In this document: positions 1 through 64,000 of the stretch, piece by piece | Layout of the letters: each line of letters begins with the position of its first letter | How positions within the stretch are numbered: the first letter of the stretch is position 1 | DNA from: Candidatus Thalassarchaeaceae archaeon | GTDB taxonomy: Archaea > Thermoplasmatota > Poseidoniia > Poseidoniales > Thalassarchaeaceae | DNA: 64,000 nt | Direction of reading: 5' to 3' | Assembly: GCA_030745885.1 (NCBI GenBank) | Contig: JASLNR010000048.1 | Span: 3,187-67,186, forward strand | The notes under the pieces: model-generated | Databases searched by the model: none | What the model saw: the letters and a program-made list of their open reading frames with translations, nothing else | Told to the model about the DNA's origin: nothing | Translations under genes and position numbers: made by a program

Positions 1-86
1 CCGGTGACGCATCAGTCCTGCGGTTCCACAACCACAAACCAGTCCCATTTCCTATCCAACGATGAGTTCTCGAACCTCACTCACCC

Positions 87-563
87 CTACTCCTTTCTTG
101 GAAGAAAAATGACGCTGTCGAAGATTTCCCCCATCCTTCCAACCGAATCCTTCAGCCTCATGCGGAACTCCTCAATGAACGTGCGGTGAACAATGTCCTC
201 GAGTTGGCGGTCCAAGCTCCGCGCAATTGCTCTGTGTTCGGACTCGTCGATGCCGAACATGCTCCTCAGGAAAGCAATCTGGGCTAGAACGTCGTCTGAC
301 CTATCGGTGTGAATCAGCATGGCTTCGAGCACTTGTCCGTACACAAGCCTCATCTCCTGCTTGTCTAGGTTACCACCGCCCCGAGATTCCTTTCCTTCGA
401 TTACGGCGTCATAGATCTTTTTCGGCTCTTCTTCCTGCAGATTCATGGCGTGGGCCAATTTTACCAGCATCCTCTTCTCTCCATTGGACAACTGCCCATC
501 CCTGAGTGCAAGCCTAGTAGCGTTCCAGAAGACCTTTCTTCGATTCGGCTCGAACCCGCCCAT
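87..563 (-). CDS. TerB-like helical domain protein
   Basis: This is a 158-residue, all-helical, soluble protein without signal peptide or membrane segment. The first half resembles the TerB/tellurite-resistance-like helical fold: it opens with a segment about cell-growth priming ('LRDGQLSNGEKRMLVKLAHAMNL', quoted in part), typical of TerB-like domains that begin with a short acidic loop between helices. The second half is a charged helical region rich in Arg, Glu and Asp. TerB-like domains are usually metal-linked or membrane-stress scaffolds, but no specific role can be assigned here. The gene is divergent from dnaG across a 225-nt region. Domain assignment rests on pattern recognition only, so it could be an unrelated helical protein. 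Confidence 0.6.
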   Translation of the reverse strand: MGGFEPNRRKVFWNATRLALRDGQLSNGEKRMLVKLAHAMNLQEEEPKKIYDAVIEGKESRGGGNLDKQEMRLVYGQVLEAMLIHTDRSDDVLAQIAFLRSMFGIDESEHRAIARSLDRQLEDIVHRTFIEEFRMRLKDSVGRMGEIFDSVIFLPRKE

Positions 564-788
564 GCGGTCCGATTAAGGGCACATGACTTAACGACTGGGT
601 CGGGGGAAGTCCCGAAAATTCGGCCAATATTTGTGATAGGAGGCTTCATGAAGCCCCCTCACCTCCGCAGGTCTGCTTCTCAGCTCTACTCGCGGGCGCC
701 TGGCGCCCATCCGAACCCCCCCGCCAAACTGGCGAAAAACGGGGGCAAGGCCCCGGTTTGGGGCCGAGCGGCAAGGAGAGATGAAAAC
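564..788 (+). promoter_or_regulatory. dnaG upstream region and hairpin-rich leader
   Basis: The 225 nt between the TerB-like gene and dnaG hold a TATA-like AATATTT near 626 and then a string of inverted repeats: a 14-nt palindrome GGCTTCATGAAGCC (642-655), GGGCGCC-T-GGCGCCC (694-708), CGCCA-AAC-TGGCG (722-734) enclosed by C5 (716-720) and G5 (741-745), and GGCCCC-GGTTT-GGGGCC (749-765). A Shine-Dalgarno GGAGAG (775-780) sits 8 nt before the dnaG ATG. If transcription begins about 25 nt after the TATA, all but perhaps the first hairpin lie in the 5' leader. The promoter placement is inferred; the inverted repeats are directly visible. Confidence 0.5.
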
Positions 789-1958
789 ATGACAAGTGAA
801 TCAAAATACGTTATACGCGCAACAATTCGAGTAGATACCGACATACAAAGAAAGGACGTCATTGGGGCCATCTTCGGCCAGACCGAGGGACTCCTGGGAG
901 AGGGCCTGCAACTCAGGAAGTTGCAAAGTACCGGGCGCATCAGCCACGTCGATGTCAATCTTAACAAAAACAAGGGCCGGACCCAAGGCCAAATCGAACT
1001 CTCAACGTCATTGGACCAAGTGAGCGCTGCTGTCATCGGCGCCGCGCTCGAGACCATTGATCGGGTGGGGCCGGGCAAGGCCGCAATTCGAGTCAAGGAG
1101 ATTGAGAATATCCAATCTGCCAAGAGAGACCACGTCATCGACCGCGCCAAGGAACTGCTCCTGGGAATCGTGAGCTCGGGCGCTGGCGAGTCAAAGAACA
1201 TCCTCGACGAGGTCAGAGCGGTGCTCACCTTGGACACTGAGATTGAGTTCGCCGAGATGACAGCGGGACCAAATATCAAGGAGTCCGATGGATTAATCAT
1301 CGTCGAGGGCCGCAATGACGTTCGTAACCTACTGAAGTTCGGATTCAAGAACGCGATTGCCACCATGGGCTCGGGAATCAAGCCTGAGCTAATCGAGCTA
1401 GCCGCTTCAAAGAAGGTGGTAACCGCGTTCATGGACGGTGACAGAGGCGGCAGGCTTCTCCTTCTGGAGCTTGACGGCAAACTCGGTAAGTCCCTAACCC
1501 ATGTCGCGCTTGCACCCCGAAGCCGAGAGGTAGAGCACCTCGAAGGCAAGGTGATCACGAAGTGCATGACCCAGAAGGAGACTGCCTCCAAGGCCGTTTC
1601 TAGGATTCGAACCATGGAACAGAAGGCAGACGATGCCTCAGTAGGCAAGGGAAGACCCTCCCTAGAAACACCGGAAGAGGTGAAGAAATGGTCCCCATTC
1701 CTTGATGGACTCAAGCGAAACCATGCCGTCATCGTCCTCGGTGATGGTTCTAGCTCGGATCCCATTGGCCCAAAGGATCTCGAAGAAGCACTCAACAAAT
1801 CCGATGGCGCTCAAGGCATTGTGTTCTCAGGCAAGGTCTCGAATAGGATTTTCGAGTTGGCCGCTGGCGCCGGCATCGTGAATGTCGTTGGCAAGACCAT
1901 CGGCCCCGAGTCCCTGAAACTTGGAGTTCAAGCATACTCAGCAAGCGACCTCAATTAA
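789..1958 (+). CDS. dnaG: Archaeal DnaG (Toprim) primase / exosome subunit
   Basis: A 389-residue archaeal DnaG. The N-terminal region opens with YVIRATIRVD and GQTEGLLGEGL, typical of the archaeal family. The Toprim core shows the catalytic Glu in IIVEGRNDVRNLL (about residue 175) and the Asp pair in FMDGDRGGRL (about 215). Archaeal DnaG has weak primase activity and is mainly known as a subunit of the RNA-degrading exosome. The ATG at 789 is chosen because GGAGAG precedes it by 8 nt and the protein starts where the family does; the open frame continues upstream to 450 only by chance. The C-terminal half is acidic and lysine-rich. It is followed by a strong hairpin (1979-1999) and then a TPR gene. 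Confidence 0.93.
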   Translation: MTSESKYVIRATIRVDTDIQRKDVIGAIFGQTEGLLGEGLQLRKLQSTGRISHVDVNLNKNKGRTQGQIELSTSLDQVSAAVIGAALETIDRVGPGKAAIRVKEIENIQSAKRDHVIDRAKELLLGIVSSGAGESKNILDEVRAVLTLDTEIEFAEMTAGPNIKESDGLIIVEGRNDVRNLLKFGFKNAIATMGSGIKPELIELAASKKVVTAFMDGDRGGRLLLLELDGKLGKSLTHVALAPRSREVEHLEGKVITKCMTQKETASKAVSRIRTMEQKADDASVGKGRPSLETPEEVKKWSPFLDGLKRNHAVIVLGDGSSSDPIGPKDLEEALNKSDGAQGIVFSGKVSNRIFELAAGAGIVNVVGKTIGPESLKLGVQAYSASDLN

Positions 1959-1978
1959 GAAAAATAACCACTGTTTGC

Positions 1979-1999
1979 TGGCAGGGCATAGCCCTGCCA
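1979..1999 (+). terminator. Hairpin downstream of dnaG
   Basis: A perfect 9-bp stem with a 3-nt loop, TGGCAGGGC-ATA-GCCCTGCCA, begins 21 nt after the dnaG stop codon. No U-tract follows, so this is not a classic archaeal oligo-T terminator. It could instead be an RNA 3'-end stabiliser or a processing site between dnaG and the TPR gene. Confidence 0.4.
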
Positions 2000-2065
2000 A
2001 TAATCGACCCCTCTCGGTGGGTGTTAGCAGAAGCCATCAAAAGTCCTTCATGCCCGCTGTGACCG

Positions 2066-4363
2066 ATGCAAGGCACAACTATGGCAATCCTCACACTGTA
2101 CGGAGTATTGGGATTGGCCTTGTTCGCCCTCTGGCTCAAGCACAAGTCTGTAATTAGGCAGAAGGAGAGAATGAGGGACAAACTGGGTTCCGTGGAAGGG
2201 AGCTTGACTGAGACCTCACAGAGGTTAGACCTCCTCTCTAGGGGGGTTGACACGATTCTTTCCGGCACCCCACAAGTCCATGGCCTCCTTGGAGTCCACC
2301 GTTCTCTGGAATCCGCTGAGGCCCTTCTCTTCAACCAGGGCATCCCCATCAGTAACAGCGAGTCTTGTGCAATAGCTAGCCATGCTGCCAAGACCGTCCT
2401 CAAACATCACCCAGAGAGAGGCTCTGAGATTGATGCGTCGATTACTCCCGGACTCCAGCCCCTCTCAGAGAGACTGGCCGCCATGTTTAGCGAGGCCGAG
2501 ATGAAGGCGGAGGACATCGAACTCTCCGCTGGAGAGCACAGAAGGCTGGGCGATTTATTTCACTTGATTGAAAGGACCGACTGGGCCGCTGACTGCTTTC
2601 AAAGGGCCAACGAACTCGACCCCGAAGACGAGTTCGCCCTCAGGTCCCTCGTGGAGATCCAACGTCAGAATGGAGACTTAGAAGATCTCGACAGAAGCCT
2701 TGAGAGGATTCTTGCCATCGCCCCTGACGATGTTGAGGTCCTCAAGGAACAAGTCATTCTTCTTGATGGCACGGACCCAGTAAGGGTGATTAGGAATCGC
2801 AAGCGCCTTGAGGGTCTGGGATCTCCTCTATTATTCTCAGAAGGGGAATCTGAGCTCACCGACATCGCGAAGCGCGCCCGAGACGCCCACCAAGGCTTCG
2901 AACCTGCCCTTTCTCAGTCACAGAGCGCTTCTGACTTAGTTGAACGCGCAGCCAAGCAGATTCTCCTCGGGGAAATCCGCATCGCCCTTGAATCCGTCCA
3001 ACTAGCTTTAGATTTGGATTCTAAAAACGGCCCAGCGTGGATACTGCATGCTCGCCTGCTGGCAGCCGGAGAGGGCAATACCAAAGCCGCCTTGAAAAGC
3101 ATACGTCGGGCGAACGCGCTCGGCGAGTATACTGTGTTGCTGGAGTCCGAAATTCTAGAGAACGACGGTCGTACCGATGCCGCTATCCAAGTTCTGGAAG
3201 AGCACCTAGAGAAAGCCCCTACTGATCCTGAGGCCCGAGGCATGCTAAGTCTACTTTGGCTGAGTAACGGCTCCAATGACTCTTCTCGCAGGGTCCTTGA
3301 TGAGGCTCCAGACGAATCGTGGGGAAGCGCCACTCTCCACGTCATGAGGGGGAGGCTCCATCTGGAGGATTTCAATGAACACAGGGACAATACCGGAAAT
3401 CATGATCAGATGCTCCTGATTGATGCCTTGGTCGCTTTCGATAAGGCAATAGAGTACGATCGCGAATCGGGACTAGCTTGGCTCGGCCGCGCCCGCGCTC
3501 TCAGATACCAAGGTACCTATAACGAGGCCGAGGTCGCGCTCGTTCGCGCCCGCAGGCTCATCCCCGGTCACCCTTCAATCCCTCTCGAAGAAGCCCAGCT
3601 CTCCCTCGATGTCAACAATCTAGAACAGGCAAACGCTCTTGCAATTGAGGCGACAACACATCTCAAGAGCAGCCCCACTGTTTCTTTCGTCCGCGGTATA
3701 ATCTCAGCCCGACTAGGTCGCCTAGAAGAGGCACGAAACTTCTTTTCAAACACCTTGGAAATCGAACCAGACCACGTTCGCGCTAGGCTGAATCGCTGCT
3801 CGGCAGCCCTGCTTAGCGAAGATCTCTCTCAGGCGCTTGACGATGCGAATCACTTGGTCAATGCTCGTCCTGAGCACGAATTAGCACGATTGAGACGTTC
3901 CGAGATTCTGATGAACCATGGTGATTGGTCAGAAGCCGAAACCGAACTCAGGAACCTCCTCAAGCGGAACGCGGAGCACACCATGGCCCTTGTGCACCTT
4001 GGAACCTGCCTGATTGCCGCTGGGAAGTCTGAGCAGGCAGAACGCCCACTGAACAAGGCGATTGAAATCGATCCTAGCCTCTCAGAAGCATGGTACCAGC
4101 GAGGGCTCCTATACTTGGACTTCGGTCGCGTTGCCGAGGCAATGTCAGACTTCGAGGGAGCAGCAAGATCTGATTCCCATCATATCGACGCCAGATTGAG
4201 GATTGCAGCGGTTCTGCATGAGGGGGATGATCTCGATAAGGCGATCGTTGCGTGGAGGAAGGTCCTAGACATCGAGCCCCAGAACCAATTGGCTCGCCGT
4301 CGGCTAATTGAGTGCCGTGACCTGATGGCAGCAAGGCAGGCATCCTTGACTCCAAAGGATTGA
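2066..4363 (+). CDS. Membrane-anchored TPR repeat protein
   Basis: This protein of 765 residues has one N-terminal transmembrane helix (LTLYGVLGLALFALWL) followed by a basic stretch, so the body is probably cytoplasmic. A coiled-coil/linker of about 120 residues precedes a long array of tetratricopeptide repeats. Clear TPR units include DRTDWAADCFQRANELDP, the repeat ending AIEYDRESGLAWLGRARAL and the C-terminal run with AIEIDPSLSEAWYQRGLLY. TPR arrays act as protein-binding scaffolds; the partner is unknown. A second in-frame ATG at 2081 (MAILTLYG) would place the membrane helix at the very N terminus and may be the true start, since neither site has a clear Shine-Dalgarno. It follows dnaG by 107 nt on the same strand. 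Confidence 0.85.
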   Translation: MQGTTMAILTLYGVLGLALFALWLKHKSVIRQKERMRDKLGSVEGSLTETSQRLDLLSRGVDTILSGTPQVHGLLGVHRSLESAEALLFNQGIPISNSESCAIASHAAKTVLKHHPERGSEIDASITPGLQPLSERLAAMFSEAEMKAEDIELSAGEHRRLGDLFHLIERTDWAADCFQRANELDPEDEFALRSLVEIQRQNGDLEDLDRSLERILAIAPDDVEVLKEQVILLDGTDPVRVIRNRKRLEGLGSPLLFSEGESELTDIAKRARDAHQGFEPALSQSQSASDLVERAAKQILLGEIRIALESVQLALDLDSKNGPAWILHARLLAAGEGNTKAALKSIRRANALGEYTVLLESEILENDGRTDAAIQVLEEHLEKAPTDPEARGMLSLLWLSNGSNDSSRRVLDEAPDESWGSATLHVMRGRLHLEDFNEHRDNTGNHDQMLLIDALVAFDKAIEYDRESGLAWLGRARALRYQGTYNEAEVALVRARRLIPGHPSIPLEEAQLSLDVNNLEQANALAIEATTHLKSSPTVSFVRGIISARLGRLEEARNFFSNTLEIEPDHVRARLNRCSAALLSEDLSQALDDANHLVNARPEHELARLRRSEILMNHGDWSEAETELRNLLKRNAEHTMALVHLGTCLIAAGKSEQAERPLNKAIEIDPSLSEAWYQRGLLYLDFGRVAEAMSDFEGAARSDSHHIDARLRIAAVLHEGDDLDKAIVAWRKVLDIEPQNQLARRRLIECRDLMAARQASLTPKD

Positions 4364-4388
4364 ACTGCACTCACACCGCCCCGGGGGT

Positions 4389-4943
4389 ATGACCATGTCA
4401 CTAGGAATCGAACCCGGCGATAACGCAACAGACTTCGAACTTCCAAATGCCAATTCCAAGGTTGGTGGTGGGAGCATGACCCTATCTGACATCATGGGCG
4501 AAAACGGCGCCATCATCGTCTTCACCTGCAACCACTGTCCTTACGTCGTCGGCTCCGAACCACGGATCGAGACCATGGCTGAGCGAGCACGGCAGCGCGG
4601 GATAGGATTTGCTGGAATCAACGCCAACGACCCGGTGAATTACGAATCCGACTCCTGGGTAAACATGGTCAAACGTGCCAGCAGGGGAATGACATATCCC
4701 TACTTGCACGACGCCTCGCAGGATGTAGCGAACGCCTACGGTGCCGAGAGGACCCCCGAGTTCTACCTCATCGATCCGACCGGCCTTGTATCATATCGCG
4801 GCAGGATGGACGACTCTCCGAGAGACCCCTCCCATGCGACGACCTCTGAACTCGCCGATGCAGTTGACGAGATGCTGTCGGGAGCAGGGATTACGGTCTC
4901 TAGGACAGATAGCATCGGATGTTCGGTCAAGTGGAAGATTTAG
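4389..4943 (+). CDS. Thioredoxin-fold redoxin (AhpC/TSA-like)
   Basis: A 184-residue thioredoxin-fold protein of the AhpC/TSA-redoxin group. After the beta-strand segment IIVFTCNHCPYV (about residues 38-49) it carries a CNHC active site in the position of CXXC, followed by the family segment RARQRGIGFAGINANDP and the cis-Pro-like GAERTPEFYLIDPTGLVSYRGR. This pattern is shared with uncharacterised bacterial and archaeal 'thioredoxin family' proteins thought to be thiol peroxidases or disulfide reductases. No signal peptide, so cytoplasmic. It follows the TPR gene by 25 nt and may be co-transcribed. ATG at 4389 and ATG at 4395 are both possible starts. Confidence 0.85.
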   Translation: MTMSLGIEPGDNATDFELPNANSKVGGGSMTLSDIMGENGAIIVFTCNHCPYVVGSEPRIETMAERARQRGIGFAGINANDPVNYESDSWVNMVKRASRGMTYPYLHDASQDVANAYGAERTPEFYLIDPTGLVSYRGRMDDSPRDPSHATTSELADAVDEMLSGAGITVSRTDSIGCSVKWKI

Positions 4944-4953
4944 GAATCCCACT

Positions 4954-5376
4954 TCAGTACTGTTCGAGGACCAATTCCGTCTGCGTTGAACTTATGTCGC
5001 CCGGAGCCACCAACCACATCTTGTCAAGCATGTCTCGAAGTGCGACTGTGTCATCCACATGTATGACAGCCACAAGATCCGCATCACCACTGATTTCGAA
5101 AACGCATTCGACACCAGACCAGCCGGCGAACTCTCCAGCCAGAGTACCAATCTCAGTCCCCGGTCCCACCTTCAGGCGGATGAGCGCGGTAAGCCCAATC
5201 CCAGCTTCACGCACCGTATAGCCACGAATAACCCCATCCTCTTCCATTCGGCGCATTCGAGTTCTAACGGTCCTTTCCGTGACACCGACGTTCTTGGCGA
5301 TGTCAACGTAGGCCGCCCTTGCAGATTCCCTTAGCACAGAGAGAATCGCTCTATCTAACCTGTCCACGCTCATCAT
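4954..5376 (-). CDS. Lrp/AsnC family transcriptional regulator
   Basis: The 140 residues have the two-part Lrp/AsnC layout: an N-terminal helix-turn-helix (LDRAILSVLRESARAAYVDIAKNVGVTERTVRTRMRRMEEDGVIRGYT) and a C-terminal RAM/AsnC ligand domain with alternating beta strands (ALIRLKVGPG, CVFEISGDADLVAVIHVDD). Such proteins bind DNA as dimers to octamers and usually respond to amino acids or other small ligands. It is convergent with the redoxin gene and divergent from the Cys-rich orphan. An AT-rich AATAATTTAT block about 20 nt before its start, read on the minus strand as ATAAATTATT, is a likely TATA box and would permit autoregulation. The ligand cannot be told. Confidence 0.9.
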   Translation of the reverse strand: MMSVDRLDRAILSVLRESARAAYVDIAKNVGVTERTVRTRMRRMEEDGVIRGYTVREAGIGLTALIRLKVGPGTEIGTLAGEFAGWSGVECVFEISGDADLVAVIHVDDTVALRDMLDKMWLVAPGDISSTQTELVLEQY

Positions 5377-5520
5377 GAGTTTCGCCGAAAAACGAATAAT
5401 TTATCTATCTTTCCTGCTTCTTTGAAGAATATTATTGGCCAATATGTTCCGCTTTTCAACCAAGGCTTTTTTCTGTTGTTGCTGGTTGTATTCAAATGGG
5501 ATGGCCTTAATTGACCGGGC

Positions 5521-5955
5521 ATGAGTCAGGAGGAGGCAGTCTCCCACCTCCGGATTCAAGAGTACCTAGACGACGTTTCTGGACTCGATATTCCCCACTC
5601 ATACGCACAGTGGTACAACGTCGATGTCGCCTCCCTTCTCAATGGCTCTAGAATCCTAGGCCATGAGATCGATTCCGACTCAGGAGCTTCCCTGATTTTC
5701 CTTCAGCGAAGCGCGATGCTTTGCTGTCCGGAATCAGGCAGGATCCACCACTACCCCAAGCACCTCCTCCACTGCTTTGTCGATGACAACCGTGCCAAGT
5801 GCCAAGAAGCGGACGGGATTCTACTGCGCGCGGAGCTTTTTTCCATCTCACCTACCGAGGAGCAACTCTGCTGGGAGTGCTGCTGCAGATCCGAACTAGA
5901 GGTACCCGAGGCCCAGAGCAGGGTAGCCCGCTGGCTGAGTTGGCTAAACACGTAG
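5521..5955 (+). CDS. Cys-rich protein of unknown function
   Basis: No family was recognised for this 144-residue soluble protein. It has eight cysteines, five of them clustered near the C terminus in CWECCC and nearby, and further Cys in MLCCPESG and LLHCF, which suggests metal or Fe-S binding. No signal peptide or transmembrane segment is seen. Codon pattern and frame are consistent with a real gene, and it fills the space between the Lrp regulator and enolase, ending 47 nt before the enolase start. Neighbourhood gives no functional clue. Confidence reflects gene reality, not function. Confidence 0.65.
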   Translation: MSQEEAVSHLRIQEYLDDVSGLDIPHSYAQWYNVDVASLLNGSRILGHEIDSDSGASLIFLQRSAMLCCPESGRIHHYPKHLLHCFVDDNRAKCQEADGILLRAELFSISPTEEQLCWECCCRSELEVPEAQSRVARWLSWLNT

Positions 5956-6002
5956 GGTCGCATTGCGCTACCTTGAGAAGCCCCGTGCAGGTCGCCGCGA
6001 CA

Positions 6003-7244
6003 ATGAGCGGCACTATCAGTGACCTCTCCGCGAGGATGATTCTAGACTCGCGCGGCAACCCAACCATCGAGGTCGATTGCTATGTGGACGAGATATTGCG
6101 AGGCCGCGCAGCTGTTCCCTCCGGCGCCAGTACTGGCACCCATGAGGCAATGGAATTGAGGGATGGGGGCACTGATTGGGCCGGAAAGGGAGTCGAGGAG
6201 GCATTATCCCACGCCAACGGTGAAATTCGTGACGCCTTGATTGGTTTTGATGTGTCCAATCAGAGCGCCATTGATGCCACCCTGATTGAACTGGACGGCA
6301 CTCCCAACAAAGCACGCCTCGGCGCCAACGCAATCCTAGGGGCCTCCATTGCATGTCTTAGGGCAGCAGCCGGGGGACCCTTGTGGCAACACATCGCGAA
6401 TAGTGGCCCTAGGAGTCTACCGGTGCCGCAAATGAACATCCTCAACGGCGGTGCCCACGCGGCCTCGAACGTCGATATTCAGGAGTTCATGGTCGTGCCC
6501 CATGGATTCGATAACTACCCAGAGGCTCTGCGCTCTGGTGTGGAAATATACCACTCGCTGAAATCGATACTCGGAGAGGAGGGGCTGCTCGGCGGTGTAG
6601 GCGACGAGGGCGGCTTCGCACCCAATCTCCCGCGAAATGAGCATGGTCTTCGATACGTTCTCGGTGCCATAGAACTTGCCGGCTACTCCCCTGGAGAACA
6701 GATTTCAATCGCTCTAGACGTTGCGGCACAGGAGTTCTGTAAAGGAGATGGATACCACATCGACGGACAAGTACTCTCCGGCACAGAGCTAGGACGCCTT
6801 TACTCGAAGTGGCTAGACTCATACCCCATTGTGTCAATTGAGGATCCATTCGGTGAGGATGATTGGGACTCTTGGACCGAGTTCACTGAGCGTGAGGGCC
6901 GACGCGTGCAGATTGTGGGGGATGATCTGTATGTTACTAATCGCATACGCCTACAGAAGGGAATTGATTTGGGAGCGACCAATGCTATCCTCGTCAAATT
7001 AAATCAGATTGGTACTGTGACGGAGACTATCGACGTCATTCGCATAGCTAGAGACGCAGGTTTTGCCACCATCGTCAGCCATCGCTCGGGAGAGACCTCT
7101 GACGATGTTATTGCGGACATTGCTGTGGGAACCAATGCGGGCCAAATCAAGACCGGAGCACCGGCTAGGAGTGATAGGACGGCCAAGTACAACCAATTGC
7201 TTAGAATTGCCGAGCAGATCAATGTATATGCCGACCTATTCTAG
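6003..7244 (+). CDS. eno: Enolase (phosphopyruvate hydratase)
   Basis: Enolase interconverts 2-phosphoglycerate and phosphoenolpyruvate in glycolysis and gluconeogenesis. The 413-residue product has the expected ARMILDSRGNPTIEVD N terminus, GAHASNVDIQEFMVVP, GVGDEGGFAPNL, the metal ligands in ALDVAAQEFC, SIEDPFGEDDW and GDDLYVTN, the catalytic Lys in ILVKLNQIGT, and the signature region SHRSGETSDD. The ATG at 6003 is chosen because it starts exactly where enolases do; an in-frame extension to 5799 would overlap the preceding gene and has no enolase similarity. Its last 9 nt overlap the end of the convergent deoxyhypusine synthase gene. Confidence 0.96.
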   Translation: MSGTISDLSARMILDSRGNPTIEVDCYVDEILRGRAAVPSGASTGTHEAMELRDGGTDWAGKGVEEALSHANGEIRDALIGFDVSNQSAIDATLIELDGTPNKARLGANAILGASIACLRAAAGGPLWQHIANSGPRSLPVPQMNILNGGAHAASNVDIQEFMVVPHGFDNYPEALRSGVEIYHSLKSILGEEGLLGGVGDEGGFAPNLPRNEHGLRYVLGAIELAGYSPGEQISIALDVAAQEFCKGDGYHIDGQVLSGTELGRLYSKWLDSYPIVSIEDPFGEDDWDSWTEFTEREGRRVQIVGDDLYVTNRIRLQKGIDLGATNAILVKLNQIGTVTETIDVIRIARDAGFATIVSHRSGETSDDVIADIAVGTNAGQIKTGAPARSDRTAKYNQLLRIAEQINVYADLF

Positions 7245-8180
7245 CGCAGAGAGCAGCAGTGGAAGCACGATGGTTGCATCCGACTCGATTACGAAGCGCG
7301 GCGTATCGACACCCAACTTGCCCCAACTAATCTTTTCATTTGGGGGGGCACCCGAGTATCCCCCGTAGGAAGGACGGGACTCGCTGATTTGTGCAAACCA
7401 CGACCATAACGGCACCTCTATTTTCGCGTCTTGTCTAAGCATCGGAACAACCGAGATGGCAAAGTCGCCGGCGATGCCACCGCCGATCTGGAGAATTCCC
7501 GTAGGAGAGTCATCCTCACGATACCAGTCGGCCAATGATTGCATCGCTTGCAGCCCGCTCTTGACAATTTCAGAGCCTTTGAGAGTGCAGTCTAGGACAC
7601 GGGCGGCCAGAAGGCTGCCCAATGTGGAATCCTCCCAACCCGGGGTAAAGATGGGAAGGTTGGCGTCCGCGGCCGCCATAAGCCACGAGAATCTTGGATT
7701 TGAGCCAAACTCCAACTCACCGTGCAGCAGCAAATCATAGAAGTACTCATGTGGGAATCGGCTGTCTCCAACCGCCTCAGCCTCCTCCCAGAGCTCCATC
7801 AAAGACTCCTCGATAGTACCGATCGCAGTTTCTGGAATGGCCACATCGGTAACTCTATTCATCCCCCGATCCCGAAGCGCGGCGTCGTCATTAGAGCTCA
7901 TTTCCCTCCACTCAGTTATGGTTTCGTATTCAGAGCGAGCAACCAAGCTGAACAGATCCTCCTCCAGATTGGCTCCCGTGCAGCAGATTGCGTGAACCCT
8001 TTGTTCTCGGATCGCTGGAGCTAAGCTGCGCCCTATTTCAGCGGTCGACATGGCTCCTGCCAGAGTAATCATCAGGCGACCACCTTGCCCGAGGAACCCT
8101 TGCAATGACTCCGTGCAACGAGCGATCTCACCCGCGTTGAAGTGCTTGTAGTGCTCTTCGATGAACTTCCTAACGTCCAA
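7236..8180 (-). CDS. dys: Deoxyhypusine synthase
   Basis: Deoxyhypusine synthase transfers the aminobutyl group of spermidine to a lysine of translation factor aIF5A. The 314-residue protein shows the family blocks MITLAGAMSTAEIG, ICCTGANLEEDLF, PIFTPGWEDSTLGS, GGGIAGDFAI, and the catalytic lysine in ISWGKLGVDTP (about K288). NAD-binding residues fall in the Gly-rich segments. It is the last gene of a minus-strand run with speD (4-nt gap) and an aminotransferase. That order puts an enzyme of spermidine supply next to the spermidine-consuming enzyme. Archaeal members vary in substrate, and agmatine-type variants exist, so the exact polyamine is not certain. Confidence 0.94.
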   Translation of the reverse strand: MDVRKFIEEHYKHFNAGEIARCTESLQGFLGQGGRLMITLAGAMSTAEIGRSLAPAIREQRVHAICCTGANLEEDLFSLVARSEYETITEWREMSSNDDAALRDRGMNRVTDVAIPETAIGTIEESLMELWEEAEAVGDSRFPHEYFYDLLLHGELEFGSNPRFSWLMAAADANLPIFTPGWEDSTLGSLLAARVLDCTLKGSEIVKSGLQAMQSLADWYREDDSPTGILQIGGGIAGDFAISVVPMLRQDAKIEVPLWSWFAQISESRPSYGGYSGAPPNEKISWGKLGVDTPRFVIESDATIVLPLLLSALE

Positions 8181-8184
8181 TCTC

Positions 8185-8619
8185 TCACCCCTCTAAGAAT
8201 CTCTCAACGCGCTTACGTTGAATCAGCCTGAGGCTTGGTATTACTGTGCTCAAAGACGCGTGTATTGAATCGGCGATGGGATCCGGATCGTCCCCACCAC
8301 AGGTGAAGACGTCAATTGCTAGTAGCCCCCTTTCCGAGTAACAGTGCGCGCTGACATGACTCTCGTCAACCAGGACGACAGCGGCGAAGCCGGGCGGGCT
8401 GACTCCTCCGTCAAAGTCCTCGACATGAGAGTGGACCTCCCTAACCCCCGCCTCATGCACGCTCTTTCTCAAGACTTGGAGCGTCCAAGCACCGTCATCT
8501 TCCACTGGAGGCGAGTAGTCAACGTAGTCCAAGAGGACATGCGCGCCCGGCGACTCGGTCCCACCCATACAGGGACTGTCCCATTGAACTGATTTCAAAG
8601 TCACTCTTCGATTAGCCAA
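8185..8619 (-). CDS. speD: S-adenosylmethionine decarboxylase proenzyme (SpeD-like)
   Basis: AdoMet decarboxylase supplies the aminopropyl donor for spermidine synthesis and uses a pyruvoyl cofactor made by self-cleavage. In this 144-residue protein the cleavage motif is DESHVSAHCY: E86-S87 is the predicted scissile bond. H92 and C107 (in DVFTCG) stand at the spacing (+5 and +20 from the serine) seen in bacterial-type SpeD. The match of all three is the main evidence. It overlaps the aminotransferase end by 19 nt and lies 4 nt from deoxyhypusine synthase. Some SpeD homologues have become arginine or ornithine decarboxylases, so substrate identity remains an inference. No spermidine synthase is in the window. 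Confidence 0.88.
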   Translation of the reverse strand: MANRRVTLKSVQWDSPCMGGTESPGAHVLLDYVDYSPPVEDDGAWTLQVLRKSVHEAGVREVHSHVEDFDGGVSPPGFAAVVLVDESHVSAHCYSERGLLAIDVFTCGGDDPDPIADSIHASLSTVIPSLRLIQRKRVERFLEG

Positions 8620-9737
8620 GCCCCGAGGCGTCGCAATCCCTCGCGTATCGCTTCCTCGTCGGTGGCGTAGGAGACTCGAATGAAACCCTCTCCCCCAGCG
8701 ATTAGCGAGGCGGGGATCAACTGAACCCCGGCCTCTAGGGCCCCATCAGCGAATTCGATATCGCTCATCCCCGTTCCAGTGACCTCTGCGAAGATGTAGA
8801 AGGCACCTTCTGGCTCGGGTACTCTCAATCCGGGGAGCGAAGACAGCCCCTCACGCATCAAGTCACGACGCTTCAGGTATTCTCGATTGAAAGCCTCCAC
8901 AGACTCATCGCACCCCATTGCCACTCTAGCGGCCTCCATCAAGAAGGTCGGGACATGCGAGGCAGAGTTAGCCTGGCTCTTGACAGCGGCCTTGACGACC
9001 TCGGGCGGGCCAGTGAGGAAACCAAGCCTCATTCCAGTCATCGCCCATGACTTCGACCACCCATTAACGACAATTGTGCGCTCCTTACCCCCGGGGAGGG
9101 TTGCCGGGGAGATATGAGGCCAGTCTGCCCAGACCATACGAGCGTAAATCTCGTCTGAGACTATCCACAAGTCATGTTCTATTGCTATGTCGAGTATCGA
9201 CTGGATTTCCTCTGGAGTGAAAACGGCCCCGGTGGGGTTGCAGGGCGAATTGATTAGAATCATCCTTGTCTTGTCCGTAACAGCCGCCCTAATGGCTTCG
9301 ATATCTGGGTGGAAGTTGTCGGAATTCACGCGCACGTGGACAGGGACGGCTCCGATGAACTCGAGCATGGGTTCGTAAGATGCCCATGATGGGGCAAGGA
9401 GGATGGCTTCGTCACCCGGCATCGTAGTGATTAGGAATGAGTATAGGACTGCCTGTTTCGCACCCGGCGTAACAACGATATCTTCGGCAGATGCCCCGAT
9501 GTCGTGGTGCCTTAGGAGATAGTCGGCAACTGCTTGGCAGAGTTCTATCGTTCCCGCCCCACGCGTATACTTAGTCCGACCTTCCTGAAGACTCTTGATT
9601 GCAGCTTCGATGACCTCTTCCGGTGTGTCGAAATCGGGTTCACCAACCGTCCATCTTACAACACCAGGACCAGGTGGTTGGAGATAGGGTGCGAACCCCA
9701 CCCCTAATCCTTCGTAGCGAGAGGAGAGACGGGGCAT
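8601..9737 (-). CDS. PLP-dependent class I/II aminotransferase (AspC-like)
   Basis: A fold-type I aminotransferase of 378 residues. Visible landmarks are VGEPDFDTPEEVI near the N terminus, the substrate/PLP region SPCNPTGAVFT (Asn about 167), SDEIYA (Asp about 195), the PLP lysine K229 in NGWSKSWAMTGMRLGF, and the C-terminal Arg in EGFIRVSYAT. These are typical of aspartate/aromatic aminotransferases of subgroup I-gamma. Which amino acid is used cannot be told from sequence alone. It is the first gene of the run with speD and deoxyhypusine synthase, overlapping speD by 19 nt, but a direct metabolic tie to polyamines is only a guess. Confidence 0.92.
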   Translation of the reverse strand: MPRLSSRYEGLGVGFAPYLQPPGPGVVRWTVGEPDFDTPEEVIEAAIKSLQEGRTKYTRGAGTIELCQAVADYLLRHHDIGASAEDIVVTPGAKQAVLYSFLITTMPGDEAILLAPSWASYEPMLEFIGAVPVHVRVNSDNFHPDIEAIRAAVTDKTRMILINSPCNPTGAVFTPEEIQSILDIAIEHDLWIVSDEIYARMVWADWPHISPATLPGGKERTIVVNGWSKSWAMTGMRLGFLTGPPEVVKAAVKSQANSASHVPTFLMEAARVAMGCDESVEAFNREYLKRRDLMREGLSSLPGLRVPEPEGAFYIFAEVTGTGMSDIEFADGALEAGVQLIPASLIAGGEGFIRVSYATDEEAIREGLRRLGAWLIEE

Positions 9738-9822
9738 GAAAAGTACGGGACAGATGTACTCAATGAAGGTATGCAGGGTACTCGGAGAGTTTCAAGAGAG
9801 AGAGGAGGGTCGGTAGGACACA

Positions 9823-9896
9823 GCACGAGTGGCAGAGCAGCTATGCAATGGACTGCAGATCCATGTACCCGGGTGCAAATCCCGGCTCGTGCTCCA
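9823..9896 (+). tRNA. tRNA-Cys (GCA)
   Basis: A complete cloverleaf is visible. The acceptor stem GCACGAG (9823-9829) pairs perfectly with CTCGTGC (9886-9892). The anticodon stem ATGGA/TCCAT encloses the loop CTGCAGA with anticodon GCA (9855-9857). The T stem CCGGG/CCCGG encloses a 7-nt loop. The discriminator is T9893, as expected for tRNA-Cys, and CCA (9894-9896) is encoded. No intron interrupts the anticodon loop. It lies between two minus-strand genes and is transcribed on the plus strand. Confidence 0.95.
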
Positions 9897-9916
9897 ATCT
9901 CCTCCCTCTGCGCGGG

Positions 9917-10867
9917 CTAGAAGGGAAGAATCTCTGGGTCAACGTTTCCTCCAGAAAGTATGATTCCAACCCTGTCAATTCCTTCGAGCTCCTTGAACTT
10001 GGGCTTTAGCACGGCGGCAAGGCAGGTCGCTCCACTAGGTTCTATCACCATTCCCAAGTAATCATGCAGCAGACTCATGGCTTGCAGAACCTCCTCGTCG
10101 CTAACAGTAACGATTTCCTCGAGATGATCCCTTAGGATGGGCCAAGTAGATTCACCAAGGCTGGTCAGGAGGCCATCGCAAATAGTGTCAGGGCTGGTCT
10201 GTGGAATTAGTTCTCCTGCTGCCAGCGAGCGCGCGGCATCATCGGCACCGATTGGCTCAGCACCGAAAATCAGTGCATTCGGAGCAAGCCCTCTGGTTGC
10301 GATGGAAGTGCCAGAGAGCAGCCCACCCCCCCCAATTGGTGCCATCACAGCATCCAGTTCCCCAACTTCTTGGATCAACTCAAGGGCCGCTGTCCCCTGA
10401 CCCGCAATTACGTAAGGATTTTCAAACGGATGGATAAAGGTCGCGCCAGTCCTTTCCAATATCGACTCGGCCGTCTCGATCCTTGCTTCGAGCGTGGGCT
10501 CGCAGAATGTTATCTCTGCACCGTGGCTGACTACCCCTTGCACCTTAATTCTCGGGGCGTTGTCCGGCATCACGATGTACGCCGAAACACCCAGTCGCTT
10601 TGCTGCTAGAGCTACTGCTTGAGCGTGATTTCCACTGCTGTGCGTGCAGACGCCCATCTCAGCGGCGTCTCCTAGGAGATCTACTGCATTGCTCGCTCCT
10701 CGAAACTTGAATGCACCCACGTGCTGCAGATTCTCACATTTCATGAGTACCTCGCGGTCTGCGAGCCTATTGAGATCGGGCGAACTTAGTACTGGAGTCC
10801 TAATGACAACGCCCTCGAGTCTTGCTGCAGCGTCCTCGACATCGCCGAAAGACACCGCGTACTGCAT
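9917..10867 (-). CDS. Threonine/serine dehydratase family enzyme
   Basis: A PLP fold-type II enzyme of 316 residues, similar to catabolic threonine ammonia-lyase and serine racemase, without the C-terminal ACT regulatory domain of biosynthetic IlvA. Landmarks are IRTPVLSS, the PLP lysine K54 in GAFKFRGA, SSGNHAQAVALAAK, and the Gly-rich phosphate loop APIGGGGLLSG. Likely reaction: threonine to 2-oxobutyrate, or serine deamination/racemisation. The ATG at 10867 is chosen because the family begins there and GGAGG stands about 12 nt upstream; a long in-frame extension to 11290 is antisense to another gene and has no similarity. The stop lies 20 nt past the tRNA-Cys. Confidence 0.9.
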   Translation of the reverse strand: MQYAVSFGDVEDAAARLEGVVIRTPVLSSPDLNRLADREVLMKCENLQHVGAFKFRGASNAVDLLGDAAEMGVCTHSSGNHAQAVALAAKRLGVSAYIVMPDNAPRIKVQGVVSHGAEITFCEPTLEARIETAESILERTGATFIHPFENPYVIAGQGTAALELIQEVGELDAVMAPIGGGGLLSGTSIATRGLAPNALIFGAEPIGADDAARSLAAGELIPQTSPDTICDGLLTSLGESTWPILRDHLEEIVTVSDEEVLQAMSLLHDYLGMVIEPSGATCLAAVLKPKFKELEGIDRVGIILSGGNVDPEILPF

Positions 10868-10946
10868 TGCACTACCAAGCCTCCGAGGAAATGGACCCTC
10901 ATCATTTCTGCGGCGTGTTGAAGCACCACCGCCCTCTCGACAATCC

Positions 10947-11357
10947 GTGTCTGAGGGGGTTGAGCCCGAATGGAGAATCCGCGCTGCAATCGCTGCAATA
11001 CTTATTCTTGACTCTGTGGCTGGAGTAGCCCCCGGGGGTCCGTGGGACGATTCGGGATTCTCTAGGGGCGTGATTGGACTAGGGGGGCTGTCGCTCGCAT
11101 ACATCGCTTGGTACCGAGCGACCTTCAAGCGAAAGGGACTGATCCCATGGCTGGACCAATGGGAGGATCCAGAGAAGACGGCAAAGGTCGAGATGATGGT
11201 AGCAGCCCTCGTTCTGGCCATCGCATGGGCGGCAGGAAACCCGCTGCAGCCCCACCTCCCAGAACCAACTGGCTTGCTACTGACTCTCATCGGGCTTCTG
11301 ATTGCCCTCCAGTCGGCCTATGTCTTGCTCAGCATTGGCCCTCTCAGGGAGGAATAA
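10947..11357 (+). CDS. Small membrane protein of unknown function
   Basis: A small protein of 136 residues starting at GTG 10947, with about four predicted hydrophobic helices: AAIAAILILDSVAGVA, FSRGVIGLGGLSLAYIA, MMVAALVLAIAWAAG and LLLTLIGLLIALQSAYVLL. A basic loop (YRATFKRKG) lies between the second and third. The open frame runs further upstream, but that part is antisense to the dehydratase gene and is poor in hydrophobic pattern, so the internal GTG that leaves an 80-nt divergent promoter region is preferred. No family is recognised. It ends 2 nt before the convergent rnhA stop. Confidence 0.65.
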   Translation: MSEGVEPEWRIRAAIAAILILDSVAGVAPGGPWDDSGFSRGVIGLGGLSLAYIAWYRATFKRKGLIPWLDQWEDPEKTAKVEMMVAALVLAIAWAAGNPLQPHLPEPTGLLLTLIGLLIALQSAYVLLSIGPLREE

Positions 11358-11359
11358 TA

Positions 11360-11905
11360 CTATCTCAAACCAGGTTTCCAGAATTGTAGTGGCAGAGCCA
11401 CCTCCCTCTGCATTGCACGGAAGGCCAAATGATCCGCCCTCTCGTTCCAGCGATGTCCCCTGTGCGCGGCAATGTGCTCTCCGCACAACTCCATGTGCAG
11501 CGACACTTCGTGCCACAGAATCTGCACCCTCTTGGCGAGCTCGCGGTTAGCCTTCGCCCTCCAGATTCCGGACGAGATGTTGAGAGCGTACTCAGAGTCA
11601 CCGCGTATCGTCGCTGCAACCACTCCTTCTTGAGTGAGCAACCACCTAAGTGCATGAGCAATTGCTGAGAGCTCGGCGGTGTTGTTAGAACCAACCTCAG
11701 CACCGAGAAAACCACCCGCTACAGGATTGGTGACTACCTCTCCATACATTTCATCGAAGAGATTTCCCTTTCCATTGCCAGCGCCGCTGTCTCCTTCTAT
11801 GACGCAGAAACCCCACCCCGCCTCAGTTGCCGCGGTTACATTTCGATTCTCCGAACAGGAGCCATCCACGTAGATGTGAAGCTTTCGTGACTGGTGCATT
11901 CTCAT
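11360..11905 (-). CDS. rnhA: Ribonuclease HI
   Basis: RNase H type 1 cleaves the RNA strand of RNA-DNA hybrids, for example at R-loops and primers. The 181-residue protein begins LHIYVDGSC (catalytic D14), has NNTAEL (E78), RGDSEYALN (D103) and the C-terminal HRWNERADHLA (D158), which supplies the fourth carboxylate. A lengthened loop after the first strands (residues about 17-70) is larger than in E. coli RNase HI. Its ATG overlaps the gcvH stop, so the two are translationally coupled. Type 1 enzymes are less common than type 2 in archaea. Confidence 0.92.
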   Translation of the reverse strand: MRMHQSRKLHIYVDGSCSENRNVTAATEAGWGFCVIEGDSGAGNGKGNLFDEMYGEVVTNPVAGGFLGAEVGSNNTAELSAIAHALRWLLTQEGVVAATIRGDSEYALNISSGIWRAKANRELAKRVQILWHEVSLHMELCGEHIAAHRGHRWNERADHLAFRAMQREVALPLQFWKPGLR

Positions 11906-12285
11906 TCTCCAATCAATGCAGTATAACCTGCCGCATCGAGGAGTCCGTCTAATTCAGCGCCCTGAGATACAGCTATTCTGCAAATCCAACCCTCTCCATA
12001 CGGGTCTTCGTTAATCTTCTCAGGGCAATCCTCAAGATTCTCATTCACGGCAACCACCTTTCCGGATACCGGGGCATGGATTGAGCTAACTGACTTGACT
12101 GACTCCAGGCTAGCGAAGCCTTCCATGGCCGAGGGCTCGGTACCGACTTCAGGTAATTCCACCCAGACCACTGCAGTTAGCATTTCTTGGGCAAAGTCGG
12201 TGATTCCGACTACCACTTCATCTCCATCCCTCCGTATCCATTCATGTTCCTCAGTGTAACTGAGATCTTTCGGTATCACTCCCAT
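11902..12285 (-). CDS. gcvH: Glycine cleavage system H protein
   Basis: GcvH is the lipoyl-carrying shuttle of the glycine cleavage system and can also serve lipoate metabolism. The 127-residue form starting at ATG 12285 has the N terminus DLSYTEEHEWIR, the lipoylation site LESVKSVSSIHAP (K64) and the C-terminal PYGEGWICRI. A purine-rich GGAGCGGGGG precedes that ATG; an upstream in-frame ATG at 12327 adds 14 residues unlike the family. The other glycine cleavage genes (gcvP, gcvT) are not in the window. The gene is coupled to rnhA by a 4-nt overlap. Confidence 0.93.
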   Translation of the reverse strand: MGVIPKDLSYTEEHEWIRRDGDEVVVGITDFAQEMLTAVVWVELPEVGTEPSAMEGFASLESVKSVSSIHAPVSGKVVAVNENLEDCPEKINEDPYGEGWICRIAVSQGAELDGLLDAAGYTALIGE

Positions 12286-12338
12286 AACCCCCGCTCCGCC
12301 TTCCGGCGAAGGCTGAACGCGGGTCAAGGTTTCGCCCC

Positions 12339-12719
12339 CTACTCCTCTTCACCGTGCTTCGATTCCAGATGTTCCATCTCCATCCTAGCCCAGCCCGAGC
12401 CCAGATTAGCGATACTCGCCTCCTCCATCTCCTCCTCGAGGCGATGGCGCATGACCCCCTCCTCTTCCCGGCTGAACCACTTGTCAAGCGGTAAAGAGCC
12501 GTGTGGCCAGTCCTTGGCGACACTTAGCAACAGTGCAAATGCAGCAGTGACGATAGCTAGAACAGCCACAATCAATGCTAGTCCTCCTACCATAATCGTA
12601 TCACCTTCAATTCCAGAGGCCATTAGCCGACCGTCCAGCATCGCCAGCGAGGTAATTAGGAATAGACCGAGTGAGATGCCAACCAACAACCTCCCGAGCC
12701 GTTCGCCTGAGGATTCCAC
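12339..12719 (-). CDS. Two-helix membrane protein of unknown function
   Basis: A 126-residue membrane protein with two hydrophobic helices, LLVGISLGLFLITSLAML and GGLALIVAVLAIVTAAFALLLSVA, and an acidic C-terminal tail rich in Glu and Met (RLEEEMEEAS and beyond), probably cytoplasmic and helical. No family was recognised. It sits between THEP1 and gcvH in a minus-strand run with short gaps (46 and 53 nt), so co-transcription is likely. Confidence 0.7.
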   Translation of the reverse strand: MESSGERLGRLLVGISLGLFLITSLAMLDGRLMASGIEGDTIMVGGLALIVAVLAIVTAAFALLLSVAKDWPHGSLPLDKWFSREEEGVMRHRLEEEMEEASIANLGSGWARMEMEHLESKHGEEE

Positions 12720-12765
12720 GTTACCCTGTCGGGTATCTCTCGCATCAAGTTGACCGAGTAGGGAG

Positions 12766-13347
12766 TCATCCCAATTCTTGAATCAGTTTGTGGATTTTGT
12801 ATGGAAGGAGGGATCTGTTCACTGGAGTAACTTCGAGGATCCTCGCATCGTCCCTCCTTCTAATGTCCTGCAGAAGGGGGTGGCGACTCTTCTTGTGAAG
12901 TGTCAGCAAGGTCGGAAGGTCGCTTTTCAGTGCCATTCTAACCGCGTTCACGAAGCCCTCACTCTCGACAGTGAATTTTCCGACCTCGTCAATAATCATG
13001 ATTTCGCAATTTCCAATACTGTCGAGCAAGGCCGGGACGCCGACTCGATCGATTTCACTAGGGTCGATTCCGAATCCTAGAATTCGGTTTCTGGAGTCAA
13101 TATTCCTGTGTGCCATCACCCCCTTCTCACCTGTTAGGATGTTGACGCAAGCATACCCCACCCTCTCTCCGTCCTCTATGACGGCCTCGCACCTCATTCC
13201 TCCGATGACGTGCTCAGGGGACATCCCACCACGCAATCGGCGGTACTCTCCTCCATCCTCTGAAATCATATCGATGACCTTTTGCAGAACCGCCGACTTG
13301 CCAGATCTGGGTAGGCCCGTGATGCCAATCTTCGGATTTATCCCCAT
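12766..13347 (-). CDS. THEP1-family nucleoside-triphosphatase
   Basis: Members of the THEP1 family are RecA-like NTPases of broad nucleotide specificity whose cell role is unclear. The 193-residue product has a Walker A GLPRSGKS at residues 11-18, a conserved MRCEAVIEDGERVGYACVNI block, and a Walker B MIIDEVGKFTVES around residue 118. The size matches the family. Its start is preceded by GAGGAGAG and farther up by an AT-rich TTAATAT, read on the minus strand, that may be the TATA box of the THEP1-membrane protein-gcvH-rnhA run. Confidence 0.9.
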   Translation of the reverse strand: MGINPKIGITGLPRSGKSAVLQKVIDMISEDGGEYRRLRGGMSPEHVIGGMRCEAVIEDGERVGYACVNILTGEKGVMAHRNIDSRNRILGFGIDPSEIDRVGVPALLDSIGNCEIMIIDEVGKFTVESEGFVNAVRMALKSDLPTLLTLHKKSRHPLLQDIRRRDDARILEVTPVNRSLLPYKIHKLIQELG

Positions 13348-13477
13348 TATGCTCTCCTCTGAATGCTCTCTCCCGCAACAGGAACGTCAAGCGTATGCGA
13401 AGCACCGATATTAATTCATTTGGTTTAGAAGGGCAGATATTTCCGGAACGAGGAAACAAAAGTCCGAAGTGGGTAAA

Positions 13478-15499
13478 TCAGATTTCACTATTGTTTCCAA
13501 ATAGTGAAATCGGTTTCGCACTCTCAAGCGGTGGGAATGGAAGCATCTCGATTTCATAGTTGTTGACATTATTGTTAGCCGCCCATGCTTTGGACCAGAG
13601 ATTCAACTCCTCGGAGTTGAGATACGATGCGAGGACCGCCAAACCCTTCTCAAGCCCTCCAAACTCAGCAACCAGCCTTCCGACGACTTGGTTTGGTAGA
13701 TCGAGGAAGCTCACAGAGTTTCCGAGTACGCATCCGGAAGGAATGACTGCCCAGAGTAGACGCCTCTCCATTTGGGGGCCGGCCATCGCTTGGCAGGCGA
13801 TTCTCGACGGTCCCAGCATGTCCGAGGGACCATTCCACAGGGCTTGGCTCCATCGGACGCCCTCCGGGACATCCGAATCGAAGGCAGGGTGTCGAAGCCT
13901 CACTTCTCCATCAATAATCTCAATGTGCGCACCTCGGATGAGGGGGGACCCGCTCGGCTCGGCACCCCAATCAGAAATTTGTTTTGACCAGCTTCCACTA
14001 TCTACCTCCCCCACTCTCACGCGTATGGCCTTGCCATTGGGATTCAGCCACGTGCCCTCCTCGATAAGGCGTGGTTGATCAGCCAAGGTACCGATAGCTT
14101 CCAGCGTATTGCTCCGTTCCAGAGACGATCTGGGCATTTTCGGCACGGCCCATGAGGTATCGGTCCATATTGACCAAGGACCACGCTCCAGTTCAAGGAA
14201 GGGCGCACCTTTGTCAAGGCCCTTTCGGGCGGAAATGTCCCCCGAACGAAGCGGACCAAAACTCGTGAGGACCTCAGTTGTACCAGCGACGGTAATTCCC
14301 AGCACGGAGACTCCCTGTGCTCCAACGAGTGGGAGTTGTTGATTTTCATGGAATGACCACACGCTATCCCACTCGTTCTGCGAGACTATCACTTTTCTCA
14401 GTGGAGCACTACTCTTCTCTCGAAGGACAGATTCAGGAACAATCATTCTGACCCTCCCTCCCCTTTGGCTCAGTTGTAGAGCTCGCTCGATGTACAGCCT
14501 GTAGAGGTTGACATTGCCCTTGATTGCGGAGAAGCGAGGTCTACCGTCAGGACCTTTGATCTGACGGAGTTCCTTGGACAAGTTTTTGCGCAGCCGGCTG
14601 CCTTCGGGATGACCTCGAAACCTGTCTTTAATCCTCAGCCATGGAGGCCTTGAAACTAGTAGTCTCGGACTTTCGTTCCACGGCCACTCGCCCCGTAAGG
14701 AATCAGCGCATCGAACATTGCTCTCGATAATGAGATTGGCCTCATATCTACCTATGAGTGACTCGCTCCCCTCGCCTTCGAGATCAACCAGTCTCCGGCG
14801 TGCGAGGACAATGAGGAGCCGCTTGCGAGCGCTCTCCACGGCGATTTCTGATACATCCGCCAATTGTAATCCTTCCAGAAGCCTGAGTGTGTCCTCCTTC
14901 CGTTCCCGGGCACCCATCCCCCTACACCTATCTGCATGCATCCTAATGATGCGATCGGCGAACAGGCCTGCACCCACAGAGGGGTCAGCGAAAGGAAGAG
15001 GGATTCCGGACAGGGTCCGTGACTCGTCAGCTTCTTGATCGCCATCACCATCGAATGATTGCCCTATGATGTTTTCATTAAACTGTTCAGCAAAGATTCT
15101 GAAGCTTGGTGGCAGTGCAGTGAGCGACAGCGTCGCCGGCGGCTCTTTCTTTCTGTTCCTGCCATGATGCAACTCGTCGCATAGTATGGCATCCACAAAC
15201 CTCACTGGCGTAGCATAGACGCCACGAGGTGAGCGACCGTCACTCTCTGCCTCGTGTCTGGCGAGAAGGTGATCAAGTACGGAACCAGGATCGCTCAACA
15301 ACCCCGCTGGTAAAGTGGGCCATCCCTTAGGAAGCGTAGCGGCAATGGGTTGGTTCTGCTTGGTCGCTAGAAGCCATGCGTCTAGCCAGCCTCCGATTTG
15401 CTCGACCCTTTCAGGGCATTTGTGATCGAGCCTTGCATACCAGCCCGAAGTCTCGCTCGCCATTGTATGCACACCGCCCAAAACCTCATCTATTTTCAA
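13478..15499 (-). CDS. N6-methyltransferase-like protein with altered motif IV
   Basis: The 673-residue protein has the plan of a type IIG/Eco57I-like DNA adenine methyltransferase: motif X-like GVYATPVRFVDAIL (about 93-106), the SAM-binding motif I FADPSVGAGLF (about 170-180), and the motif IV position in LLVSRPPWLRIK (281-291). Normal N6-methyltransferases carry (N/D/S)PP(Y/F/W); here the first residue is Arg (R284, codon AGG at 14648-14650), which should stop adenine methylation. The C-terminal half looks like a target-recognition region with NNNVNNYEIEMLPFPP, close to the end motif of such enzymes (KINSYEIKKLP type). No endonuclease motif was found. A coiled-coil gene lies just upstream (27 nt). 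Confidence 0.75.
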   Translation of the reverse strand: MKIDEVLGGVHTMASETSGWYARLDHKCPERVEQIGGWLDAWLLATKQNQPIAATLPKGWPTLPAGLLSDPGSVLDHLLARHEAESDGRSPRGVYATPVRFVDAILCDELHHGRNRKKEPPATLSLTALPPSFRIFAEQFNENIIGQSFDGDGDQEADESRTLSGIPLPFADPSVGAGLFADRIIRMHADRCRGMGARERKEDTLRLLEGLQLADVSEIAVESARKRLLIVLARRRLVDLEGEGSESLIGRYEANLIIESNVRCADSLRGEWPWNESPRLLVSRPPWLRIKDRFRGHPEGSRLRKNLSKELRQIKGPDGRPRFSAIKGNVNLYRLYIERALQLSQRGGRVRMIVPESVLREKSSAPLRKVIVSQNEWDSVWSFHENQQLPLVGAQGVSVLGITVAGTTEVLTSFGPLRSGDISARKGLDKGAPFLELERGPWSIWTDTSWAVPKMPRSSLERSNTLEAIGTLADQPRLIEEGTWLNPNGKAIRVRVGEVDSGSWSKQISDWGAEPSGSPLIRGAHIEIIDGEVRLRHPAFDSDVPEGVRWSQALWNGPSDMLGPSRIACQAMAGPQMERRLLWAVIPSGCVLGNSVSFLDLPNQVVGRLVAEFGGLEKGLAVLASYLNSEELNLWSKAWAANNNVNNYEIEMLPFPPLESAKPISLFGNNSEI
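13481..13511 (-). terminator. Perfect 11-bp inverted repeat at the end of the methyltransferase-like gene
   Basis: GATTTCACTAT (13481-13491) and ATAGTGAAATC (13501-13511) form a perfect 11-bp stem with a 9-nt loop. It covers the last ten codons of the methyltransferase-like gene and ends against its stop codon. It may be a transcription-end or mRNA-stability hairpin, or a protein-binding palindrome. Confidence 0.45.
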
Positions 15500-15526
15500 A
15501 GGTTGTATGAGAGCAGTGGTTGTGGG

Positions 15527-16135
15527 TCAGCCATCAATCCCGAAGACATCTTGGTCTAACTCGATTACCTCTTTTCTCTGCAGCAGCCATGCCAAAGCCT
15601 CGTCAATCTCGTCAACCCTGATGCCCAAAGGTTCCAGAGCATCACTGATTTTGTCGAAATGCACTCCGGTGTTGATCGCATGGGCCTCTTCGATAGTACT
15701 CATGATGTGCTCTGAGATGATAGTTAGTAGGGGGTCGTCCTCAGTACCCAGAGCACCTAGATCGACCAGTGGGGCGGCCTCTTCCGAATCTTGGCTCTTT
15801 TCACCCTTATCACAGGTTGACGGTTCATACACATCAAACAGGTTTCTTTGATGCGGATCCTTCCAAGAGTCCTCTTGTACAGCCTCTCGCTTCCTCTTCA
15901 ATTTCTTCACAAGAGCCTCTATTCTGTGAAGTCGTTGTTCGAGCCTGAGACGTTCCCTTCCTAAGTGAGCCTCGACTAATTCAAGCTCTTCCGTTGCCCT
16001 CTCGTTAAGCCACTTGGACAGATCCCATTGGGGATCGAGTCGCAGCATCGCCTCCCAAAGTCGCGCAACGGAATCTGGAAGTGTCCTGACGTCAATTCTG
16101 GATCCCTTCTTTCCTCCCCCAGGGGCACGTTCCAT
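15527..16135 (-). CDS. Coiled-coil protein paired with methyltransferase-like gene
   Basis: A 202-residue soluble protein. Residues about 45-95 form a highly charged coiled coil (ATEELELVEAHLGRERLRLEQRL and the following Lys/Arg-rich run). An acidic linker follows, and the C-terminal 70 residues look like a winged-helix-type domain ending in ALAWLLQRKEVIELDQDVFGI, a pattern seen in small DNA-binding wings. No family was recognised. The 27-nt gap and shared strand argue that it is co-expressed with the methyltransferase-like protein, and it may be its subunit. It is divergent from the dehydrogenase gene across 98 nt. Confidence 0.65.
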   Translation of the reverse strand: MERAPGGGKKGSRIDVRTLPDSVARLWEAMLRLDPQWDLSKWLNERATEELELVEAHLGRERLRLEQRLHRIEALVKKLKRKREAVQEDSWKDPHQRNLFDVYEPSTCDKGEKSQDSEEAAPLVDLGALGTEDDPLLTIISEHIMSTIEEAHAINTGVHFDKISDALEPLGIRVDEIDEALAWLLQRKEVIELDQDVFGIDG

Positions 16136-16233
16136 GTACAGAGACAGCCTCTCGACCGTCTATGAATTATCGCACGCCGATTCCTGATTTCTCATGGGTC
16201 GTATTGATGAATGAAAAGCAGGTGCCCTGACCG

Positions 16234-17421
16234 ATGGCACCCTACCGATTGACCATCTTGCCTGGTGACGGTACGGGCCGAGAGGTAATTGCAGAGGCCA
16301 AACGAGTCATTGACAAATTCGAACAGTTCGGCCCACTCTCGTTCGATATCACCGAGATACCCTGCGGCGGCCAATACTATCTGGAAACCGGGGAGGAGTG
16401 GCCTGAGGGTTCGTTCAAGCACTGCCGAGACAACTCTGACGCCATTCTAGTTGGTGCCGTGGGCTGGCCGGACGCTCATCTTCCCAATGGCGATGTAGCG
16501 GGGGGCCAGGTTCTTCTCGGCTTGAGATCCGCCCTTGATCTCTATGCCAACGTAAGACCAGTCAAGCTGTTCCAAGGGGTTCATCACAAGGTGCACGGAG
16601 TGTTCAAAGACGTTTGGGACCCCAATCTAGTTGATATGGTCCTAGTTCGAGAGAACACCGAAGGACTCTATCACGCTCTCCTACGCCGATCCGGCAGGGC
16701 TGCCCAAGGGGGCGAGAAGGACGAACCCATCTCCATCGATCATTTTCCCGGACTGAACGGGCACGTCGAGTGGGACGCTAGGCCTATTTCTCGTCAGGGC
16801 AGCGAGCGAGTCATCAAGTTCGCCTTCAACCTTGCAGAGCGACGCGAGTCCCGCTTTGGAGTTTCCCAGAAGGTGACATGTGTTGACAAGAGCAACGTAA
16901 CTAGGGGGTGCCGCCTTTTCAGGAAGATCTTCAGGGAGGTCGCGAGAGAGCACGAAGGAGTCGAATCCAACGAGGCCTATATCGACGCGTTTACTATGTG
17001 GCTGGTCCGAAATCCGGAGGAATTGAACGTCGTCGTACTCCCAAATATGTTTGGCGACATTGCTACCGACCTCGCTTCAGTCTTGCAAGGCGGCATGGGA
17101 ATGGCAGCCAGTGCCAACATCGGAGATCAGCACATGCTTTTCGAACCAGTACACGGCTCTTCACCAAAGCACGCTGGCCAGAACAAGGTCAACCCCATCG
17201 CTGCAATCTCCTCGGTCCAACTAATGTTCGAAACCCTCGGCTCGCGTCATGAGGATCCCGACGCAGCATCCTGTTCGGACCTGTTAGAGCAGGCAATCAC
17301 AGAGCACCTCTCATCAGGCGGCCCTGTGACCTATGATATCGGAGGCAAGGCATCGACCTCCGAAGTCGGTGAGGCCATAGCCAACCGTTGTGAAGACCTG
17401 CTAAAGAAACAGTTTTCCTAG
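16234..17421 (+). CDS. Isocitrate/isopropylmalate dehydrogenase family enzyme
   Basis: The 395-residue protein belongs to the beta-decarboxylating dehydrogenase family (LeuB, Icd, tartrate dehydrogenase). It shows [14 protein letters not shown] at the N terminus, [17 protein letters not shown] (substrate Arg residues), [12 protein letters not shown], the Lys/Asn pair in [14 protein letters not shown], and the metal aspartates in [17 protein letters not shown], then the cofactor loop [20 protein letters not shown]. The Glu/Asn pattern favours an isopropylmalate or related dehydrogenase over isocitrate dehydrogenase, but substrate choice is not settled. No other leucine genes lie nearby. The stop overlaps the end of the convergent PPS gene by 4 nt. 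Confidence 0.88.
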
Positions 17422-18203
17422 ACGCGCTCAAGAGCGCCTGCCATGATATGCAACGCATCACGAAGAACTCGTTGGTTGTCCCATTGAGTGGGCTCATTCT
17501 GACAAGCGATGGCCTCCTTCACCAGCGCCTCGGAGGCTCTAGCCACCTCATCTACAATCGTTACTGACGCCATCATTGAGGTCCTAGATAGTGGATTCAG
17601 ATCGATTACCAGGACCTCCTTGCCCAGATTTATCAGTGCCTTGCAACGGTCACCGTCTTCGAGTGGGACAAGTACCGTGTCCGCGCTTCCAATGCCCTCA
17701 GCGCTGCAAATAGATCGAGGCCCAATCAATCCCTCTATCCGACCGTCCTCCTCAGCACCCATCAGTAGTACCGAACCGACCGCGTTGGACCAGTCTCCTA
17801 CATACCCCTCGGGAGCCCCTTTATCACTCACAGCCTCTCTTTGTTCTTTAAGGAGTGATAGCAGTCCTTCGACTCTCTCCGCGCTGCGATAGTACAGATT
17901 GACCTCTATAGGGCATCCGATGACCGCGGCCACACGAATCAGACTCTCGCCTGCGAGCACCACGGTGTTTCCATTTACCGAGATTACGGGACGCGCAGCC
18001 GCTCGAAGCCTTGCCGCCACTTCCCGAATGGCGAGAAGGGAGGTCCCGGAGGTCTTCTCGCCGAGGAGATAGTCGTAGGCCTCGCCACGGCCGTGTGCTA
18101 TCATCGCAGATTCGGCAAGCAGACCCTTTTCAGCGGCATCGACAAGCTTCTGCCTAGCCAATAGCGAGTCCCTTCGAGGATGGCTCTCCGAGATTTCTGC
18201 CAT
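17418..18203 (-). CDS. 4-phosphopantoate-beta-alanine ligase (archaeal PPS)
   Basis: Archaeal phosphopantothenate synthetase joins 4-phosphopantoate and beta-alanine in coenzyme A synthesis, replacing the bacterial PanC route. The 261-residue protein shows the family blocks ESHPRRDSLLARQKLVDAAEKGLLAESAMIAHGRGEAYDYLLGEKT (quoted here by its key parts HPRR.SL, AHGRGEA and LLGEKT), PVISVNGNTVVLAGE, and the C-terminal VLVIDLNPLSRTS...TIVDEV. It abuts nadC with no intervening base: the PPS ATG immediately follows the nadC stop. It is the last gene of a minus-strand run that supplies CoA and NAD. Confidence 0.92.
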   Translation of the reverse strand: MAEISESHPRRDSLLARQKLVDAAEKGLLAESAMIAHGRGEAYDYLLGEKTSGTSLLAIREVAARLRAAARPVISVNGNTVVLAGESLIRVAAVIGCPIEVNLYYRSAERVEGLLSLLKEQREAVSDKGAPEGYVGDWSNAVGSVLLMGAEEDGRIEGLIGPRSICSAEGIGSADTVLVPLEDGDRCKALINLGKEVLVIDLNPLSRTSMMASVTIVDEVARASEALVKEAIACQNEPTQWDNQRVLRDALHIMAGALERV

Positions 18204-19217
18204 TCAAGCCCCTCCTTCGAAAAGCATTGAGAGATCGAGTGGAGCAACCCCCCTGTTGAGGGCGCTTGAAGAGACAACATCGACCCCACTCCCGGTCCAC
18301 TCTGACAGTGAGTCCAGCCCCACTCCGCCTGAACCTTCAAGCAAACACCATTGTCGCAATTCGCTTTCGGATAGTATCTCATCAACCCGTCGGGCCTCCT
18401 CTGGCCCCATGTTGTCTAGTAATATCACGACTCTTTCCCTACCACCCCGAATTTTCTGTACATGGCTCCAAGTCGAGGCTACGACCAACGCCTGCTCGGT
18501 CTCACGCACTTCGAACACAGTGAACTCGGCATGTTCGTCCATGTCCATCGAGCTCACAACCCTAGTCAACGCATCTGCATCGCTCTCCCCGCCCCTCTTC
18601 GTTGCAGCAAGGTCGTTCTCTTTTATCATCAGAGAGTCGCCCCTACTCAATCTATGCGTTAGGCCACCACCAACATGGACGGCCCATTTATCCAGAAGCC
18701 CCCAATCCGTTTTTCTCGTGGCTGCAACTCTGATTTCACCAGCGACCTCCGACCAAAGCGCCACATTGGTTGCTATTCCCGAAAGACCACCAAGTATGTT
18801 CAGTAGTATCCGTTCGATCTGTAGGACTTGGATGGAATTCCCAAGAATCTCTAGGATTACATAGCCTTCGGATATTTCCCCTCCCTCCGTGACATGCCTC
18901 ACGATTTCGCACTCATCGAAATGACGTTCCAATAATCGTTCGATTATAGGAATGCCACAGATTCTGCCCGGTTGGCGAGAGACAACTCTCGCCACGACCT
19001 CCCCCTCAGGTCCTCTCCCTCCTCCATGCTCATCTGAGACCATCGCATCCACCCAACCATCTATGGAATTGAGGAATAGGTCAGTAGGACTCCCGGTCTC
19101 GAAGTTACCCGACCACAGAAGGGAGGATCGGTCATGTGGGATTGATTTCACAGGATTACGTGACGATGCCACGTATTGAAGGGTGCGAACCATCGCGTTG
19201 GGTAATCGACCCATCAA
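18204..19217 (-). CDS. nadC: Nicotinate-nucleotide pyrophosphorylase (quinolinate PRTase)
   Basis: NadC makes nicotinate mononucleotide from quinolinate and PRPP in NAD synthesis. The 337 residues contain the family blocks ERILLNILGGLSGIAT, AATRKTDWGLLDKWAVHVGGG with the following THRLSRGDSLMIKEND, and the C-terminal EGSGGV and GVDVVSSSALN segments. The first 40 residues (before GSPTDLFLNS) are not typical and a later start is possible. The start overlaps the pcc1 stop by 4 nt. NadA and NadB partners are not in the window. Confidence 0.9.
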   Translation of the reverse strand: MMGRLPNAMVRTLQYVASSRNPVKSIPHDRSSLLWSGNFETGSPTDLFLNSIDGWVDAMVSDEHGGGRGPEGEVVARVVSRQPGRICGIPIIERLLERHFDECEIVRHVTEGGEISEGYVILEILGNSIQVLQIERILLNILGGLSGIATNVALWSEVAGEIRVAATRKTDWGLLDKWAVHVGGGLTHRLSRGDSLMIKENDLAATKRGGESDADALTRVVSSMDMDEHAEFTVFEVRETEQALVVASTWSHVQKIRGGRERVVILLDNMGPEEARRVDEILSESELRQWCLLEGSGGVGLDSLSEWTGSGVDVVSSSALNRGVAPLDLSMLFEGGA

Positions 19218-19489
19218 TCGACTGCATCCAGACCCGCCTCCACAGCAGCAAGGCAGGCAAGGATGTCATCCACCGTCGACCTCGTCTTCCCCAGGGGCCC
19301 AGATCGCACGATGATTCGTAATTTGACCTCGCCATCTCCATCTGATAACGATGCCTCGAACACATCCGGATCATCAGGAATGATAGCAGCCATCAGGGCC
19401 TCCGCACGCCCTCTATCCCCCATCCAGACAATTTCAGCCTCGGTACCTCCCATGCTGCGACGACCTATGGAAATCCTATGCATCTTCAC
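19214..19489 (-). CDS. pcc1: KEOPS complex subunit Pcc1-like protein
   Basis: Pcc1 is the small dimerisation subunit of KEOPS, the complex that makes N6-threonylcarbamoyl-adenosine (t6A) on tRNA. The 91-residue protein has the Pcc1 layout: strand-rich first half, an acidic strand FEASLSDGDGEVKLRIIV, then the conserved helix start KTRSTVDDILACLAAVEAGLDAV, matching the 'L/TRSTLNDLLR' type motif of the family. The call rests on length and this motif, so it is less certain than its neighbours. A Sua5/TsaC gene for the first step of t6A synthesis is at 57.0-57.6 kb. Confidence 0.65.
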   Translation of the reverse strand: MKMHRISIGRRSMGGTEAEIVWMGDRGRAEALMAAIIPDDPDVFEASLSDGDGEVKLRIIVRSGPLGKTRSTVDDILACLAAVEAGLDAVD

Positions 19490-19503
19490 TTTGTCGTTGT
19501 GCC

Positions 19504-20622
19504 TCAGACTCCCCAGAACCTGTTTCCAGAACCCAGATCATCATCTTCGGAGAATGATTGAACCACGGTCCTGAGCAGATAGTAGATAATCACAGAGAAC
19601 ACAGGTAGCCCCCAGTCCTCGGAGACCTGTGACACCACGAGGACGTAGTCTCCTTCGGTAATGACTTGTAGCATGACCTTGAGAATCGCATCAGCGAAGG
19701 TGTAGATTACGCCGCTCAGACCGAGTAGAAGCACGCTCCGTCCGGTGAAGGTCCCCTCCTTCCAGCGCAAGACGCCTAGGGACAGTGCGAACGAAAACAG
19801 CGAGATCAGGATCCATGGAAGAACATCGTCGAGTGTTTTCGTAATAAGCCACAAGAGTCCTTCATCGGGGGTGGGACCCGTCATCTTCTGGTACGAGAGG
19901 AGCACAGCTAGTAGTATTGAAACAATCGAGAGCCCCCATAGCAAGGAGGAGAATAGACCTCCAGAGGCACTCTCCCTCATGTCCATCATCAGGCGTTCCA
20001 TCTGCTGCTCCCACCCAAGCCCCTTGCCAAGAAGCCAGATTCCCATGATGAGTGGTAGCGCCCCAATGAGCGCGATCCCATTAGGCAATATTAGCCCAAG
20101 ACCCAGAATCATCAGGAAGATTGCCAAGGGCACCAGGAGACGTGCCCTGAACCTGGGGTCCTCAACGGCTTTGATGATGTAGTAGTATGTCCCCTCGATG
20201 CCTTTGGACTGCCTGACGATAATCTTCTCTACGGTGTCGACCCTTATCCTCGAAGTGACAATCGGCAGAGACGCCTCATCGTCCGCCCCATCTGTGACCA
20301 GCAGTGCGCTGTCAGGTTGGAAATCTTGAATCACCTCATCCAATTGGCTGGCAATCGCTCGATCGCTCCTCGGACCAACCCTAACATCACCAGTCAAGAT
20401 GGCGATTTCGACCTCGTCATTGGCCTCCGCGTTCTCTGCAATCCTATCGTGGTGGTGGAGCGCACCCAGAATCGCGTTGGTATCGGATTCTTCTGGATCG
20501 GCTATACCAAGCCTCAAGGCGGCAGTCAAGGTGGACTTGCGCCCTACCACCGGCCCCCTGATCCCGGCCTTGACACCGAGATCGTTGTCCCTATCGATTG
20601 TGAGGACGAGTGTGCGAACCAT
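19504..20622 (-). CDS. DUF373 family membrane protein
   Basis: DUF373 proteins are archaeal membrane proteins of unknown role. The 372 residues open with a soluble domain (LVLTIDRDNDLGVKAGIRGPVVGR; DSALLVTDGADDEASLPIVTSRIRVDTVEKIIVRQSKGIEGTYYY, key parts RDNDLG, VTDGADDE and QSKGIE) followed by about six to seven transmembrane helices from residue 165 (LLVPLAIFLMILGLGLIL) to the end. The DxDxD-like N terminus suggests metal or nucleotide binding. It lies between priL (37 nt) and pcc1 (14 nt). Confidence 0.88.
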   Translation of the reverse strand: MVRTLVLTIDRDNDLGVKAGIRGPVVGRKSTLTAALRLGIADPEESDTNAILGALHHHDRIAENAEANDEVEIAILTGDVRVGPRSDRAIASQLDEVIQDFQPDSALLVTDGADDEASLPIVTSRIRVDTVEKIIVRQSKGIEGTYYYIIKAVEDPRFRARLLVPLAIFLMILGLGLILPNGIALIGALPLIMGIWLLGKGLGWEQQMERLMMDMRESASGGLFSSLLWGLSIVSILLAVLLSYQKMTGPTPDEGLLWLITKTLDDVLPWILISLFSFALSLGVLRWKEGTFTGRSVLLLGLSGVIYTFADAILKVMLQVITEGDYVLVVSQVSEDWGLPVFSVIIYYLLRTVVQSFSEDDDLGSGNRFWGV

Positions 20623-20659
20623 GTTCCCCTCCGTTTGCTTGCACTTGGGGTACCCCCAC

Positions 20660-21829
20660 TTATGAGGAATTGGCCGAATCGCTCCCCTCTTCCTCGACTA
20701 CTGAAGACCCGGGATTTGACGAGTCTTGATATCGGCGCCTCTGCTTGGCCCTGATGTACTTCAGGGGATGCGTCATCCACTCTTGGTCACATAGCGAATC
20801 GTCACCCGGCTGAGCAGGGCACCTAGCATTCGTCTTCAGCGCCGCGCATCCGTGGGGCGTGTAACCACGTTCGTAGATCTGGCTTACTTGATAAGAAGTT
20901 GTCTCAGCCTCGTAGTCAGGGGCATTGGCAAAGAAGTTGCAGGTCTGTTCCCTAGCGAGTCCGAGGGCGCGCGAGAATGCCGCTAGAAATACCCTCCCCA
21001 CATGGTTGACGTTTACCCCCTGGTTCAACTCGGATACTGCCGATTCGAAGCACGGTGGCCAATCCTCACGAATAGCAGCGGTCATAGGCATCTCAGCCTC
21101 GACACGTTCCGACAGAAGGCCCGTGATACGCTCAACGGGCTCAGAGAACCTCGCAGCGAACTCGTCGTCCATTCTCTCCATTCTTTCTAGGCAACTCCTA
21201 TGGAGGTGCTCCCGAATCCTTTCCTTGATTAGCCTCGCAGTCCTCTCTCTGCTCGATTCTCCAGCCCCAGCATCCAAGCATACCCACCCGTCACGAACGG
21301 GCCTATTTACCAGCCTCCAATAGTTGCCCGATATTCGTGGGCACAACTCGATGAAATCAGCTAGTGGAACCCAGTACTCGACGCCTCTGGAACCATTGTC
21401 ATCCGCTCTGATGCCGGAGAGGTAGGAATCTGAGATTTTTGGAAAACTCTCACTATCGATCCCTAGAAGGCGATCAGCCCTGCCCGCCTCCCCTTCAATC
21501 CATCTAGCAAGCAACCTCTCGTCGAACGATGCACAAACAACCAGCATCGCGTGGAGGAATGATAGGGCCTCCGTCATCCTCCCAACCTCAGTAGATATGT
21601 CAATGGTCGCCACCTCTTCTATTCCGCCCTCCTGAAGTACCGAATCCACTAACCTGACCCGCCCCCTTATCCTCACATCCTCGAGCCACGGAGCATCGAT
21701 TAACTCCTCGATAGAGATTCCACCCTCCTCCAGAATCCTCTTGATGAATTCGCTGCCCTGAGGAAGAAAGGGATAACGAGCGAGCATCTCGTCGTCATCG
21801 ATTAGCGGTAGGCCTAGTGGCATGGGCAT
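20660..21829 (-). CDS. priL: DNA primase large subunit (Fe-S)
   Basis: PriL is the regulatory, iron-sulfur subunit of the archaeal/eukaryotic-type primase that starts DNA strands with PriS. The 389-residue protein has an N-terminal helical domain and the C-terminal Fe-S domain whose four cysteines are C260 (DWPPC), C328 (TPHGC), C337 (NARC) and C347 (DSLC), followed by the diagnostic THPLKYIRAKQ. The segment YQVSQIYERGYTPHGC matches the family. The last 20 residues are acidic/Ser-rich. PriS is not in the window. It is divergent from mptE. Confidence 0.92.
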   Translation of the reverse strand: MPMPLGLPLIDDDEMLARYPFLPQGSEFIKRILEEGGISIEELIDAPWLEDVRIRGRVRLVDSVLQEGGIEEVATIDISTEVGRMTEALSFLHAMLVVCASFDERLLARWIEGEAGRADRLLGIDSESFPKISDSYLSGIRADDNGSRGVEYWVPLADFIELCPRISGNYWRLVNRPVRDGWVCLDAGAGESSRERTARLIKERIREHLHRSCLERMERMDDEFAARFSEPVERITGLLSERVEAEMPMTAAIREDWPPCFESAVSELNQGVNVNHVGRVFLAAFSRALGLAREQTCNFFANAPDYEAETTSYQVSQIYERGYTPHGCAALKTNARCPAQPGDDSLCDQEWMTHPLKYIRAKQRRRYQDSSNPGSSVVEEEGSDSANSS

Positions 21830-21886
21830 GGGTATGCAACTCTGCGCGAGGGTTATTCAACACTCACCGAGTCCTTCCACTGGAGC

Positions 21887-22651
21887 ATGTCTGGCGGCGA
21901 AGCACCAACAGACCTTTCTCCCGTTGATCCGGTATTGATTGATCTTCAGGATGAAGTGCGTGAGTTCTTCAACTGGGACCTAAGGGATGACGTTGATAGC
22001 GCACAACGCCTAATCGCGAGAGTCGAGGCGTCGGAAATTGGGTTGTGGGATAGGCACAACCGCCTCGCCTCAATCTCACACCTCTTCCGAAGACTAGTTA
22101 TAAGAGGTTCCGAGGTAGCAGTTCTTGGATCTGCAATCGACCCCCAGGATCTGATTCCAATCCTTGAGCGTCCGATGCTTTTCGTAGCAGCCGATGGCGC
22201 TTCAGCGGTGCTTTCAGAGCTACCCGGTTCACTGTCAGAGAAGGCGTGGTCCCGACTGGTATGTGTTGTTAGTGACGCTGACGGGGGAGATGGGACCGAG
22301 CAGGCAGTCAGGCGATCCATCCCTATAGTTCTCCATGCCCATGGTGATAACAAGCAAGAGTGGGGTGCATTATTGGATATCGCCGAGATCTCACCCAATC
22401 CACCCAGTCTTATACTAACCCATCAGGCTCCCATGGACATCGAGGGGATGCATAACCCAGGGGGATTTACCGATGGGGACAGGGCGGTTTGCTTCCTCAG
22501 GGCACTCGGCGTCAGAACGAATCGAATTTCAGTTCTAGGGACGAGTACGGATTATGTCGGCCGTTGGTCGGGAATCACTCAAGAGGAAACCAAACTCCAG
22601 AAACTGAGATGGATGGCTAGATTCTTGGATATTCTAGGGGTAGGGTTGTAA
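21887..22651 (+). CDS. mptE: 6-hydroxymethyl-7,8-dihydropterin pyrophosphokinase (MptE/DUF115)
   Basis: MptE is the archaeal enzyme that pyrophosphorylates 6-hydroxymethyl-dihydropterin on the way to folate or methanopterin cofactors. The 254-residue protein shows the DUF115 blocks EVAVLGSAID, FVAADGASAVLSEL, VVSDADGGDGTE, VLHAHGDNKQEW and NPGGFTDGDRAVCFLRALG. The Asp-rich ADGA, DADG and HGDN motifs are the metal/substrate region. The start lies 57 nt from that of divergent priL. It converges with the DUF2135 gene with no spacer. Confidence 0.9.
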   Translation: MSGGEAPTDLSPVDPVLIDLQDEVREFFNWDLRDDVDSAQRLIARVEASEIGLWDRHNRLASISHLFRRLVIRGSEVAVLGSAIDPQDLIPILERPMLFVAADGASAVLSELPGSLSEKAWSRLVCVVSDADGGDGTEQAVRRSIPIVLHAHGDNKQEWGALLDIAEISPNPPSLILTHQAPMDIEGMHNPGGFTDGDRAVCFLRALGVRTNRISVLGTSTDYVGRWSGITQEETKLQKLRWMARFLDILGVGL

Positions 22652-23833
22652 TCAACTCACTTCGAAGGTTCCAACTTCGACTTGAGAGCCATCGCTGCTA
22701 ATGGTGCCAGAAATCTCCTCAATGTCTCCACGATTGTCAATCGAGACCGTGAATTCCGAATCCCCTCCCTCGTCTTCTGACTCAAAGTGCTGGACCATGA
22801 TTGAATAGCTTCCCACGGGGGGATTATCGGACCAAGACACCACCTGTCTGCCTTCGTTAGGATCGTATCCGCCGATGTCGAACGACCCACCCCCCTCCTC
22901 CTCTGGATTGAAGAATGAGACCGTGCCCCCGTCTGGGGTTACCACAGACAGCCCCAAATCACTGGGTGAGTCCCAATTCAGAGTGACAGAAACCCCATCA
23001 CGCACGGTGCCTACCCTGCGCCGCAGGACATCTACTTCCCTAGCCTCAGTGAAATCCTCCTTCTCAGCGGCAGCCTCTCTGGAATCCTCACCAAAGTCTC
23101 CTTCTCCGGGTTCAGCGATGGCGAACTTCGCCACGAATTGCAATTCGTTACTTTTCTCTACTGTTCCCTCGTAGAATCGCTTGCTCTCTCCAATCGAGAC
23201 GCTTACGGTGTAGTCAGTTGCATTCTTCATATGCAATCTGGAAAGCAGGGGGGCCCATGCGAATAGTCCGCGCTTGTGAATTTTGTAGTGGCGGATGCCT
23301 ATCCGGTAAACCCCTGCGGGTGGGGTCCTAGACCAGACTATGTTCTCTACCGGCGTCTTGGACGTCGGCTTGAAGTTCATGTCTATGTCCAGCTCCCCTC
23401 CGCAAGGCGACTTCCTGTTGTCGTGGTAGATATGCTCTCCAGAGGGGGTGATGACGTGGAGATCCAGATCGTTCCAGTTGTTCCACATCAGGCTAATTTG
23501 AACGGCACCCCTCTTCGCTCCCTCCCTCTCAAGCCGCTTCTCAAGTACTGAGATCTCTCGACTACTGACTTCTGTCTCCTGCACCCCAACCCCAATCACT
23601 GATCCCCCTCCGAGGGTCTCCGAAGTGGTTGGAATCAGAGAACGGTCTCTCCTCGATCCGCTCCTCCTAGAACGTCTGGCCCTAGCTCCTTCGGAGATGT
23701 GCTCAGGCAGGTTGGTTCGAGTGGATGGTAGAATGGTTCTCCGCTTACCGGAACGGGCTATCCTGTAGATTCCATGCAGGGTAGCAGCAAGCACGATGAC
23801 GATGATGACAATGGACACAGGGTCGAAGGCCAC
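22652..23833 (-). CDS. Membrane-anchored protein with two DUF2135/YfaP-like domains
   Basis: The 393-residue protein has one N-terminal transmembrane helix (VSIVIIVIVLAATLHGIY) and a basic, Arg/Ser-rich linker. It then has two related beta domains: residues about 110-225, with the DUF2135 core NDLDLHVITPSGEHIYHDN and CGGELDIDMN plus PPAGVYRIGIRHY, and residues about 290-393, with SDLGLSVVTPDGGTVSFFN, GSFDIGGYD and PPVGSYSIMVQHFES. DUF2135 domains are found in secreted and surface proteins of unknown role. The Arg-rich stretch just after the helix suggests the N terminus outside and the domains inside by the positive-inside rule, but topology is unclear. It is divergent from the giant Ig-repeat gene. 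Confidence 0.75.
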   Translation of the reverse strand: MAFDPVSIVIIVIVLAATLHGIYRIARSGKRRTILPSTRTNLPEHISEGARARRSRRSGSRRDRSLIPTTSETLGGGSVIGVGVQETEVSSREISVLEKRLEREGAKRGAVQISLMWNNWNDLDLHVITPSGEHIYHDNRKSPCGGELDIDMNFKPTSKTPVENIVWSRTPPAGVYRIGIRHYKIHKRGLFAWAPLLSRLHMKNATDYTVSVSIGESKRFYEGTVEKSNELQFVAKFAIAEPGEGDFGEDSREAAAEKEDFTEAREVDVLRRRVGTVRDGVSVTLNWDSPSDLGLSVVTPDGGTVSFFNPEEEGGGSFDIGGYDPNEGRQVVSWSDNPPVGSYSIMVQHFESEDEGGDSEFTVSIDNRGDIEEISGTISSDGSQVEVGTFEVS

Positions 23834-24022
23834 GCGACTGAACGTGAGCGGTTTCTTTTGATAACATCGGTCGGACAGACCCTCTGCTCAGGCTAAAACA
23901 GACACAACCGCCGGTTGTTTCATAATCATGGCAAGGCTCCTCTGCGAGGAGGGGAGCGGAAGCGATGGCAACACTCAGAATCCCGGTCAGCGGGTACAAT
24001 TCATCAATTTGGAGGTAGAATC

Positions 24023-27000
24023 GTGAGGAGAGCAGCCGTCCTAGTCGCCATGCTATTCGTTTTGCCGTTGCTCGCACACACCCCGATTCAATCAGTGGAC
24101 CCTCGCGCTCAGTCAACGTCGGGCAGGTCTGTCGAAGCCGACGTCGCAGTGACCGACCTCAACATCACGACACCGTCAGTCATGGTATCTGGGGTCCCTA
24201 CTCTCGCACCACAGACCCACATTATTCGTGTGAGCATACTGAACCTCGGCGGCTCTTCTGCGGACGGTAATCTTACTCTAGAGGCCAATACCGGCTCCGG
24301 CTATGTGGAGGTAGATGAAAGGACGGTGAGCATTAATTCAGGACAGCAAGAGGTCCACTTGCTTTATTGGGATGCTATCACGGTGGGCACGGGGTACGGA
24401 TTGAGATCAGTCTGGGACGTCAACCTGTCGACCTCGACCGATTCCGATTCGAGTAATGACGAGATGGCCATAACTGGCATCACCGTCATGGCTGTGGAGG
24501 ATGCAACACCGATCGCGGATTCCCTACCAGATAATGGGGACACACTGGCCAGAGCTCAGTGGGTGGGTGGAATTACCGTGGTTAACACCGGAAACCAACC
24601 GGTCAATGTGACTGCACAACTGGCCCTGACCTCGACGTCATCGGGAGCCCAGACGCAGATTCAGTCGACCACAGCCGTTGCGCCATCCGGCAGCCTCGCC
24701 AATTCGCCCGAACCTCAGAACATTTCCGTCAGTTTCGATGGAACGAACCTTGAGGGAACCTACACATTGGCCGGAAGCCTACTGGTTACAGGCCCCTCTG
24801 GAAACCCGACCACGGTTACTATCGAGTCGCGTACTGTGTCTTTCATCGCATTGAGGGCCACGCTAATCGCCCCAAATAACAGGAATATCGATCCCGGCGG
24901 CTTGACGACTCTGAATTTCATTCTGCAGAACTCCGGTGATCTGGGTGACAACTTCACCGTCACCCAAAGCAATACTTCTTCCCCAGGGGAGTATTGGGCC
25001 AACATCTCTTCGGACATCTATTCAAGCAGCGACCCCTTGTTCGTGGACTCTGGCGCCGCAGTGGCTATCCAGATCCCTGTTGAGGTCCCATTAGACGCCG
25101 AACTCTCCGAATCGGTCATAATCACTCTAAATGTGCAGAGCATAGCCGCAGGCTATGTGCTCTCTGCCAGTTCCGTAGTGATGGCAGGCGGCCTGTTCCA
25201 ATCGGAGATTATTCAGAATCACAGCCACGAAAGCGGCCCCGGGTTCGCTAACCTCACCCCCGGCGAGTCTAGGACTCTCGACTACACCCTAAAGAACACC
25301 GGGACCGCCCCCGCCCAATTCCAGATCTACGTTGCCACAACTGAGGCAGTTCCCTATTGGACGATCGACTCGCCAGTGACGATGACCGACATTATCTCGC
25401 CCAATGGAACCAGAACCATCCCTGTTACCATTACCACGCCCAGATTGCAAATGCCCCTGGATGCGGCTTGGAAGATTTCAGCCGATCTGCAGGTTGAACT
25501 TGGCATTCAGGCAATTCCTGTCGAGGGAGGGTTGCCTTCGACCAATTCGACCACCCTAATCATCTCGCCCATGGTCGAGATTGCGGTCGAAATAACAGAT
25601 GCACCAGCGGACGTCACTGCTGACGAGATATTGGGTGGCGCCTCCACGGACAGGTACATCGATTTCCAGGTTCAGTTGGTGCACAATCTCGGCTCCAGCA
25701 GCACTCAGGCCACGGTGACCTTGGCCCCAGAAGTCGTAGGAACCGATACTACCGGCAAGTCATTCGTTCCCTCGCCGGTCACGAGCAGGGAGGTAGAGAG
25801 GTACACGCCCTACATCACCCCCACTACCATGGACCTAACCCCCGGGGAGATTGGATACGGTGTCGTATCGATCTCGCATCAAAGCAAGGACAATCCTACT
25901 TTCCCCTATCCCGCCGCTGGAAGATTCTCGTTCAGTTTTACGGCTACGTCTGATTGGGGGAGTTTCAGTGGCACGGTCTCGAAGAACGGTTCCGCGTCCG
26001 CGTCGTATAATGTTGACAAGGTCAGAGGGGCCGTGCTTACTTCGAGCGGTATTGCAACCGGAGACCCGGGCAAGCCCATCCCATCCTCTATGACCTTGAA
26101 GAACACCGGCAACGCTCTCGACAACTTCACCGTCGGCTACTTGCCACTCGATGGCTGGTCCATACAAGTCAGCAAGCCCGCCGTGAACTCATTGGATTCG
26201 AGGACTACTCTCTATCCGAAGGAGGAGCTGGCGTCCGACTTGGACAATTCCTACTTCACCGTCACAGCCACACCCGCTCCAACCGCCAGTGCCGACGTCA
26301 CCCACGAGGTTTGGGTTTACGTCAACTCATCTGATACGGGGGAACTCCTCTACTACGCTCCCGCATACTTCCAACTCACCGAACTCGTCTCAGCGGAACT
26401 CACCCCTGCTAACGCCACAGCCGTTCTCGACAGGCTGGGCCAATCGACCATAATGACTCTACTCAACAACAGCGGGAACTCGAACAAGACCTTCGATTTA
26501 TTACTCGAGAATCTCGATCCTGATAGCATCCAAGTGTCTTTCGCCGACGACGGAACAGTCCAACTATCCAAAACGCAATTAGTCGCTCCAGGCAGTCAGG
26601 CCATAGTCCGCGTTTATGCTCTCGCCGGAACCACGGCGAGGGCCGATGATGTGAGCAAATTCGAAGTCGTGGTGTCGAGCAACGGGACCGAGTTGGACCG
26701 TAGTGGCATCACCGTCCAAGTAAACCCCTTCCATTCCATCATCTTCCAGATGAACAAGGAGTTCAATGCGATTCCCGGGGGGACCATCCAAGTCCCAATC
26801 GATCTGATAAATAGTGGGAACCTTCTGGAGATTGTCAACGTCTCGGCACTCACTCCAGCGAACTGGAACCAGTCCGTGAACGACTCTGCCATAGCAATCG
26901 AGCCCGGCCTTGCGGGCTCCGCTGTGAAACTGAGCATTACCCTACCTCCATTAAGAGTAGGTGAGACCCTCGCTGCAGACAAGGTCTTCGAGATTCCCAT

Positions 27001-28915
27001 ACAAGTGCTGAACATCTCTGATGATATTGTGATAGGCACTTCGAACATCACTGTTACAATCCTGCCTGTCTTCGCATTGAACATCCTCGATCAACCAGAT
27101 AGGATTGCAATCCTGCCGAATAGTGAGAGGTCGGTGCAGTTTGAAATCCAGAACGCCGGCAACGCCCCAATGACAATCTCCTTTGACTGGACCCTCGATG
27201 AGGACGAGCCAGGAAGATTCGGCGTCTCCCTGAACGCACCGAGCTCCACGGTCAATATGAACATCGGAGATTCTGTAACGCTTGGAGTCATTGTCTCCCC
27301 ACTGAAAGACGATCACTACCAAAACGAGGATGCCATGTTGTCCATCATATTCACTCCGATTGGGATAGATTTGGACCCAATTGAGATAACGACGCTAATC
27401 CAGGTTGTCCGGGTCCACACCGATGATGTGTACGAGCTGGACGCCGACGGTCCTTTCACCTGCGGCATCTCCTGCGTCGAGATTTCGATTCCATGGCAAT
27501 ACGTTCCGACAGGCATCCCGAACCCATCTTCCGTGCCCTTCAACCTCTCCTTGGCCGAATTGCCCGAGAGACGAGGAGAGGAGGGGCTCATCAACTACGG
27601 CCAGTTCCCCGAAACGGTTTGGGCGTTCGACATCGACGGACAATGCCTCATGGTTTCCTCCGACCAATCTCCCGGCATCGCGCAGCAAGAGGGCTCATAC
27701 TGTAACTCTGGATTCGACTTGGACACCGTTGCTCCTTACGGTACAGGGACCATCGTACTCCAAGTAATCCTCCCAGATAAGAAGAAGCTCGCGCCCAAAG
27801 ACGGGTGGGACATCAGCCTCCTGCTGAAGAACCCCTTGGAGAACGACGAATTCTGGACAGAATTCACCGTGAAGCTGAGGATGACCGAGTCGTCCGACCC
27901 GTTGATAGAGAGCATCTCGTTCAACGGGACCAACGTCGAGGGCTCGCAGACCTCGGTCAGCGCCGTGATAATCAATGCCGGCAACGCCATCATGCCAACC
28001 GACACGCACGTGACCCTGCTATGCCAAGGGGACTACGCGAGGGTGACCTCCGCCTCGACGATAGCCATTCCCGCATTGCCCGCCGGAGGAAATTACAGCG
28101 CAACGTGGTCTGTTACGACCGACCCCATACCATGGTGGAGCGTCTCCCAGCCCTTCGACTGCCAAGCCGTCCTGTCAGGCTCGATTTCAACGATTGGTGG
28201 AAACAACGCGACCAATGACAACTCATCGGCCGCGTTGGAAATTTCCTCCTGGGGACCACCCGGACTAGATGTGAATCTCAGCGGAGTCACAATCACCCTG
28301 CCAATAACCCTCATACTCGGTATATTACTGATCCTTTCCGCCTTCTCATTCCTACGCAGGGGCCTAGAAGAGCAGCCGAATCGTCTGCACATGTCAGCAT
28401 ACATCGCCGCCGCAGCTTTCGGAACCATGTCTCTTGGCAACCTAACTTCCTGGTCAATCGCGGCAGGAGCCGGTGCGTCAATCGTCTTCTCCGGCGTCGT
28501 GGCGTGGGTAAGCTCGGCTGAGTTGCAGGCCATTCACGATGACAGGAAAAAGGCTCGAATCGGATCCCGCTCCGTCTTGGAAGACCACGACAAGGAGCAG
28601 GTCAACACCCGAAATGAACTCCGAGCAATCATCTCCTGCGCACCCTACGCATTCCTCCCCTTCGCCCTCATTTCGCCAGCGCTGGCCATCGACACCGGAA
28701 CCTCCTCCATTCTAACGCTGCTGCTGTACCTCCTCATCTCCCCACTCCTAGTTCACCTGATACTGAGATTCCTCGACAAATCATATGACAGGCTATACGG
28801 GGAACTGGCCGAGATAGAGCTCAGGGCCATCAAGATCAAGAGAATCCTCGGGAGCGTCGGCGCGAGGTCGGGAGCCGGGGCCTCGCAGCGAGAGTCCCGA
28901 ACGGGAGGCAACTGA
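24023..28915 (+). CDS. Giant secreted Ig-repeat protein with C-terminal membrane anchor
   Basis: The 1,630-residue product starts at GTG 24023, with GGAGG 7 nt upstream. An N-terminal signal peptide (RRAAVLVAMLFVLPLLAHT) leads into a CARDB-like domain and then at least seven repeats with the pattern LxNTGN/LxNSGN followed by a strand (LQNSGDLGDNFTV, LKNTGNALDNFTVGY, LNNSGNSNKTFDL, LINSGNLLEIVNV, IQNAGNAPMTISF). This is the NEW3/APHP Ig-like type. Many N-X-S/T sequons suggest N-glycosylation. From residue about 1420 come four hydrophobic helices and a basic helical tail, presumed cytoplasmic. Its stop is 1 nt from the next start. It lies just before the archaellum operon, so a surface or motor-support role is possible but unproven. 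Confidence 0.85.
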   Translation: MRRAAVLVAMLFVLPLLAHTPIQSVDPRAQSTSGRSVEADVAVTDLNITTPSVMVSGVPTLAPQTHIIRVSILNLGGSSADGNLTLEANTGSGYVEVDERTVSINSGQQEVHLLYWDAITVGTGYGLRSVWDVNLSTSTDSDSSNDEMAITGITVMAVEDATPIADSLPDNGDTLARAQWVGGITVVNTGNQPVNVTAQLALTSTSSGAQTQIQSTTAVAPSGSLANSPEPQNISVSFDGTNLEGTYTLAGSLLVTGPSGNPTTVTIESRTVSFIALRATLIAPNNRNIDPGGLTTLNFILQNSGDLGDNFTVTQSNTSSPGEYWANISSDIYSSSDPLFVDSGAAVAIQIPVEVPLDAELSESVIITLNVQSIAAGYVLSASSVVMAGGLFQSEIIQNHSHESGPGFANLTPGESRTLDYTLKNTGTAPAQFQIYVATTEAVPYWTIDSPVTMTDIISPNGTRTIPVTITTPRLQMPLDAAWKISADLQVELGIQAIPVEGGLPSTNSTTLIISPMVEIAVEITDAPADVTADEILGGASTDRYIDFQVQLVHNLGSSSTQATVTLAPEVVGTDTTGKSFVPSPVTSREVERYTPYITPTTMDLTPGEIGYGVVSISHQSKDNPTFPYPAAGRFSFSFTATSDWGSFSGTVSKNGSASASYNVDKVRGAVLTSSGIATGDPGKPIPSSMTLKNTGNALDNFTVGYLPLDGWSIQVSKPAVNSLDSRTTLYPKEELASDLDNSYFTVTATPAPTASADVTHEVWVYVNSSDTGELLYYAPAYFQLTELVSAELTPANATAVLDRLGQSTIMTLLNNSGNSNKTFDLLLENLDPDSIQVSFADDGTVQLSKTQLVAPGSQAIVRVYALAGTTARADDVSKFEVVVSSNGTELDRSGITVQVNPFHSIIFQMNKEFNAIPGGTIQVPIDLINSGNLLEIVNVSALTPANWNQSVNDSAIAIEPGLAGSAVKLSITLPPLRVGETLAADKVFEIPIQVLNISDDIVIGTSNITVTILPVFALNILDQPDRIAILPNSERSVQFEIQNAGNAPMTISFDWTLDEDEPGRFGVSLNAPSSTVNMNIGDSVTLGVIVSPLKDDHYQNEDAMLSIIFTPIGIDLDPIEITTLIQVVRVHTDDVYELDADGPFTCGISCVEISIPWQYVPTGIPNPSSVPFNLSLAELPERRGEEGLINYGQFPETVWAFDIDGQCLMVSSDQSPGIAQQEGSYCNSGFDLDTVAPYGTGTIVLQVILPDKKKLAPKDGWDISLLLKNPLENDEFWTEFTVKLRMTESSDPLIESISFNGTNVEGSQTSVSAVIINAGNAIMPTDTHVTLLCQGDYARVTSASTIAIPALPAGGNYSATWSVTTDPIPWWSVSQPFDCQAVLSGSISTIGGNNATNDNSSAALEISSWGPPGLDVNLSGVTITLPITLILGILLILSAFSFLRRGLEEQPNRLHMSAYIAAAAFGTMSLGNLTSWSIAAGAGASIVFSGVVAWVSSAELQAIHDDRKKARIGSRSVLEDHDKEQVNTRNELRAIISCAPYAFLPFALISPALAIDTGTSSILTLLLYLLISPLLVHLILRFLDKSYDRLYGELAEIELRAIKIKRILGSVGARSGAGASQRESRTGGN

Positions 28916-28916
28916 G

Positions 28917-29972
28917 ATGGCGAGAGATATCATTTCCCAAGCCAGCGGGGTGGGGGGGGCCGAAGCCACCCTCAAGGTCCTTGATTACATAGAGGACGAG
29001 GCTCTCGTCATTCAGCACTCGATCTGGCGCAACCGGCCCGTGCGGGCCGTCAGGCAACTCAAGAAACTGAGCAAGGAGACTGACTTCCTAGAGGAGCAGG
29101 TCCTCGGCCTCTACAGGGCCCTGACGGCTCTCGAGAGGTCGCTGGAGGAGCTGGAAGAGATGAGCGAGGGAGACCACACGGCATGGGACCTCACCAATCT
29201 GGGACTACAGTTCCTCAGGGAGGGGAATTGGGGGGCTGCGTCCGACACGGTGGAGAGGGCCGTGGCCGCGCTCGGGCCAGAGGGTCTTGGCCGATCGCTC
29301 TCCACCCTGAACCGACACCTCAACGAACTGGGGGAGCTCAGTGACACGGAGGACATCGCGCTCACTCTGGTCAGGCAGGGCAGGAAGAGCTTGGGCAAGG
29401 ACGACCTGCAATCAGCCGCCGAGTCATTCGAGAAGGCGATAACCGCTCTCGGACCGGTCGCCGTGACGGAGGCCGCCAGTCCCTTCCTCGTGAACAACTT
29501 CTTCCTCTCTATCGGCACCAAGTGGCCCGAGGGCCACGGGTACGGGCTGATGGTGGTGACCCTCGAGAACCTCGGTGACAACAACATCGCTCCGATGAGG
29601 ATGGACCCCCCCGTCCCGTTCGGATGGTCCGCAACCCCAAGAATGACCGAGATCCCCGAGATCCCCCCCGAGGGATTCATTGAGATCGGGATCGAAATCA
29701 GGCCCTCCGGCGCGTTCCCGCAGACCGCCCTCCTCGGAACCAGCATCTCTGTAACCACGGGCTACTTGGTAAACTACGGCGATGTCGAGGTCCAGATTCG
29801 GGTAGAGAACAGAACCCCGAAAGCGATGGAGGGACTCCTCCTCGACCCGTGGATGCCGGAGGGCTTCGAGACGATGAGGCTGCCTCTTGTGGAGAACCTC
29901 GGCCCGGGCGATGTGGTTCACGTCCCTGTCGAGGTACTGAACGTCAACAAGAGCGTGGGAATCTCGGCCTGA
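28917..29972 (+). CDS. Coiled-coil/TPR-like protein coupled to the giant Ig-repeat gene
   Basis: The 351-residue soluble protein lacks a signal peptide. Residues 1-190 are helical: a coiled coil (LKKLSKETDFLEEQVLGLYRAL) and two TPR-like hairpins sharing the pattern LGLQFLREGNWGAASDTVERAVAALGP and LVRQGRKSLGKDDLQSAAESFEKAITALGP (key shared parts: A-S-x-E-x-A-x-A-L-G-P). The C-terminal 150 residues form an Ig-like beta domain (VTLENLGDNNIAP, EIGIEIRPSGAFPQT, VENLGPGDVVHVPVEVLN). GGAGG stands 8 nt before its ATG and the start is 1 nt after the previous stop, which marks tight coupling. It probably binds the cytoplasmic tail of the giant protein. Confidence 0.75.
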   Translation: MARDIISQASGVGGAEATLKVLDYIEDEALVIQHSIWRNRPVRAVRQLKKLSKETDFLEEQVLGLYRALTALERSLEELEEMSEGDHTAWDLTNLGLQFLREGNWGAASDTVERAVAALGPEGLGRSLSTLNRHLNELGELSDTEDIALTLVRQGRKSLGKDDLQSAAESFEKAITALGPVAVTEAASPFLVNNFFLSIGTKWPEGHGYGLMVVTLENLGDNNIAPMRMDPPVPFGWSATPRMTEIPEIPPEGFIEIGIEIRPSGAFPQTALLGTSISVTTGYLVNYGDVEVQIRVENRTPKAMEGLLLDPWMPEGFETMRLPLVENLGPGDVVHVPVEVLNVNKSVGISA

Positions 29973-29994
29973 ATTCCTCCCCGAACGAGGAATT
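29972..29994 (+). terminator. Hairpin between the surface-protein pair and the archaellins
   Basis: AATTCCTC (29972-29979) and GAGGAATT (29987-29994) form a perfect 8-bp stem with a 7-nt loop, starting at the last base of the stop codon. A TTT follows. It may end the upstream transcript or separate its stability from the highly expressed archaellin mRNA. Confidence 0.4.
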
Positions 29995-30059
29995 TCCAAT
30001 AGTACTCCACTAATATGATAAGTGATTAGCGTCCACAGGGCCCTACAGGTGACCGCATT
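29995..30059 (+). promoter_or_regulatory. Archaellin operon promoter region
   Basis: The 65-nt spacer holds TAATATGATAAG (near 30013-30024), a plausible TATA box, and a Shine-Dalgarno-like AGGTGA about 8 nt before the first archaellin ATG. This suggests that the archaellins can be transcribed independently of the upstream surface-protein pair. The TATA placement is by eye only. Confidence 0.45.
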
Positions 30060-30710
30060 ATGAGCGACGAATACCAAATGATAAACAGAGACAGAGAAGC
30101 AGGCTCGATAGGTATCGGTGCGATGATCGTATTCATCGCCCTGATTCTAGTGGCAGCCGTGGCCTCGACGATAATCATCAAGACCGCAGAGGAGCTGCAG
30201 CAGAACGCCGAGTCGACGAGCGACGACACGAGGAAGGAGATTTCTGGGAAGATTAGCGTAATCCAGGTCCTCGTCAATGGGTCCGACACCGCCAACTCGG
30301 TAATTGACAGCCTTATCGTCACCGCGAAGGTGGCCTCGGGGTCCACCGACGTGCAGGTGCAGGACATCACCTGGGTAATCACCTGCAAGGAAGCAGACGG
30401 CACCTTCGGGTTGATTACCGGGAACATCGGCACGAACGGTTCTGCGGGGCAAGTAGACCCTGACTACGTCAACGCGGATCAACTTGACGGCACCGACTAC
30501 ACGGCGACTCAAGAGCTCGACGCCGGCACGGTATTCAAGTTCGACATCGACCTCGACACGAGCGCCGCAGGCGTCGCAGGCGCTGGCGCGTGCGCGACCT
30601 CCACTGCTGTGGGCGAGACCGTCGAGATGAAGGTGGTCGTCAACGGCGGAGGGACCACCATCCTCGAGCTTCAGGTCGAAACAATCACGTCCGGAAAGGA
30701 GGTGACCTGA
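30060..30710 (+). CDS. arlB1: Archaellin (archaellum filament protein) 1
   Basis: The 216-residue protein has the class III signal and hydrophobic helix of archaellins: leader MSDEYQMINRDREAG, then SIGIGAMIVFIALILVAAV and STIIIKTAEELQQNAE. Cleavage is expected between G15 and S16. The rest is a beta-rich head with several T/S/D/G-rich strands and few N-X-T sequons. The leader lacks the usual Lys/Arg at -2 and -3 (it is E-A-G). It is the first of two tandem archaellins that share an almost identical N-terminal helix; the overlap of its stop with the next ATG shows coupling. Confidence 0.93.
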   Translation: MSDEYQMINRDREAGSIGIGAMIVFIALILVAAVASTIIIKTAEELQQNAESTSDDTRKEISGKISVIQVLVNGSDTANSVIDSLIVTAKVASGSTDVQVQDITWVITCKEADGTFGLITGNIGTNGSAGQVDPDYVNADQLDGTDYTATQELDAGTVFKFDIDLDTSAAGVAGAGACATSTAVGETVEMKVVVNGGGTTILELQVETITSGKEVT

Positions 30711-31390
30711 TGACGCAGGGCGAGCCCATACTGGCCTCTCGCGAGGAGAGCGGCTCTATCGGTATCGGCGCGATGATAGTCTTCATCGCACTGATTCTGG
30801 TGGCAGCCGTGGCCTCGACGATAATCATCAAGACCGCAGAGGAGCTGCAGCAGAACGCGGAGAACACAAGCAAGGACACCAGGGACCAGATATCGGGCAA
30901 GGTCTCCATACAGGACGTATTCGTCAAGACCACCGCCGACCCGTTGTCCGTCGGCTCCGGCGACACTGACGTCGCCACGTTCGAGGTCATAGCGCGGATT
31001 TCCTCGGGCTCCATTAGCGTGAACGAGGGAGACATCACGTGGTACATAACCTGCAAGGTGACGCTGGATTCTGGTGCCACCTACACGACAGTCGACACCG
31101 CCGAAGTGGACTCTCTGGCCCTGTCCGACACCGGCGCGGTCGACAGCTACGACGACGGCGACGAGATTACCGCGGGCACGACCTTCAAGTTCGAGATAGA
31201 CCTCGGGGTAACCGATACCGATGCCGACGACGCCCTCACGACCGATGACTTCGGCTCTACCACTCCAGGGTGTGACGCAGAGGCTGGCGCGGGCTCACAG
31301 CTCAACCTGAGAATCGTCGTGGATGGCGGTGGTGAGACGCTCGCCAATTTGAACATCGACTCGATTACAATCGGCAAGACCGTGATGTGA
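30710..31390 (+). CDS. arlB2: Archaellin (archaellum filament protein) 2
   Basis: This 226-residue archaellin has the leader MTQGEPILASREESG and the same helix SIGIGAMIVFIALILVAAV as its upstream neighbour. A 59-bp stretch of DNA is identical between the two genes (30150-30208 and 30800-30858), while the heads differ. The start is the ATG at 30710, behind a strong GGAGGTGA; it overlaps the previous stop by 1 nt. The head is acidic (many D and E residues) with only two cysteines (ITCKVT and TTPGCDAEA). Two archaellins of unequal head are common in archaea, where one is major and one minor or hook-like. Confidence 0.93.
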   Translation: MTQGEPILASREESGSIGIGAMIVFIALILVAAVASTIIIKTAEELQQNAENTSKDTRDQISGKVSIQDVFVKTTADPLSVGSGDTDVATFEVIARISSGSISVNEGDITWYITCKVTLDSGATYTTVDTAEVDSLALSDTGAVDSYDDGDEITAGTTFKFEIDLGVTDTDADDALTTDDFGSTTPGCDAEAGAGSQLNLRIVVDGGGETLANLNIDSITIGKTVM

Positions 31391-31445
31391 TCGCACACGA
31401 GCGAGGTTGACGGCAAAAGGGAGTTGGCTGGGATGAGGTGCTTGA

Positions 31446-32267
31446 ATGGGTCTCTTGGACAGATTCACGTCTCCCTCTGAGACCGACGCCGACCCGGGCA
31501 TGGCTTCTCGGCTTGAAAAGGTTGCAAAACTCTCAGTAGAGCATGTGGACATCCCTTCCGAGTTCAGGCCGACCGACCTCGAGGCTTGGCTGTTCGCTCC
31601 CTCGGGCACGCGGGTCGGCGTCCTCGGCGACCCAAACGCCAACCAGCAGCAGGACCTGATGCCCGAACTCGTCGACATGGTCAAGGATCGCTTCGAGCGG
31701 CTCGAGACAGCTCTCGATTTGATGGAGTCCAATATCAAGCTCACCCAGCAGCAGACGGCCAAGCTCGCCGCGGAATCCGTCTCCGTTGTAGGCGGAGACG
31801 CTGCGGCAGGCGGGACCACCGACGTGATCCACACTGTAGGCGAGGATGGGGAGGTCACCAGCAAGCCGGTTGCCGGTGCGCCCCCACCCCCCGGCGTCAT
31901 GGCCGCGCAGGGCGGCCTTCCCGGCGGCCCCGGGCTGCTCGACCTATACGAGGCGCAAACCCTCGCCGTCAACCCGTTCCTGAGGCTCGGCGAGGCCGAT
32001 GCCATCCTGCAAGGGGGCCCCAGCATCGACCCGACCAAGATCGTCGCCCTCCTGCTCGACCACCTCAACGGCTCCGACACTCTGCGGTTCCTCAAGGCCG
32101 CCGCTTCCTCCGGCGTCGTCACTACTGCGGAGGCCAAGACTCTGAGCTCCATCGCCTCGCTGGCCGAACCAGGCGAGGCATCCGAGGGAGCCCCGGCACT
32201 GGACAACAGGACCCTGCTGACATTCGCCGCGCTCATTGAGGCCTGGAGGGCGCAGGAGACTTCCTAG
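31446..32267 (+). CDS. ArlCDE-like archaellum accessory protein
   Basis: The 273-residue soluble protein sits where arlC/D/E sit in euryarchaeal archaellum operons. Residues 1-70 are mixed; residues 75-105 form a coiled-coil-like helix (LVDMVKDRFERLETALDLMESNIKLTQQQ); a Pro/Gly-rich linker follows; the C-terminal 100 residues are helical and contain LLLDHLNGSDTLRFLKAAASSGVVTTAEAKTLSSIA, reminiscent of the conserved FlaD/E C-terminal module (short-helix 'LxWLxxLxxxGxxxAxxxLxxY' type), though weakly. ArlC/D/E proteins link the motor to the chemotaxis system through CheF. The call is mainly by context. Confidence 0.6.
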   Translation: MGLLDRFTSPSETDADPGMASRLEKVAKLSVEHVDIPSEFRPTDLEAWLFAPSGTRVGVLGDPNANQQQDLMPELVDMVKDRFERLETALDLMESNIKLTQQQTAKLAAESVSVVGGDAAAGGTTDVIHTVGEDGEVTSKPVAGAPPPPGVMAAQGGLPGGPGLLDLYEAQTLAVNPFLRLGEADAILQGGPSIDPTKIVALLLDHLNGSDTLRFLKAAASSGVVTTAEAKTLSSIASLAEPGEASEGAPALDNRTLLTFAALIEAWRAQETS

Positions 32268-32282
32268 GGGGAGGGATGAGAT

Positions 32283-32996
32283 GTGTCAGGGTCAAGCGTC
32301 GCAGCGATGGTGGTCGGCACCATATTCATCATGATTTTCGGCATGGCCACCGTCTCCATGATTGAGAGCATTGACGACTCAGTCGAGGTTGCGGAGTACA
32401 AGCTCCCGGACCCAGAGGTCGACATCACTTCAGTCACCGACAAGGTGGAGTCTACGGGCCCGGCCAAAACCCTGACGCTATCCGTTGGGGGGACCGGATA
32501 CACGAACCAGACCTGCGCCACCTCTTCTGACGGGGACGGCGTTAATCTGGAGGTGACCGTGGAGACCGAGGAGGGAGATGGCATTGTCACCGGATACAGC
32601 GCGATCACCAATCAGGGTAGCGGCTATTCATCCTCGGGCGGAGAGACCGTTACAGTACTATGCGGTGGGCCCAGCGGCGATGACGCTGAGTTCCTCGTGG
32701 CCTCCGTGGAGGACAAGATCACGATAATCATCAACAACACCGGATCGGAGGCTGTCGAATTGAGTCATATCTACATCACACTATCCGACACCTCCACGTT
32801 CACACAAGGCACGCCATTCCAATTCTCGTCAAATTATTCCGGACCCAACACGTTCATATTCCCGGGTGAGGAAATCACAAGCGATTCATTCCTGCTCGAA
32901 ACCAACTCGCATGGCTTTGCAGTTGATCAAAACCCGAATCGAGCATTCCTTGCTGTTTACGACTACCGCTCTGCAGTATTGGTGACAACTACATGA
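32283..32996 (+). CDS. arlF: ArlF-like archaellum stator/pseudoperiplasmic protein
   Basis: ArlF is thought to anchor the archaellum motor to the cell envelope. The 237-residue protein starts at GTG with GGGAGGG upstream and has the archaeal type IV pilin-like N-terminal helix SSVAAMVVGTIFIMIFGMATVSMIESI. The soluble beta domain resumes with KITIIINNTGSEAVELSHIYITLSD (about 145-168). About 85 residues (55-141) are inserted between DITSVTD and VEDKITIII and carry GGTGYT and GSGYSSSGG motifs. Usual ArlF proteins are much shorter. It lies just before ArlG. Confidence 0.75.
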   Translation: MSGSSVAAMVVGTIFIMIFGMATVSMIESIDDSVEVAEYKLPDPEVDITSVTDKVESTGPAKTLTLSVGGTGYTNQTCATSSDGDGVNLEVTVETEEGDGIVTGYSAITNQGSGYSSSGGETVTVLCGGPSGDDAEFLVASVEDKITIIINNTGSEAVELSHIYITLSDTSTFTQGTPFQFSSNYSGPNTFIFPGEEITSDSFLLETNSHGFAVDQNPNRAFLAVYDYRSAVLVTTT

Positions 32997-33005
32997 GGTG
33001 CTGGA

Positions 33006-33530
33006 GTGGGTGACGGACCATCGGAGATTATCCTGCTAATCGCGGGCCTGATTGTCGCTGCTCTCGTCTCCGGTGTCCTGCTGCAGAGTTGGGACGATAT
33101 GTCTAGGGTATTGGACGAACGAGGAAAGCAGGGTGCGGAGGACGTGAAAACACGAGTCTCCCTTGCCAACGATCCAATCAATATTGGTTGGTCGGCGAAT
33201 CACGAGAGCGTCGACCCCGTCGGCAACGATTCGGCGACAATCTACCTGCAGAACTCGGGGGACACGTTCTTGGACGTTGACAATGTAGCCGTATCGCTGA
33301 ACGGGAGTGCCATGACAGTGACAAAATGCGACTGCGTCAATGAATGGCTGCCCGGAGAGATTGTGGAGTTCTCCATCCAAGGCTCGGCAAACGGGGATCT
33401 TGGGGATGCCCCACCGGATTATTTTCCTGGAGGTACATATGAAGTGTACATGACAGTGACAGTCACATCGACATCAGGCAGCTACGCTGGCGTGGACATA
33501 CTGAGGGAGGTTGTTAGAATTGCCACCTGA
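33006..33530 (+). CDS. arlG: ArlG-like archaellum stator protein
   Basis: ArlG works with ArlF in the stator-like complex outside the membrane. The 174-residue protein starts at GTG and has the N-terminal helix SEIILLIAGLIVAALVSGVLLQSW, matching the ArlG 'xxxxLFIAxLIVAAxVAG' pattern. A beta sandwich follows (TIYLQNSGDTFLDVDNVAVSLNG) with two cysteines in TKCDCVNEW. It starts 9 nt after the ArlF stop and overlaps the ArlH start. Confidence 0.8.
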   Translation: MGDGPSEIILLIAGLIVAALVSGVLLQSWDDMSRVLDERGKQGAEDVKTRVSLANDPINIGWSANHESVDPVGNDSATIYLQNSGDTFLDVDNVAVSLNGSAMTVTKCDCVNEWLPGEIVEFSIQGSANGDLGDAPPDYFPGGTYEVYMTVTVTSTSGSYAGVDILREVVRIAT

Positions 33531-34218
33531 TAACGTGGACAACTTCGACTTCGGCGTCATACAGGACAGTCTCGGTCAGAGCCTCGGGACGGCGATTCCC
33601 AATCGCTCGCTCGTGCTGGTCTGCGGCGGCATCGGGTCCGGCAAGAGCATCATCGGACAGAGGATGTCCTTCGGAATGACTGCCAACGACATCAAGGTGT
33701 CACTGGTGACCACCGAGCTGACCACCAGGGGCTGGCTCGAGCAGGTCGCGAGCATTGGCTACTTCATGGAGAAGAGGATCGACCAAGGGGAGTTCCACCT
33801 GATGTCGAGCTTCGGCGTCATCGCCGACCGGGCCGAGGAACCAGTCGACCTGCTGGGGCTTCTGGAATCTCCAGCGCTGAAGGATGCCGAGGTCGTAATC
33901 ATCGACAGGGCATCCCAGATGATTCCCGCAGAGATGGGAGGACCAGCCCTGCTCTCCTCGCTGAGGCAGTTCACGGCCGAAGGCCGGGCGCTCTTCCTGA
34001 TGATTGATCCCGAGGAGATAGATGAGGGCCTCCTAAGGGAGCTGAAGGCGTCGGCCGAGGTTGTCCTTGACATGATTACCTCGGTCGTCGGCGGGCAACT
34101 CGTCAGGACACTGTGCGTAACCCGGTTCCTGAGGGCGGCCGGCCCGGTAACCGAACGGATAGGTTGGAAGGTGATGCCCGAGATGGGATTCATCGTCGAC
34201 ATCACGGCGGTGGCATGA
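33520..34218 (+). CDS. arlH: ArlH, KaiC/RecA-like archaellum ATP-binding protein
   Basis: ArlH is a RecA-fold ATP-binding protein that binds ArlI and ArlJ and acts as an assembly switch. The 232-residue form starts at TTG 33520, 9 nt after GGAGG; a TTG at 33511 touches the SD and is unlikely. Walker A is CGGIGSGKSI (about 36-45) and Walker B VVIIDRASQM (about 124-133). Codon 2 onward reads PPDNVDNFDFGVI. The start overlaps the ArlG stop, so the genes are coupled. Confidence 0.9.
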   Translation: MPPDNVDNFDFGVIQDSLGQSLGTAIPNRSLVLVCGGIGSGKSIIGQRMSFGMTANDIKVSLVTTELTTRGWLEQVASIGYFMEKRIDQGEFHLMSSFGVIADRAEEPVDLLGLLESPALKDAEVVIIDRASQMIPAEMGGPALLSSLRQFTAEGRALFLMIDPEEIDEGLLRELKASAEVVLDMITSVVGGQLVRTLCVTRFLRAAGPVTERIGWKVMPEMGFIVDITAVA

Positions 34219-34237
34219 TTGGAGGTGATGAGGTAGC

Positions 34238-35980
34238 ATGGTCACCGAGCAGGAATCGGAAGGCGAATCCAAGAAAGAAGAGATCAAGATCCAGCCGGGA
34301 GACCTCGGCGGCCTCATGGCCGAGTACCCGCACATCCGCCAATGGGTCGAGGACTTCGAGGCCAAGCACGGCTCCAAGCCTATCTACTACGGCCCCCTAG
34401 ACAGGGACGCCAGAGCCGTCTCCCCACGCAACCTGATTTACGCGACCAGACCCCCTTGCTTCGCTCACGTATACTCGCCCCCAGAGGGTGAGGTGGGCGC
34501 TGGTAACACCTTCTGGTACGGCTTGGAGCCGACCATTACCGAGGAAGAGGAGGAGATCAGGGACGTCATCGTCGAGCGCCTCCTTAGGGATGCACCACAG
34601 AAGGAGAGGTTCGACAACGACGCGGAGTTCATCGCAATGATCCACGAGATGATGGACGAGATGACCACCACCTTTACCTCCCTGCTCTCCAATCCGGTCA
34701 TCAATCAGACTCGTGAGCTGCTCGGCTTTGGCGAGGCACCCATCAAGGTCTCCGAGGAGCAGCTCGATCGGCTGAAGTACGTGGTCGTCAGGGACCTCGT
34801 GAACAACGGCCCATTGGAAACGCTGCTCGCAGACGAGATGCTGGAGGACATTCATTCGATTGGGCTCTCGAGAATCAACATGGACCACAAGGTATTCCCG
34901 ATGCTCACCTCAAACATCGCCTTCAAGGACCAGGAGATCCTGACGAAGTACCTCAGATCGATGTCCGAGCGCATCGGCAGACCTGTCTCCGACAGCAAGC
35001 CTATCGTGGACGGGGCCCTGCTCGATGGCTCCAGGATCAATATCATCTACAGCGACGACGTCTCAATCCAAGGCTCGTCCTTCACGATCAGGAAGTTCGC
35101 CGAGGAGACGATATCGATCATCCAGCTCATCCAGTGGAAGACACTCTCCTCGCAGATGGCCGCCTACATCTGGCTCGGCCTAGAGAGCGGAATGTCCATG
35201 CTGGTATCCGGGGAGACGGCCTCGGGAAAGACAACCACCCTGAATGCGGTCCTCCCCTTCGTCGATCACAACGTGAAGATCTACACCGCAGAGGACACCC
35301 CCGAGGTCAAGGTCTCCCACACCATCTGGCAGAGGCTCATCACTCGCGACTCCAAGAACGAGGATTCTAGGGTCGAGATGTTCGATTTGCTCAAGGCTGC
35401 ACTGAGGTCACGTCCACGCTACATCATCATCGGCGAGATCAGGGGTGTCGAGGGAGCAATCGCCTTCCAAGCCATGCAGACCGGCCACCCCGTGGTCGGG
35501 ACCTTCCACGCTTCCAACATCGTCAAACTGATCCAGAGGTTCACTGGCGACCCGATCAACGTCCCCGCCCGCTTCTTCGACAACCTGAACTTCGCCATTT
35601 TCCAAGAGGTCGTCGAGGCACCCGGTGGCGGAATCGCCAGGCGCATCACCGGGGTCAGCGAGGTGATAGGCTTCGACAAGACCGCTGACGGGATCCTTAC
35701 GAGGAACATGTTCGAGTGGGACCCAGTAAACGACGAAGTGTACTTCCGCGGTATGTTCCAGTCTGACATGCTCGAGAACAAGATCGCACCTAGGATGGGC
35801 TTCCGCAGCAAGAGGGACATCTACGACGAGCTGGCACGCCGGACCGAAGCCCTCCAGAGGATGGTGGACAGGAACCTAACACACTTCGACGATGTCTTCG
35901 ACCTTCTCGACGTCTACTACAAGGAGGGGTGGGACAGGTACTCATCGGCCGTGGACACCTGGACGGGGATCAACCACTAG
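34238..35980 (+). CDS. arlI: ArlI, archaellum motor/assembly ATPase
   Basis: ArlI is the hexameric secretion-type ATPase that assembles and turns the archaellum. The 580-residue product has the N-terminal domain with GPLDRDARAV and RPPCFAHVYSPPEGE, the segment VVRDLVNNGPLETLLADEMLEDIHS, Walker A VSGETASGKTTT (about 322-333), the Asp box, Walker B IIGEIRG (about 394-400), and the His box GHPVVGTFHAS. All the expected GspE-family motifs are present. Confidence 0.95.
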   Translation: MVTEQESEGESKKEEIKIQPGDLGGLMAEYPHIRQWVEDFEAKHGSKPIYYGPLDRDARAVSPRNLIYATRPPCFAHVYSPPEGEVGAGNTFWYGLEPTITEEEEEIRDVIVERLLRDAPQKERFDNDAEFIAMIHEMMDEMTTTFTSLLSNPVINQTRELLGFGEAPIKVSEEQLDRLKYVVVRDLVNNGPLETLLADEMLEDIHSIGLSRINMDHKVFPMLTSNIAFKDQEILTKYLRSMSERIGRPVSDSKPIVDGALLDGSRINIIYSDDVSIQGSSFTIRKFAEETISIIQLIQWKTLSSQMAAYIWLGLESGMSMLVSGETASGKTTTLNAVLPFVDHNVKIYTAEDTPEVKVSHTIWQRLITRDSKNEDSRVEMFDLLKAALRSRPRYIIIGEIRGVEGAIAFQAMQTGHPVVGTFHASNIVKLIQRFTGDPINVPARFFDNLNFAIFQEVVEAPGGGIARRITGVSEVIGFDKTADGILTRNMFEWDPVNDEVYFRGMFQSDMLENKIAPRMGFRSKRDIYDELARRTEALQRMVDRNLTHFDDVFDLLDVYYKEGWDRYSSAVDTWTGINH

Positions 35981-35996
35981 GTGAGGGGGTGCCGTT

Positions 35997-37796
35997 ATGG
36001 AGGACAAGGCAAGCACATGGGAGATTGCCCTACTTCGCCTCGGGATGCCTTTCAGCAGGTACCTCCTGTTCTTCTCCCTGCCCGCAACCTTGGCGGGCCT
36101 AGCTGCCGGGATGGCCGTATGGTACTCCGTCAGCGATATCATGACGGGTCTCGCGGCGGTTTTACTCGTACTCGCATTCCCCATTATGGGGTTAACTGCC
36201 ACCCTAGTATACCCGGTCACGCAGGTCTCGGCCGAGGCAATACAGATAGAGCAGGACATGCACATGTTCATGACTAGGATGGGCATTCTCTCCACGGGCG
36301 AGTCCGCTGAGAAGGGAATGTTCGACGTCCTGAAGGAAATGGGAGATTACGGGGCCCTCGCCCACGAGATTCAAGCCATAGAGACGCTCGTGACCAAGTG
36401 GCACACCAACCTGCCCGAGGCGGCAAGGATCGTGGGGCGCCAGAGCCCATCGGCGATCTGGAGCGACTTCCTCGACAGGATGGCCTTCTCCGTCGAGGTC
36501 GGCCAGCCGATAGGCGAGTTCTTCAAGAGCGAGAACGACACCTTCTCGCAGAACTTCAACACGATTTACGATGCCAGGATTGAGCAGCTGGACACGCTCA
36601 GGGAGACCTTCGTCTCACTGACCACCACCGGACTGCTCCTTCTAGTGGTAGCCGGGCTGCACCTAATCCTCTTTCAGGTCGGCGGTGAGACGGACAATAT
36701 CTTCGTGGTCATACTGCGAGCCCGTTGGGTACTGATGGCAGGAGCGCTGTTCGCCTTACTACAGATAGGGGCATGGTACCTGTTCACTCTGGTCATTCCC
36801 GACGAGGACCTGTTCGCCAAGCACGGCTTCAACACCGATCAGGCCATAGACATGCGCAGGGCGTGGATATTCGCCGGAATCCTAGGCGGCATCGAGCTTC
36901 TATTGCTGTTGGGGACGTTCATCTTCGTCGGAACCGCGTGGCTTTTCGGCAACTGGAACTACATCGGGCTGCTCGTCATCGCGGCATTGATGTCCCCCCT
37001 GATGGCCCCGGCCCTCCTCACTCTCCAGGAGGAGACCCGCGTAAGACGACGGGACGATGCCTTCCCCGAGTTCATCCGCGCTTTCGGTGGAACCGCACAG
37101 GCCAGGGCTCAGGAGCCAAGCGCCATGGTCAAGGCCCTAGCCGGCATCGACTTCGGGGCGTTGGACGACTCAATCGCCAATCTAGAGAAGCGCCTCTCGA
37201 TGCGAATCGACAGCGACTACTCCTGGGACTGGTTCGCCGCCGACAACAACTCCATGCTCGTCTCGAGGTTCACCAGGGTGTTTATCGAGGGCTCCTCCTC
37301 CACCGGCGAGGCCGGCCTCGTGGGCGACCTCGTTTCCCAGAGCACGACAAACCTCCTCGGCTTGAGGCAGAGACGTCAGATTTCCGCCCAAGTCATGCGC
37401 AGCGTCTCATACGGGCTGCTCATCGCCATGATCATCGCGATAAACATCACGACCTCGATCATATCCGGGCTGGGCGAGACGATCGCACAGGTCGCCCAAG
37501 GGCTCGTCGACAGCGGGGGTGAGGTGGGAACCGCAGCCGGAGGCGTCGACGTCGCTCTTCCGGTTCTGGCAGATACCGGAGGCGTCGAGCAGAACATCAT
37601 GATCTTCCAGTTCATGGGATCGGGACTCGTGATTATCACCATCATCGTCCTAGGTCTGATAACAGCTAGGATTCGAGGTGGTGGCACGACCCTAGTCCTA
37701 GGCCAGATGATCCAGATGATGTGGGTCGCGGGAATAGCCAACGGCTTCAGCGCGTGGTTGCTAGAGCAGTCCGTCGGCCTCTTCAGAACCGGATAA
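35997..37796 (+). CDS. arlJ: ArlJ, archaellum platform membrane protein
   Basis: ArlJ is the polytopic platform on which ArlI works. The 599-residue protein has two GspF-like cytoplasmic domains: the first around residues 85-190 (MHMFMTRMGILSTGE ... VKLFGDVLKE-like region) and the second around residues 350-465 (RDDAFPEFIRAFGGTAQARAQEPSAMVKAL). About eight to nine hydrophobic helices lie in clusters at 15-70, 205-330 and 465-590. It follows ArlI by 16 nt. Length is typical for the family. Confidence 0.92.
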   Translation: MEDKASTWEIALLRLGMPFSRYLLFFSLPATLAGLAAGMAVWYSVSDIMTGLAAVLLVLAFPIMGLTATLVYPVTQVSAEAIQIEQDMHMFMTRMGILSTGESAEKGMFDVLKEMGDYGALAHEIQAIETLVTKWHTNLPEAARIVGRQSPSAIWSDFLDRMAFSVEVGQPIGEFFKSENDTFSQNFNTIYDARIEQLDTLRETFVSLTTTGLLLLVVAGLHLILFQVGGETDNIFVVILRARWVLMAGALFALLQIGAWYLFTLVIPDEDLFAKHGFNTDQAIDMRRAWIFAGILGGIELLLLLGTFIFVGTAWLFGNWNYIGLLVIAALMSPLMAPALLTLQEETRVRRRDDAFPEFIRAFGGTAQARAQEPSAMVKALAGIDFGALDDSIANLEKRLSMRIDSDYSWDWFAADNNSMLVSRFTRVFIEGSSSTGEAGLVGDLVSQSTTNLLGLRQRRQISAQVMRSVSYGLLIAMIIAINITTSIISGLGETIAQVAQGLVDSGGEVGTAAGGVDVALPVLADTGGVEQNIMIFQFMGSGLVIITIIVLGLITARIRGGGTTLVLGQMIQMMWVAGIANGFSAWLLEQSVGLFRTG

Positions 37797-37839
37797 CGAT
37801 GACGGAAGCCTTGATGTCATAGCATCAGAGCCTCAGAGC

Positions 37840-38826
37840 GTGGATGGGACCTCGATGCTGGATTGGCTCAGGATCTCTGTTCTGGTCTGCTGCCTCGGAA
37901 TCGCTGCCCGCTCAGACTACGACTCTCTTGCTGTGAGAGACCGGCATTGGCTGGCCTGGTCCGGCCCGGTAACCATACTGCTAGTCTGTGAGATGGCCAT
38001 TCTCGAGACAGCGGCCTCTAACTTCTACATGGCCGCAGCTCTGCTTTCCATATCCTCGTTGGCGGTGTTCGATGCCCCCGATCCCAGGGAAATTCCCAAA
38101 TGGGACCAGAGACAAATCGCTCTAGCGGTGTTGTACCTCATCGGCATCGCGGGTCTATTCGGCGGCGCCCTGCAGCATGCGAACCCGGACTTCGTCTCGC
38201 TTGTCCTCGGCGATGAATCTCCCGAGACGATGCTCTGGTGGTCCATGCTAGGTGCCATTCTCACCGTTTTGACCTACCTCTCCGCGTGGCGCTTCGGGCT
38301 GATACAGGGTGGGGCCGATGCGAAGGCACTGATTCTGCTTACGATTCTCATGCCCTCCTGGTCCTTCCTGCCCGAGCCGATGCTCGCCCCCGAGGACACG
38401 CTGTTCAAGCTCCCACCCTCGATGGTCATGTTCCTTTGGGCGTCTGCTGTTTTCCTTCTAGCCCCGCCAATCCTCATCTTCCAAAACGCGATGAGAGGCA
38501 ACATTGAGTCGTGGGCCGATCTCAAGATGGCTTGGCACGCCACCAAGAGGCACGTCGAGGATATTGGAGAAAGGCCGGTATGGTTGCTGACCGAGGCGAT
38601 TCCGGATGATGATGAGTCTGGCTTGCGAATCGTCAACCGCTTCCTCCCTAGCTCCACCACCCCGACAGTGGAGGGGTTGGCAGATAGGCTGGAGGAACTC
38701 AAGTCCCACGGCGTTGAGAGCGCATGGATTGCCACGAAGCATCCGTTCATCGTCTACCTCTTCTTCGCAATCGCCCCCTTGCTGCTATTCGGGGATCCCA
38801 TGGGAATAATTGCAGGCATGGTCTAG
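37840..38826 (+). CDS. arlK: Archaellin/prepilin peptidase (FlaK/PibD-like)
   Basis: An A24-type aspartic prepilin peptidase, about 328 residues, removes the leader of archaellins before assembly. It has about seven hydrophobic segments. The two catalytic aspartates are expected in AARSDYDSL (near residue 25, one of the two Asp) and GGADAKAL (about residue 166), the GxGD motif in the archaeal form GGAD. A large polar segment (about 235-305) precedes the last helix. The start is uncertain: GTG 37840 or ATG 37855 (MLDWLR), neither with a clear Shine-Dalgarno. The archaellin leaders here lack the usual basic residues, which the enzyme must tolerate. Confidence 0.82.
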   Translation: MDGTSMLDWLRISVLVCCLGIAARSDYDSLAVRDRHWLAWSGPVTILLVCEMAILETAASNFYMAAALLSISSLAVFDAPDPREIPKWDQRQIALAVLYLIGIAGLFGGALQHANPDFVSLVLGDESPETMLWWSMLGAILTVLTYLSAWRFGLIQGGADAKALILLTILMPSWSFLPEPMLAPEDTLFKLPPSMVMFLWASAVFLLAPPILIFQNAMRGNIESWADLKMAWHATKRHVEDIGERPVWLLTEAIPDDDESGLRIVNRFLPSSTTPTVEGLADRLEELKSHGVESAWIATKHPFIVYLFFAIAPLLLFGDPMGIIAGMV

Positions 38827-41800
38827 TCAGATGAAATCCTCTAGCGTCATGACGGTGACGCGGTCGTTGGTGAACAGGGAGTCGACGCTCGATGTCATCC
38901 AGTTCACGCGATGCTTCGTGTAATCATCGACCCCATATTCATCCATGACTTCCTGAGTGACTTCGATGTACTTCCTAACCGCCCCCTCCGAGACTGTAAG
39001 AACCACATTTCCCCCGCACATCGAACTCTCATCGCCCCCCACTATTGAGAATCCACTATGCCCCTGCGAAGACTCCTTGATGCATTTGCCAGCGAGCGGC
39101 ATCCTCCGATACGACTCGCCGCACTTGACGCACCGCACCTTCTGCCTCGTGAAGGCCATCATGTTCCCTCTCAGGTCTGGTAGGAAGTGAGACTCAATGA
39201 CCTGCTTGGCTACCCCATCTACATTGACCGATCGCAGCAAACTTCCGAGCTCCAGCTGACTGGTGAGCTTGTCCTTCATCGAGACCAGCGTCTTGTAGGC
39301 CGAGTTCTTCGGACCCGCATCCAAGGGCCCGGAATCGTGCGTCCAGCCGTACCCGCGCAGGTCACCGATGGTCCCGAGCCTGTCCTCAACCAGATCAACC
39401 ATCTCTCTTACATCGCGCGAGTGAGGTTGCGATAGGGTCGCCTCGTAGAATTCCCTGGTGTAGATCCAAGAACAGTCGACGTTCAGGGCCTCCTTGTCGA
39501 TCTCGCTTGGGTTCAGTCTAGTGGTGAGGACCAGTGGTGCGTCCATTCTCCCCCCTCTGCCATCAGGAAGAATCTCCCTAGTGAAGTTCAACAAGCCATC
39601 TAGGAGCATCATGATGCTATCCTCGTCACCATCGCAGTTCCTCCTCTTCGCTGCGTGGAAGAGCGGATGCGCGTAGCCTGCCGATGCCCCAGTCCACCCA
39701 ATTATGCGGCAGGCGACTCCACCGGAGGTGTGCGGAGCGAGACCAATGGCAATGTGACCTACGATGTCCTGAGCGCTCTTCACACGGTAGAAGGCATCCA
39801 TACCATAGAACCTGACGAGCAGGTCGTCCACGAATGCGCAAGTTGAGATTAGATGCCCCGCGGCAGAAATAGAGGGAATGAAGTCCTGGGGCTGCAACTC
39901 TAACATCTGCTCGTTGGACTTTACCGCATTCCCGTGAATGTCATGCGTATACCCTAACTTAACCAATTCTTTCCACGGAGTGCCAATCTCGCAAGGACGG
40001 AAGTGAGTTACAGGGACATCGCTCATATCGTAACGAGAGGTTCCGTCTCGGAACACGGAGACGCCGTGCTTGGCGCGAAGAATCCCCTTCTCTATGGGTT
40101 CAGGCGTTTGATCCGTTGAAATCAGCCCCTTTACCGCCTTAATCTTCCCAGGAATCTGTTCGAGCCCCAAAGACCTTCTTTTGACTTCGAGAATCGCACT
40201 CAGGCTCACCGTGGTCCGCTCCCCTCTTCTTCGCGCATTCGGCCTCCTCGCCCTCCTAGGGCTCGTCCGCCCCCCGCATTCGATTGCCTGATCGGCGTCT
40301 GGTCGGATGTGGCAGATGAGATGCGGCGACTCGCGTCCGCATCTAGAGCAGATTCGCGGCCCCATCTCAACTCTAATCGGACCTCTGGACGAGGCTTGGG
40401 AGAGTAGGCGCTGAGGCCCCCCACTCTCTCCAATCGGGTAGATGCAGTGGACGAGTGGCTTCATCTCCCTGACTCCAGACTTCTCGGGCCGCCCCATGCG
40501 TGCGCCAATCCTGCAGGGAACAGCATCCTCCCAGCGGAGGCCGGACACCTTCCTGACCAGCATGAGGGAACGCTCTACCTCGTAGTCATCCAGCGTGCCT
40601 CTAGAGTGCCAGTCCTCAATGGTCCCCTCGCCCTTCATCTCTTCTCCGTGAACCCTTGTCAAAGCGGTACGGGTACTCCTGAGAATCTCGTCGATGTGAG
40701 GGGACGCATCGACCCTCTGACGTATTCTATCCTCCACAAGCTCCAGTCCCAGACCCTCCACAAGCCCTTCCCAATTGGTTGGGATTACGATGTCAGAGCC
40801 ATCGTGGCGATGCTCGACGCCGAGCGTCATGAGCGCGGATTTCACTACCCCGTGTTCCCGAACAGCCGTCCACCTAGGCCACTGCCCCAAGAGGGGGGAA
40901 TCAAGTCCCAGCCCGTCTTCACTCAGGTCGAACGGCCACCCCCCCACGACTCCCTTCAGCGTGAGCGAGCCGTCGGTGTTGGCGTCGATGCCCATTAGCG
41001 AGTCGATTAGCGCAGGCAGAAACTGGATTGGAAGGTCTGACCACCAGAGGTTCCAAGGAGGCGGAATTGCTGCTCCGAGCGATTCCGAGATCTCGCACGT
41101 CTGAACCCATGTCAACTCAGTATCTCTCAGGAAAGAGAACCAGTCCCTGTGACGCCAAACCCTCTCAACAGGATCCTCCCCTCCCCTCTTGATGGCGCCG
41201 TTGAATGGCAGTCCGGGAGGCAGTTTGCGCCTATCGACCCCAAGCAGGGCTGCGAAACCCTCGACCTTGTCGTGGTTGTCTAGTGCCTCGGCCACATCCG
41301 AGGCCCACCAGTCTTTCGAGTATGATGCTGGGACTAGGCCCTTGTTGTTTTCGAGGAACTCGCCGAAGCCGACCAGAATCTCTCCAGAATCCCATATCGA
41401 GGTCACCCTTCCCTCGCATTCTCTCAATTCCTCCATGGTATTGGTTCGAACGAAGGAACCGTCTTCGAGAAGCACGGTCGGCCCCTCGATGTCGATGCAT
41501 GGGGTGACTGCGCAGGCCTTGCCCGGCCCCTCAATCTTCATCTGAGTGCCGACTGATAGGAAGCCACCCATTGCTTCCATCGTGATGGGATTGAGTCCAG
41601 CTGCAGCTAGTCCGGTGGCCCGGCTCCTGCCATACCTCAGTCTGAATCCCCCTGGCTCGCTGGGTTCACCGAAAATCGGCCTGCCCGCAATCACGTCACC
41701 CATGTACCGATCCTGCTTCGCGATCACACGGCTCTTGGCCACCGCATCATCGGCTCCTGATAGCTTTCCCTTGTCGGCGAACTGCGAGATGAACTCCCAC

Positions 41801-42702
41801 CCAGGAACTTGGAGACGCTCGGTATGGGTCTGGATTTTCGGTGCCTTCAGGCACAGTCCCTCCCCGATAACCAGCATGACGCCGCCACGGACGCGAGTTC
41901 GATAGGAGCCATTCTCGTTGACAACGTTCCTGACTTCCTTGTATCCGGCGCACTCCATCCTCTCTGTCTCCTCCCCGTTGATCATCACCGGGCAGGCGTT
42001 GACGATGACCTCGGTCTCCTCCGGGGGCGGCTTGTACTGCAGGTTCATGCGATAGAGCCCGAACTCCTCCTTCACACGCTCGACTTCCGGCACTGTCGGG
42101 TAGTAGCGTCCGATGCCTAACTCGCGCCTCAGGATATCGCCGATCAAAACGCCGAGAGCCTGAGCCGTCCCCCCCGCTGCTCTGATTGGACCGCAGAAGT
42201 CTATTGAGAGAAACTCCGACCCATCTGCGTTGTTGAGGATTCTAACATCTCCGATTCCATCCAGCGGCGCGACTAGGACGGCCTCGGTCAGAACAGCGAG
42301 CCCCACTCTCAAGCCCGAGTCGATAGACCTCCGCTTGTCCCCAGTTCTAGAGAACATCTGACGGGTCACAGATAGCGAAATCGTGATTGCAGCCGTCTCC
42401 CGTTCGTGCGCATCTAGAAGCTCTCGGAGCAGGCTCTGGATACGCAGGGGCTCTTGATCGGGATCATTTGGATTTGGATACAGGTACGGGTCCTCAAGCA
42501 GCTTCTCTGTCCTGCTTGCCAGATCAGCAGCTCTGGGAATCTCCACTGTCTCCTTGAAGTCAAGCCCCTTTGCCTTGGCCTGAGACGCGACGACGTACGC
42601 TTCCTCTATCCTTCTCTCTAGCCAATTCTGGTAAGCTTCATGCTCGGTATTCAGGCGTTGGGTATCGATGACCGCTTCTACCGCCCCCTTTCCCATTGCC
42701 AC
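38827..42702 (-). CDS. polC: D-family DNA polymerase large subunit DP2
   Basis: DP2 is the catalytic subunit of the archaeal replicative DNA polymerase D. The 1,291-residue protein shows the family blocks YQNWLERRIEEAYVVASQAKAKG, ISIDFCGPIRAAGGTAQALGV, RYYPTVPEVERVKEEF, the first zinc site CSRCGRESPHLICHIR, the catalytic region RNCDGDED (N1022 to D1028) with neighbouring DGLLNFTREILPDGRGGRMDAPLVLT, and the C-terminal zinc modules VRCVKCGESYRRM...CIKESSQG...MCGGN. No intein interrupts the catalytic motif. The small subunit DP1 is not in the window. It ends next to the prepilin peptidase gene and is divergent from pyrE. Confidence 0.95.
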   Translation of the reverse strand: MAMGKGAVEAVIDTQRLNTEHEAYQNWLERRIEEAYVVASQAKAKGLDFKETVEIPRAADLASRTEKLLEDPYLYPNPNDPDQEPLRIQSLLRELLDAHERETAAITISLSVTRQMFSRTGDKRRSIDSGLRVGLAVLTEAVLVAPLDGIGDVRILNNADGSEFLSIDFCGPIRAAGGTAQALGVLIGDILRRELGIGRYYPTVPEVERVKEEFGLYRMNLQYKPPPEETEVIVNACPVMINGEETERMECAGYKEVRNVVNENGSYRTRVRGGVMLVIGEGLCLKAPKIQTHTERLQVPGWEFISQFADKGKLSGADDAVAKSRVIAKQDRYMGDVIAGRPIFGEPSEPGGFRLRYGRSRATGLAAAGLNPITMEAMGGFLSVGTQMKIEGPGKACAVTPCIDIEGPTVLLEDGSFVRTNTMEELRECEGRVTSIWDSGEILVGFGEFLENNKGLVPASYSKDWWASDVAEALDNHDKVEGFAALLGVDRRKLPPGLPFNGAIKRGGEDPVERVWRHRDWFSFLRDTELTWVQTCEISESLGAAIPPPWNLWWSDLPIQFLPALIDSLMGIDANTDGSLTLKGVVGGWPFDLSEDGLGLDSPLLGQWPRWTAVREHGVVKSALMTLGVEHRHDGSDIVIPTNWEGLVEGLGLELVEDRIRQRVDASPHIDEILRSTRTALTRVHGEEMKGEGTIEDWHSRGTLDDYEVERSLMLVRKVSGLRWEDAVPCRIGARMGRPEKSGVREMKPLVHCIYPIGESGGPQRLLSQASSRGPIRVEMGPRICSRCGRESPHLICHIRPDADQAIECGGRTSPRRARRPNARRRGERTTVSLSAILEVKRRSLGLEQIPGKIKAVKGLISTDQTPEPIEKGILRAKHGVSVFRDGTSRYDMSDVPVTHFRPCEIGTPWKELVKLGYTHDIHGNAVKSNEQMLELQPQDFIPSISAAGHLISTCAFVDDLLVRFYGMDAFYRVKSAQDIVGHIAIGLAPHTSGGVACRIIGWTGASAGYAHPLFHAAKRRNCDGDEDSIMMLLDGLLNFTREILPDGRGGRMDAPLVLTTRLNPSEIDKEALNVDCSWIYTREFYEATLSQPHSRDVREMVDLVEDRLGTIGDLRGYGWTHDSGPLDAGPKNSAYKTLVSMKDKLTSQLELGSLLRSVNVDGVAKQVIESHFLPDLRGNMMAFTRQKVRCVKCGESYRRMPLAGKCIKESSQGHSGFSIVGGDESSMCGGNVVLTVSEGAVRKYIEVTQEVMDEYGVDDYTKHRVNWMTSSVDSLFTNDRVTVMTLEDFI

Positions 42703-42829
42703 ACCCTCCGCTACGAGTATCCCACCGTCGAACTAGACCGTCCAAGAACATTGACCGCCATCCCGCTTCATTCTCCCTCGCACGAAGGCAACCTTCATCC
42801 GACTCCCGTCAGGCCAAGGCGAGGGAGAG

Positions 42830-43417
42830 ATGGCGTCAACCAACGTGGAGGAAGCAAGGAGGCGACTGGCCGGCAGGGTCCGCGACCTAGCCTACCTCCA
42901 CTCCGAGGACGAGCCTTTCACCCTAGCAAGCGGACGGCAGAGCAGCCACTTCTTCGACATGAAGCCAGTTATGATGGACCCCGAGTGCGCTCACTTGCTG
43001 GGCGTACTCATGCACTCCAAGATTGAGGAAATCGGACAAATCGATGCAGTGGGGGGCCTCGAACTAGGAGCGGTTCCCCTGACTGGCATCGCCATTGCCA
43101 AGGCAGGTAAGGGGTCGGAGCTGCGGGGATTCATAGTGCGCAAGCAGCCCAAGGGAAGGGGTGGCAGGAAGACCGGGAACCCACCGGGTATCGAGGGATC
43201 GAGCCTCAAAGATGGAGATAGGGTGGTGCTGTTGGAAGACGTGACTACCACAGGCGGGTCCGCGCTCATTGCCGCGCAGCGACTAATCGAGATGGGATGC
43301 GAGGTCGCTGCCTGCATCACCATCCTCGACCGTCAGGAAGGCGGAGCTGAAGCCTTCGAGGAGGCCGGCATAGCACTGACCCCACTGCTCGTGAAGTCGG
43401 ACGTTGCTGGTGGATGA
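42830..43417 (+). CDS. pyrE: Orotate phosphoribosyltransferase
   Basis: PyrE joins orotate and PRPP to give OMP in pyrimidine synthesis. The 195-residue protein has TLASGRQSSHFFDMKPVMMDP, GGLELGAVPLTG, RKQPKGRG(G)RK (flexible loop) and the PRPP site VVLLEDVTTTGGSAL. The loop around residues 105-120 (RKTGNPPGIEG) is slightly longer than usual. The gene overlaps the upstream start options of csaA. Confidence 0.93.
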   Translation: MASTNVEEARRRLAGRVRDLAYLHSEDEPFTLASGRQSSHFFDMKPVMMDPECAHLLGVLMHSKIEEIGQIDAVGGLELGAVPLTGIAIAKAGKGSELRGFIVRKQPKGRGGRKTGNPPGIEGSSLKDGDRVVLLEDVTTTGGSALIAAQRLIEMGCEVAACITILDRQEGGAEAFEEAGIALTPLLVKSDVAGG

Positions 43418-43418
43418 G

Positions 43419-43817
43419 ATGGGGCAGCACGAGATCGACTCCGAGACCGAGCCCTACCACCCATCGAAGATGGAGCGAAAGGAGTACATCGGGATTGGCG
43501 AGTTCTTCTCGGTCGACATGCGCACTGGAATCATCGACGAGGTTCAGGAGTTCCCCGAGATGCGCAAGCCGTCCTACAAGATCAGAGTGGACTTCGGCCC
43601 CGTGATCGGCAAGCTCTGGAGCTCGGCCCAGATTACCAACTACACCCGCGGGCAGCTCATCGGCAGAATGGTCGTAGGCGCCATCAACCTGGGAGACAAG
43701 ACGCTGCCGACGGGGTTCGTCTCGCAGTTCCTAGTGCTTGGGGCACTGGACCCCGACGGCACCGTGCGACTGCTCGAGCTGCCGGAGGCAACTCTTCCTG
43801 GTTCGGCAGTCGCCTGA
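43419..43817 (+). CDS. csaA: CsaA-like tRNA-binding domain protein
   Basis: CsaA is a small protein with the tRNA-binding (EMAP/Trbp111-like) fold, linked to protein export or RNA binding in bacteria. The 132-residue form has FFSVDMRTGIIDEVQEFPEMRKPSYKIRVDFGPVIG, SSAQITNYTRGQLIGRMVVGAINL and FVSQFLVLGAL; the key parts are MRTGII, EMRKPSY, SSAQIT and GAINL. The ATG at 43419 is the simplest start, beginning 1 nt after the pyrE stop; GTG 43410 or TTG 43404 are possible alternatives that overlap pyrE. Confidence 0.88.
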   Translation: MGQHEIDSETEPYHPSKMERKEYIGIGEFFSVDMRTGIIDEVQEFPEMRKPSYKIRVDFGPVIGKLWSSAQITNYTRGQLIGRMVVGAINLGDKTLPTGFVSQFLVLGALDPDGTVRLLELPEATLPGSAVA

Positions 43818-43869
43818 GCCTGCGGTGCCGAACCATACCCTATTGGACTGTTAGCCACGGTGAACTCAC

Positions 43870-44355
43870 ATGCCAACTGTAGTCAAGATGACAACCAGCG
43901 CCGGAGAGATACAGATTGCACTGTACACCGAGGACTGCCCTGAGACCACGGGGAACTTCCTCAAGCTCGTGGATGACGGGTTCTACGACGGCCTACACTT
44001 CCACCGCGTGATCAAGGACTTCATGATCCAAGGAGGATGCCCCCACTCAAGGGATCCCAACAATGGTAGAGCCGGTACCGGAGGCCCGGGATGGAAGATT
44101 CCGTGCGAGCCATCCGCCCTGAGCAAGCGCCACGACCGCCCCGGGCTGTTCTCGATGGCGAACTCGGGCCCGAACACCGGCGGCTCGCAGTTCTTCCTCA
44201 CCACCGTGCCCACACCCTGGCTCGACGGCAACCACGCGGTGTTCGGAGAGGTCATCGAGGGGATGGAGAACGTATACAGGATCGAGAATTGCGGGATCAA
44301 GCCCGGTGATCGCCCCTATGATCCCCAGCAAATCATCAGCATCGAGAGAGTATGA
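43870..44355 (+). CDS. Peptidyl-prolyl cis-trans isomerase (cyclophilin)
   Basis: A 161-residue cyclophilin, a protein-folding enzyme. The sequence runs TSAGEIQIALYTEDCPETTGNFLKLVDDGFYDGLHFHRVIKDFMIQGGCP; the key parts are CPETTGNF, HFHRVIKDFMIQGG with the catalytic Arg, FSMANSGPNTGGSQFFLTT and LDGNHAVFGEV. No signal peptide, so it is cytoplasmic. The size is close to small prokaryotic cyclophilins. It lies upstream of the fumarase gene across a 47-nt AT-rich promoter. Confidence 0.94.
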   Translation: MPTVVKMTTSAGEIQIALYTEDCPETTGNFLKLVDDGFYDGLHFHRVIKDFMIQGGCPHSRDPNNGRAGTGGPGWKIPCEPSALSKRHDRPGLFSMANSGPNTGGSQFFLTTVPTPWLDGNHAVFGEVIEGMENVYRIENCGIKPGDRPYDPQQIISIERV

Positions 44356-44366
44356 GGCTGAAACTG

Positions 44367-44402
44367 ATAATATTTATTAATAACTAATTAATAACTAATA
44401 AC
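44367..44402 (+). promoter_or_regulatory. Fumarase promoter with perfect tandem 11-bp repeat
   Basis: The spacer contains an AT-rich TATA-like block ATAATATTTA (44367-44376) followed by two back-to-back perfect copies of TTAATAACTAA (44377-44387 and 44388-44398), a partial third TAAC, and the ATG at 44403. With a TATA-to-start distance of about 25 nt the mRNA would begin at or near the ATG, so the repeats would lie between TATA and transcription start. This is the ideal position for a repressor operator. Confidence 0.65.
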
Positions 44403-46004
44403 ATGGCGAAGCACCGCGCGGGCAATCGCAGGATAATCACCATCAGCATACCAGAAGAATTGGCACGCAGGCTAGATGCGAGAGTCGGCAAGGGCCGCGA
44501 GAGCGGACGTTCGGCAACGGTATCTAGGATGATAGAGGGCTCGCTAGCTGGACGCGAGGTGTCCAGCAGAGCCAGCCCGGAGCCCGAGCCCAGACAAGCA
44601 CAGTCCAAACCGGGCAAAGTCCGGATTGAGAAGGACACGATGGGCGAGGTCGAAGTCCCTGCTGACAGATACTACGGTGCCCAGACCGCTCGATCACTGA
44701 CGAATTTCGACATCGGGGATGACATCATGCCTCGTTCTGTGATCAGGGCCTTCGGAATCCTCAAGCAGGCTGCTGCGGAAACCAACGTAGACCTCGGAGG
44801 GTTAGAACCCGAAATTGGTGACATGATTATTGCTGCATGCGACGAAGTCATTTCCGGTTCCCTTGATGGGCACTTTCCTCTGAGAGTATGGCAGACTGGT
44901 TCGGGAACACAAACCAATATGAACGCCAACGAGGTAATCGCTAACAGAGCCATCGAGGTGGCAGAAGGTAAGCTTGGCAGCAAGTCGCCCGTTCATCCCA
45001 ACGACCACGTTAATCGAGCCCAGTCCAGCAACGACACCTTTCCCACGGCGATGCACATCGCTGCAGCCGAGGAGTTCCACCACACGCTGATACCCGCAGT
45101 GAGGTACCTGCGAACTGCGCTGGCAGGGAAGTCTGACGAGTTCGCTGACATCGTCAAGATTGGTAGGACGCATCTCATGGATGCGGTTCCGCTGACTTTG
45201 GGGCAGGAGTTCAGCGCCTACGTCGCCATGCTGGACGCAGATGTCATCAGGGCGGAGAACGCACTCTCCGACCTCTTCGAGTTGGCCCTCGGTGGTACAG
45301 CGGTGGGAACCGGTCTGAATACGAGCCCTGACTTCGCCGATCAAGTCGCGCATAGAATAGCGGAGAAGACCGAACTTCCTTTCATCAGCGCTGAGAACAA
45401 GTTCGCACAGCTCGCTGCACACGACGCAATCGTTGCTGCATCCGGAGCAATCAATACCTTAGCCGTATCTCTGATGAAGATCGCAAACGACATTCGATGG
45501 CTTGGCTCCGGACCACGCTGCGGCTTCGGAGAGTTGGCACTCCCTGCCAATGAGCCAGGGTCGAGCATCATGCCCGGAAAGGTGAACCCGACGCAGTCCG
45601 AGGCGATGACGATGGTGTGCTGCCAAGTCATGGGCAATCATACCGCCATTTCCATCGGTGGTAGCCAGGGCAACTTTGAGCTCAATGTATTCAAACCAAT
45701 GATGATCCACAACCTGCTGCATAGTGTCCGACTAATCTCGGACACGTGCCTCTCATTCGCGGACAGGTGCGTAACTGGGCTGATAGCCAACAAGGGAAGA
45801 ATCGCCGAGCACCTCGAGAACTCATTGATGCTTGTCACCGCACTCAATCCCCATATAGGATACGACAATGCTGCTAAGATAGCTAAGAACGCCCATGAGA
45901 ATCACCTTACCCTAAGACAGAGCGCACTCGATCTCGAGATGTTGACCGAAGAGGAATTTGATGAGTGGGTCAAGGCTGATCTTATGACGGGCCCGAGCAC
46001 CTGA
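44403..46004 (+). CDS. fumC: Class II fumarase fused to an N-terminal ribbon-helix-helix domain
   Basis: The 533-residue protein has two parts. Residues about 8-56 ([20 protein letters not shown], then the Arg/Ser-rich turn and [10 protein letters not shown]) match the ribbon-helix-helix DNA-binding fold: a short strand, helix A, a turn and helix B. A Pro/Ser/Gln linker follows. From about residue 72 ([28 protein letters not shown]) the sequence is class II fumarase, with the substrate site [13 protein letters not shown], the [21 protein letters not shown] block, and the signature [16 protein letters not shown] (about 386-401). Fumarase interconverts fumarate and malate. The fusion is in frame; no stop or ATG separates the parts until M80. 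Confidence 0.9.
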
Positions 46005-46240
46005 CGGGGAGCTCCCCATTACACTCCAAAACGTCAGCGAGCGGAGCAAGAAGCTCCGCAACCGCAGCACTACTGACTAGTCGGGCCGATTTTATACCTA
46101 AGGTGTACAGGTGGGAGCAACAGGGGGTTCTGCACATGGGGGAGCATCCCCCCCTGTTACTCCGCAGGGTCCGGGTGTCCCCCGGGCCCTAAGGCCCGGG
46201 ATCCCCCGGGTAGACGTCTCCGGGACCACTAGGGTCCCTT
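46005..46240 (+). ncRNA. Putative structured RNA with promoter-like TATA downstream of fumarase
   Basis: No protein gene is supported here. After fumarase come GGGGAGCTCCCC (46006-46017) and GCGGAGC-AAGAA-GCTCCGC (46041-46059), which may end the fumarase mRNA. Then TTTTATACC (46089-46097) resembles a TATA box, followed by GGAGCAACAGGGGG (46114-46127), which pairs with CCCCCTGTTACTCC (46150-46163) with one mismatch, and by GGGGG-AGCAT-CCCCC (46138-46152) that would compete with it. Next are CCCGGGCC-CTAA-GGCCCGGG (46181-46200) and a GGGACC...GGTCCC stem (46222-46237). The density of stems and the TATA suggest a small RNA of about 130 nt. No known RNA family was matched. Confidence 0.35.
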
Positions 46241-46242
46241 TG

Positions 46243-46700
46243 ACGCGATGTTTCCTCCCCTTTCGCTTTCCTTCCTTCCCCTTCCTTGCGTCCAGTTCTC
46301 TCCAGTTCTCTCCAGTTCTCTCCACATCTCATACTCTCTCTCCAAGGGAGTCGCCCCCCTCTTCGCGTTCTCCGCTTCCCGTCCTGACTCTCGCCATTTC
46401 TTTCCACGGTTCGATACAGGCTCCTCCACGGGTCTCCCCGCCCTCGTTGCCTTCGTGTTTCCCTCCGCTTCCTTCCCCTTCTTTCCCTTTCCTTGCGTCC
46501 AGTTCTCTCCAGTTCTCCCCACTTCGTTCCCCACTCCCGCGACCCAGGTATTTTCTCATTCCCCCTACGCGCGCGTATCTCCGCAGCTTCTCTCTCGCTC
46601 TCCCCTTCTTTCCCTTTCCTTGCGTCCAGTTCTCTCCGGTTCCTCCGATCTCGTCGCTGCTCCACCTTCACGTCCACAGACGCTCCGGCTCTATCCCCGA
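46243..46700 (+). repeat. Pyrimidine-rich tract with a 36-bp direct repeat
   Basis: The plus strand is strongly pyrimidine-rich for about 450 nt. A 36-nt segment beginning CCCCTTCTTTCCCTTTCC and ending GTTCTCTCC occurs identically at 46475-46510 and 46602-46637. Its inner 20 nt CCTTGCGTCCAGTTCTCTCC is also at 46284-46303. Inside each copy the 10-mer TCCAGTTCTC is repeated in tandem: three times at 46291-46320, twice at 46498-46517 and once at 46625-46634. Open frames on both strands here are low-complexity and are not accepted as genes. The function is unknown. Confidence 0.8.
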
Positions 46701-46860
46701 TCTCCTTTCAGATTTCGGTTCTACCGCCCCGGCTTCGGGGCTCGGTTATTGTGGCCCGCGAATCGCGCCGAAGCGCCCTCGCACCACTCCCCCGGAGCGG
46801 CAAGGTCCACAGGGCCGTGACCGGCACATAAACATTTCTAGAGCATTACCGCAATACAAC

Positions 46861-46889
46861 GGAAATTAAGGTTCTGAGAGTTAATTTCC
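46861..46889 (-). terminator. Hairpin at the end of the beta-propeller gene
   Basis: GGAAATTAA (46861-46869) and TTAATTTCC (46881-46889) form a perfect 9-bp stem with an 11-nt loop, 8 nt after the stop of the minus-strand propeller gene. It may be its transcription terminator or mRNA 3' end. Confidence 0.5.
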
Positions 46890-46897
46890 ACTGCAAA

Positions 46898-47983
46898 TTA
46901 TTCTTTTCGAAGACCGCGAATCCTACTCCTTATCAGTGACCTTTTCTTCTCTTCTTCATTGCCTTCTTCCACCTGTTCGAAACGACGTCGGAGAACCTCT
47001 TCCTCGATAAGGAAAATTTTGCCCTCGGAGTCGCCGAGGCTAATCTTCCTACCCGCCGAACAAATCTCTCCGATACGTGAATCGTGGCCGATCTCAAACT
47101 GGACTTCACCACCAATCTCTTCGAGCAGGGAAAGTTTGGCCTTCCCAGACCAAGATGACGACCATACGCACTTCTCGCCACGGAGCGATGGTCCCAGGCA
47201 AATCACATCCACCGAACCACCGACTTCGGTGGACCAGCCACCAAGTGAGGGACCGGATAACACCCTCCCCGATTCGAATCCTGCTAACCAGTCCTCTCCG
47301 ATGGTTATTGATGTCACAGAGGCCGATCCAGCTATTTGCGAGGAGCTTCCTTCATCAGTTATCTCGCTAATTCCTCCATTGCTGTGACCGAGATACAGGG
47401 AGCCTTCGTCCGACATCACTCCCGTGGTAATTGGGTTGTTATTCTCCGTGGAGAAGTATTCGGGATTCTTGCCAATCGTCACTTTGGCATATCCGCAATT
47501 CGGTCGACTAAGCCCAATGATGGCAAGATTTGATTTTGCACCGAGGAACCAAGATCTGCCCACGACTCCCCACTTGCTCTCAAGGCGGCCTTCTTTGTCA
47601 AGGAGCCATACGGAAGACTCGGTATAATCTTGAATCTCGATAGTGTAGACTGACGATGTAGCCCAGACCCCCCCTGAGATACTAACTAAGTCGCTCGAGC
47701 CCTCAAGCTCGTAACTCCAAAGAAAGTCCCCGGTTCTGATGTCTACTGCATGGAGTTTGTCAGATTCCGAAACGCACAGCATATCTCCTTCGAGGTCGCA
47801 GTCAGAGCAAGGCCCCTCGACAAGACACCTCCACATCTCCGTTCCACTGCCTATGCTCCAGCAGGCTAGGTCACCTAGACGGGAACCGGCCACGAGCCAA
47901 TCCCCGAAAATCCTCAGCAGTGTGCACTCCCCGTCCAACTCGCGGGCGAAGGAGGCGAAGTGGTGCAACCCCCGAGATTCCAT
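46898..47983 (-). CDS. Beta-propeller (WD40/PQQ-like) protein
   Basis: The 361-residue protein is built of repeated beta strands with the pattern GxxxLAxWSIGSGTEMWRC, KLHAVDIRTGDFLWSYEL and GVWATSSVYTIEIQDY, typical of WD40 or PQQ-type propellers, which serve as protein-interaction platforms. No signal peptide. The C-terminal 40 residues are highly charged (EEEVLRRRFEQVEEGNEEEKKRSLI) and probably helical. No partner is obvious. It is convergent with the repeat region and follows the M32 peptidase gene by 45 nt on the same strand. Confidence 0.75.
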   Translation of the reverse strand: MESRGLHHFASFARELDGECTLLRIFGDWLVAGSRLGDLACWSIGSGTEMWRCLVEGPCSDCDLEGDMLCVSESDKLHAVDIRTGDFLWSYELEGSSDLVSISGGVWATSSVYTIEIQDYTESSVWLLDKEGRLESKWGVVGRSWFLGAKSNLAIIGLSRPNCGYAKVTIGKNPEYFSTENNNPITTGVMSDEGSLYLGHSNGGISEITDEGSSSQIAGSASVTSITIGEDWLAGFESGRVLSGPSLGGWSTEVGGSVDVICLGPSLRGEKCVWSSSWSGKAKLSLLEEIGGEVQFEIGHDSRIGEICSAGRKISLGDSEGKIFLIEEEVLRRRFEQVEEGNEEEKKRSLIRSRIRGLRKE

Positions 47984-48028
47984 GGACTGCCACCGAGGGC
48001 CTCGCTATCGGGGTTTCCGCACCCGGCC

Positions 48029-49531
48029 TCAAGACCCCACACCGTAAAGCCGTCCGACTTTGTCCCCCAGATATTCCACGAAAGCGTCTGGCGAGGGCGG
48101 TGAGCCAGTGACCTCCTCGATGAGTTCAGCCGGTTTGAGTATGCTGCCACGTTGATGGACGCGTTCCTTCATCCATCCGAGCAGGCTTCCGAACTCACCT
48201 CGCCGCATATTATCATCATGGTCGGGCATATCCTCGCGAGCGACGGCTAGAAGTTGAGCGGCGTAGAGATTGCCTAGGGTGTAGGTCGGGAAGTATCCGA
48301 AAGCACCCATTGACCAGTGGATATCCTGAAGAACGCCCAGGGCTCGGTTTGGTGCACGAACCCCAAGGAACTCCTCATACATGTCGTCCCAGGCATCGGG
48401 GAGATCGTCCACCTCGAGATCTCCGGAAATCAATCGCTTCTCTATCTCATAGCGAATCATGATGTGCAGGTTGTAAGTCGCCTCGTCAGCCTCGACTCGA
48501 ATTAAACTGGGCTCGACCAGATTGACAGCCCGCCATAGGTCGTCGGCAGAAACCCCCTCCATGTTTTCCGGGAAGTGCTGCTGCCAAAGGGGCAGCGCCC
48601 ACTCGCAGAACTCCCTCGAGCGCCCGACCTGGTTTTCCCACAGCCTACTCTGGCTTTCATGGACTCCCAAGCCGTTTGCCTCGCCGGCGGGTTGGAAGTC
48701 GAGGTCGCGTCGACGGCCCTGCTCGTACGTCCCATGCCCAGTCTCGTGCATAGAACCGTACAGTGACCCGAAGGGATCAGACTCGTTGTAGCGTGTAGTC
48801 CATCGCACGTCATCTGGATTCGATCCACCACAGAAAGGGTGAGTGGATGCATCGCGACGTCCCGCCTCAAAGTTGAATCCAATGGCTTCGGAAACACTCT
48901 GGCTCAGCGCCTCCTGGCCCGGCTGGTCCCATGTGTTGTCCTCGACCCACGACATGTCGGGACGGCTCCCGCTCTCAACGACCGCCTTCACTAGGGGGGC
49001 GACGCTATCACGGAGTCCAGCGAACAGCGGGTCGACCCTAGAAACCGTTAGGCCAGATTCGTAGAGATCGAGGAGAGCGTCGTAGCGCAACTCCTTATAA
49101 CCAATGTAGTCAGCCTTCTGGCGTGCGAGATCGATGGACTTAGAGAGACGGTCTCGGAATATCGAGAAGTCGTCCTTGGCACGGGCCTCCGTCCAGGACA
49201 CGAGCGCCTTGGAATTGTGCTTAGCCATCTCTGATACGAACTCGGTTGGCAGTTTTGTGGCCTTGTCATATGATTCCCTCGTCAGCCTGACATTGGCAGC
49301 TTGAACCTCATCCAGACCTTCGCTGGCCTCGAGTCCCACAATCAACTCCCCTATGCGGGGATGTGTCAGTAACTCATGACCCGTCTTGGAGATCCAAGCC
49401 AACTGCTCGGCTCGCAGGGTGGCGGCTTTGGGAGGCATCAGGACCTCCTGGTCCCAGCTCACAAGTCCTCCAATTTGGCCGATTAGATCAATGTTCTTCA
49501 GTTTCCCAAGCAACTCCTCGTAAGCGCCCAT
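48029..49531 (-). CDS. M32-family carboxypeptidase (Taq-type)
   Basis: A 500-residue zinc metallocarboxypeptidase. The HEXXH motif is HETGH (about residues 262-266, in YGSMHETGHGTYEQG), with the third zinc ligand in the downstream GLGVHESQSRLWENQVGRS. The N terminus YEELLGKLKNIDLIGQIGGLVSWDQEVLMPPKA matches the M32 family, of which the key parts are GLVSWDQ and MPP. M32 enzymes trim C-terminal residues of peptides inside the cell. Length is typical. Confidence 0.93.
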   Translation of the reverse strand: MGAYEELLGKLKNIDLIGQIGGLVSWDQEVLMPPKAATLRAEQLAWISKTGHELLTHPRIGELIVGLEASEGLDEVQAANVRLTRESYDKATKLPTEFVSEMAKHNSKALVSWTEARAKDDFSIFRDRLSKSIDLARQKADYIGYKELRYDALLDLYESGLTVSRVDPLFAGLRDSVAPLVKAVVESGSRPDMSWVEDNTWDQPGQEALSQSVSEAIGFNFEAGRRDASTHPFCGGSNPDDVRWTTRYNESDPFGSLYGSMHETGHGTYEQGRRRDLDFQPAGEANGLGVHESQSRLWENQVGRSREFCEWALPLWQQHFPENMEGVSADDLWRAVNLVEPSLIRVEADEATYNLHIMIRYEIEKRLISGDLEVDDLPDAWDDMYEEFLGVRAPNRALGVLQDIHWSMGAFGYFPTYTLGNLYAAQLLAVAREDMPDHDDNMRRGEFGSLLGWMKERVHQRGSILKPAELIEEVTGSPPSPDAFVEYLGDKVGRLYGVGS

Positions 49532-49734
49532 GGACTCGCGAGAGCGATATCAGGCACATAGGTTGCGGATGTGAAAATCTCAGACTTCAACACCCAGCGC
49601 GCCTCCTAGTGCAACCCCAACCCATAGGAAATCAGGCTGACCACAACGAGTATTCCAGCCGTCTCGAGGATTCGCCTCTTGAATTCATCTCAGGAGACCG
49701 AATCCATCATGTGCGACTCCTCGACGTGGAATGC

Positions 49735-51555
49735 GTGCGTCCATCAAAGCCCAGCATGCTGATGACCCTGATTCTGCTTCTTCCAGCCATCTCAGGGTGC
49801 CTCGGTCCATCGGATCAGGACGATGAGAATCCCGAAGAGAACCACTGGTTGCCTCCTGTGGAGGACAGATCAGACATGGTTTACCGTGACGATGACGTCT
49901 TCAGCCGAGTCTCTTGGAACGGCTCTTACGAAATCGATGAGGTCCGCTCAATCTACGTACCCGTCCCAGCAATTGGCGCTGCTGATGGAGGAGCTGGGGC
50001 GACTGGTGGTGCAGAGGTGCATATGGGACTATGGCTCCCCATTATCGAAGGCTGCGAAATGGATGCGACCGAGGTACCCGAGGAGTGCAGGGTCCCGGTG
50101 ATTGCAGAGATAGGTCCCTACTACGATGACGGCGACGTAGATGCCTTGACCCCTGCGAATCGGCTCGGACGATTCTTGATCGAGAACTTCGTTCCCCATG
50201 GCTTTGGTATCGCGCAGGTCAGCGTATTCGGGACCGGCGAGTCAAACCACTGCATGGATCTGATGGGGCTAGATGAGCAGGAGGGCATTCACGCCGCCGT
50301 CGAATACCTAGGCACGGCTCCCTTCTCCAACGGCAATGTAGGAGCCATTGGGAAGTCATACGACGGCTCAACGCCATGGGAGGCCGCTGCGATGGGTTCT
50401 GAGCACCTTCGGACTATAGTGCCGATGTCCGGGCTGATTGGTGTCCACGACCTGATGTGGAGAAACGGTAGCATGGAGGCCAGAGGCGCCATCATGCACA
50501 ATGGAGTCTACGGCAGCTTCGGGCTCGATGGTGATCTCGAGGACGCGCAGAACGCATGCGAGGGATACTTCGAGGGATACTACGCAGGAGTCGGAGCTTA
50601 TCTGACTGGCGACAACCTCGCTTGGACCGGAAGCGACTACTGGGAGGAGAGGCACTTCCTCACTAGGGCAATTCAGAACTACGCAGGCTCAATCTACATC
50701 ATCCATGGGATGCAGGATTGGAACGTCGACCCACACATGGCCTTCCCCGTCCACAACACGATGATCGAGGCCGGATTCGAGGTCAAGGGGCTCTATGGCC
50801 AGTGGGGACACCATTACCCAGATCGCAGCAGTGATCACGAAGGCCTAAGCAGCGGAAGAGGTTCTGAGGCCTTCCCCTACACATTGAGGTGGGATTGGGC
50901 CGATGACCTCCTGGAGTGGTTCAACTACTACCTCATGGACAAAGGCCCCCAACCTAGGTTAATTGCCGAGATTCAGGATAATAACGGGGGGTGGAGAGTC
51001 GAGCAGAGCTATCCACCGGCAGACATCGATTGGATAGAATTGGACATGGACGTCTGCTCAATCATCAGCGGTAGCGACACAATATCCCCCGGTTCCAGCC
51101 TAACCATCGAGTGCCCGACCTTCGAGCGGGAGACTAGAATAATCGGAACACCGACTTTCCATGTCGAGGCGACGATATCACTGCTTGCCACTAGTGGGCA
51201 CCTCTTCGTCGAGATGGTGCAGACAAGCAATGGGATGCACCTAGGTCACGCTGTAATGGACCTCAGGTTCCATGAGGGTGGGAAGGAGGGTGGCCCATTG
51301 ACCCCCGGCTCCTCTGTCATCGCCAAGATGGAGTTTTTCGGAATGGATGTCATTATTCCTGAAGATGATGGATTCCAGTTGATAATCACGCAGACGGGGG
51401 AGGACTATTTGCCCAGCCCCGTTTCAGCTCTGCCGGTTTCCCTCAACCTAGGTTCCAATAGCATCCTCAGCCTGTCGACAGTCACTAGGGATTGCACCAC
51501 TCTATTCCTGCCTCCCATGCATGGCCCGTACCCGCAATGCGCATCCGATGAATAG
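49735..51555 (+). CDS. Lipoprotein of the S15/CocE-like serine hydrolase family
   Basis: The 606-residue protein starts at GTG 49735 with a lipoprotein signal (positively charged start VRPSKP, hydrophobic MLMTLILLLPAISGC and lipobox ISGC), so it is probably anchored outside the cell by a lipid. The catalytic domain has the nucleophile motif IGKSYDGSTPWEAAA (S near residue 206), a His-containing segment HGMQDWNVDPHM and a Gln-rich GQWGHHYPDRSS region that supplies the acid/His pair. The C-terminal beta domain (DLRFHEGGKEGGPLTPGSSVIAKMEF) matches the X-Pro dipeptidyl-peptidase C-terminal fold. A start at ATG 49756 is possible but lacks the basic n-region. Confidence 0.85.
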   Translation: MRPSKPSMLMTLILLLPAISGCLGPSDQDDENPEENHWLPPVEDRSDMVYRDDDVFSRVSWNGSYEIDEVRSIYVPVPAIGAADGGAGATGGAEVHMGLWLPIIEGCEMDATEVPEECRVPVIAEIGPYYDDGDVDALTPANRLGRFLIENFVPHGFGIAQVSVFGTGESNHCMDLMGLDEQEGIHAAVEYLGTAPFSNGNVGAIGKSYDGSTPWEAAAMGSEHLRTIVPMSGLIGVHDLMWRNGSMEARGAIMHNGVYGSFGLDGDLEDAQNACEGYFEGYYAGVGAYLTGDNLAWTGSDYWEERHFLTRAIQNYAGSIYIIHGMQDWNVDPHMAFPVHNTMIEAGFEVKGLYGQWGHHYPDRSSDHEGLSSGRGSEAFPYTLRWDWADDLLEWFNYYLMDKGPQPRLIAEIQDNNGGWRVEQSYPPADIDWIELDMDVCSIISGSDTISPGSSLTIECPTFERETRIIGTPTFHVEATISLLATSGHLFVEMVQTSNGMHLGHAVMDLRFHEGGKEGGPLTPGSSVIAKMEFFGMDVIIPEDDGFQLIITQTGEDYLPSPVSALPVSLNLGSNSILSLSTVTRDCTTLFLPPMHGPYPQCASDE

Positions 51556-51608
51556 CCTCGGCCATTTCCCCGAACGCTTGATGCACACGATTGAGGTCGC
51601 ATCGTCCC

Positions 51609-53141
51609 ATGGCACGCAGTGATGCGAGAGTCAACGTTCCTGTTGCCGATCGAATCCTGCTTCACCTGTGGGAGCAGGACCATCAGGCAGATCACTATCT
51701 GGTTTCCACAGAGGTGACCCGCCCGGGTATTGCCGAGTCATGCGCGCTGCACCCCCCAAACGTCTCACGATCAATGAGTGAGCTAATGGAGAGCGGCTGG
51801 GTCTCTCAACACAGTCGAACAATAAGGAGGGAGAATCGCCGACAGAAGACTTGGCAGCTTACCGAGGAAGGCAGGGAGGCTGCCCGAGATCGAATCGCTG
51901 TACTGAGGAAATTCATGATCCTAATCAGATCGAGGGATGGGGAGTTGTTGGAAGTCAGGGCGGATGAAGTCGCCCCCAAGCTCCAGACCGGTCTGAGCCT
52001 TCTTCAGGTATTGATGCATGCCCAGCATGAGGGCGTTTTGAATTTCGGTGACATCCGATTCGGGACGATAGTCAGCCAAGATGGCGACCCTCCACCGCCG
52101 GGCTCGCTATCAATGCTAGCGGGAGCACATTCGACGTACCACATCCAACCACCTAGGACTCGTACGGTCCATGGAAGAATCAACGAGAAGGTTGTGCTGG
52201 ATCGATGGCACGGCTCGGAAAAGCCGATGTTGGTGCTCTCGGGAATCGCTGGATGCGGAAAGACGACTCTGGTCTCGCATTGGTTGTCTGCATTGCTAGA
52301 GGAACAACCCGATTTGCAGGTGATGTACTACCCCTGTCAGCCCTGGGACTCCCCGCTTGGCATTGCGACCAGCCTGCTTCATAGAATTGGCATCATCGAT
52401 GAATCAGAGGATCCCTACAATATCCTAGATACGCTTCCACTAAGGCCCGCAGCCCGATTGGATCTAGACACCTACCGACGAAGACTCACAGCCCACCTAT
52501 TGGAAGAGTTGAGCAAGACGCCCAAGGAGCTCTTGGTCATCCTGGACGACGTCCACAATATCGGACCCCCCGGCGATCATCTCTTCGGAGCTCTACTGCA
52601 GATCGCAAAGGCGACTGACATCCGACTCCTCCTCGTCTCTCGAACCAATCTCGCGTTCTACGACAGACGTGACGTGCATATTCGGGAAAAGGTCGAGGAA
52701 CTCGTATTGTCCGGTTTGACAATCGAAGAGGTGTCTGCTTGGCTCGACAAGTTCGATCTCCCCGACGCTGCTCCGGCTGAACAAGTCCACAGGGCGACGG
52801 GCGGTCACCCGTTGGCCGTCGAGCTCCTCGAGCTCTACGGCCAGACTCTACACGATGACTGGCTACGCTTCCTCGACGAGGAGATCCTCGACGTGCTTCC
52901 AGATGATCACAGGGAACTGCTCTCCCTGCTCGCGGTTGCTGATAGACCAGTCCCGTGGAAGACGCTGGCCAAGGCGGCCGGAGCGGATGGCGCACCGCCC
53001 TCCCCCCTCCTCGAACGAGGTTTGATGTTGGAAATAGAGGGTGGAATGTGGCTGCACGAGGCCCTTCGGGCCCGTCTGCTACGCGAGGTCGGAGCGCCGC
53101 ACGCGGATAGATCTAGGAAGCTGCACGAGGCCTCTGACTAG
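51609..53141 (+). CDS. STAND-type ATPase regulator with N-terminal winged helix
   Basis: The 510-residue protein begins with a MarR/ArsR-like winged helix (DRILLHLWEQDHQADHYLVSTEVTRPGIAESCALHPPNVSRSMSELMESGWV, key parts ILLHLWEQD, RPGIAESCAL, NVSRSMSEL). A linker domain follows, then a STAND/AAA-type NTPase: Walker A GIAGCGKTTL (about 212-221), Walker B LLVILDDVHN (about 307-316), sensor RLLLVSRTNLAF and the GxP-like ATGGHPLAVELL. A last helical module (LSLLAVADRPVPWKTLAKAAGA) ends it. STAND proteins such as MalT normally add a TPR sensor; none is present. The last 4 nt overlap the thioredoxin gene. Confidence 0.85.
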   Translation: MARSDARVNVPVADRILLHLWEQDHQADHYLVSTEVTRPGIAESCALHPPNVSRSMSELMESGWVSQHSRTIRRENRRQKTWQLTEEGREAARDRIAVLRKFMILIRSRDGELLEVRADEVAPKLQTGLSLLQVLMHAQHEGVLNFGDIRFGTIVSQDGDPPPPGSLSMLAGAHSTYHIQPPRTRTVHGRINEKVVLDRWHGSEKPMLVLSGIAGCGKTTLVSHWLSALLEEQPDLQVMYYPCQPWDSPLGIATSLLHRIGIIDESEDPYNILDTLPLRPAARLDLDTYRRRLTAHLLEELSKTPKELLVILDDVHNIGPPGDHLFGALLQIAKATDIRLLLVSRTNLAFYDRRDVHIREKVEELVLSGLTIEEVSAWLDKFDLPDAAPAEQVHRATGGHPLAVELLELYGQTLHDDWLRFLDEEILDVLPDDHRELLSLLAVADRPVPWKTLAKAAGADGAPPSPLLERGLMLEIEGGMWLHEALRARLLREVGAPHADRSRKLHEASD

Positions 53142-53455
53142 GACATGTGCCGATTGAGCCAAGCGTCCATTCCGGGTTTGGGCATCGCTCCTGTCATCCG
53201 ATCTACAACCTCACCATTGTTGAACAGTATCAATGCCGGGATTCCGCGTATTCCGAACCTGCCGGAGCTTATTGGGTTGACATCGGTGTTTACCTTCGCT
53301 ACGGTGATCTCCCTCTCGCTGGCAATCTGCGATAGGACGGGTGCTACCATTTTGCACGGGCCGCACCAAGGGGCCCAGAAATCGACTATTACCCACTCGT
53401 CGCTCTTCGTCACGACATCGAAGTCAGAGTCACTTGCATCAACCACTCGTCCCAT
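53138..53455 (-). CDS. trxA: Thioredoxin
   Basis: A 105-residue thioredoxin with the active site WAPWCGPCK (C31, C34), the cis-proline IRGIPALIL and the C-terminal helix. It reduces protein disulfides and supplies electrons to reductases. Cytoplasmic, standard length. It overlaps the STAND gene end by 4 nt and is convergent with it. A thioredoxin reductase is not in the window. Confidence 0.96.
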   Translation of the reverse strand: MGRVVDASDSDFDVVTKSDEWVIVDFWAPWCGPCKMVAPVLSQIASEREITVAKVNTDVNPISSGRFGIRGIPALILFNNGEVVDRMTGAMPKPGMDAWLNRHMS

Positions 53456-53572
53456 TTGCTCACCAATGGTCCAACGCTGTGTTCGCGTCCTATCAATATG
53501 TGTGTGTGTGACTGACCGAGTCGCCCGAGGGATTGAGAACCGAAACCCTCACCCGATGCCCAGGGGGAATCG

Positions 53573-54253
53573 ATGGAGATCACGCCGAGCATACTTACTG
53601 CCGACTTCTGCAGGCTTGGGGAGACCCTTGAGGAAGCCTCTGCTGCTGGGATTAATTGGTTTCACATGGACGTCATGGACGGCAATTGGGTGGTTAACCG
53701 AACCATCACCTTCGGACCGGCCCTGATTCGTTCTGCGAGGGAGCATCTTGGCTCTAACGCCTTCATCGACTGCCACTTGATGATTACCAATGCCGAGGAA
53801 ACCTGGGACCAATACGTCCAAGCGGGCGTGGACATGGTAATCGCTCACATCGAGGCCGTGGGTGACTTCTCAGCCCTGATCGCCAATCTCCACGGTGCAG
53901 GTGTGCAAGCCGGTTGTGTACTCAATCCCTCCACACCGACTGAGGAGGTGCTGCCGCTGCTGCCTGACTTGGACCTCGTACTAGTCATGTCGATTATCCC
54001 TGGGAAGGGCGGGCAGATGTTCATGCCCGAGATTGAGGGCAAGGTGAGGGACTTCCGCGCCGCCATAGACTCTCAGGTTTCTGTAGGCGGCCGTGCGACC
54101 AAGCTGATGATAGACGGGGGCATCAAGGACCACAACGCCTCGATGGTGGCCGAGTGGGGCATCGACATCGCAGTAGTGGGCTCTGGCCTCATTAACGACC
54201 GCGGCACGATTGCCGAGAACCTCGATGCGATTAGGACTGCACTCAAAACGTAG
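53573..54253 (+). CDS. rpe: Ribulose-phosphate 3-epimerase
   Basis: A TIM-barrel enzyme that interconverts ribulose-5-phosphate and xylulose-5-phosphate. The 226 residues show ITPSILTADFCRLGETLE, WFHMDVMDGNWVVNRTITFGP, FIDCHLMITN, VIAHIEAVG and MIDGGIKDHNASMVAEWGIDIAVVGSGLI, with the metal ligands in HMDVMDG, CHLM and IDGG. Length is typical. It begins 117 nt after the divergent thioredoxin start, and the BolA gene follows by 30 nt. Confidence 0.94.
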   Translation: MEITPSILTADFCRLGETLEEASAAGINWFHMDVMDGNWVVNRTITFGPALIRSAREHLGSNAFIDCHLMITNAEETWDQYVQAGVDMVIAHIEAVGDFSALIANLHGAGVQAGCVLNPSTPTEEVLPLLPDLDLVLVMSIIPGKGGQMFMPEIEGKVRDFRAAIDSQVSVGGRATKLMIDGGIKDHNASMVAEWGIDIAVVGSGLINDRGTIAENLDAIRTALKT

Positions 54254-54283
54254 TTTCAAATTGTCCAATACCTGACGCGCCTC

Positions 54284-54607
54284 ATGGTCACGAAGGGCTG
54301 GATGGTCGACGAGGTCCTCAAGGTGGTTCCAGATGCGAAGGTCGAGGTTATCGATCTGCATGGAAGTGGGGACCATTTTCACGTCCGAGTGATATCTCCC
54401 AGTTATGAGGGAGTCAGGCCTCTGCAGCGCCAAAGGCCGATACTCGGCCACTTCAAGCCTCACATCGCGAGCAATGCCGTCCATGCTCTAGACTTGAGAT
54501 GCATGACCCCGGAACAGGCGAGTTCAAGCGAAGAGACGGCATTTGACCCTCATAGTGAAGAGGTGGAGTTCTTTGGAGTGCACATCCATAGGACGGAGAG
54601 GGAGTGA
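54284..54607 (+). CDS. bolA: BolA-family protein
   Basis: A 107-residue BolA-fold protein. Key parts are LHGSGDHFHVRVISPSYEGVRPLQRQRPILGHFKPHIASNAVHALDL: the SGDHFHV strand, the RPLQRQRPIL helix region and the HAL motif HALDLRCMTPEQ, with two His that could bind an Fe-S cluster. BolA proteins work with monothiol glutaredoxins in iron-sulfur and iron regulation. It overlaps or abuts the glutaredoxin gene. Archaeal genomes rarely carry this pair. Confidence 0.85.
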   Translation: MVTKGWMVDEVLKVVPDAKVEVIDLHGSGDHFHVRVISPSYEGVRPLQRQRPILGHFKPHIASNAVHALDLRCMTPEQASSSEETAFDPHSEEVEFFGVHIHRTERE

Positions 54608-54612
54608 AGAAG

Positions 54613-54939
54613 ATGACAGAAGCATGGTCTGATGAATGGCTAGATGAGGTGGTGGCTGGTAACAGGCTGGTGTTATTCATGAAGGGGACTCCGGAGCAGC
54701 CAATGTGTGGCTTCAGCAACCGCGCTGCTACGGTTCTGAGCCAACTCAACGAGGCATATACTAGCGTAAATGTGTTATCCGACCCGAACGCTATCCCCTC
54801 GGTTTGTGCTTGGTCGGACTTTCCCACAATGCCACAGGTTTTCGTCCATGGAGAATTGATTGGCGGCTCGGACATTGCTTTGGAGATGTATCAGAGCGGC
54901 GAATTGCAGAAAATGCTTGAAGACGAAAAATCAAGTTAG
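54613..54939 (+). CDS. Monothiol (CGFS) glutaredoxin
   Basis: A 108-residue glutaredoxin with the active site PMCGFSNRA, the cis-Pro WSDFPTMPQVFVHGELIGGSDIA and glutathione-site residues typical of Grx4/Grx5 proteins, which bind a [2Fe-2S] cluster and pass it on. The ATG at 54613 lies 9 nt after GGAGAGGGAG; an alternative GTG at 54604 is too close to that SD. It follows bolA directly. Glutathione use in archaea is uncommon, so the thiol ligand may be another. Confidence 0.9.
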   Translation: MTEAWSDEWLDEVVAGNRLVLFMKGTPEQPMCGFSNRAATVLSQLNEAYTSVNVLSDPNAIPSVCAWSDFPTMPQVFVHGELIGGSDIALEMYQSGELQKMLEDEKSS

Positions 54940-54948
54940 GGGATTCAC

Positions 54949-55875
54949 ATGCCGGTCAGTTCTGACCGACAGGTAATGCTGGTTGCTTTGGGGGGCGCCG
55001 TTGCGATTTCATTCTCTCCAGTAATCTACGTCTACTCTGACACCAACCCTGCCACAGGGGCCTTCTTCCGAATGTTATACGCACTTCCCGCGCTCGTTCT
55101 GCTAGCCTACATTGCTCGAAGAGACGACACTCGCTCAACTCGAACGAGATGGATGGCCTTCGGAGCAGGCACAATCCTCGCTCCCGATATGTTATCGTAC
55201 CACAGTTCGATGATTTTCATCGGCATCGGCATCGCCACTCTGCTGGGAAACTCGCAGGTAATTATCGTGACTCTTGTCTCTTGGCGACTCTTCGGAGAGC
55301 GCCCAAATCCTGCAATCCTTTTCTCCTTGCCGGTGGTGCTAGCTGGTTTGGCTCTCATATCAGGGGTTTCCGATTCCGAACCCTTCGGCGTCGACCCGAT
55401 AAAGGGGGTGATCTTTGGAATAGGAGCGGCATTCTTCTATTCCTCATTCCTAATCGTATTCCGTTATTCTAACAGGGAACTGGCTCCAGCAGCCAATGTC
55501 CAATTAGATGCCACAGCGGGTGCGGCGCTTGGTTTGCTCATCCTCGGACTACTTCCCCTCCAGAGCGCATCGATTGACCCAATCAATCTCCAACCGTCCT
55601 GGCCTGGCCACGCTTGGTTGATGCTGCTGGCATTGGTGTGCCAAGTTGGCGGGTGGACTGCTATTGCCTACGCCCTGCCACGGCTCCCTGCCGCTCACAC
55701 GTCATTCGCTATTCTTCTACAACCCGTCCTAACGATAATTTGGGGAGTTTTCCTGCTCGATGAGTCTCCTTCCACGAATCAGACAGCCGGCATCATTCTC
55801 GTGCTCGTAGCAATAATCGCAGTAACGATTTTCGGCACGGCTCACTCATCTCAGAAAAACTTGCAGAAAGCATGA
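54949..55875 (+). CDS. EamA/DMT-family transporter
   Basis: The 308-residue protein has ten predicted helices in two EamA repeats, e.g. MLVALGGAVAISFSPVIYVY, FGAGTILAPDMLSYHSSMIFI, LLGNSQVIIVTLVSWRLFGER in the first half and FSLPVVLAGLALISG, LLALVCQVGGWTAIAYALP, ILLQPVLTIIWGVFLLDESP in the second. EamA members export or import metabolites such as amino acids, nucleotide sugars or drugs; the substrate is unknown. The gene starts 9 nt after the glutaredoxin stop. Confidence 0.88.
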   Translation: MPVSSDRQVMLVALGGAVAISFSPVIYVYSDTNPATGAFFRMLYALPALVLLAYIARRDDTRSTRTRWMAFGAGTILAPDMLSYHSSMIFIGIGIATLLGNSQVIIVTLVSWRLFGERPNPAILFSLPVVLAGLALISGVSDSEPFGVDPIKGVIFGIGAAFFYSSFLIVFRYSNRELAPAANVQLDATAGAALGLLILGLLPLQSASIDPINLQPSWPGHAWLMLLALVCQVGGWTAIAYALPRLPAAHTSFAILLQPVLTIIWGVFLLDESPSTNQTAGIILVLVAIIAVTIFGTAHSSQKNLQKA

Positions 55876-56036
55876 CTGCTAGCCTATTTGGGTGTACAGG
55901 GCGAGAGATAATAGCGAGGGGATGGGATGCACTCAGCGAGAACCTTTCGTCCTGTACGGGTATATCAGGAAGCCTGCGATAGATAATCGTTGTGAAAATT
56001 TGGGAAAATAATGGAAAACGAAGTGCTGGTGCCAAA

Positions 56037-57050
56037 TCACTCCACAGTCAGAATCTCTGGACCCCCATCGGTGACATATACGGTGTGCTCGAACTGTCCC
56101 ACCAACCCACCATCGATATCGCGAAGGGCATCATAGTCCTCAAGGAACCTGATGGATGTCAACTTTTTCACAAGGGCTTTCCATTTCTTTCGCAAAGAGA
56201 CCTCGTCCTCGTCTGGGAAAGGCTTCGCCAGGAGGGGGTACGCCCAGCGTTCAGCGAATGGTAGGGTGCGGTAACGTTCCTCGATGTACCTTGCCATGGT
56301 TGCACCAAGGGGCTTTAACTTCCCCTTTGCCAGAGCCTTGCGAAGCTTCACATCCCCCGTCACTCTCAGTATGTTGGATGACCCCTTTGGGGGGACGTTC
56401 TCAATCATCCCCGTCTTTCCCGTTGTGTTGAAAGGTTCGATTGCGTAGATGCTGCCAAGTTCGACAACTCCCTTGAACCCAGGGTTGCTAGGGCCACAAT
56501 CGTACATTGGGACCGATAGGCCAGTGTGCAAGTTCCAGCGTTCCATTCTGTGGCCACAGAGATTCCTGATTGGCTCGAATCCAGCATCGCTTGCAACTTG
56601 TTGGGCGGCAGCACCGATTTCATGCCATGGTGTTCCCGGATGCATCTTCTCGATGGCAGCATCGCGGGCTTCCTCTGCCGCCCTGATTTGATCAGAGTGA
56701 AGACCCCCGTTTCCTACTTCGACAGTTAGTGCATTATCGGCGAGAGCTCCCTTGATGTGAACTCCAATGTCTAGCTTGACGAGGTCGCCATTCTCGAATA
56801 CCATTTCGCCCTCCATTCCCTCTGGGGGAATTAGCTCGGTATTCGTCGTGTAATGAGCAGCCATTTCGTTAACCGAGATTGTAACTGGGAAGGCCGCTTG
56901 CCCGCCATGCCTTCTGATGAAGCGTTCCGCAGACTCAATGACATCAATCCAAGCCTTGCCGGCAATAATTTCGCCTTTTATGCCCTCTAGAGATCGACGA
57001 GCGACGTGACCGGCATCCCGCCATTGCTTCAGATCCTCCTCTTCCACCAT
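56037..57050 (-). CDS. map: Methionine aminopeptidase (type II)
   Basis: Removes the initiator methionine of nascent proteins. The 337-residue protein has the type II features: N-terminal AGHVARRSLEGIKGEIIAGKAWID, FPVTISVNEMAAHYTTN, metal ligands in VKLDIGVHIKGALADNALTV (two Asp), HRMERWNLHTG (His), YAIEPFNTTG (Glu) and EHTVYVTDGG (Glu). The type II insert is present between. The start overlaps the sua5/tsaC end by 22 nt, so translation is coupled. Confidence 0.94.
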   Translation of the reverse strand: MVEEEDLKQWRDAGHVARRSLEGIKGEIIAGKAWIDVIESAERFIRRHGGQAAFPVTISVNEMAAHYTTNTELIPPEGMEGEMVFENGDLVKLDIGVHIKGALADNALTVEVGNGGLHSDQIRAAEEARDAAIEKMHPGTPWHEIGAAAQQVASDAGFEPIRNLCGHRMERWNLHTGLSVPMYDCGPSNPGFKGVVELGSIYAIEPFNTTGKTGMIENVPPKGSSNILRVTGDVKLRKALAKGKLKPLGATMARYIEERYRTLPFAERWAYPLLAKPFPDEDEVSLRKKWKALVKKLTSIRFLEDYDALRDIDGGLVGQFEHTVYVTDGGPEILTVE

Positions 57051-57631
57051 TCGAGAACATCCCCAGAACTTACTTTACCCTCTCTTACCACCTCGATGCT
57101 TAACGACTCAGGTGCACCACAGACAGTGTGCCATGCTATCAAAGTACTGGGCGCGCCACCACCACACATTCCCGCGATGATCCCAACGGGCCTTTTCGAA
57201 GTCGAGAGAAGCCTTGCAGCGGAATCGCAGTCGTACAGGGGGGCCTCTCCGCTAGGGTTCGCGCTAGTTGCCGTGAGGGGACCAGTCTTTCTCAGGAACT
57301 CTTTTGCAATAGGGTGAGAGACAACTCTGATTGCGACATTGGCCCCCCCAAGCCTCGAATCCATGGTCTCGTGGGCTCGAAGAACGATGGTCAAAGAACC
57401 TTCAGGAAAGGCCGCTAGAATCGCAGGTACGTCTTCAGGCACCTCGACGAGCTCCCCGGCCTGATCCAAATCCACCACCCCAAGACTGACTGGGACGTGG
57501 GATGGTCGATTCTTGATGGTGAACAACTCGTCCAATGCAAGCGGATTGGGAATACAACCTAGGGCAGGTTGGGTCGAGGTGGGGTAAACGATGCAATGCC
57601 CCGAAAGAGCCAGCTCCACTGCCTCTTGCAA
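57029..57631 (-). CDS. tsaC: L-threonylcarbamoyladenylate synthase (Sua5/YrdC)
   Basis: Makes the activated threonylcarbamoyl-AMP used by KEOPS for tRNA t6A. The 200-residue YrdC-type protein has the N-terminal HCIVYPTSTQPALGCIPNPLALDELFTIKNRP; the key parts are YPTST, GCIPNP and IKNRP (KxR region), then SLTIVLRAHE, VAIRVVSHPIA and LTATSANPSGE. No Sua5 C-terminal domain is present. It overlaps map by 22 nt and is followed by an RDD gene upstream on the same strand (8-nt gap). A Pcc1-like KEOPS subunit lies at 19.2-19.5 kb. Confidence 0.9.
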   Translation of the reverse strand: MQEAVELALSGHCIVYPTSTQPALGCIPNPLALDELFTIKNRPSHVPVSLGVVDLDQAGELVEVPEDVPAILAAFPEGSLTIVLRAHETMDSRLGGANVAIRVVSHPIAKEFLRKTGPLTATSANPSGEAPLYDCDSAARLLSTSKRPVGIIAGMCGGGAPSTLIAWHTVCGAPESLSIEVVREGKVSSGDVLEWWKRRI

Positions 57632-57639
57632 CTTCTCAC

Positions 57640-58212
57640 CTACCTGATGTGACGACGGCTCGCTGGTGGGAGGGAGTCAGCATGAGCGACAATCGTCCCT
57701 ATCTCCAGATCAAGATTGGACTGATGAGTGTGTCTTTGAGAGATTCTAGCTATCTCATATACACCGAAGTACAAGTTAACAATCGGCAGGAGATAGACCA
57801 GCTTCCTAAGTGAACGCCTATCCCACATCTCGCCGGTTAGGCACGATCCGTCGTCGCAGACTACTGCTAGACCGAACATCCGCTGGCCCAGTGATCTAGA
57901 GAATGTCACCCCCGTCACTCTCCAATAGAGCCAGTGACTAGCCAGGAGAATGAGTGCGAATGCAAGTGCGAAGTGGAATTCCGGAGAGATCCAGAGAGTC
58001 AAACTCCAGGCATTTCGAATCATCGACCGAGTTGCTATCATCAATATCGTTGTTACGATAATCACATCGATTACGAAAGAAACAATCCTCCCCATGGTAG
58101 AGGCTAGGATGGTTCCTTCCGGGACTGACCAATACCCATCGCTCTGCGAAACGATAGCCTTGGCGACCGTTGTCCCTCCGTGGAGGGATAGGGGTGAGTC
58201 ATGATCAGCCAT
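57640..58212 (-). CDS. RDD-family membrane protein
   Basis: A 190-residue membrane protein with three to four helices. The RDD core reads ILASTMGRIVSFVIDVIIVTTILMIA, with R and D in the first helix, and SLGQRMFGLAVV after the second hydrophobic region (FHFALAFALILLASHWLYW). RDD proteins occur in many transport or stress settings, with no single role known. It sits between the helicase and tsaC genes on the same strand. Confidence 0.85.
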   Translation of the reverse strand: MADHDSPLSLHGGTTVAKAIVSQSDGYWSVPEGTILASTMGRIVSFVIDVIIVTTILMIATRSMIRNAWSLTLWISPEFHFALAFALILLASHWLYWRVTGVTFSRSLGQRMFGLAVVCDDGSCLTGEMWDRRSLRKLVYLLPIVNLYFGVYEIARISQRHTHQSNLDLEIGTIVAHADSLPPASRRHIR

Positions 58213-58221
58213 ACCCGTTCC

Positions 58222-60150
58222 TCAGGCTGTTCCCAACAAGTGCCATGCCTCAAGATTTCGACTGCGGATGTGATTCAACCATGCCTCCCAATTGACATCG
58301 CACCGCAGTGTGTCAGGATCGCCGACCACCACTAATCCGCGCTTTGCTCTTGTTAGCGCCACGTTGAGCCTTCTAGCATCGGAGAGGAAACCAATGTTCC
58401 CGTCCTTATTGGAGCGAACGCAAGAGAAGACTATGACTTCCTTCTCCCTACCTTGGTAGCCATCGACAGTGCGCACCTCAACGCCATGCAGGTTCTCGGG
58501 CATTTGGTCGCGAATCGTCCTGACTTGCCCGGCATACGGGGTGATAACCCCGATGTCCCTCTCACTGAGATCTCCTGCACTCAACATACCTAGAAGGAGG
58601 CTAACTACCCATGATGCCTCCGCTGGATTCTCCTTCGATGCCCCGTCCGGCGACAGAACCTCTCCCCCCCCTACCGGTAGGAAGGCGATAGGGACATCCC
58701 AATCTGGCCAAATGAGGCCTTTGGGAGCCGGTCTGTCTGACTCGCTGATACCATCCTCAAGACGGTTATCGTAGAACCGAGAGTTTGGAAAATTGGAGAT
58801 CGCAGGATGCATCCTGTACTGCGTGGTTAGCATCATGGGCTCGATTCCCATTTCTATTGTGCGCTCGAATAGAGATTTTCTCAACCCCCCTTCTACAGAT
58901 CTCCTAGAGATGACTGTCGGTGGAAGTTGCCTGTGATCCCCGATTAACACTACCTGCCGCGCGCCTCTCACTAGTGGAACCAGAGTGGACGGCTCGGTAG
59001 CTTGGGTCGCCTCATCAACAAGCACCCTTGGGAATTTTCTTCCGTCGAGGAGTTCGTGCCCTGAACCGATACACGTGCAACACAGTACCTGTGCCTTGTC
59101 GAGAATGTCGTCACGCATCTGAGCCTCGATTCTGCGCACCTCTTTCCAACCTCTGCTCAAGTCCCTATGAGCCAGACCCTTTTCCTTTCCACCACGCATT
59201 CCCCTGATTCTGCGAGCCAGTTTCTCGTTAAGCTCAAGGTGCTCCAACAGATCCTTCCTAAGTGGATGCCTCTCCATCTCTGCGTCCATGGTAGCTTCCC
59301 TGAGATCCTCTCGAACCTTGACGGGTTGCCCCAGTCTTACTGCTCTGACATCAAGGGCCAACAGCCCTTCGAGCAGATTATCGACTGCTACGTTCGAGTC
59401 GGCGACTGCTAGCGTTGTACCAATGTCCTGCTTGGCCCAAGCCTCCAGGATTCTCACTGCCGTATGTGTCTTACCTGTTCCAGGTGGCCCCTGAATAAGG
59501 GTCAGGCGACTTGACATCGCAGCTTCAGCAGCTTTGCGCTGGGCGCTGTTCAAATCGCTTGGAATGGGAACTCTGACTTGCTTGGCGCCACCTAACTCGG
59601 GAATTAGCGAGGCGGTACTTGCTGGGTCATGAACCGAGCCAAGGATCAGTTCCCTCAGTGGCGCACTTCCGTCTTCTTCGAAAACTGAGTTTAGAGCATC
59701 TCTCATCCTGTCAAAAGCGATTCTGTTTGCACCCCTATCCATCCTCCATCTACCCCTTCTGAGACCTTGTGGAGCCTCGGGAAGAACGATTCTGATAGCA
59801 TTCTTGCTACGTTCGCTGACTATCGCCTCAATCGGCTTCTCGGTCAGTGGGCTGTTGCGACTCAGCATCACGATATCGCCCTGTCTGAAACGATGTGTAC
59901 CGAACCTCACTCCAGTGCTGTTGCGTAAACGAACCACCCTCTGGCCGAACAACCATCCGTCAGGTTTGGCAATTAGATCGAAAAGTGCGATGCCATTAGC
60001 CTGTAGCTTGCCATTGGACCAGTTGCGAAGCCTCTCCTCAGTCATCGCCAACTCGTCGTCCAGCTCCCATCGAATCAGTCGGAGGTATGCTTCGTGGTGA
60101 TCCTGACTGCGTCTGAAACGTGCGGGAAGGACCTCCTCGGAACCACTCAC
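58222..60150 (-). CDS. SMUBP2/Upf1-like SF1B helicase
   Basis: A 642-residue DNA/RNA helicase of superfamily 1B, starting at GTG 60150. Motifs: I (Walker A) LIQGPPGTGKTHTA (about 218-226), II LVDEATQATEPS (about 374), III VLIGDHRQLPPTV, IV near MLTTQYRMHPAISNFPNSRFYDNRL, V VRTVDGYQGREKEVIVFSC, VI RRLNVALTRAKRGLVVVGD. The N-terminal 200 residues hold the SMUBP2-like beta domain (GDIVMLSRNSP, IRIVLPEAPQGLRRGRWRMDRG). It unwinds nucleic acid 5' to 3' in this family. An extension to 60297 has no similarity and overlaps the next gene's promoter. Divergent from the zinc-ribbon gene. Confidence 0.92.
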   Translation of the reverse strand: MSGSEEVLPARFRRSQDHHEAYLRLIRWELDDELAMTEERLRNWSNGKLQANGIALFDLIAKPDGWLFGQRVVRLRNSTGVRFGTHRFRQGDIVMLSRNSPLTEKPIEAIVSERSKNAIRIVLPEAPQGLRRGRWRMDRGANRIAFDRMRDALNSVFEEDGSAPLRELILGSVHDPASTASLIPELGGAKQVRVPIPSDLNSAQRKAAEAAMSSRLTLIQGPPGTGKTHTAVRILEAWAKQDIGTTLAVADSNVAVDNLLEGLLALDVRAVRLGQPVKVREDLREATMDAEMERHPLRKDLLEHLELNEKLARRIRGMRGGKEKGLAHRDLSRGWKEVRRIEAQMRDDILDKAQVLCCTCIGSGHELLDGRKFPRVLVDEATQATEPSTLVPLVRGARQVVLIGDHRQLPPTVISRRSVEGGLRKSLFERTIEMGIEPMMLTTQYRMHPAISNFPNSRFYDNRLEDGISESDRPAPKGLIWPDWDVPIAFLPVGGGEVLSPDGASKENPAEASWVVSLLLGMLSAGDLSERDIGVITPYAGQVRTIRDQMPENLHGVEVRTVDGYQGREKEVIVFSCVRSNKDGNIGFLSDARRLNVALTRAKRGLVVVGDPDTLRCDVNWEAWLNHIRSRNLEAWHLLGTA

Positions 60151-60277
60151 GATACCCCGTCCTGTGCAGCCTCTATCACGCTTGCCTGCCCTAAGCCCGT
60201 GCTGCCGCCCACAACTTTCCCGGGTGAGAGTTAAACGCGTGGGTTCACCGAAGTCAACGTCCGGGGGGTGGTGGGAC

Positions 60278-61504
60278 ATGGTCTTTGACAGATTCAAGTC
60301 ATGGCGTCAGGGGGAATCTCAAGGCGTAACCTGCCCTTCTTGCCAGCATAACAACCCAGAGGGGACGACAATTTGCATCCGCTGTTACTACCAACTCGAC
60401 AGACCTTCTTTCGAGCAGTCATCGGGACTCGATGATGGCACTTCTTCGGATTTGCTCGACGAGTTGATGAGCGAGATTGAGAAACAAGCAATCGCGAATG
60501 AGGATATGAAACCCCCATCCTTTTCCATGGACAATATGATTGTCGACGTGGCTCAGTATGGGGATAATGACGAGATCATTCTCAATAAGCAGCCCGATTC
60601 CTCTTCTATTCCGAATCCCCCCCCTACAATCGAGGAAGAAGAGGAGTACGAACTCTCGTCCGAGGACGCTCCCCGATTCGTCAATAAGTTCGAGGTCCCA
60701 GAGGGTCCTGAGGATTTAGGGGAGATTGAGGAGATCGAACGTAAACCAATCGAACTGGTCCAACCAACAGCGCAGACTCCTGATTACGTTGAAGTAGTTT
60801 CGGCCAGCGAGGTACCGGATACCAACGGATGGCCAACCTCGGAGGCAACTCTCGTCACCGACCCTGCCGATTTCGATGGTGACGGAGTCGTCGATGAATA
60901 TGAAGCAGCCTTTGCTAGCCCCAATTCAATAATTGATGAGGACCAAGAGCCCCTTCCGGAGTCGAGACATCGTTCTTTCGAGTTCCAAGCCGAAGACAAC
61001 GAAATCGTGGAGGAACCAGATCTAAGCCCAGATTCGGTTTTCGAGCTTCCATCCGCACCGAAGAACCTCCCGATACCTAGGCTGAATGCAAAGCCTATTC
61101 CCCAACAGGCCGAACCCCCAGAGAATGATTACGCCGCCCCTGTCCTTCCTCCAGCACCACGACTACCACAGGAATCAGCCAATGAGCCTCTGGCGACTGC
61201 AACTCCAGAGGCTGTCGGGTACTGGCCCTGGGATCAGCAGGAGGAATGGCCCCAAGCGGAGGTCAAGAAGCAACTAAAAGCCGCACTGGAGGCAGCATTA
61301 GAACGGAAAATTGCCGAGGCTACAGTCCTCTTGGATGAAGTCGGGTCGCACCTTGGAAACAGGACCTCATTCGTATATCCGATAGGAAAGCTGTTGATGT
61401 GGATTGGTAGGCCCAATGCCGCCAAAAAGATGATTGAAGCGGCCAGTTCGACTTATCCGAACGATCCGGAAATCACTCGCGCAAGGGAGAAACTGATTTC
61501 TTAA
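60278..61504 (+). CDS. Zinc-ribbon protein with EF-hand-like loop and disordered linker
   Basis: A 408-residue protein. Residues about 18-40 form a zinc ribbon (CPSCQHNNPEGTTICIRC). A long acidic, Pro/Glu/Ser-rich and probably disordered region follows; in it DFDGDGVVDEYEAAF (about 208-222) matches the Ca-binding loop DxDxDGxxxxxE. The C-terminal 80 residues are a helical module (VKKQLKAALEAALERKIAEATVLLDEVGSHL; NAAKKMIEAASSTYPNDPEITRAREKL) resembling TPR or bundle repeats. The ATG at 60278 is chosen because the zinc ribbon sits close behind it. No signal peptide. A soluble scaffold is likely; the role is unknown. Confidence 0.75.
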   Translation: MVFDRFKSWRQGESQGVTCPSCQHNNPEGTTICIRCYYQLDRPSFEQSSGLDDGTSSDLLDELMSEIEKQAIANEDMKPPSFSMDNMIVDVAQYGDNDEIILNKQPDSSSIPNPPPTIEEEEEYELSSEDAPRFVNKFEVPEGPEDLGEIEEIERKPIELVQPTAQTPDYVEVVSASEVPDTNGWPTSEATLVTDPADFDGDGVVDEYEAAFASPNSIIDEDQEPLPESRHRSFEFQAEDNEIVEEPDLSPDSVFELPSAPKNLPIPRLNAKPIPQQAEPPENDYAAPVLPPAPRLPQESANEPLATATPEAVGYWPWDQQEEWPQAEVKKQLKAALEAALERKIAEATVLLDEVGSHLGNRTSFVYPIGKLLMWIGRPNAAKKMIEAASSTYPNDPEITRAREKLIS

Positions 61505-61529
61505 CCAAAGCTCTTCCTCCGTAGGTCTG

Positions 61530-62138
61530 ATGCGGCATAGCCCCCCCCAAAGTCCCATGATTCGCCGCGTCACGTCATCCATACAGATTGATGACAGACT
61601 AGTACTCAGACCGGCTTCTAGCATCCACGTTTCCCAGATTATCGAGGCTTTCGAAGAGACTTGGCCCGATGTAATTCGTGCCATGCCATGGATAAATCCC
61701 GACAAGGAGATCAATTCTCAGATCGAGGACTTCATACAGGAGACAGAGAAAAAGGGTAGGGTGGGATTGCTTCATCACTGGGTGATGGTGCGACCGTGGG
61801 ATGAATTCATCCTCGGACTGATTGGATTCGACAGGGTCACTCGCTCCCGCAGGGCGGTATGGAACCTAGGTTATTGGGTTAGGAGCTCGGAGCAACAATT
61901 TGGGATTGCAAGGAAGAGTATCGATGCTGTCTTGAGATGGCTCGGGCAGATTGACGATCTTACCGTTGAACTGAAGGTCGATCCGAAGAACGAGCCCGGT
62001 CGAAAAACAGTCATGAGGGCCGTTAGGAACTGGGACGGAGAGCGCTGCATTGAGGGCGACTCGCCAATCACGGTAGCGGGGGTTAGGACCCTGCACGAGT
62101 GCCACATCATTGAGGTCGGGCCGGGCAAGAGACCCTAA
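61530..62138 (+). CDS. GNAT-family acetyltransferase (RimJ/L-like)
   Basis: A 202-residue protein of the GNAT N-acetyltransferase fold: LRPASSIHVSQIIEAFEETW, LLHHWVMVRPWDEFILGLIGFDRVTRSRRAVWNLGYWVRSSEQQFGIARKSIDAVLRWLG; the key parts are GLIGFDR, WNLGYWV and the acetyl-CoA loop SSEQQFGIARK, which is the QxxGxA-like motif in the form QQFGIAR. The target may be a ribosomal or other protein N terminus but is unknown. It starts 26 nt after the zinc-ribbon gene. Confidence 0.8.
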   Translation: MRHSPPQSPMIRRVTSSIQIDDRLVLRPASSIHVSQIIEAFEETWPDVIRAMPWINPDKEINSQIEDFIQETEKKGRVGLLHHWVMVRPWDEFILGLIGFDRVTRSRRAVWNLGYWVRSSEQQFGIARKSIDAVLRWLGQIDDLTVELKVDPKNEPGRKTVMRAVRNWDGERCIEGDSPITVAGVRTLHECHIIEVGPGKRP

Positions 62139-62159
62139 TCACCCCGAAAACTCTCCGCA

Positions 62160-63050
62160 TCACATCATGCGAGAAATGATGAGCCCGGTCTGCTCGCTGT
62201 CGAGGCCGAGCTCGCGGAGGGCGAGCGGCCCCCCATCATCAAGCACTGGTTCCTGATCCCCAAGGGTCATTCGGGCATTGGTCTCAAAGAATACCCCGGT
62301 GTGAATCACATCCCCCCAGAGCATCGCTTTTTCGATGCCAGCCTTCCAATCGCTTGTATCATGATCGATGTCCTCTAGAGGCTGTACCCGCGGCCGGAAG
62401 AACTGGTAGGTGTTGACCTTGTTGAACGTAACACACGGGCTGAAAACGTCGAGAAGCGCGAATCCCTTGTGTTGAATGCCTTCGATCATCAGCCTAGTCA
62501 GTTGTTTGATGTTGCCCGTGTAACCACGAGCCACCCATGTCGCGCCCGCGGTAATCGCACTCGCGATTGGGTTGATTGGCAGTTCGATGCTGCCGAAGGG
62601 GGTGCTCTTGGTCTTCATGCCAACCTCGCTGGTAGGGGATATCTGACCAGTCGTGAGCCCGTAGATCTGGTTGTCCATTACAATGTAGAGGACGTCGAGG
62701 TTACGCCTACTGGTATGGGTGAAGTGATTCCCCCCAATTCCATAGCCATCCCCGTCTCCACCGGTCACGATGACATTCATCTCGTGATTAGCTAGCTTCG
62801 CTCCTGTCGCGTGCGGGAGCGCCCTCCCATGCAGCGTGTGCATCCCATAAGAGTTGAAGAAGCCAGGGAAGTTTGACGAGCATCCGATGCCGCTGATGGT
62901 TAGAATCTCATGTGGCTGCATACCGAGCTCACTGACCGCTCGCTGCAGGCCGCTTAACACACCGAAATCGCCGCATCCAGGACACCAGTCCGGGTTCACC
63001 TTGCCTTTGAAGTCCTTAGGTTTCAGGCTGATAACATTCTTTTCTGTCAT
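62160..63050 (-). CDS. korB: 2-oxoacid:ferredoxin oxidoreductase beta subunit
   Basis: The beta subunit holds the thiamine diphosphate and one Fe-S cluster. The 296-residue protein has WCPGCGDFGVL, ISGIGCSSNFPGFFNSYG, HGRALPHATGAKLAN, the ThDP/Mg motif GGDGDGYGIGGNHF and NQIYGLTTGQISPTSE, which are typical of KorB/PorB. It decarboxylates 2-oxoacids such as 2-oxoglutarate or pyruvate to acyl-CoA, feeding ferredoxin. The alpha subunit gene lies directly upstream on the same strand. Confidence 0.93.
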   Translation of the reverse strand: MTEKNVISLKPKDFKGKVNPDWCPGCGDFGVLSGLQRAVSELGMQPHEILTISGIGCSSNFPGFFNSYGMHTLHGRALPHATGAKLANHEMNVIVTGGDGDGYGIGGNHFTHTSRRNLDVLYIVMDNQIYGLTTGQISPTSEVGMKTKSTPFGSIELPINPIASAITAGATWVARGYTGNIKQLTRLMIEGIQHKGFALLDVFSPCVTFNKVNTYQFFRPRVQPLEDIDHDTSDWKAGIEKAMLWGDVIHTGVFFETNARMTLGDQEPVLDDGGPLALRELGLDSEQTGLIISRMM

Positions 63051-63059
63051 AAGTTCACC

Positions 63060-64000
63060 TCAGACTATAATCTCCTCATACGGCACCGACAAAGCCTCTC
63101 CCCCTGTGAGCTGATCTTGTACGGCCGCCACTATATGCTGGGGCTTGAAAGGCTCGCCATCGTACTTACGGATGTGACCATCCACGGTGAAACCAGTCTC
63201 GCTGCGCAGATAGCGGTGGAAGAGCCCGGTGTAGTTGTTCTCGACGATTATGGTGCGCCTGCAGGATAACAGCAACTCGCTCGCTTCATCAGCATGGAAA
63301 GGAACCATCCACTTGAAGTGCAGATGATTAGCAACGACCCCCGCTTCTGCCAACAGTTCGATGGACTCTCGGATGACATCTGCGGTGGATCCCCAGCCAA
63401 TCAGCGTCACTTCAGCATCGGCATCGCCGACGATAGCAGGGGGTGGCAGGTCAGCCAGCAGCCCTTCCATCTTGCGTTGTCGCTTCTCGACCATCGCACG
63501 GCGCTTGTGAGGGTGAGTAAACTCGTCACTGATGAGCACTCCGTCGGGCATTTGCTCGTCGGTTGCTACCACGTGCTCGTAACCAGGAATTCCGGGCAGA
63601 GCACGGGGAGAGATGCCGCTGTCAGTAAACTTGTAGCGTTCGTATCTTCCTGCCTCATCTCCTGCCGCTGTGATGAGTTTGCCTCGGTCGATTACGGGAT
63701 GCATGTCGAGCAGATTCGGGTCGATTGTCGAGGTCTCGTCGGAGATCAAAAGGTCTGAGAGGATTATTGCCGGGAGTTGGTACTTGTCAGAGAGGTTGAA
63801 CACATCTGGGATGGTCTGGAAGCCATCCAGCGGACTGCTAGGAGCTAGTATTAGCTTCGGGAAGTCACCTTGGCTGGCGCCTAGAGCCTGCCACAGGTCG
63901 CCCTGTTCGGTCTTGGTAGGAACCCCAGTAGAGGGACCAGCCCGTTGCACATTGACGATGACTAGGGGAATTTCCATCATTCCAGCTGCGCCTACGCCCT
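63060..64000 (-). CDS. korA: 2-oxoacid:ferredoxin oxidoreductase alpha subunit (partial)
   Basis: The frame is open to the right edge of the window (VGAAGMMEIPLVIVNVQRAGPSTG at its visible N-side), so the true start is beyond 64000. Key parts: RAGPSTGVPTKTEQGDLW, LAPSSPLDGFQTIPDVFNLSDKYQLPAIILSD, the PEHYPSE-like HPVIDRG region and the transketolase-type C-terminal domain (VTLIGWGSTADVIRESIELL and NHLHFKWMVPFH). It pairs with korB, 9 nt apart, to form the oxidoreductase. Confidence 0.92.
   Translation of the reverse strand, partial: GVGAAGMMEIPLVIVNVQRAGPSTGVPTKTEQGDLWQALGASQGDFPKLILAPSSPLDGFQTIPDVFNLSDKYQLPAIILSDLLISDETSTIDPNLLDMHPVIDRGKLITAAGDEAGRYERYKFTDSGISPRALPGIPGYEHVVATDEQMPDGVLISDEFTHPHKRRAMVEKRQRKMEGLLADLPPPAIVGDADAEVTLIGWGSTADVIRESIELLAEAGVVANHLHFKWMVPFHADEASELLLSCRRTIIVENNYTGLFHRYLRSETGFTVDGHIRKYDGEPFKPQHIVAAVQDQLTGGEALSVPYEEIIV

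Follow-up and report, generated by a model that had tools for sequence, protein, structure and literature searches.

A ribbon-helix-helix domain fused to class II fumarase, and an accompanying promoter element, suggest a putatively self-regulating enzyme in Poseidoniales

The window that we analysed, a stretch of 64,000 nucleotides of Thalassarchaeaceae DNA, contains on its forward strand a single unbroken open reading frame of 533 amino acids (44403..46004, +), in which a ribbon-helix-helix (RHH) domain and a class II fumarase are joined in one chain. The RHH domain occupies residues 1-49 (44403..44549, +; core about 9-49) and is followed by a linker of variable sequence (44550..44615, +), whose length up to the fumarase motif was found to be about 24-29 residues in the 116 relatives measured. 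The fumarase itself comprises residues 72-533 (44616..46001, +). It scores 771 bits against TIGR00979 (fumC_II) over residues 73-529, where the cut-off is 664.75, it matches the Lyase_1 and FumaraseC_C domains, and 46 solved sequences of the fumarase superfamily align with the protein (E up to 1e-100), starting at query residue 64-74. The active-site motifs (GSGTxx and others), which we take to be those of class II fumarase, are all present in the window translation; among 121 fused rows they were found in 121, 120, 121 and 121, the last count being biased because this motif belonged to the pattern used for picking the rows. The reading frame is hence, on sequence grounds, an in-frame RHH domain plus an intact class II fumarase, for which catalysis is predicted. 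An earlier note on this DNA had described an N-terminal RHH domain connected by a linker to a full fumarase with both parts intact, and this architecture is confirmed by RHH_1 matches in relatives, by the fumarase score and by the single open reading frame.

Taken alone, the N-terminus from the window reaches 18.3-18.8 bits against RHH_1 (PF01402), slightly below the cut-off of 20.5. The same model is matched (E up to 1) by 19/19 related N-termini with a best E of 8.6e-6, and two fused relatives (G006 and G012) exceed the cut-off. When a profile of 118 fused N-termini was compared with free-standing RHH proteins of the same archaea, we obtained a match that spans the whole domain (probability 96.6, E 5.9e-10, 42 columns). 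The top matches among PDB sequences are to the RHH regulator NikR and are weak (E 0.33). The AF2 monomer places a strand at 9-11 and helices at 18-31 and 36-49 with low confidence (mean pLDDT 60.9), as might be expected of a single chain from an intertwined dimer; a Foldseek search with this low-confidence model gave two weak, unrelated matches, none of them RHH. Following the AF2 order, and with the same low confidence, we place the strand at about 9-16 and the helices at about 18-31 and 36-49. From the profile and family comparisons we conclude that residues 1-49 form an RHH domain. Its strand-helix-helix sequence signature is the one of the RHH/CopG regulators (PF01402, including NikR), which usually stand alone or carry a small ligand domain, whereas here the domain is fused to an enzyme of central metabolism.

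Conservation of single residues was counted on proteins in which the RHH domain had been called by blastp and not by motif. R10, I11, S15, P17 and E18 are invariant in 129/129 distinct fused proteins, in which position 13 is always S or T, while A21, L24, D25, G29 and G31 are invariant in 130/130; residue 9 is R in 125/129 and S in four. In Arc and CopG, the strand inserts the residues corresponding to 11, 13 and 15 into the major groove, and by analogy we assume that these positions of the RHH-fumarase face the DNA. These counts bear on the idea that the domain serves for oligomerisation or stability only and has lost its ability to bind DNA. An RHH domain is always dimeric and a tetramer is expected for the enzyme, which would suit such a tag. 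However, the predicted DNA-facing residues I11, S/T13 and S15 are as constant as the core (129/129), and a tag would leave the associated promoter element, described below, unexplained, so that we regard this reading as rather improbable. One clade (L014, L015, L021, L185, L206, L207 and L209) has a diverged RHH of the form MxKHNxGDRRI..DRWTG.

The earlier note had stated that no start codon lies between the two parts before M80. This did not hold, as in-frame alternatives are present at codon 20 (TTG, 44460), codon 43 (ATG, 44529, within RHH helix 2) and codon 53 (GTG, 44559). Together with codon 80, these starts could point to an artefact in which translation would truly start at or close to M80, leaving the RHH part outside the fumarase protein. 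Against this, 130 distinct proteins share the in-frame extension and conserve its amino-acid sequence, and the RHH-fumarase frame is unbroken in all matches listed for 318 genomes. A native start at M80, which the note had named as fatal to its reading, is contradicted by the conservation from M1 onwards in 129-130 distinct fused proteins. Nor are the RHH and the fumarase of relatives encoded apart, which together with a frameshift in the window was the other possibility considered by the note: the N-terminal matches listed for the 318 genomes (E up to a limit of 2.4e-16) all lie in open frames of more than 300 codons, and among them there is no free-standing copy of the fumarase-type RHH. M1 is the best start, given that conservation sets in with the first residues of the protein and that the promoter element stands at a near-fixed distance from it. 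The unbroken frames in relatives and the N-terminal conservation lead us to reject a frameshift or a wrong start; judged from these comparisons, the fusion is no annotation slip, and an artefact is scarcely credible.

The nearest relatives belong to Thalassarchaeaceae and Poseidoniales (Marine Group II) and are nearly all metagenome-assembled genomes. A survey of relatives for the fusion, as proposed by the earlier note, found a fumarase match in 275 and the 78-residue N-terminus in 182 of 318 Poseidoniales genomes. We read 171 Poseidoniales fumarase frames, a non-random sample for which fused and non-fused genomes were chosen deliberately; blastp called the RHH domain in 135 of them (130 distinct proteins), and the 36 without it include two at contig edges (L140 and L186). 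A search with residues 1-72 against 5.8 billion proteins, which covers only those of similar total length, returned 18 matches including the protein itself, all with Lyase_1. In a sample of 389 genomes from the phylum, beyond the order itself, the listed fumarases reach at most 53% identity, with matches that start at residue 50 or later; the one exception among them is G357, with a match from residue 31. The RHH-fumarase matches FumC (TIGR00979) over its full length and has its active-site motifs intact, but differs from it at the front end, in that no RHH domain was seen by eye in the N-termini of 10 bacterial relatives (L022 and nine others).

Upstream of the fusion lies a gene that we take to be peptidyl-prolyl isomerase-like (43870..44355, +). 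It ends 47 bp before the ATG of the fusion, and this gap contains TTTATTAATAACTAATTAATAACTAATAAC. In 14 of the 21 loci L001-L021, all 14 fused, less than 300 bp separate the end of the isomerase-like match from the start of the fumarase, the match being only 48% identical in one case (L009); in the other seven, including both non-fused loci (L018 and L019), the match lies 1.0-2.3 kb away. An isomerase-like neighbour adjoining non-fused fumarases was thus not borne out at L018 and L019. The region 42830-44355 of the window holds a pyrE-like gene, a short gene and the isomerase-like gene before the fusion, the names pyrE-like and isomerase-like being our presumptive assignments, and this order recurs in several related loci, for example L001-L003 and L010. 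Downstream of the fusion, at 46098-46870, overlapping low-complexity open reading frames are found in several frames.

The ATG is preceded by an AT-rich near-palindrome, TTTATTAATAACTAATTAAT. The sequence TTTATTAA (44373..44380, +) stands at -30..-23 from the ATG and occurs once in the 64-kb window, where 0.2 copies are expected by chance. If the transcript is leaderless, it would sit at the position of the TATA box. As the proposed operator we consider the near-palindrome TTATTAATAACTAATTAA at 44374-44391 (+; block 44374..44397), and a perfect 11-bp direct repeat, ATTAATAACTA in two copies (44376-44386 and 44387-44397, +), continues it. Within the last 60 bp before the gene, the core TTTATTAA/TTTAATAA is present in 112 of 118 fused promoters (122 proteins minus four without readable upstream DNA) and in 0 of 34 non-fused Poseidoniales promoters, for which the count was still 0 when the scan was extended to -260. 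With a relaxed palindrome pattern, the numbers are 61/118 and 0/34. In fused relatives the element is found at a near-constant distance from the ATG, and the DNA farther upstream is mostly unrelated. The mean pairwise identity of 18 loci is 0.61 at -32..-22, 0.47 at -21..-11 and 0.30 just upstream; the first two positions at three neighbouring genes gave 0.32/0.27 (n=15), 0.41/0.36 (n=12) and 0.27/0.24 (n=13), the n=12 control (g43404) having an approximate register set on a non-start residue and overlapping the preceding coding region.

At the genome level, the 18-bp pattern TTATTAATAASTWATTAA occurs once each in 26 of 40 fused genomes, always at -31..-11 of the fumarase gene, and is absent genome-wide in the other 14. 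Because any 18-mer is expected to be unique, the weight lies on the recurrence of the pattern at one place. In another clade, TTAATAATTAATTATTA was found upstream of the fumarase gene in 11/13 genomes, ten times at about -27..-10 and once at -74. It could be argued that the RHH-fumarase controls a wider gene set, for example other TCA-cycle genes, with the site at its own gene as one of several. Degenerate sites would indeed be missed by our genome-wide searches, which used exact long versions of the sites. The exact 18-bp pattern, however, was seen solely at the fumarase gene where it occurs at all, and the site of the sister order, discussed below, likewise lies only at the fumarase gene in 6/7 genomes, which makes a wider regulon quite improbable.

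Of 21 loci, 16 show the shorter TTTATTAA at its promoter position. Elsewhere in 146 kb of relatives, counted on both strands, it was found at seven places, five of them within 225 bp of a fumarase start, and so few copies away from the fumarase position argue that it is not a general TATA box. Several lineages (e.g. most of L218-L230 and L250-L265) keep a TTTATTAA-like arm only and are missing the second arm, so that an operator is less well supported than a specific element as such. The best palindrome arms average 6.31 as compared to 4.77 in shuffles, and AT-only sequence forms palindromes easily; the upstream arm may be just core promoter. A more far-reaching version of this thought is that the whole AT-rich block is only the core promoter and that the RHH domain binds elsewhere or unspecifically, for example as a chromosome tether. 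For a leaderless transcript, the block has the location expected of a TATA box; the second arm is seen in 61/118 fused promoters and is missing from the other half or so; and on the tree the palindrome by itself does not follow the RHH domain. This is countered by the rarity of TTTATTAA, with its one copy in the 64-kb window and seven off-position copies in 146 kb of relatives, by a conservation that extends to -21..-11 and hence past a TATA box, and by the lack of the element at 34/34 non-fused Poseidoniales fumarases read. We therefore consider the core-promoter explanation unlikely. From these comparisons we conclude that a conserved, locus-specific AT-rich element at about -31..-12 goes with the RHH domain, its binding by the domain being putative.

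A few further arrangements were noticed. By eye, a second, upstream copy of an AT-rich palindrome is seen at about -75..-40 in the fused promoters of L194, L197, L200, L205, L242-L244, L246 and L247. The clade with the diverged RHH has, again by eye, a split element with TTTAATAAC, and several of its members show GTTATTAAT or ATTATTAAT about 11 bases later, adjoining the ATG. In non-fused Poseidoniales fumarases (L144, L146, L148, L152, L156, L159 and others), the start is immediately preceded by conserved leaders of other kinds, which resemble gtgcgaactgtgaagaagttcagcccc in one group and gagggaaagggacatggacggtc in a second one and may be regulatory or coding.

A tree of 107 fumarases was calculated with IQ-TREE (quick search) from 94 archaeal rows, thinned from 164, and 13 bacterial sequences. 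L208 and L213-L215 (diverged start motif) as well as L226 (non-ATG start) were counted as fused; L030 (assembly gap) and L140 (contig edge) were left out, L211 (diverged start motif) is in neither tree, and L186 is cut at a contig edge. The Poseidoniales fumarases form one clade (99*) beside the bacterial class II fumarases, which points to an acquisition of the fumarase from bacteria. Within this clade, the deep branches are occupied by fused proteins, among which the non-fused ones are nested; the common ancestor of the order therefore probably already had the fusion, with several losses afterwards. The starred branches force at least five changes of the fused label, although the tree alone cannot separate gain from loss. 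A slightly wider element pattern is present in 61/62 fused rows and 1/38 non-fused rows, the latter including bacteria and other archaea, with a bacterium as the sole carrier. Five independent starred-branch pairs agree between element and RHH in nearly all pairings (p 0.0625, the minimum for five pairs). For the palindrome the counts are 32/62 and 0/38, but only about 2/5 pairs agree and the rest show no difference (p 0.5). One genome, G166, contains a fused copy with the element (L181) and a non-fused copy without it (L182), in an assembly that may be mixed. Together, the data suggest an old fusion, with later losses that would have taken the RHH domain and the element together.

The class comprises 339 genomes, 318 in Poseidoniales and 21 outside, which we take to be Marine Group III. 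In 18 of these 21 genomes we found a different conserved N-terminal domain, DYTSIRVTKEVRxSLQxYVEACY..LSINSMLKVHMENL, whose frame continues for 372-572 codons in 17/18 as a visible fumarase fusion; in the remaining genome (G586) the frame has 122 codons and meets a contig edge. The attached fumarase groups with other Thermoplasmatota (100*), apart from that of Poseidoniales, in a part of the tree where long branches call for caution. Upstream, TATGCA-N3-TGCATA or a close variant is located at -64 or -63 in the 17 loci read of 18. A second copy follows at -47 in 12/17, a weaker second copy is seen by eye in the other five, and a TATA-like stretch comes after the sites. Sister-order loci L170-L176 and L270-L287 have this fusion, preceded by one or two of the sites. 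In whole genomes, the exact sequence was found in 6/7 and only at the fumarase promoter; a reversed control pattern is absent from all seven. Perfect arms of 6-7 are unremarkable for such AT-rich DNA, since 38% of shuffles reach 6. The weight lies on the conservation of sequence and position and on the number of copies.

What kind of domain precedes the sister-order fumarase is less clear. A protein search with this domain, covering similar total lengths only, gave 86 matches, all with Lyase_1. The Pfam comparison gave an RHH match in 0/10, a search of PDB sequences no match, and the profile comparison with RHH a probability of 2.7; the two N-terminal profiles, of the Poseidoniales RHH and of the sister-order domain, have no mutual similarity. 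Only the predicted strand-helix-helix order (E6-10, H13-26, H32-42, at a low pLDDT of about 40-55) and a look by eye favour RHH, and the assignment is not established. If the domain were an RHH, one tetramer with two dimers would fit the paired sites. Among 13 read of the 23 short proteins that the N-terminal profile retrieved, none is a convincing stand-alone gene for this domain: four continue into the beginning of a fumarase, and the others have the appearance of fragments, cut or interrupted inside the N-terminal region. Both fusions place a small domain at the N-terminus of a fumarase, with a conserved palindromic site in front of the gene; they differ in their N-terminal sequence, in the tree position of the fumarase and in the site.

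To our knowledge, only a small number of enzymes regulate their own gene through an integral DNA-binding domain; among those with an RHH, PutA is the most familiar. Class II fumarase forms tetramers without such a domain. PutA, in contrast, is dimerised by its RHH domain (PMC5293562). Trifunctional PutA (proline utilisation A) is described there as an enzyme with an N-terminal RHH that acts as the autogenous repressor of its own regulon (PMC5293562). The RHH-fumarase too combines a metabolic enzyme and an N-terminal RHH in one chain, but the enzyme, the pathway and the domain of life are different. Another difference is that PutA moves to the membrane with proline (PMC5293562), while a switch in the RHH-fumarase is only putative. 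We found no description of an RHH-fumarase fusion in the open-access literature, which was the scope of our search. The available parts of a survey of archaeal fusion proteins (PMC11237513) discuss class 1 fumarase subunits and contain nothing like the RHH-fumarase. An autoregulatory enzyme with a built-in RHH is therefore already known in PutA, its occurrence on a fumarase appears to be new, and a parallel in the sister order is possible.

We propose that the RHH-fumarase is a PutA-like enzyme that would bind and repress its own promoter, a reading to which we assign a probability of roughly 63%. In this mechanism the RHH domain would make the class II fumarase its own DNA-binding regulator. 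The fumarase would form its usual tetramer, in which the four RHH chains could pair to two dimers, and these may bind the AT-rich element in front of their own gene. As the element would overlap the TATA position of a leaderless transcript, bound RHH could block transcription and in this way hold the fumarase at a set level. Of the idea in the earlier note that a metabolic enzyme binds its own promoter, the conserved fusion stands and a promoter element associated with the RHH domain has been added; the binding itself stays putative. More tentatively, and with odds that we put somewhat below even, two sister orders could have independently made different fumarases into self-regulators. In Marine Group II a bacterial-type fumarase would have received an RHH, in Marine Group III another fumarase would have gained a different small N-terminal domain, and either gene would have a palindromic operator dedicated to it. 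Fumarase would then be a self-metered control point of the TCA cycle in these archaea, substrate-gated as in PutA.

In summary, the fumarase probably controls its own amount by means of an N-terminal DNA-binding domain together with a matching, otherwise rare promoter sequence. With a named protein, a named site of 20-35 bp and natural controls that are without the RHH domain, the proposal is testable in vitro without culture. As far as the genomes tell, a core enzyme of the TCA cycle seems to regulate its own gene in a large part of an order of marine archaea.
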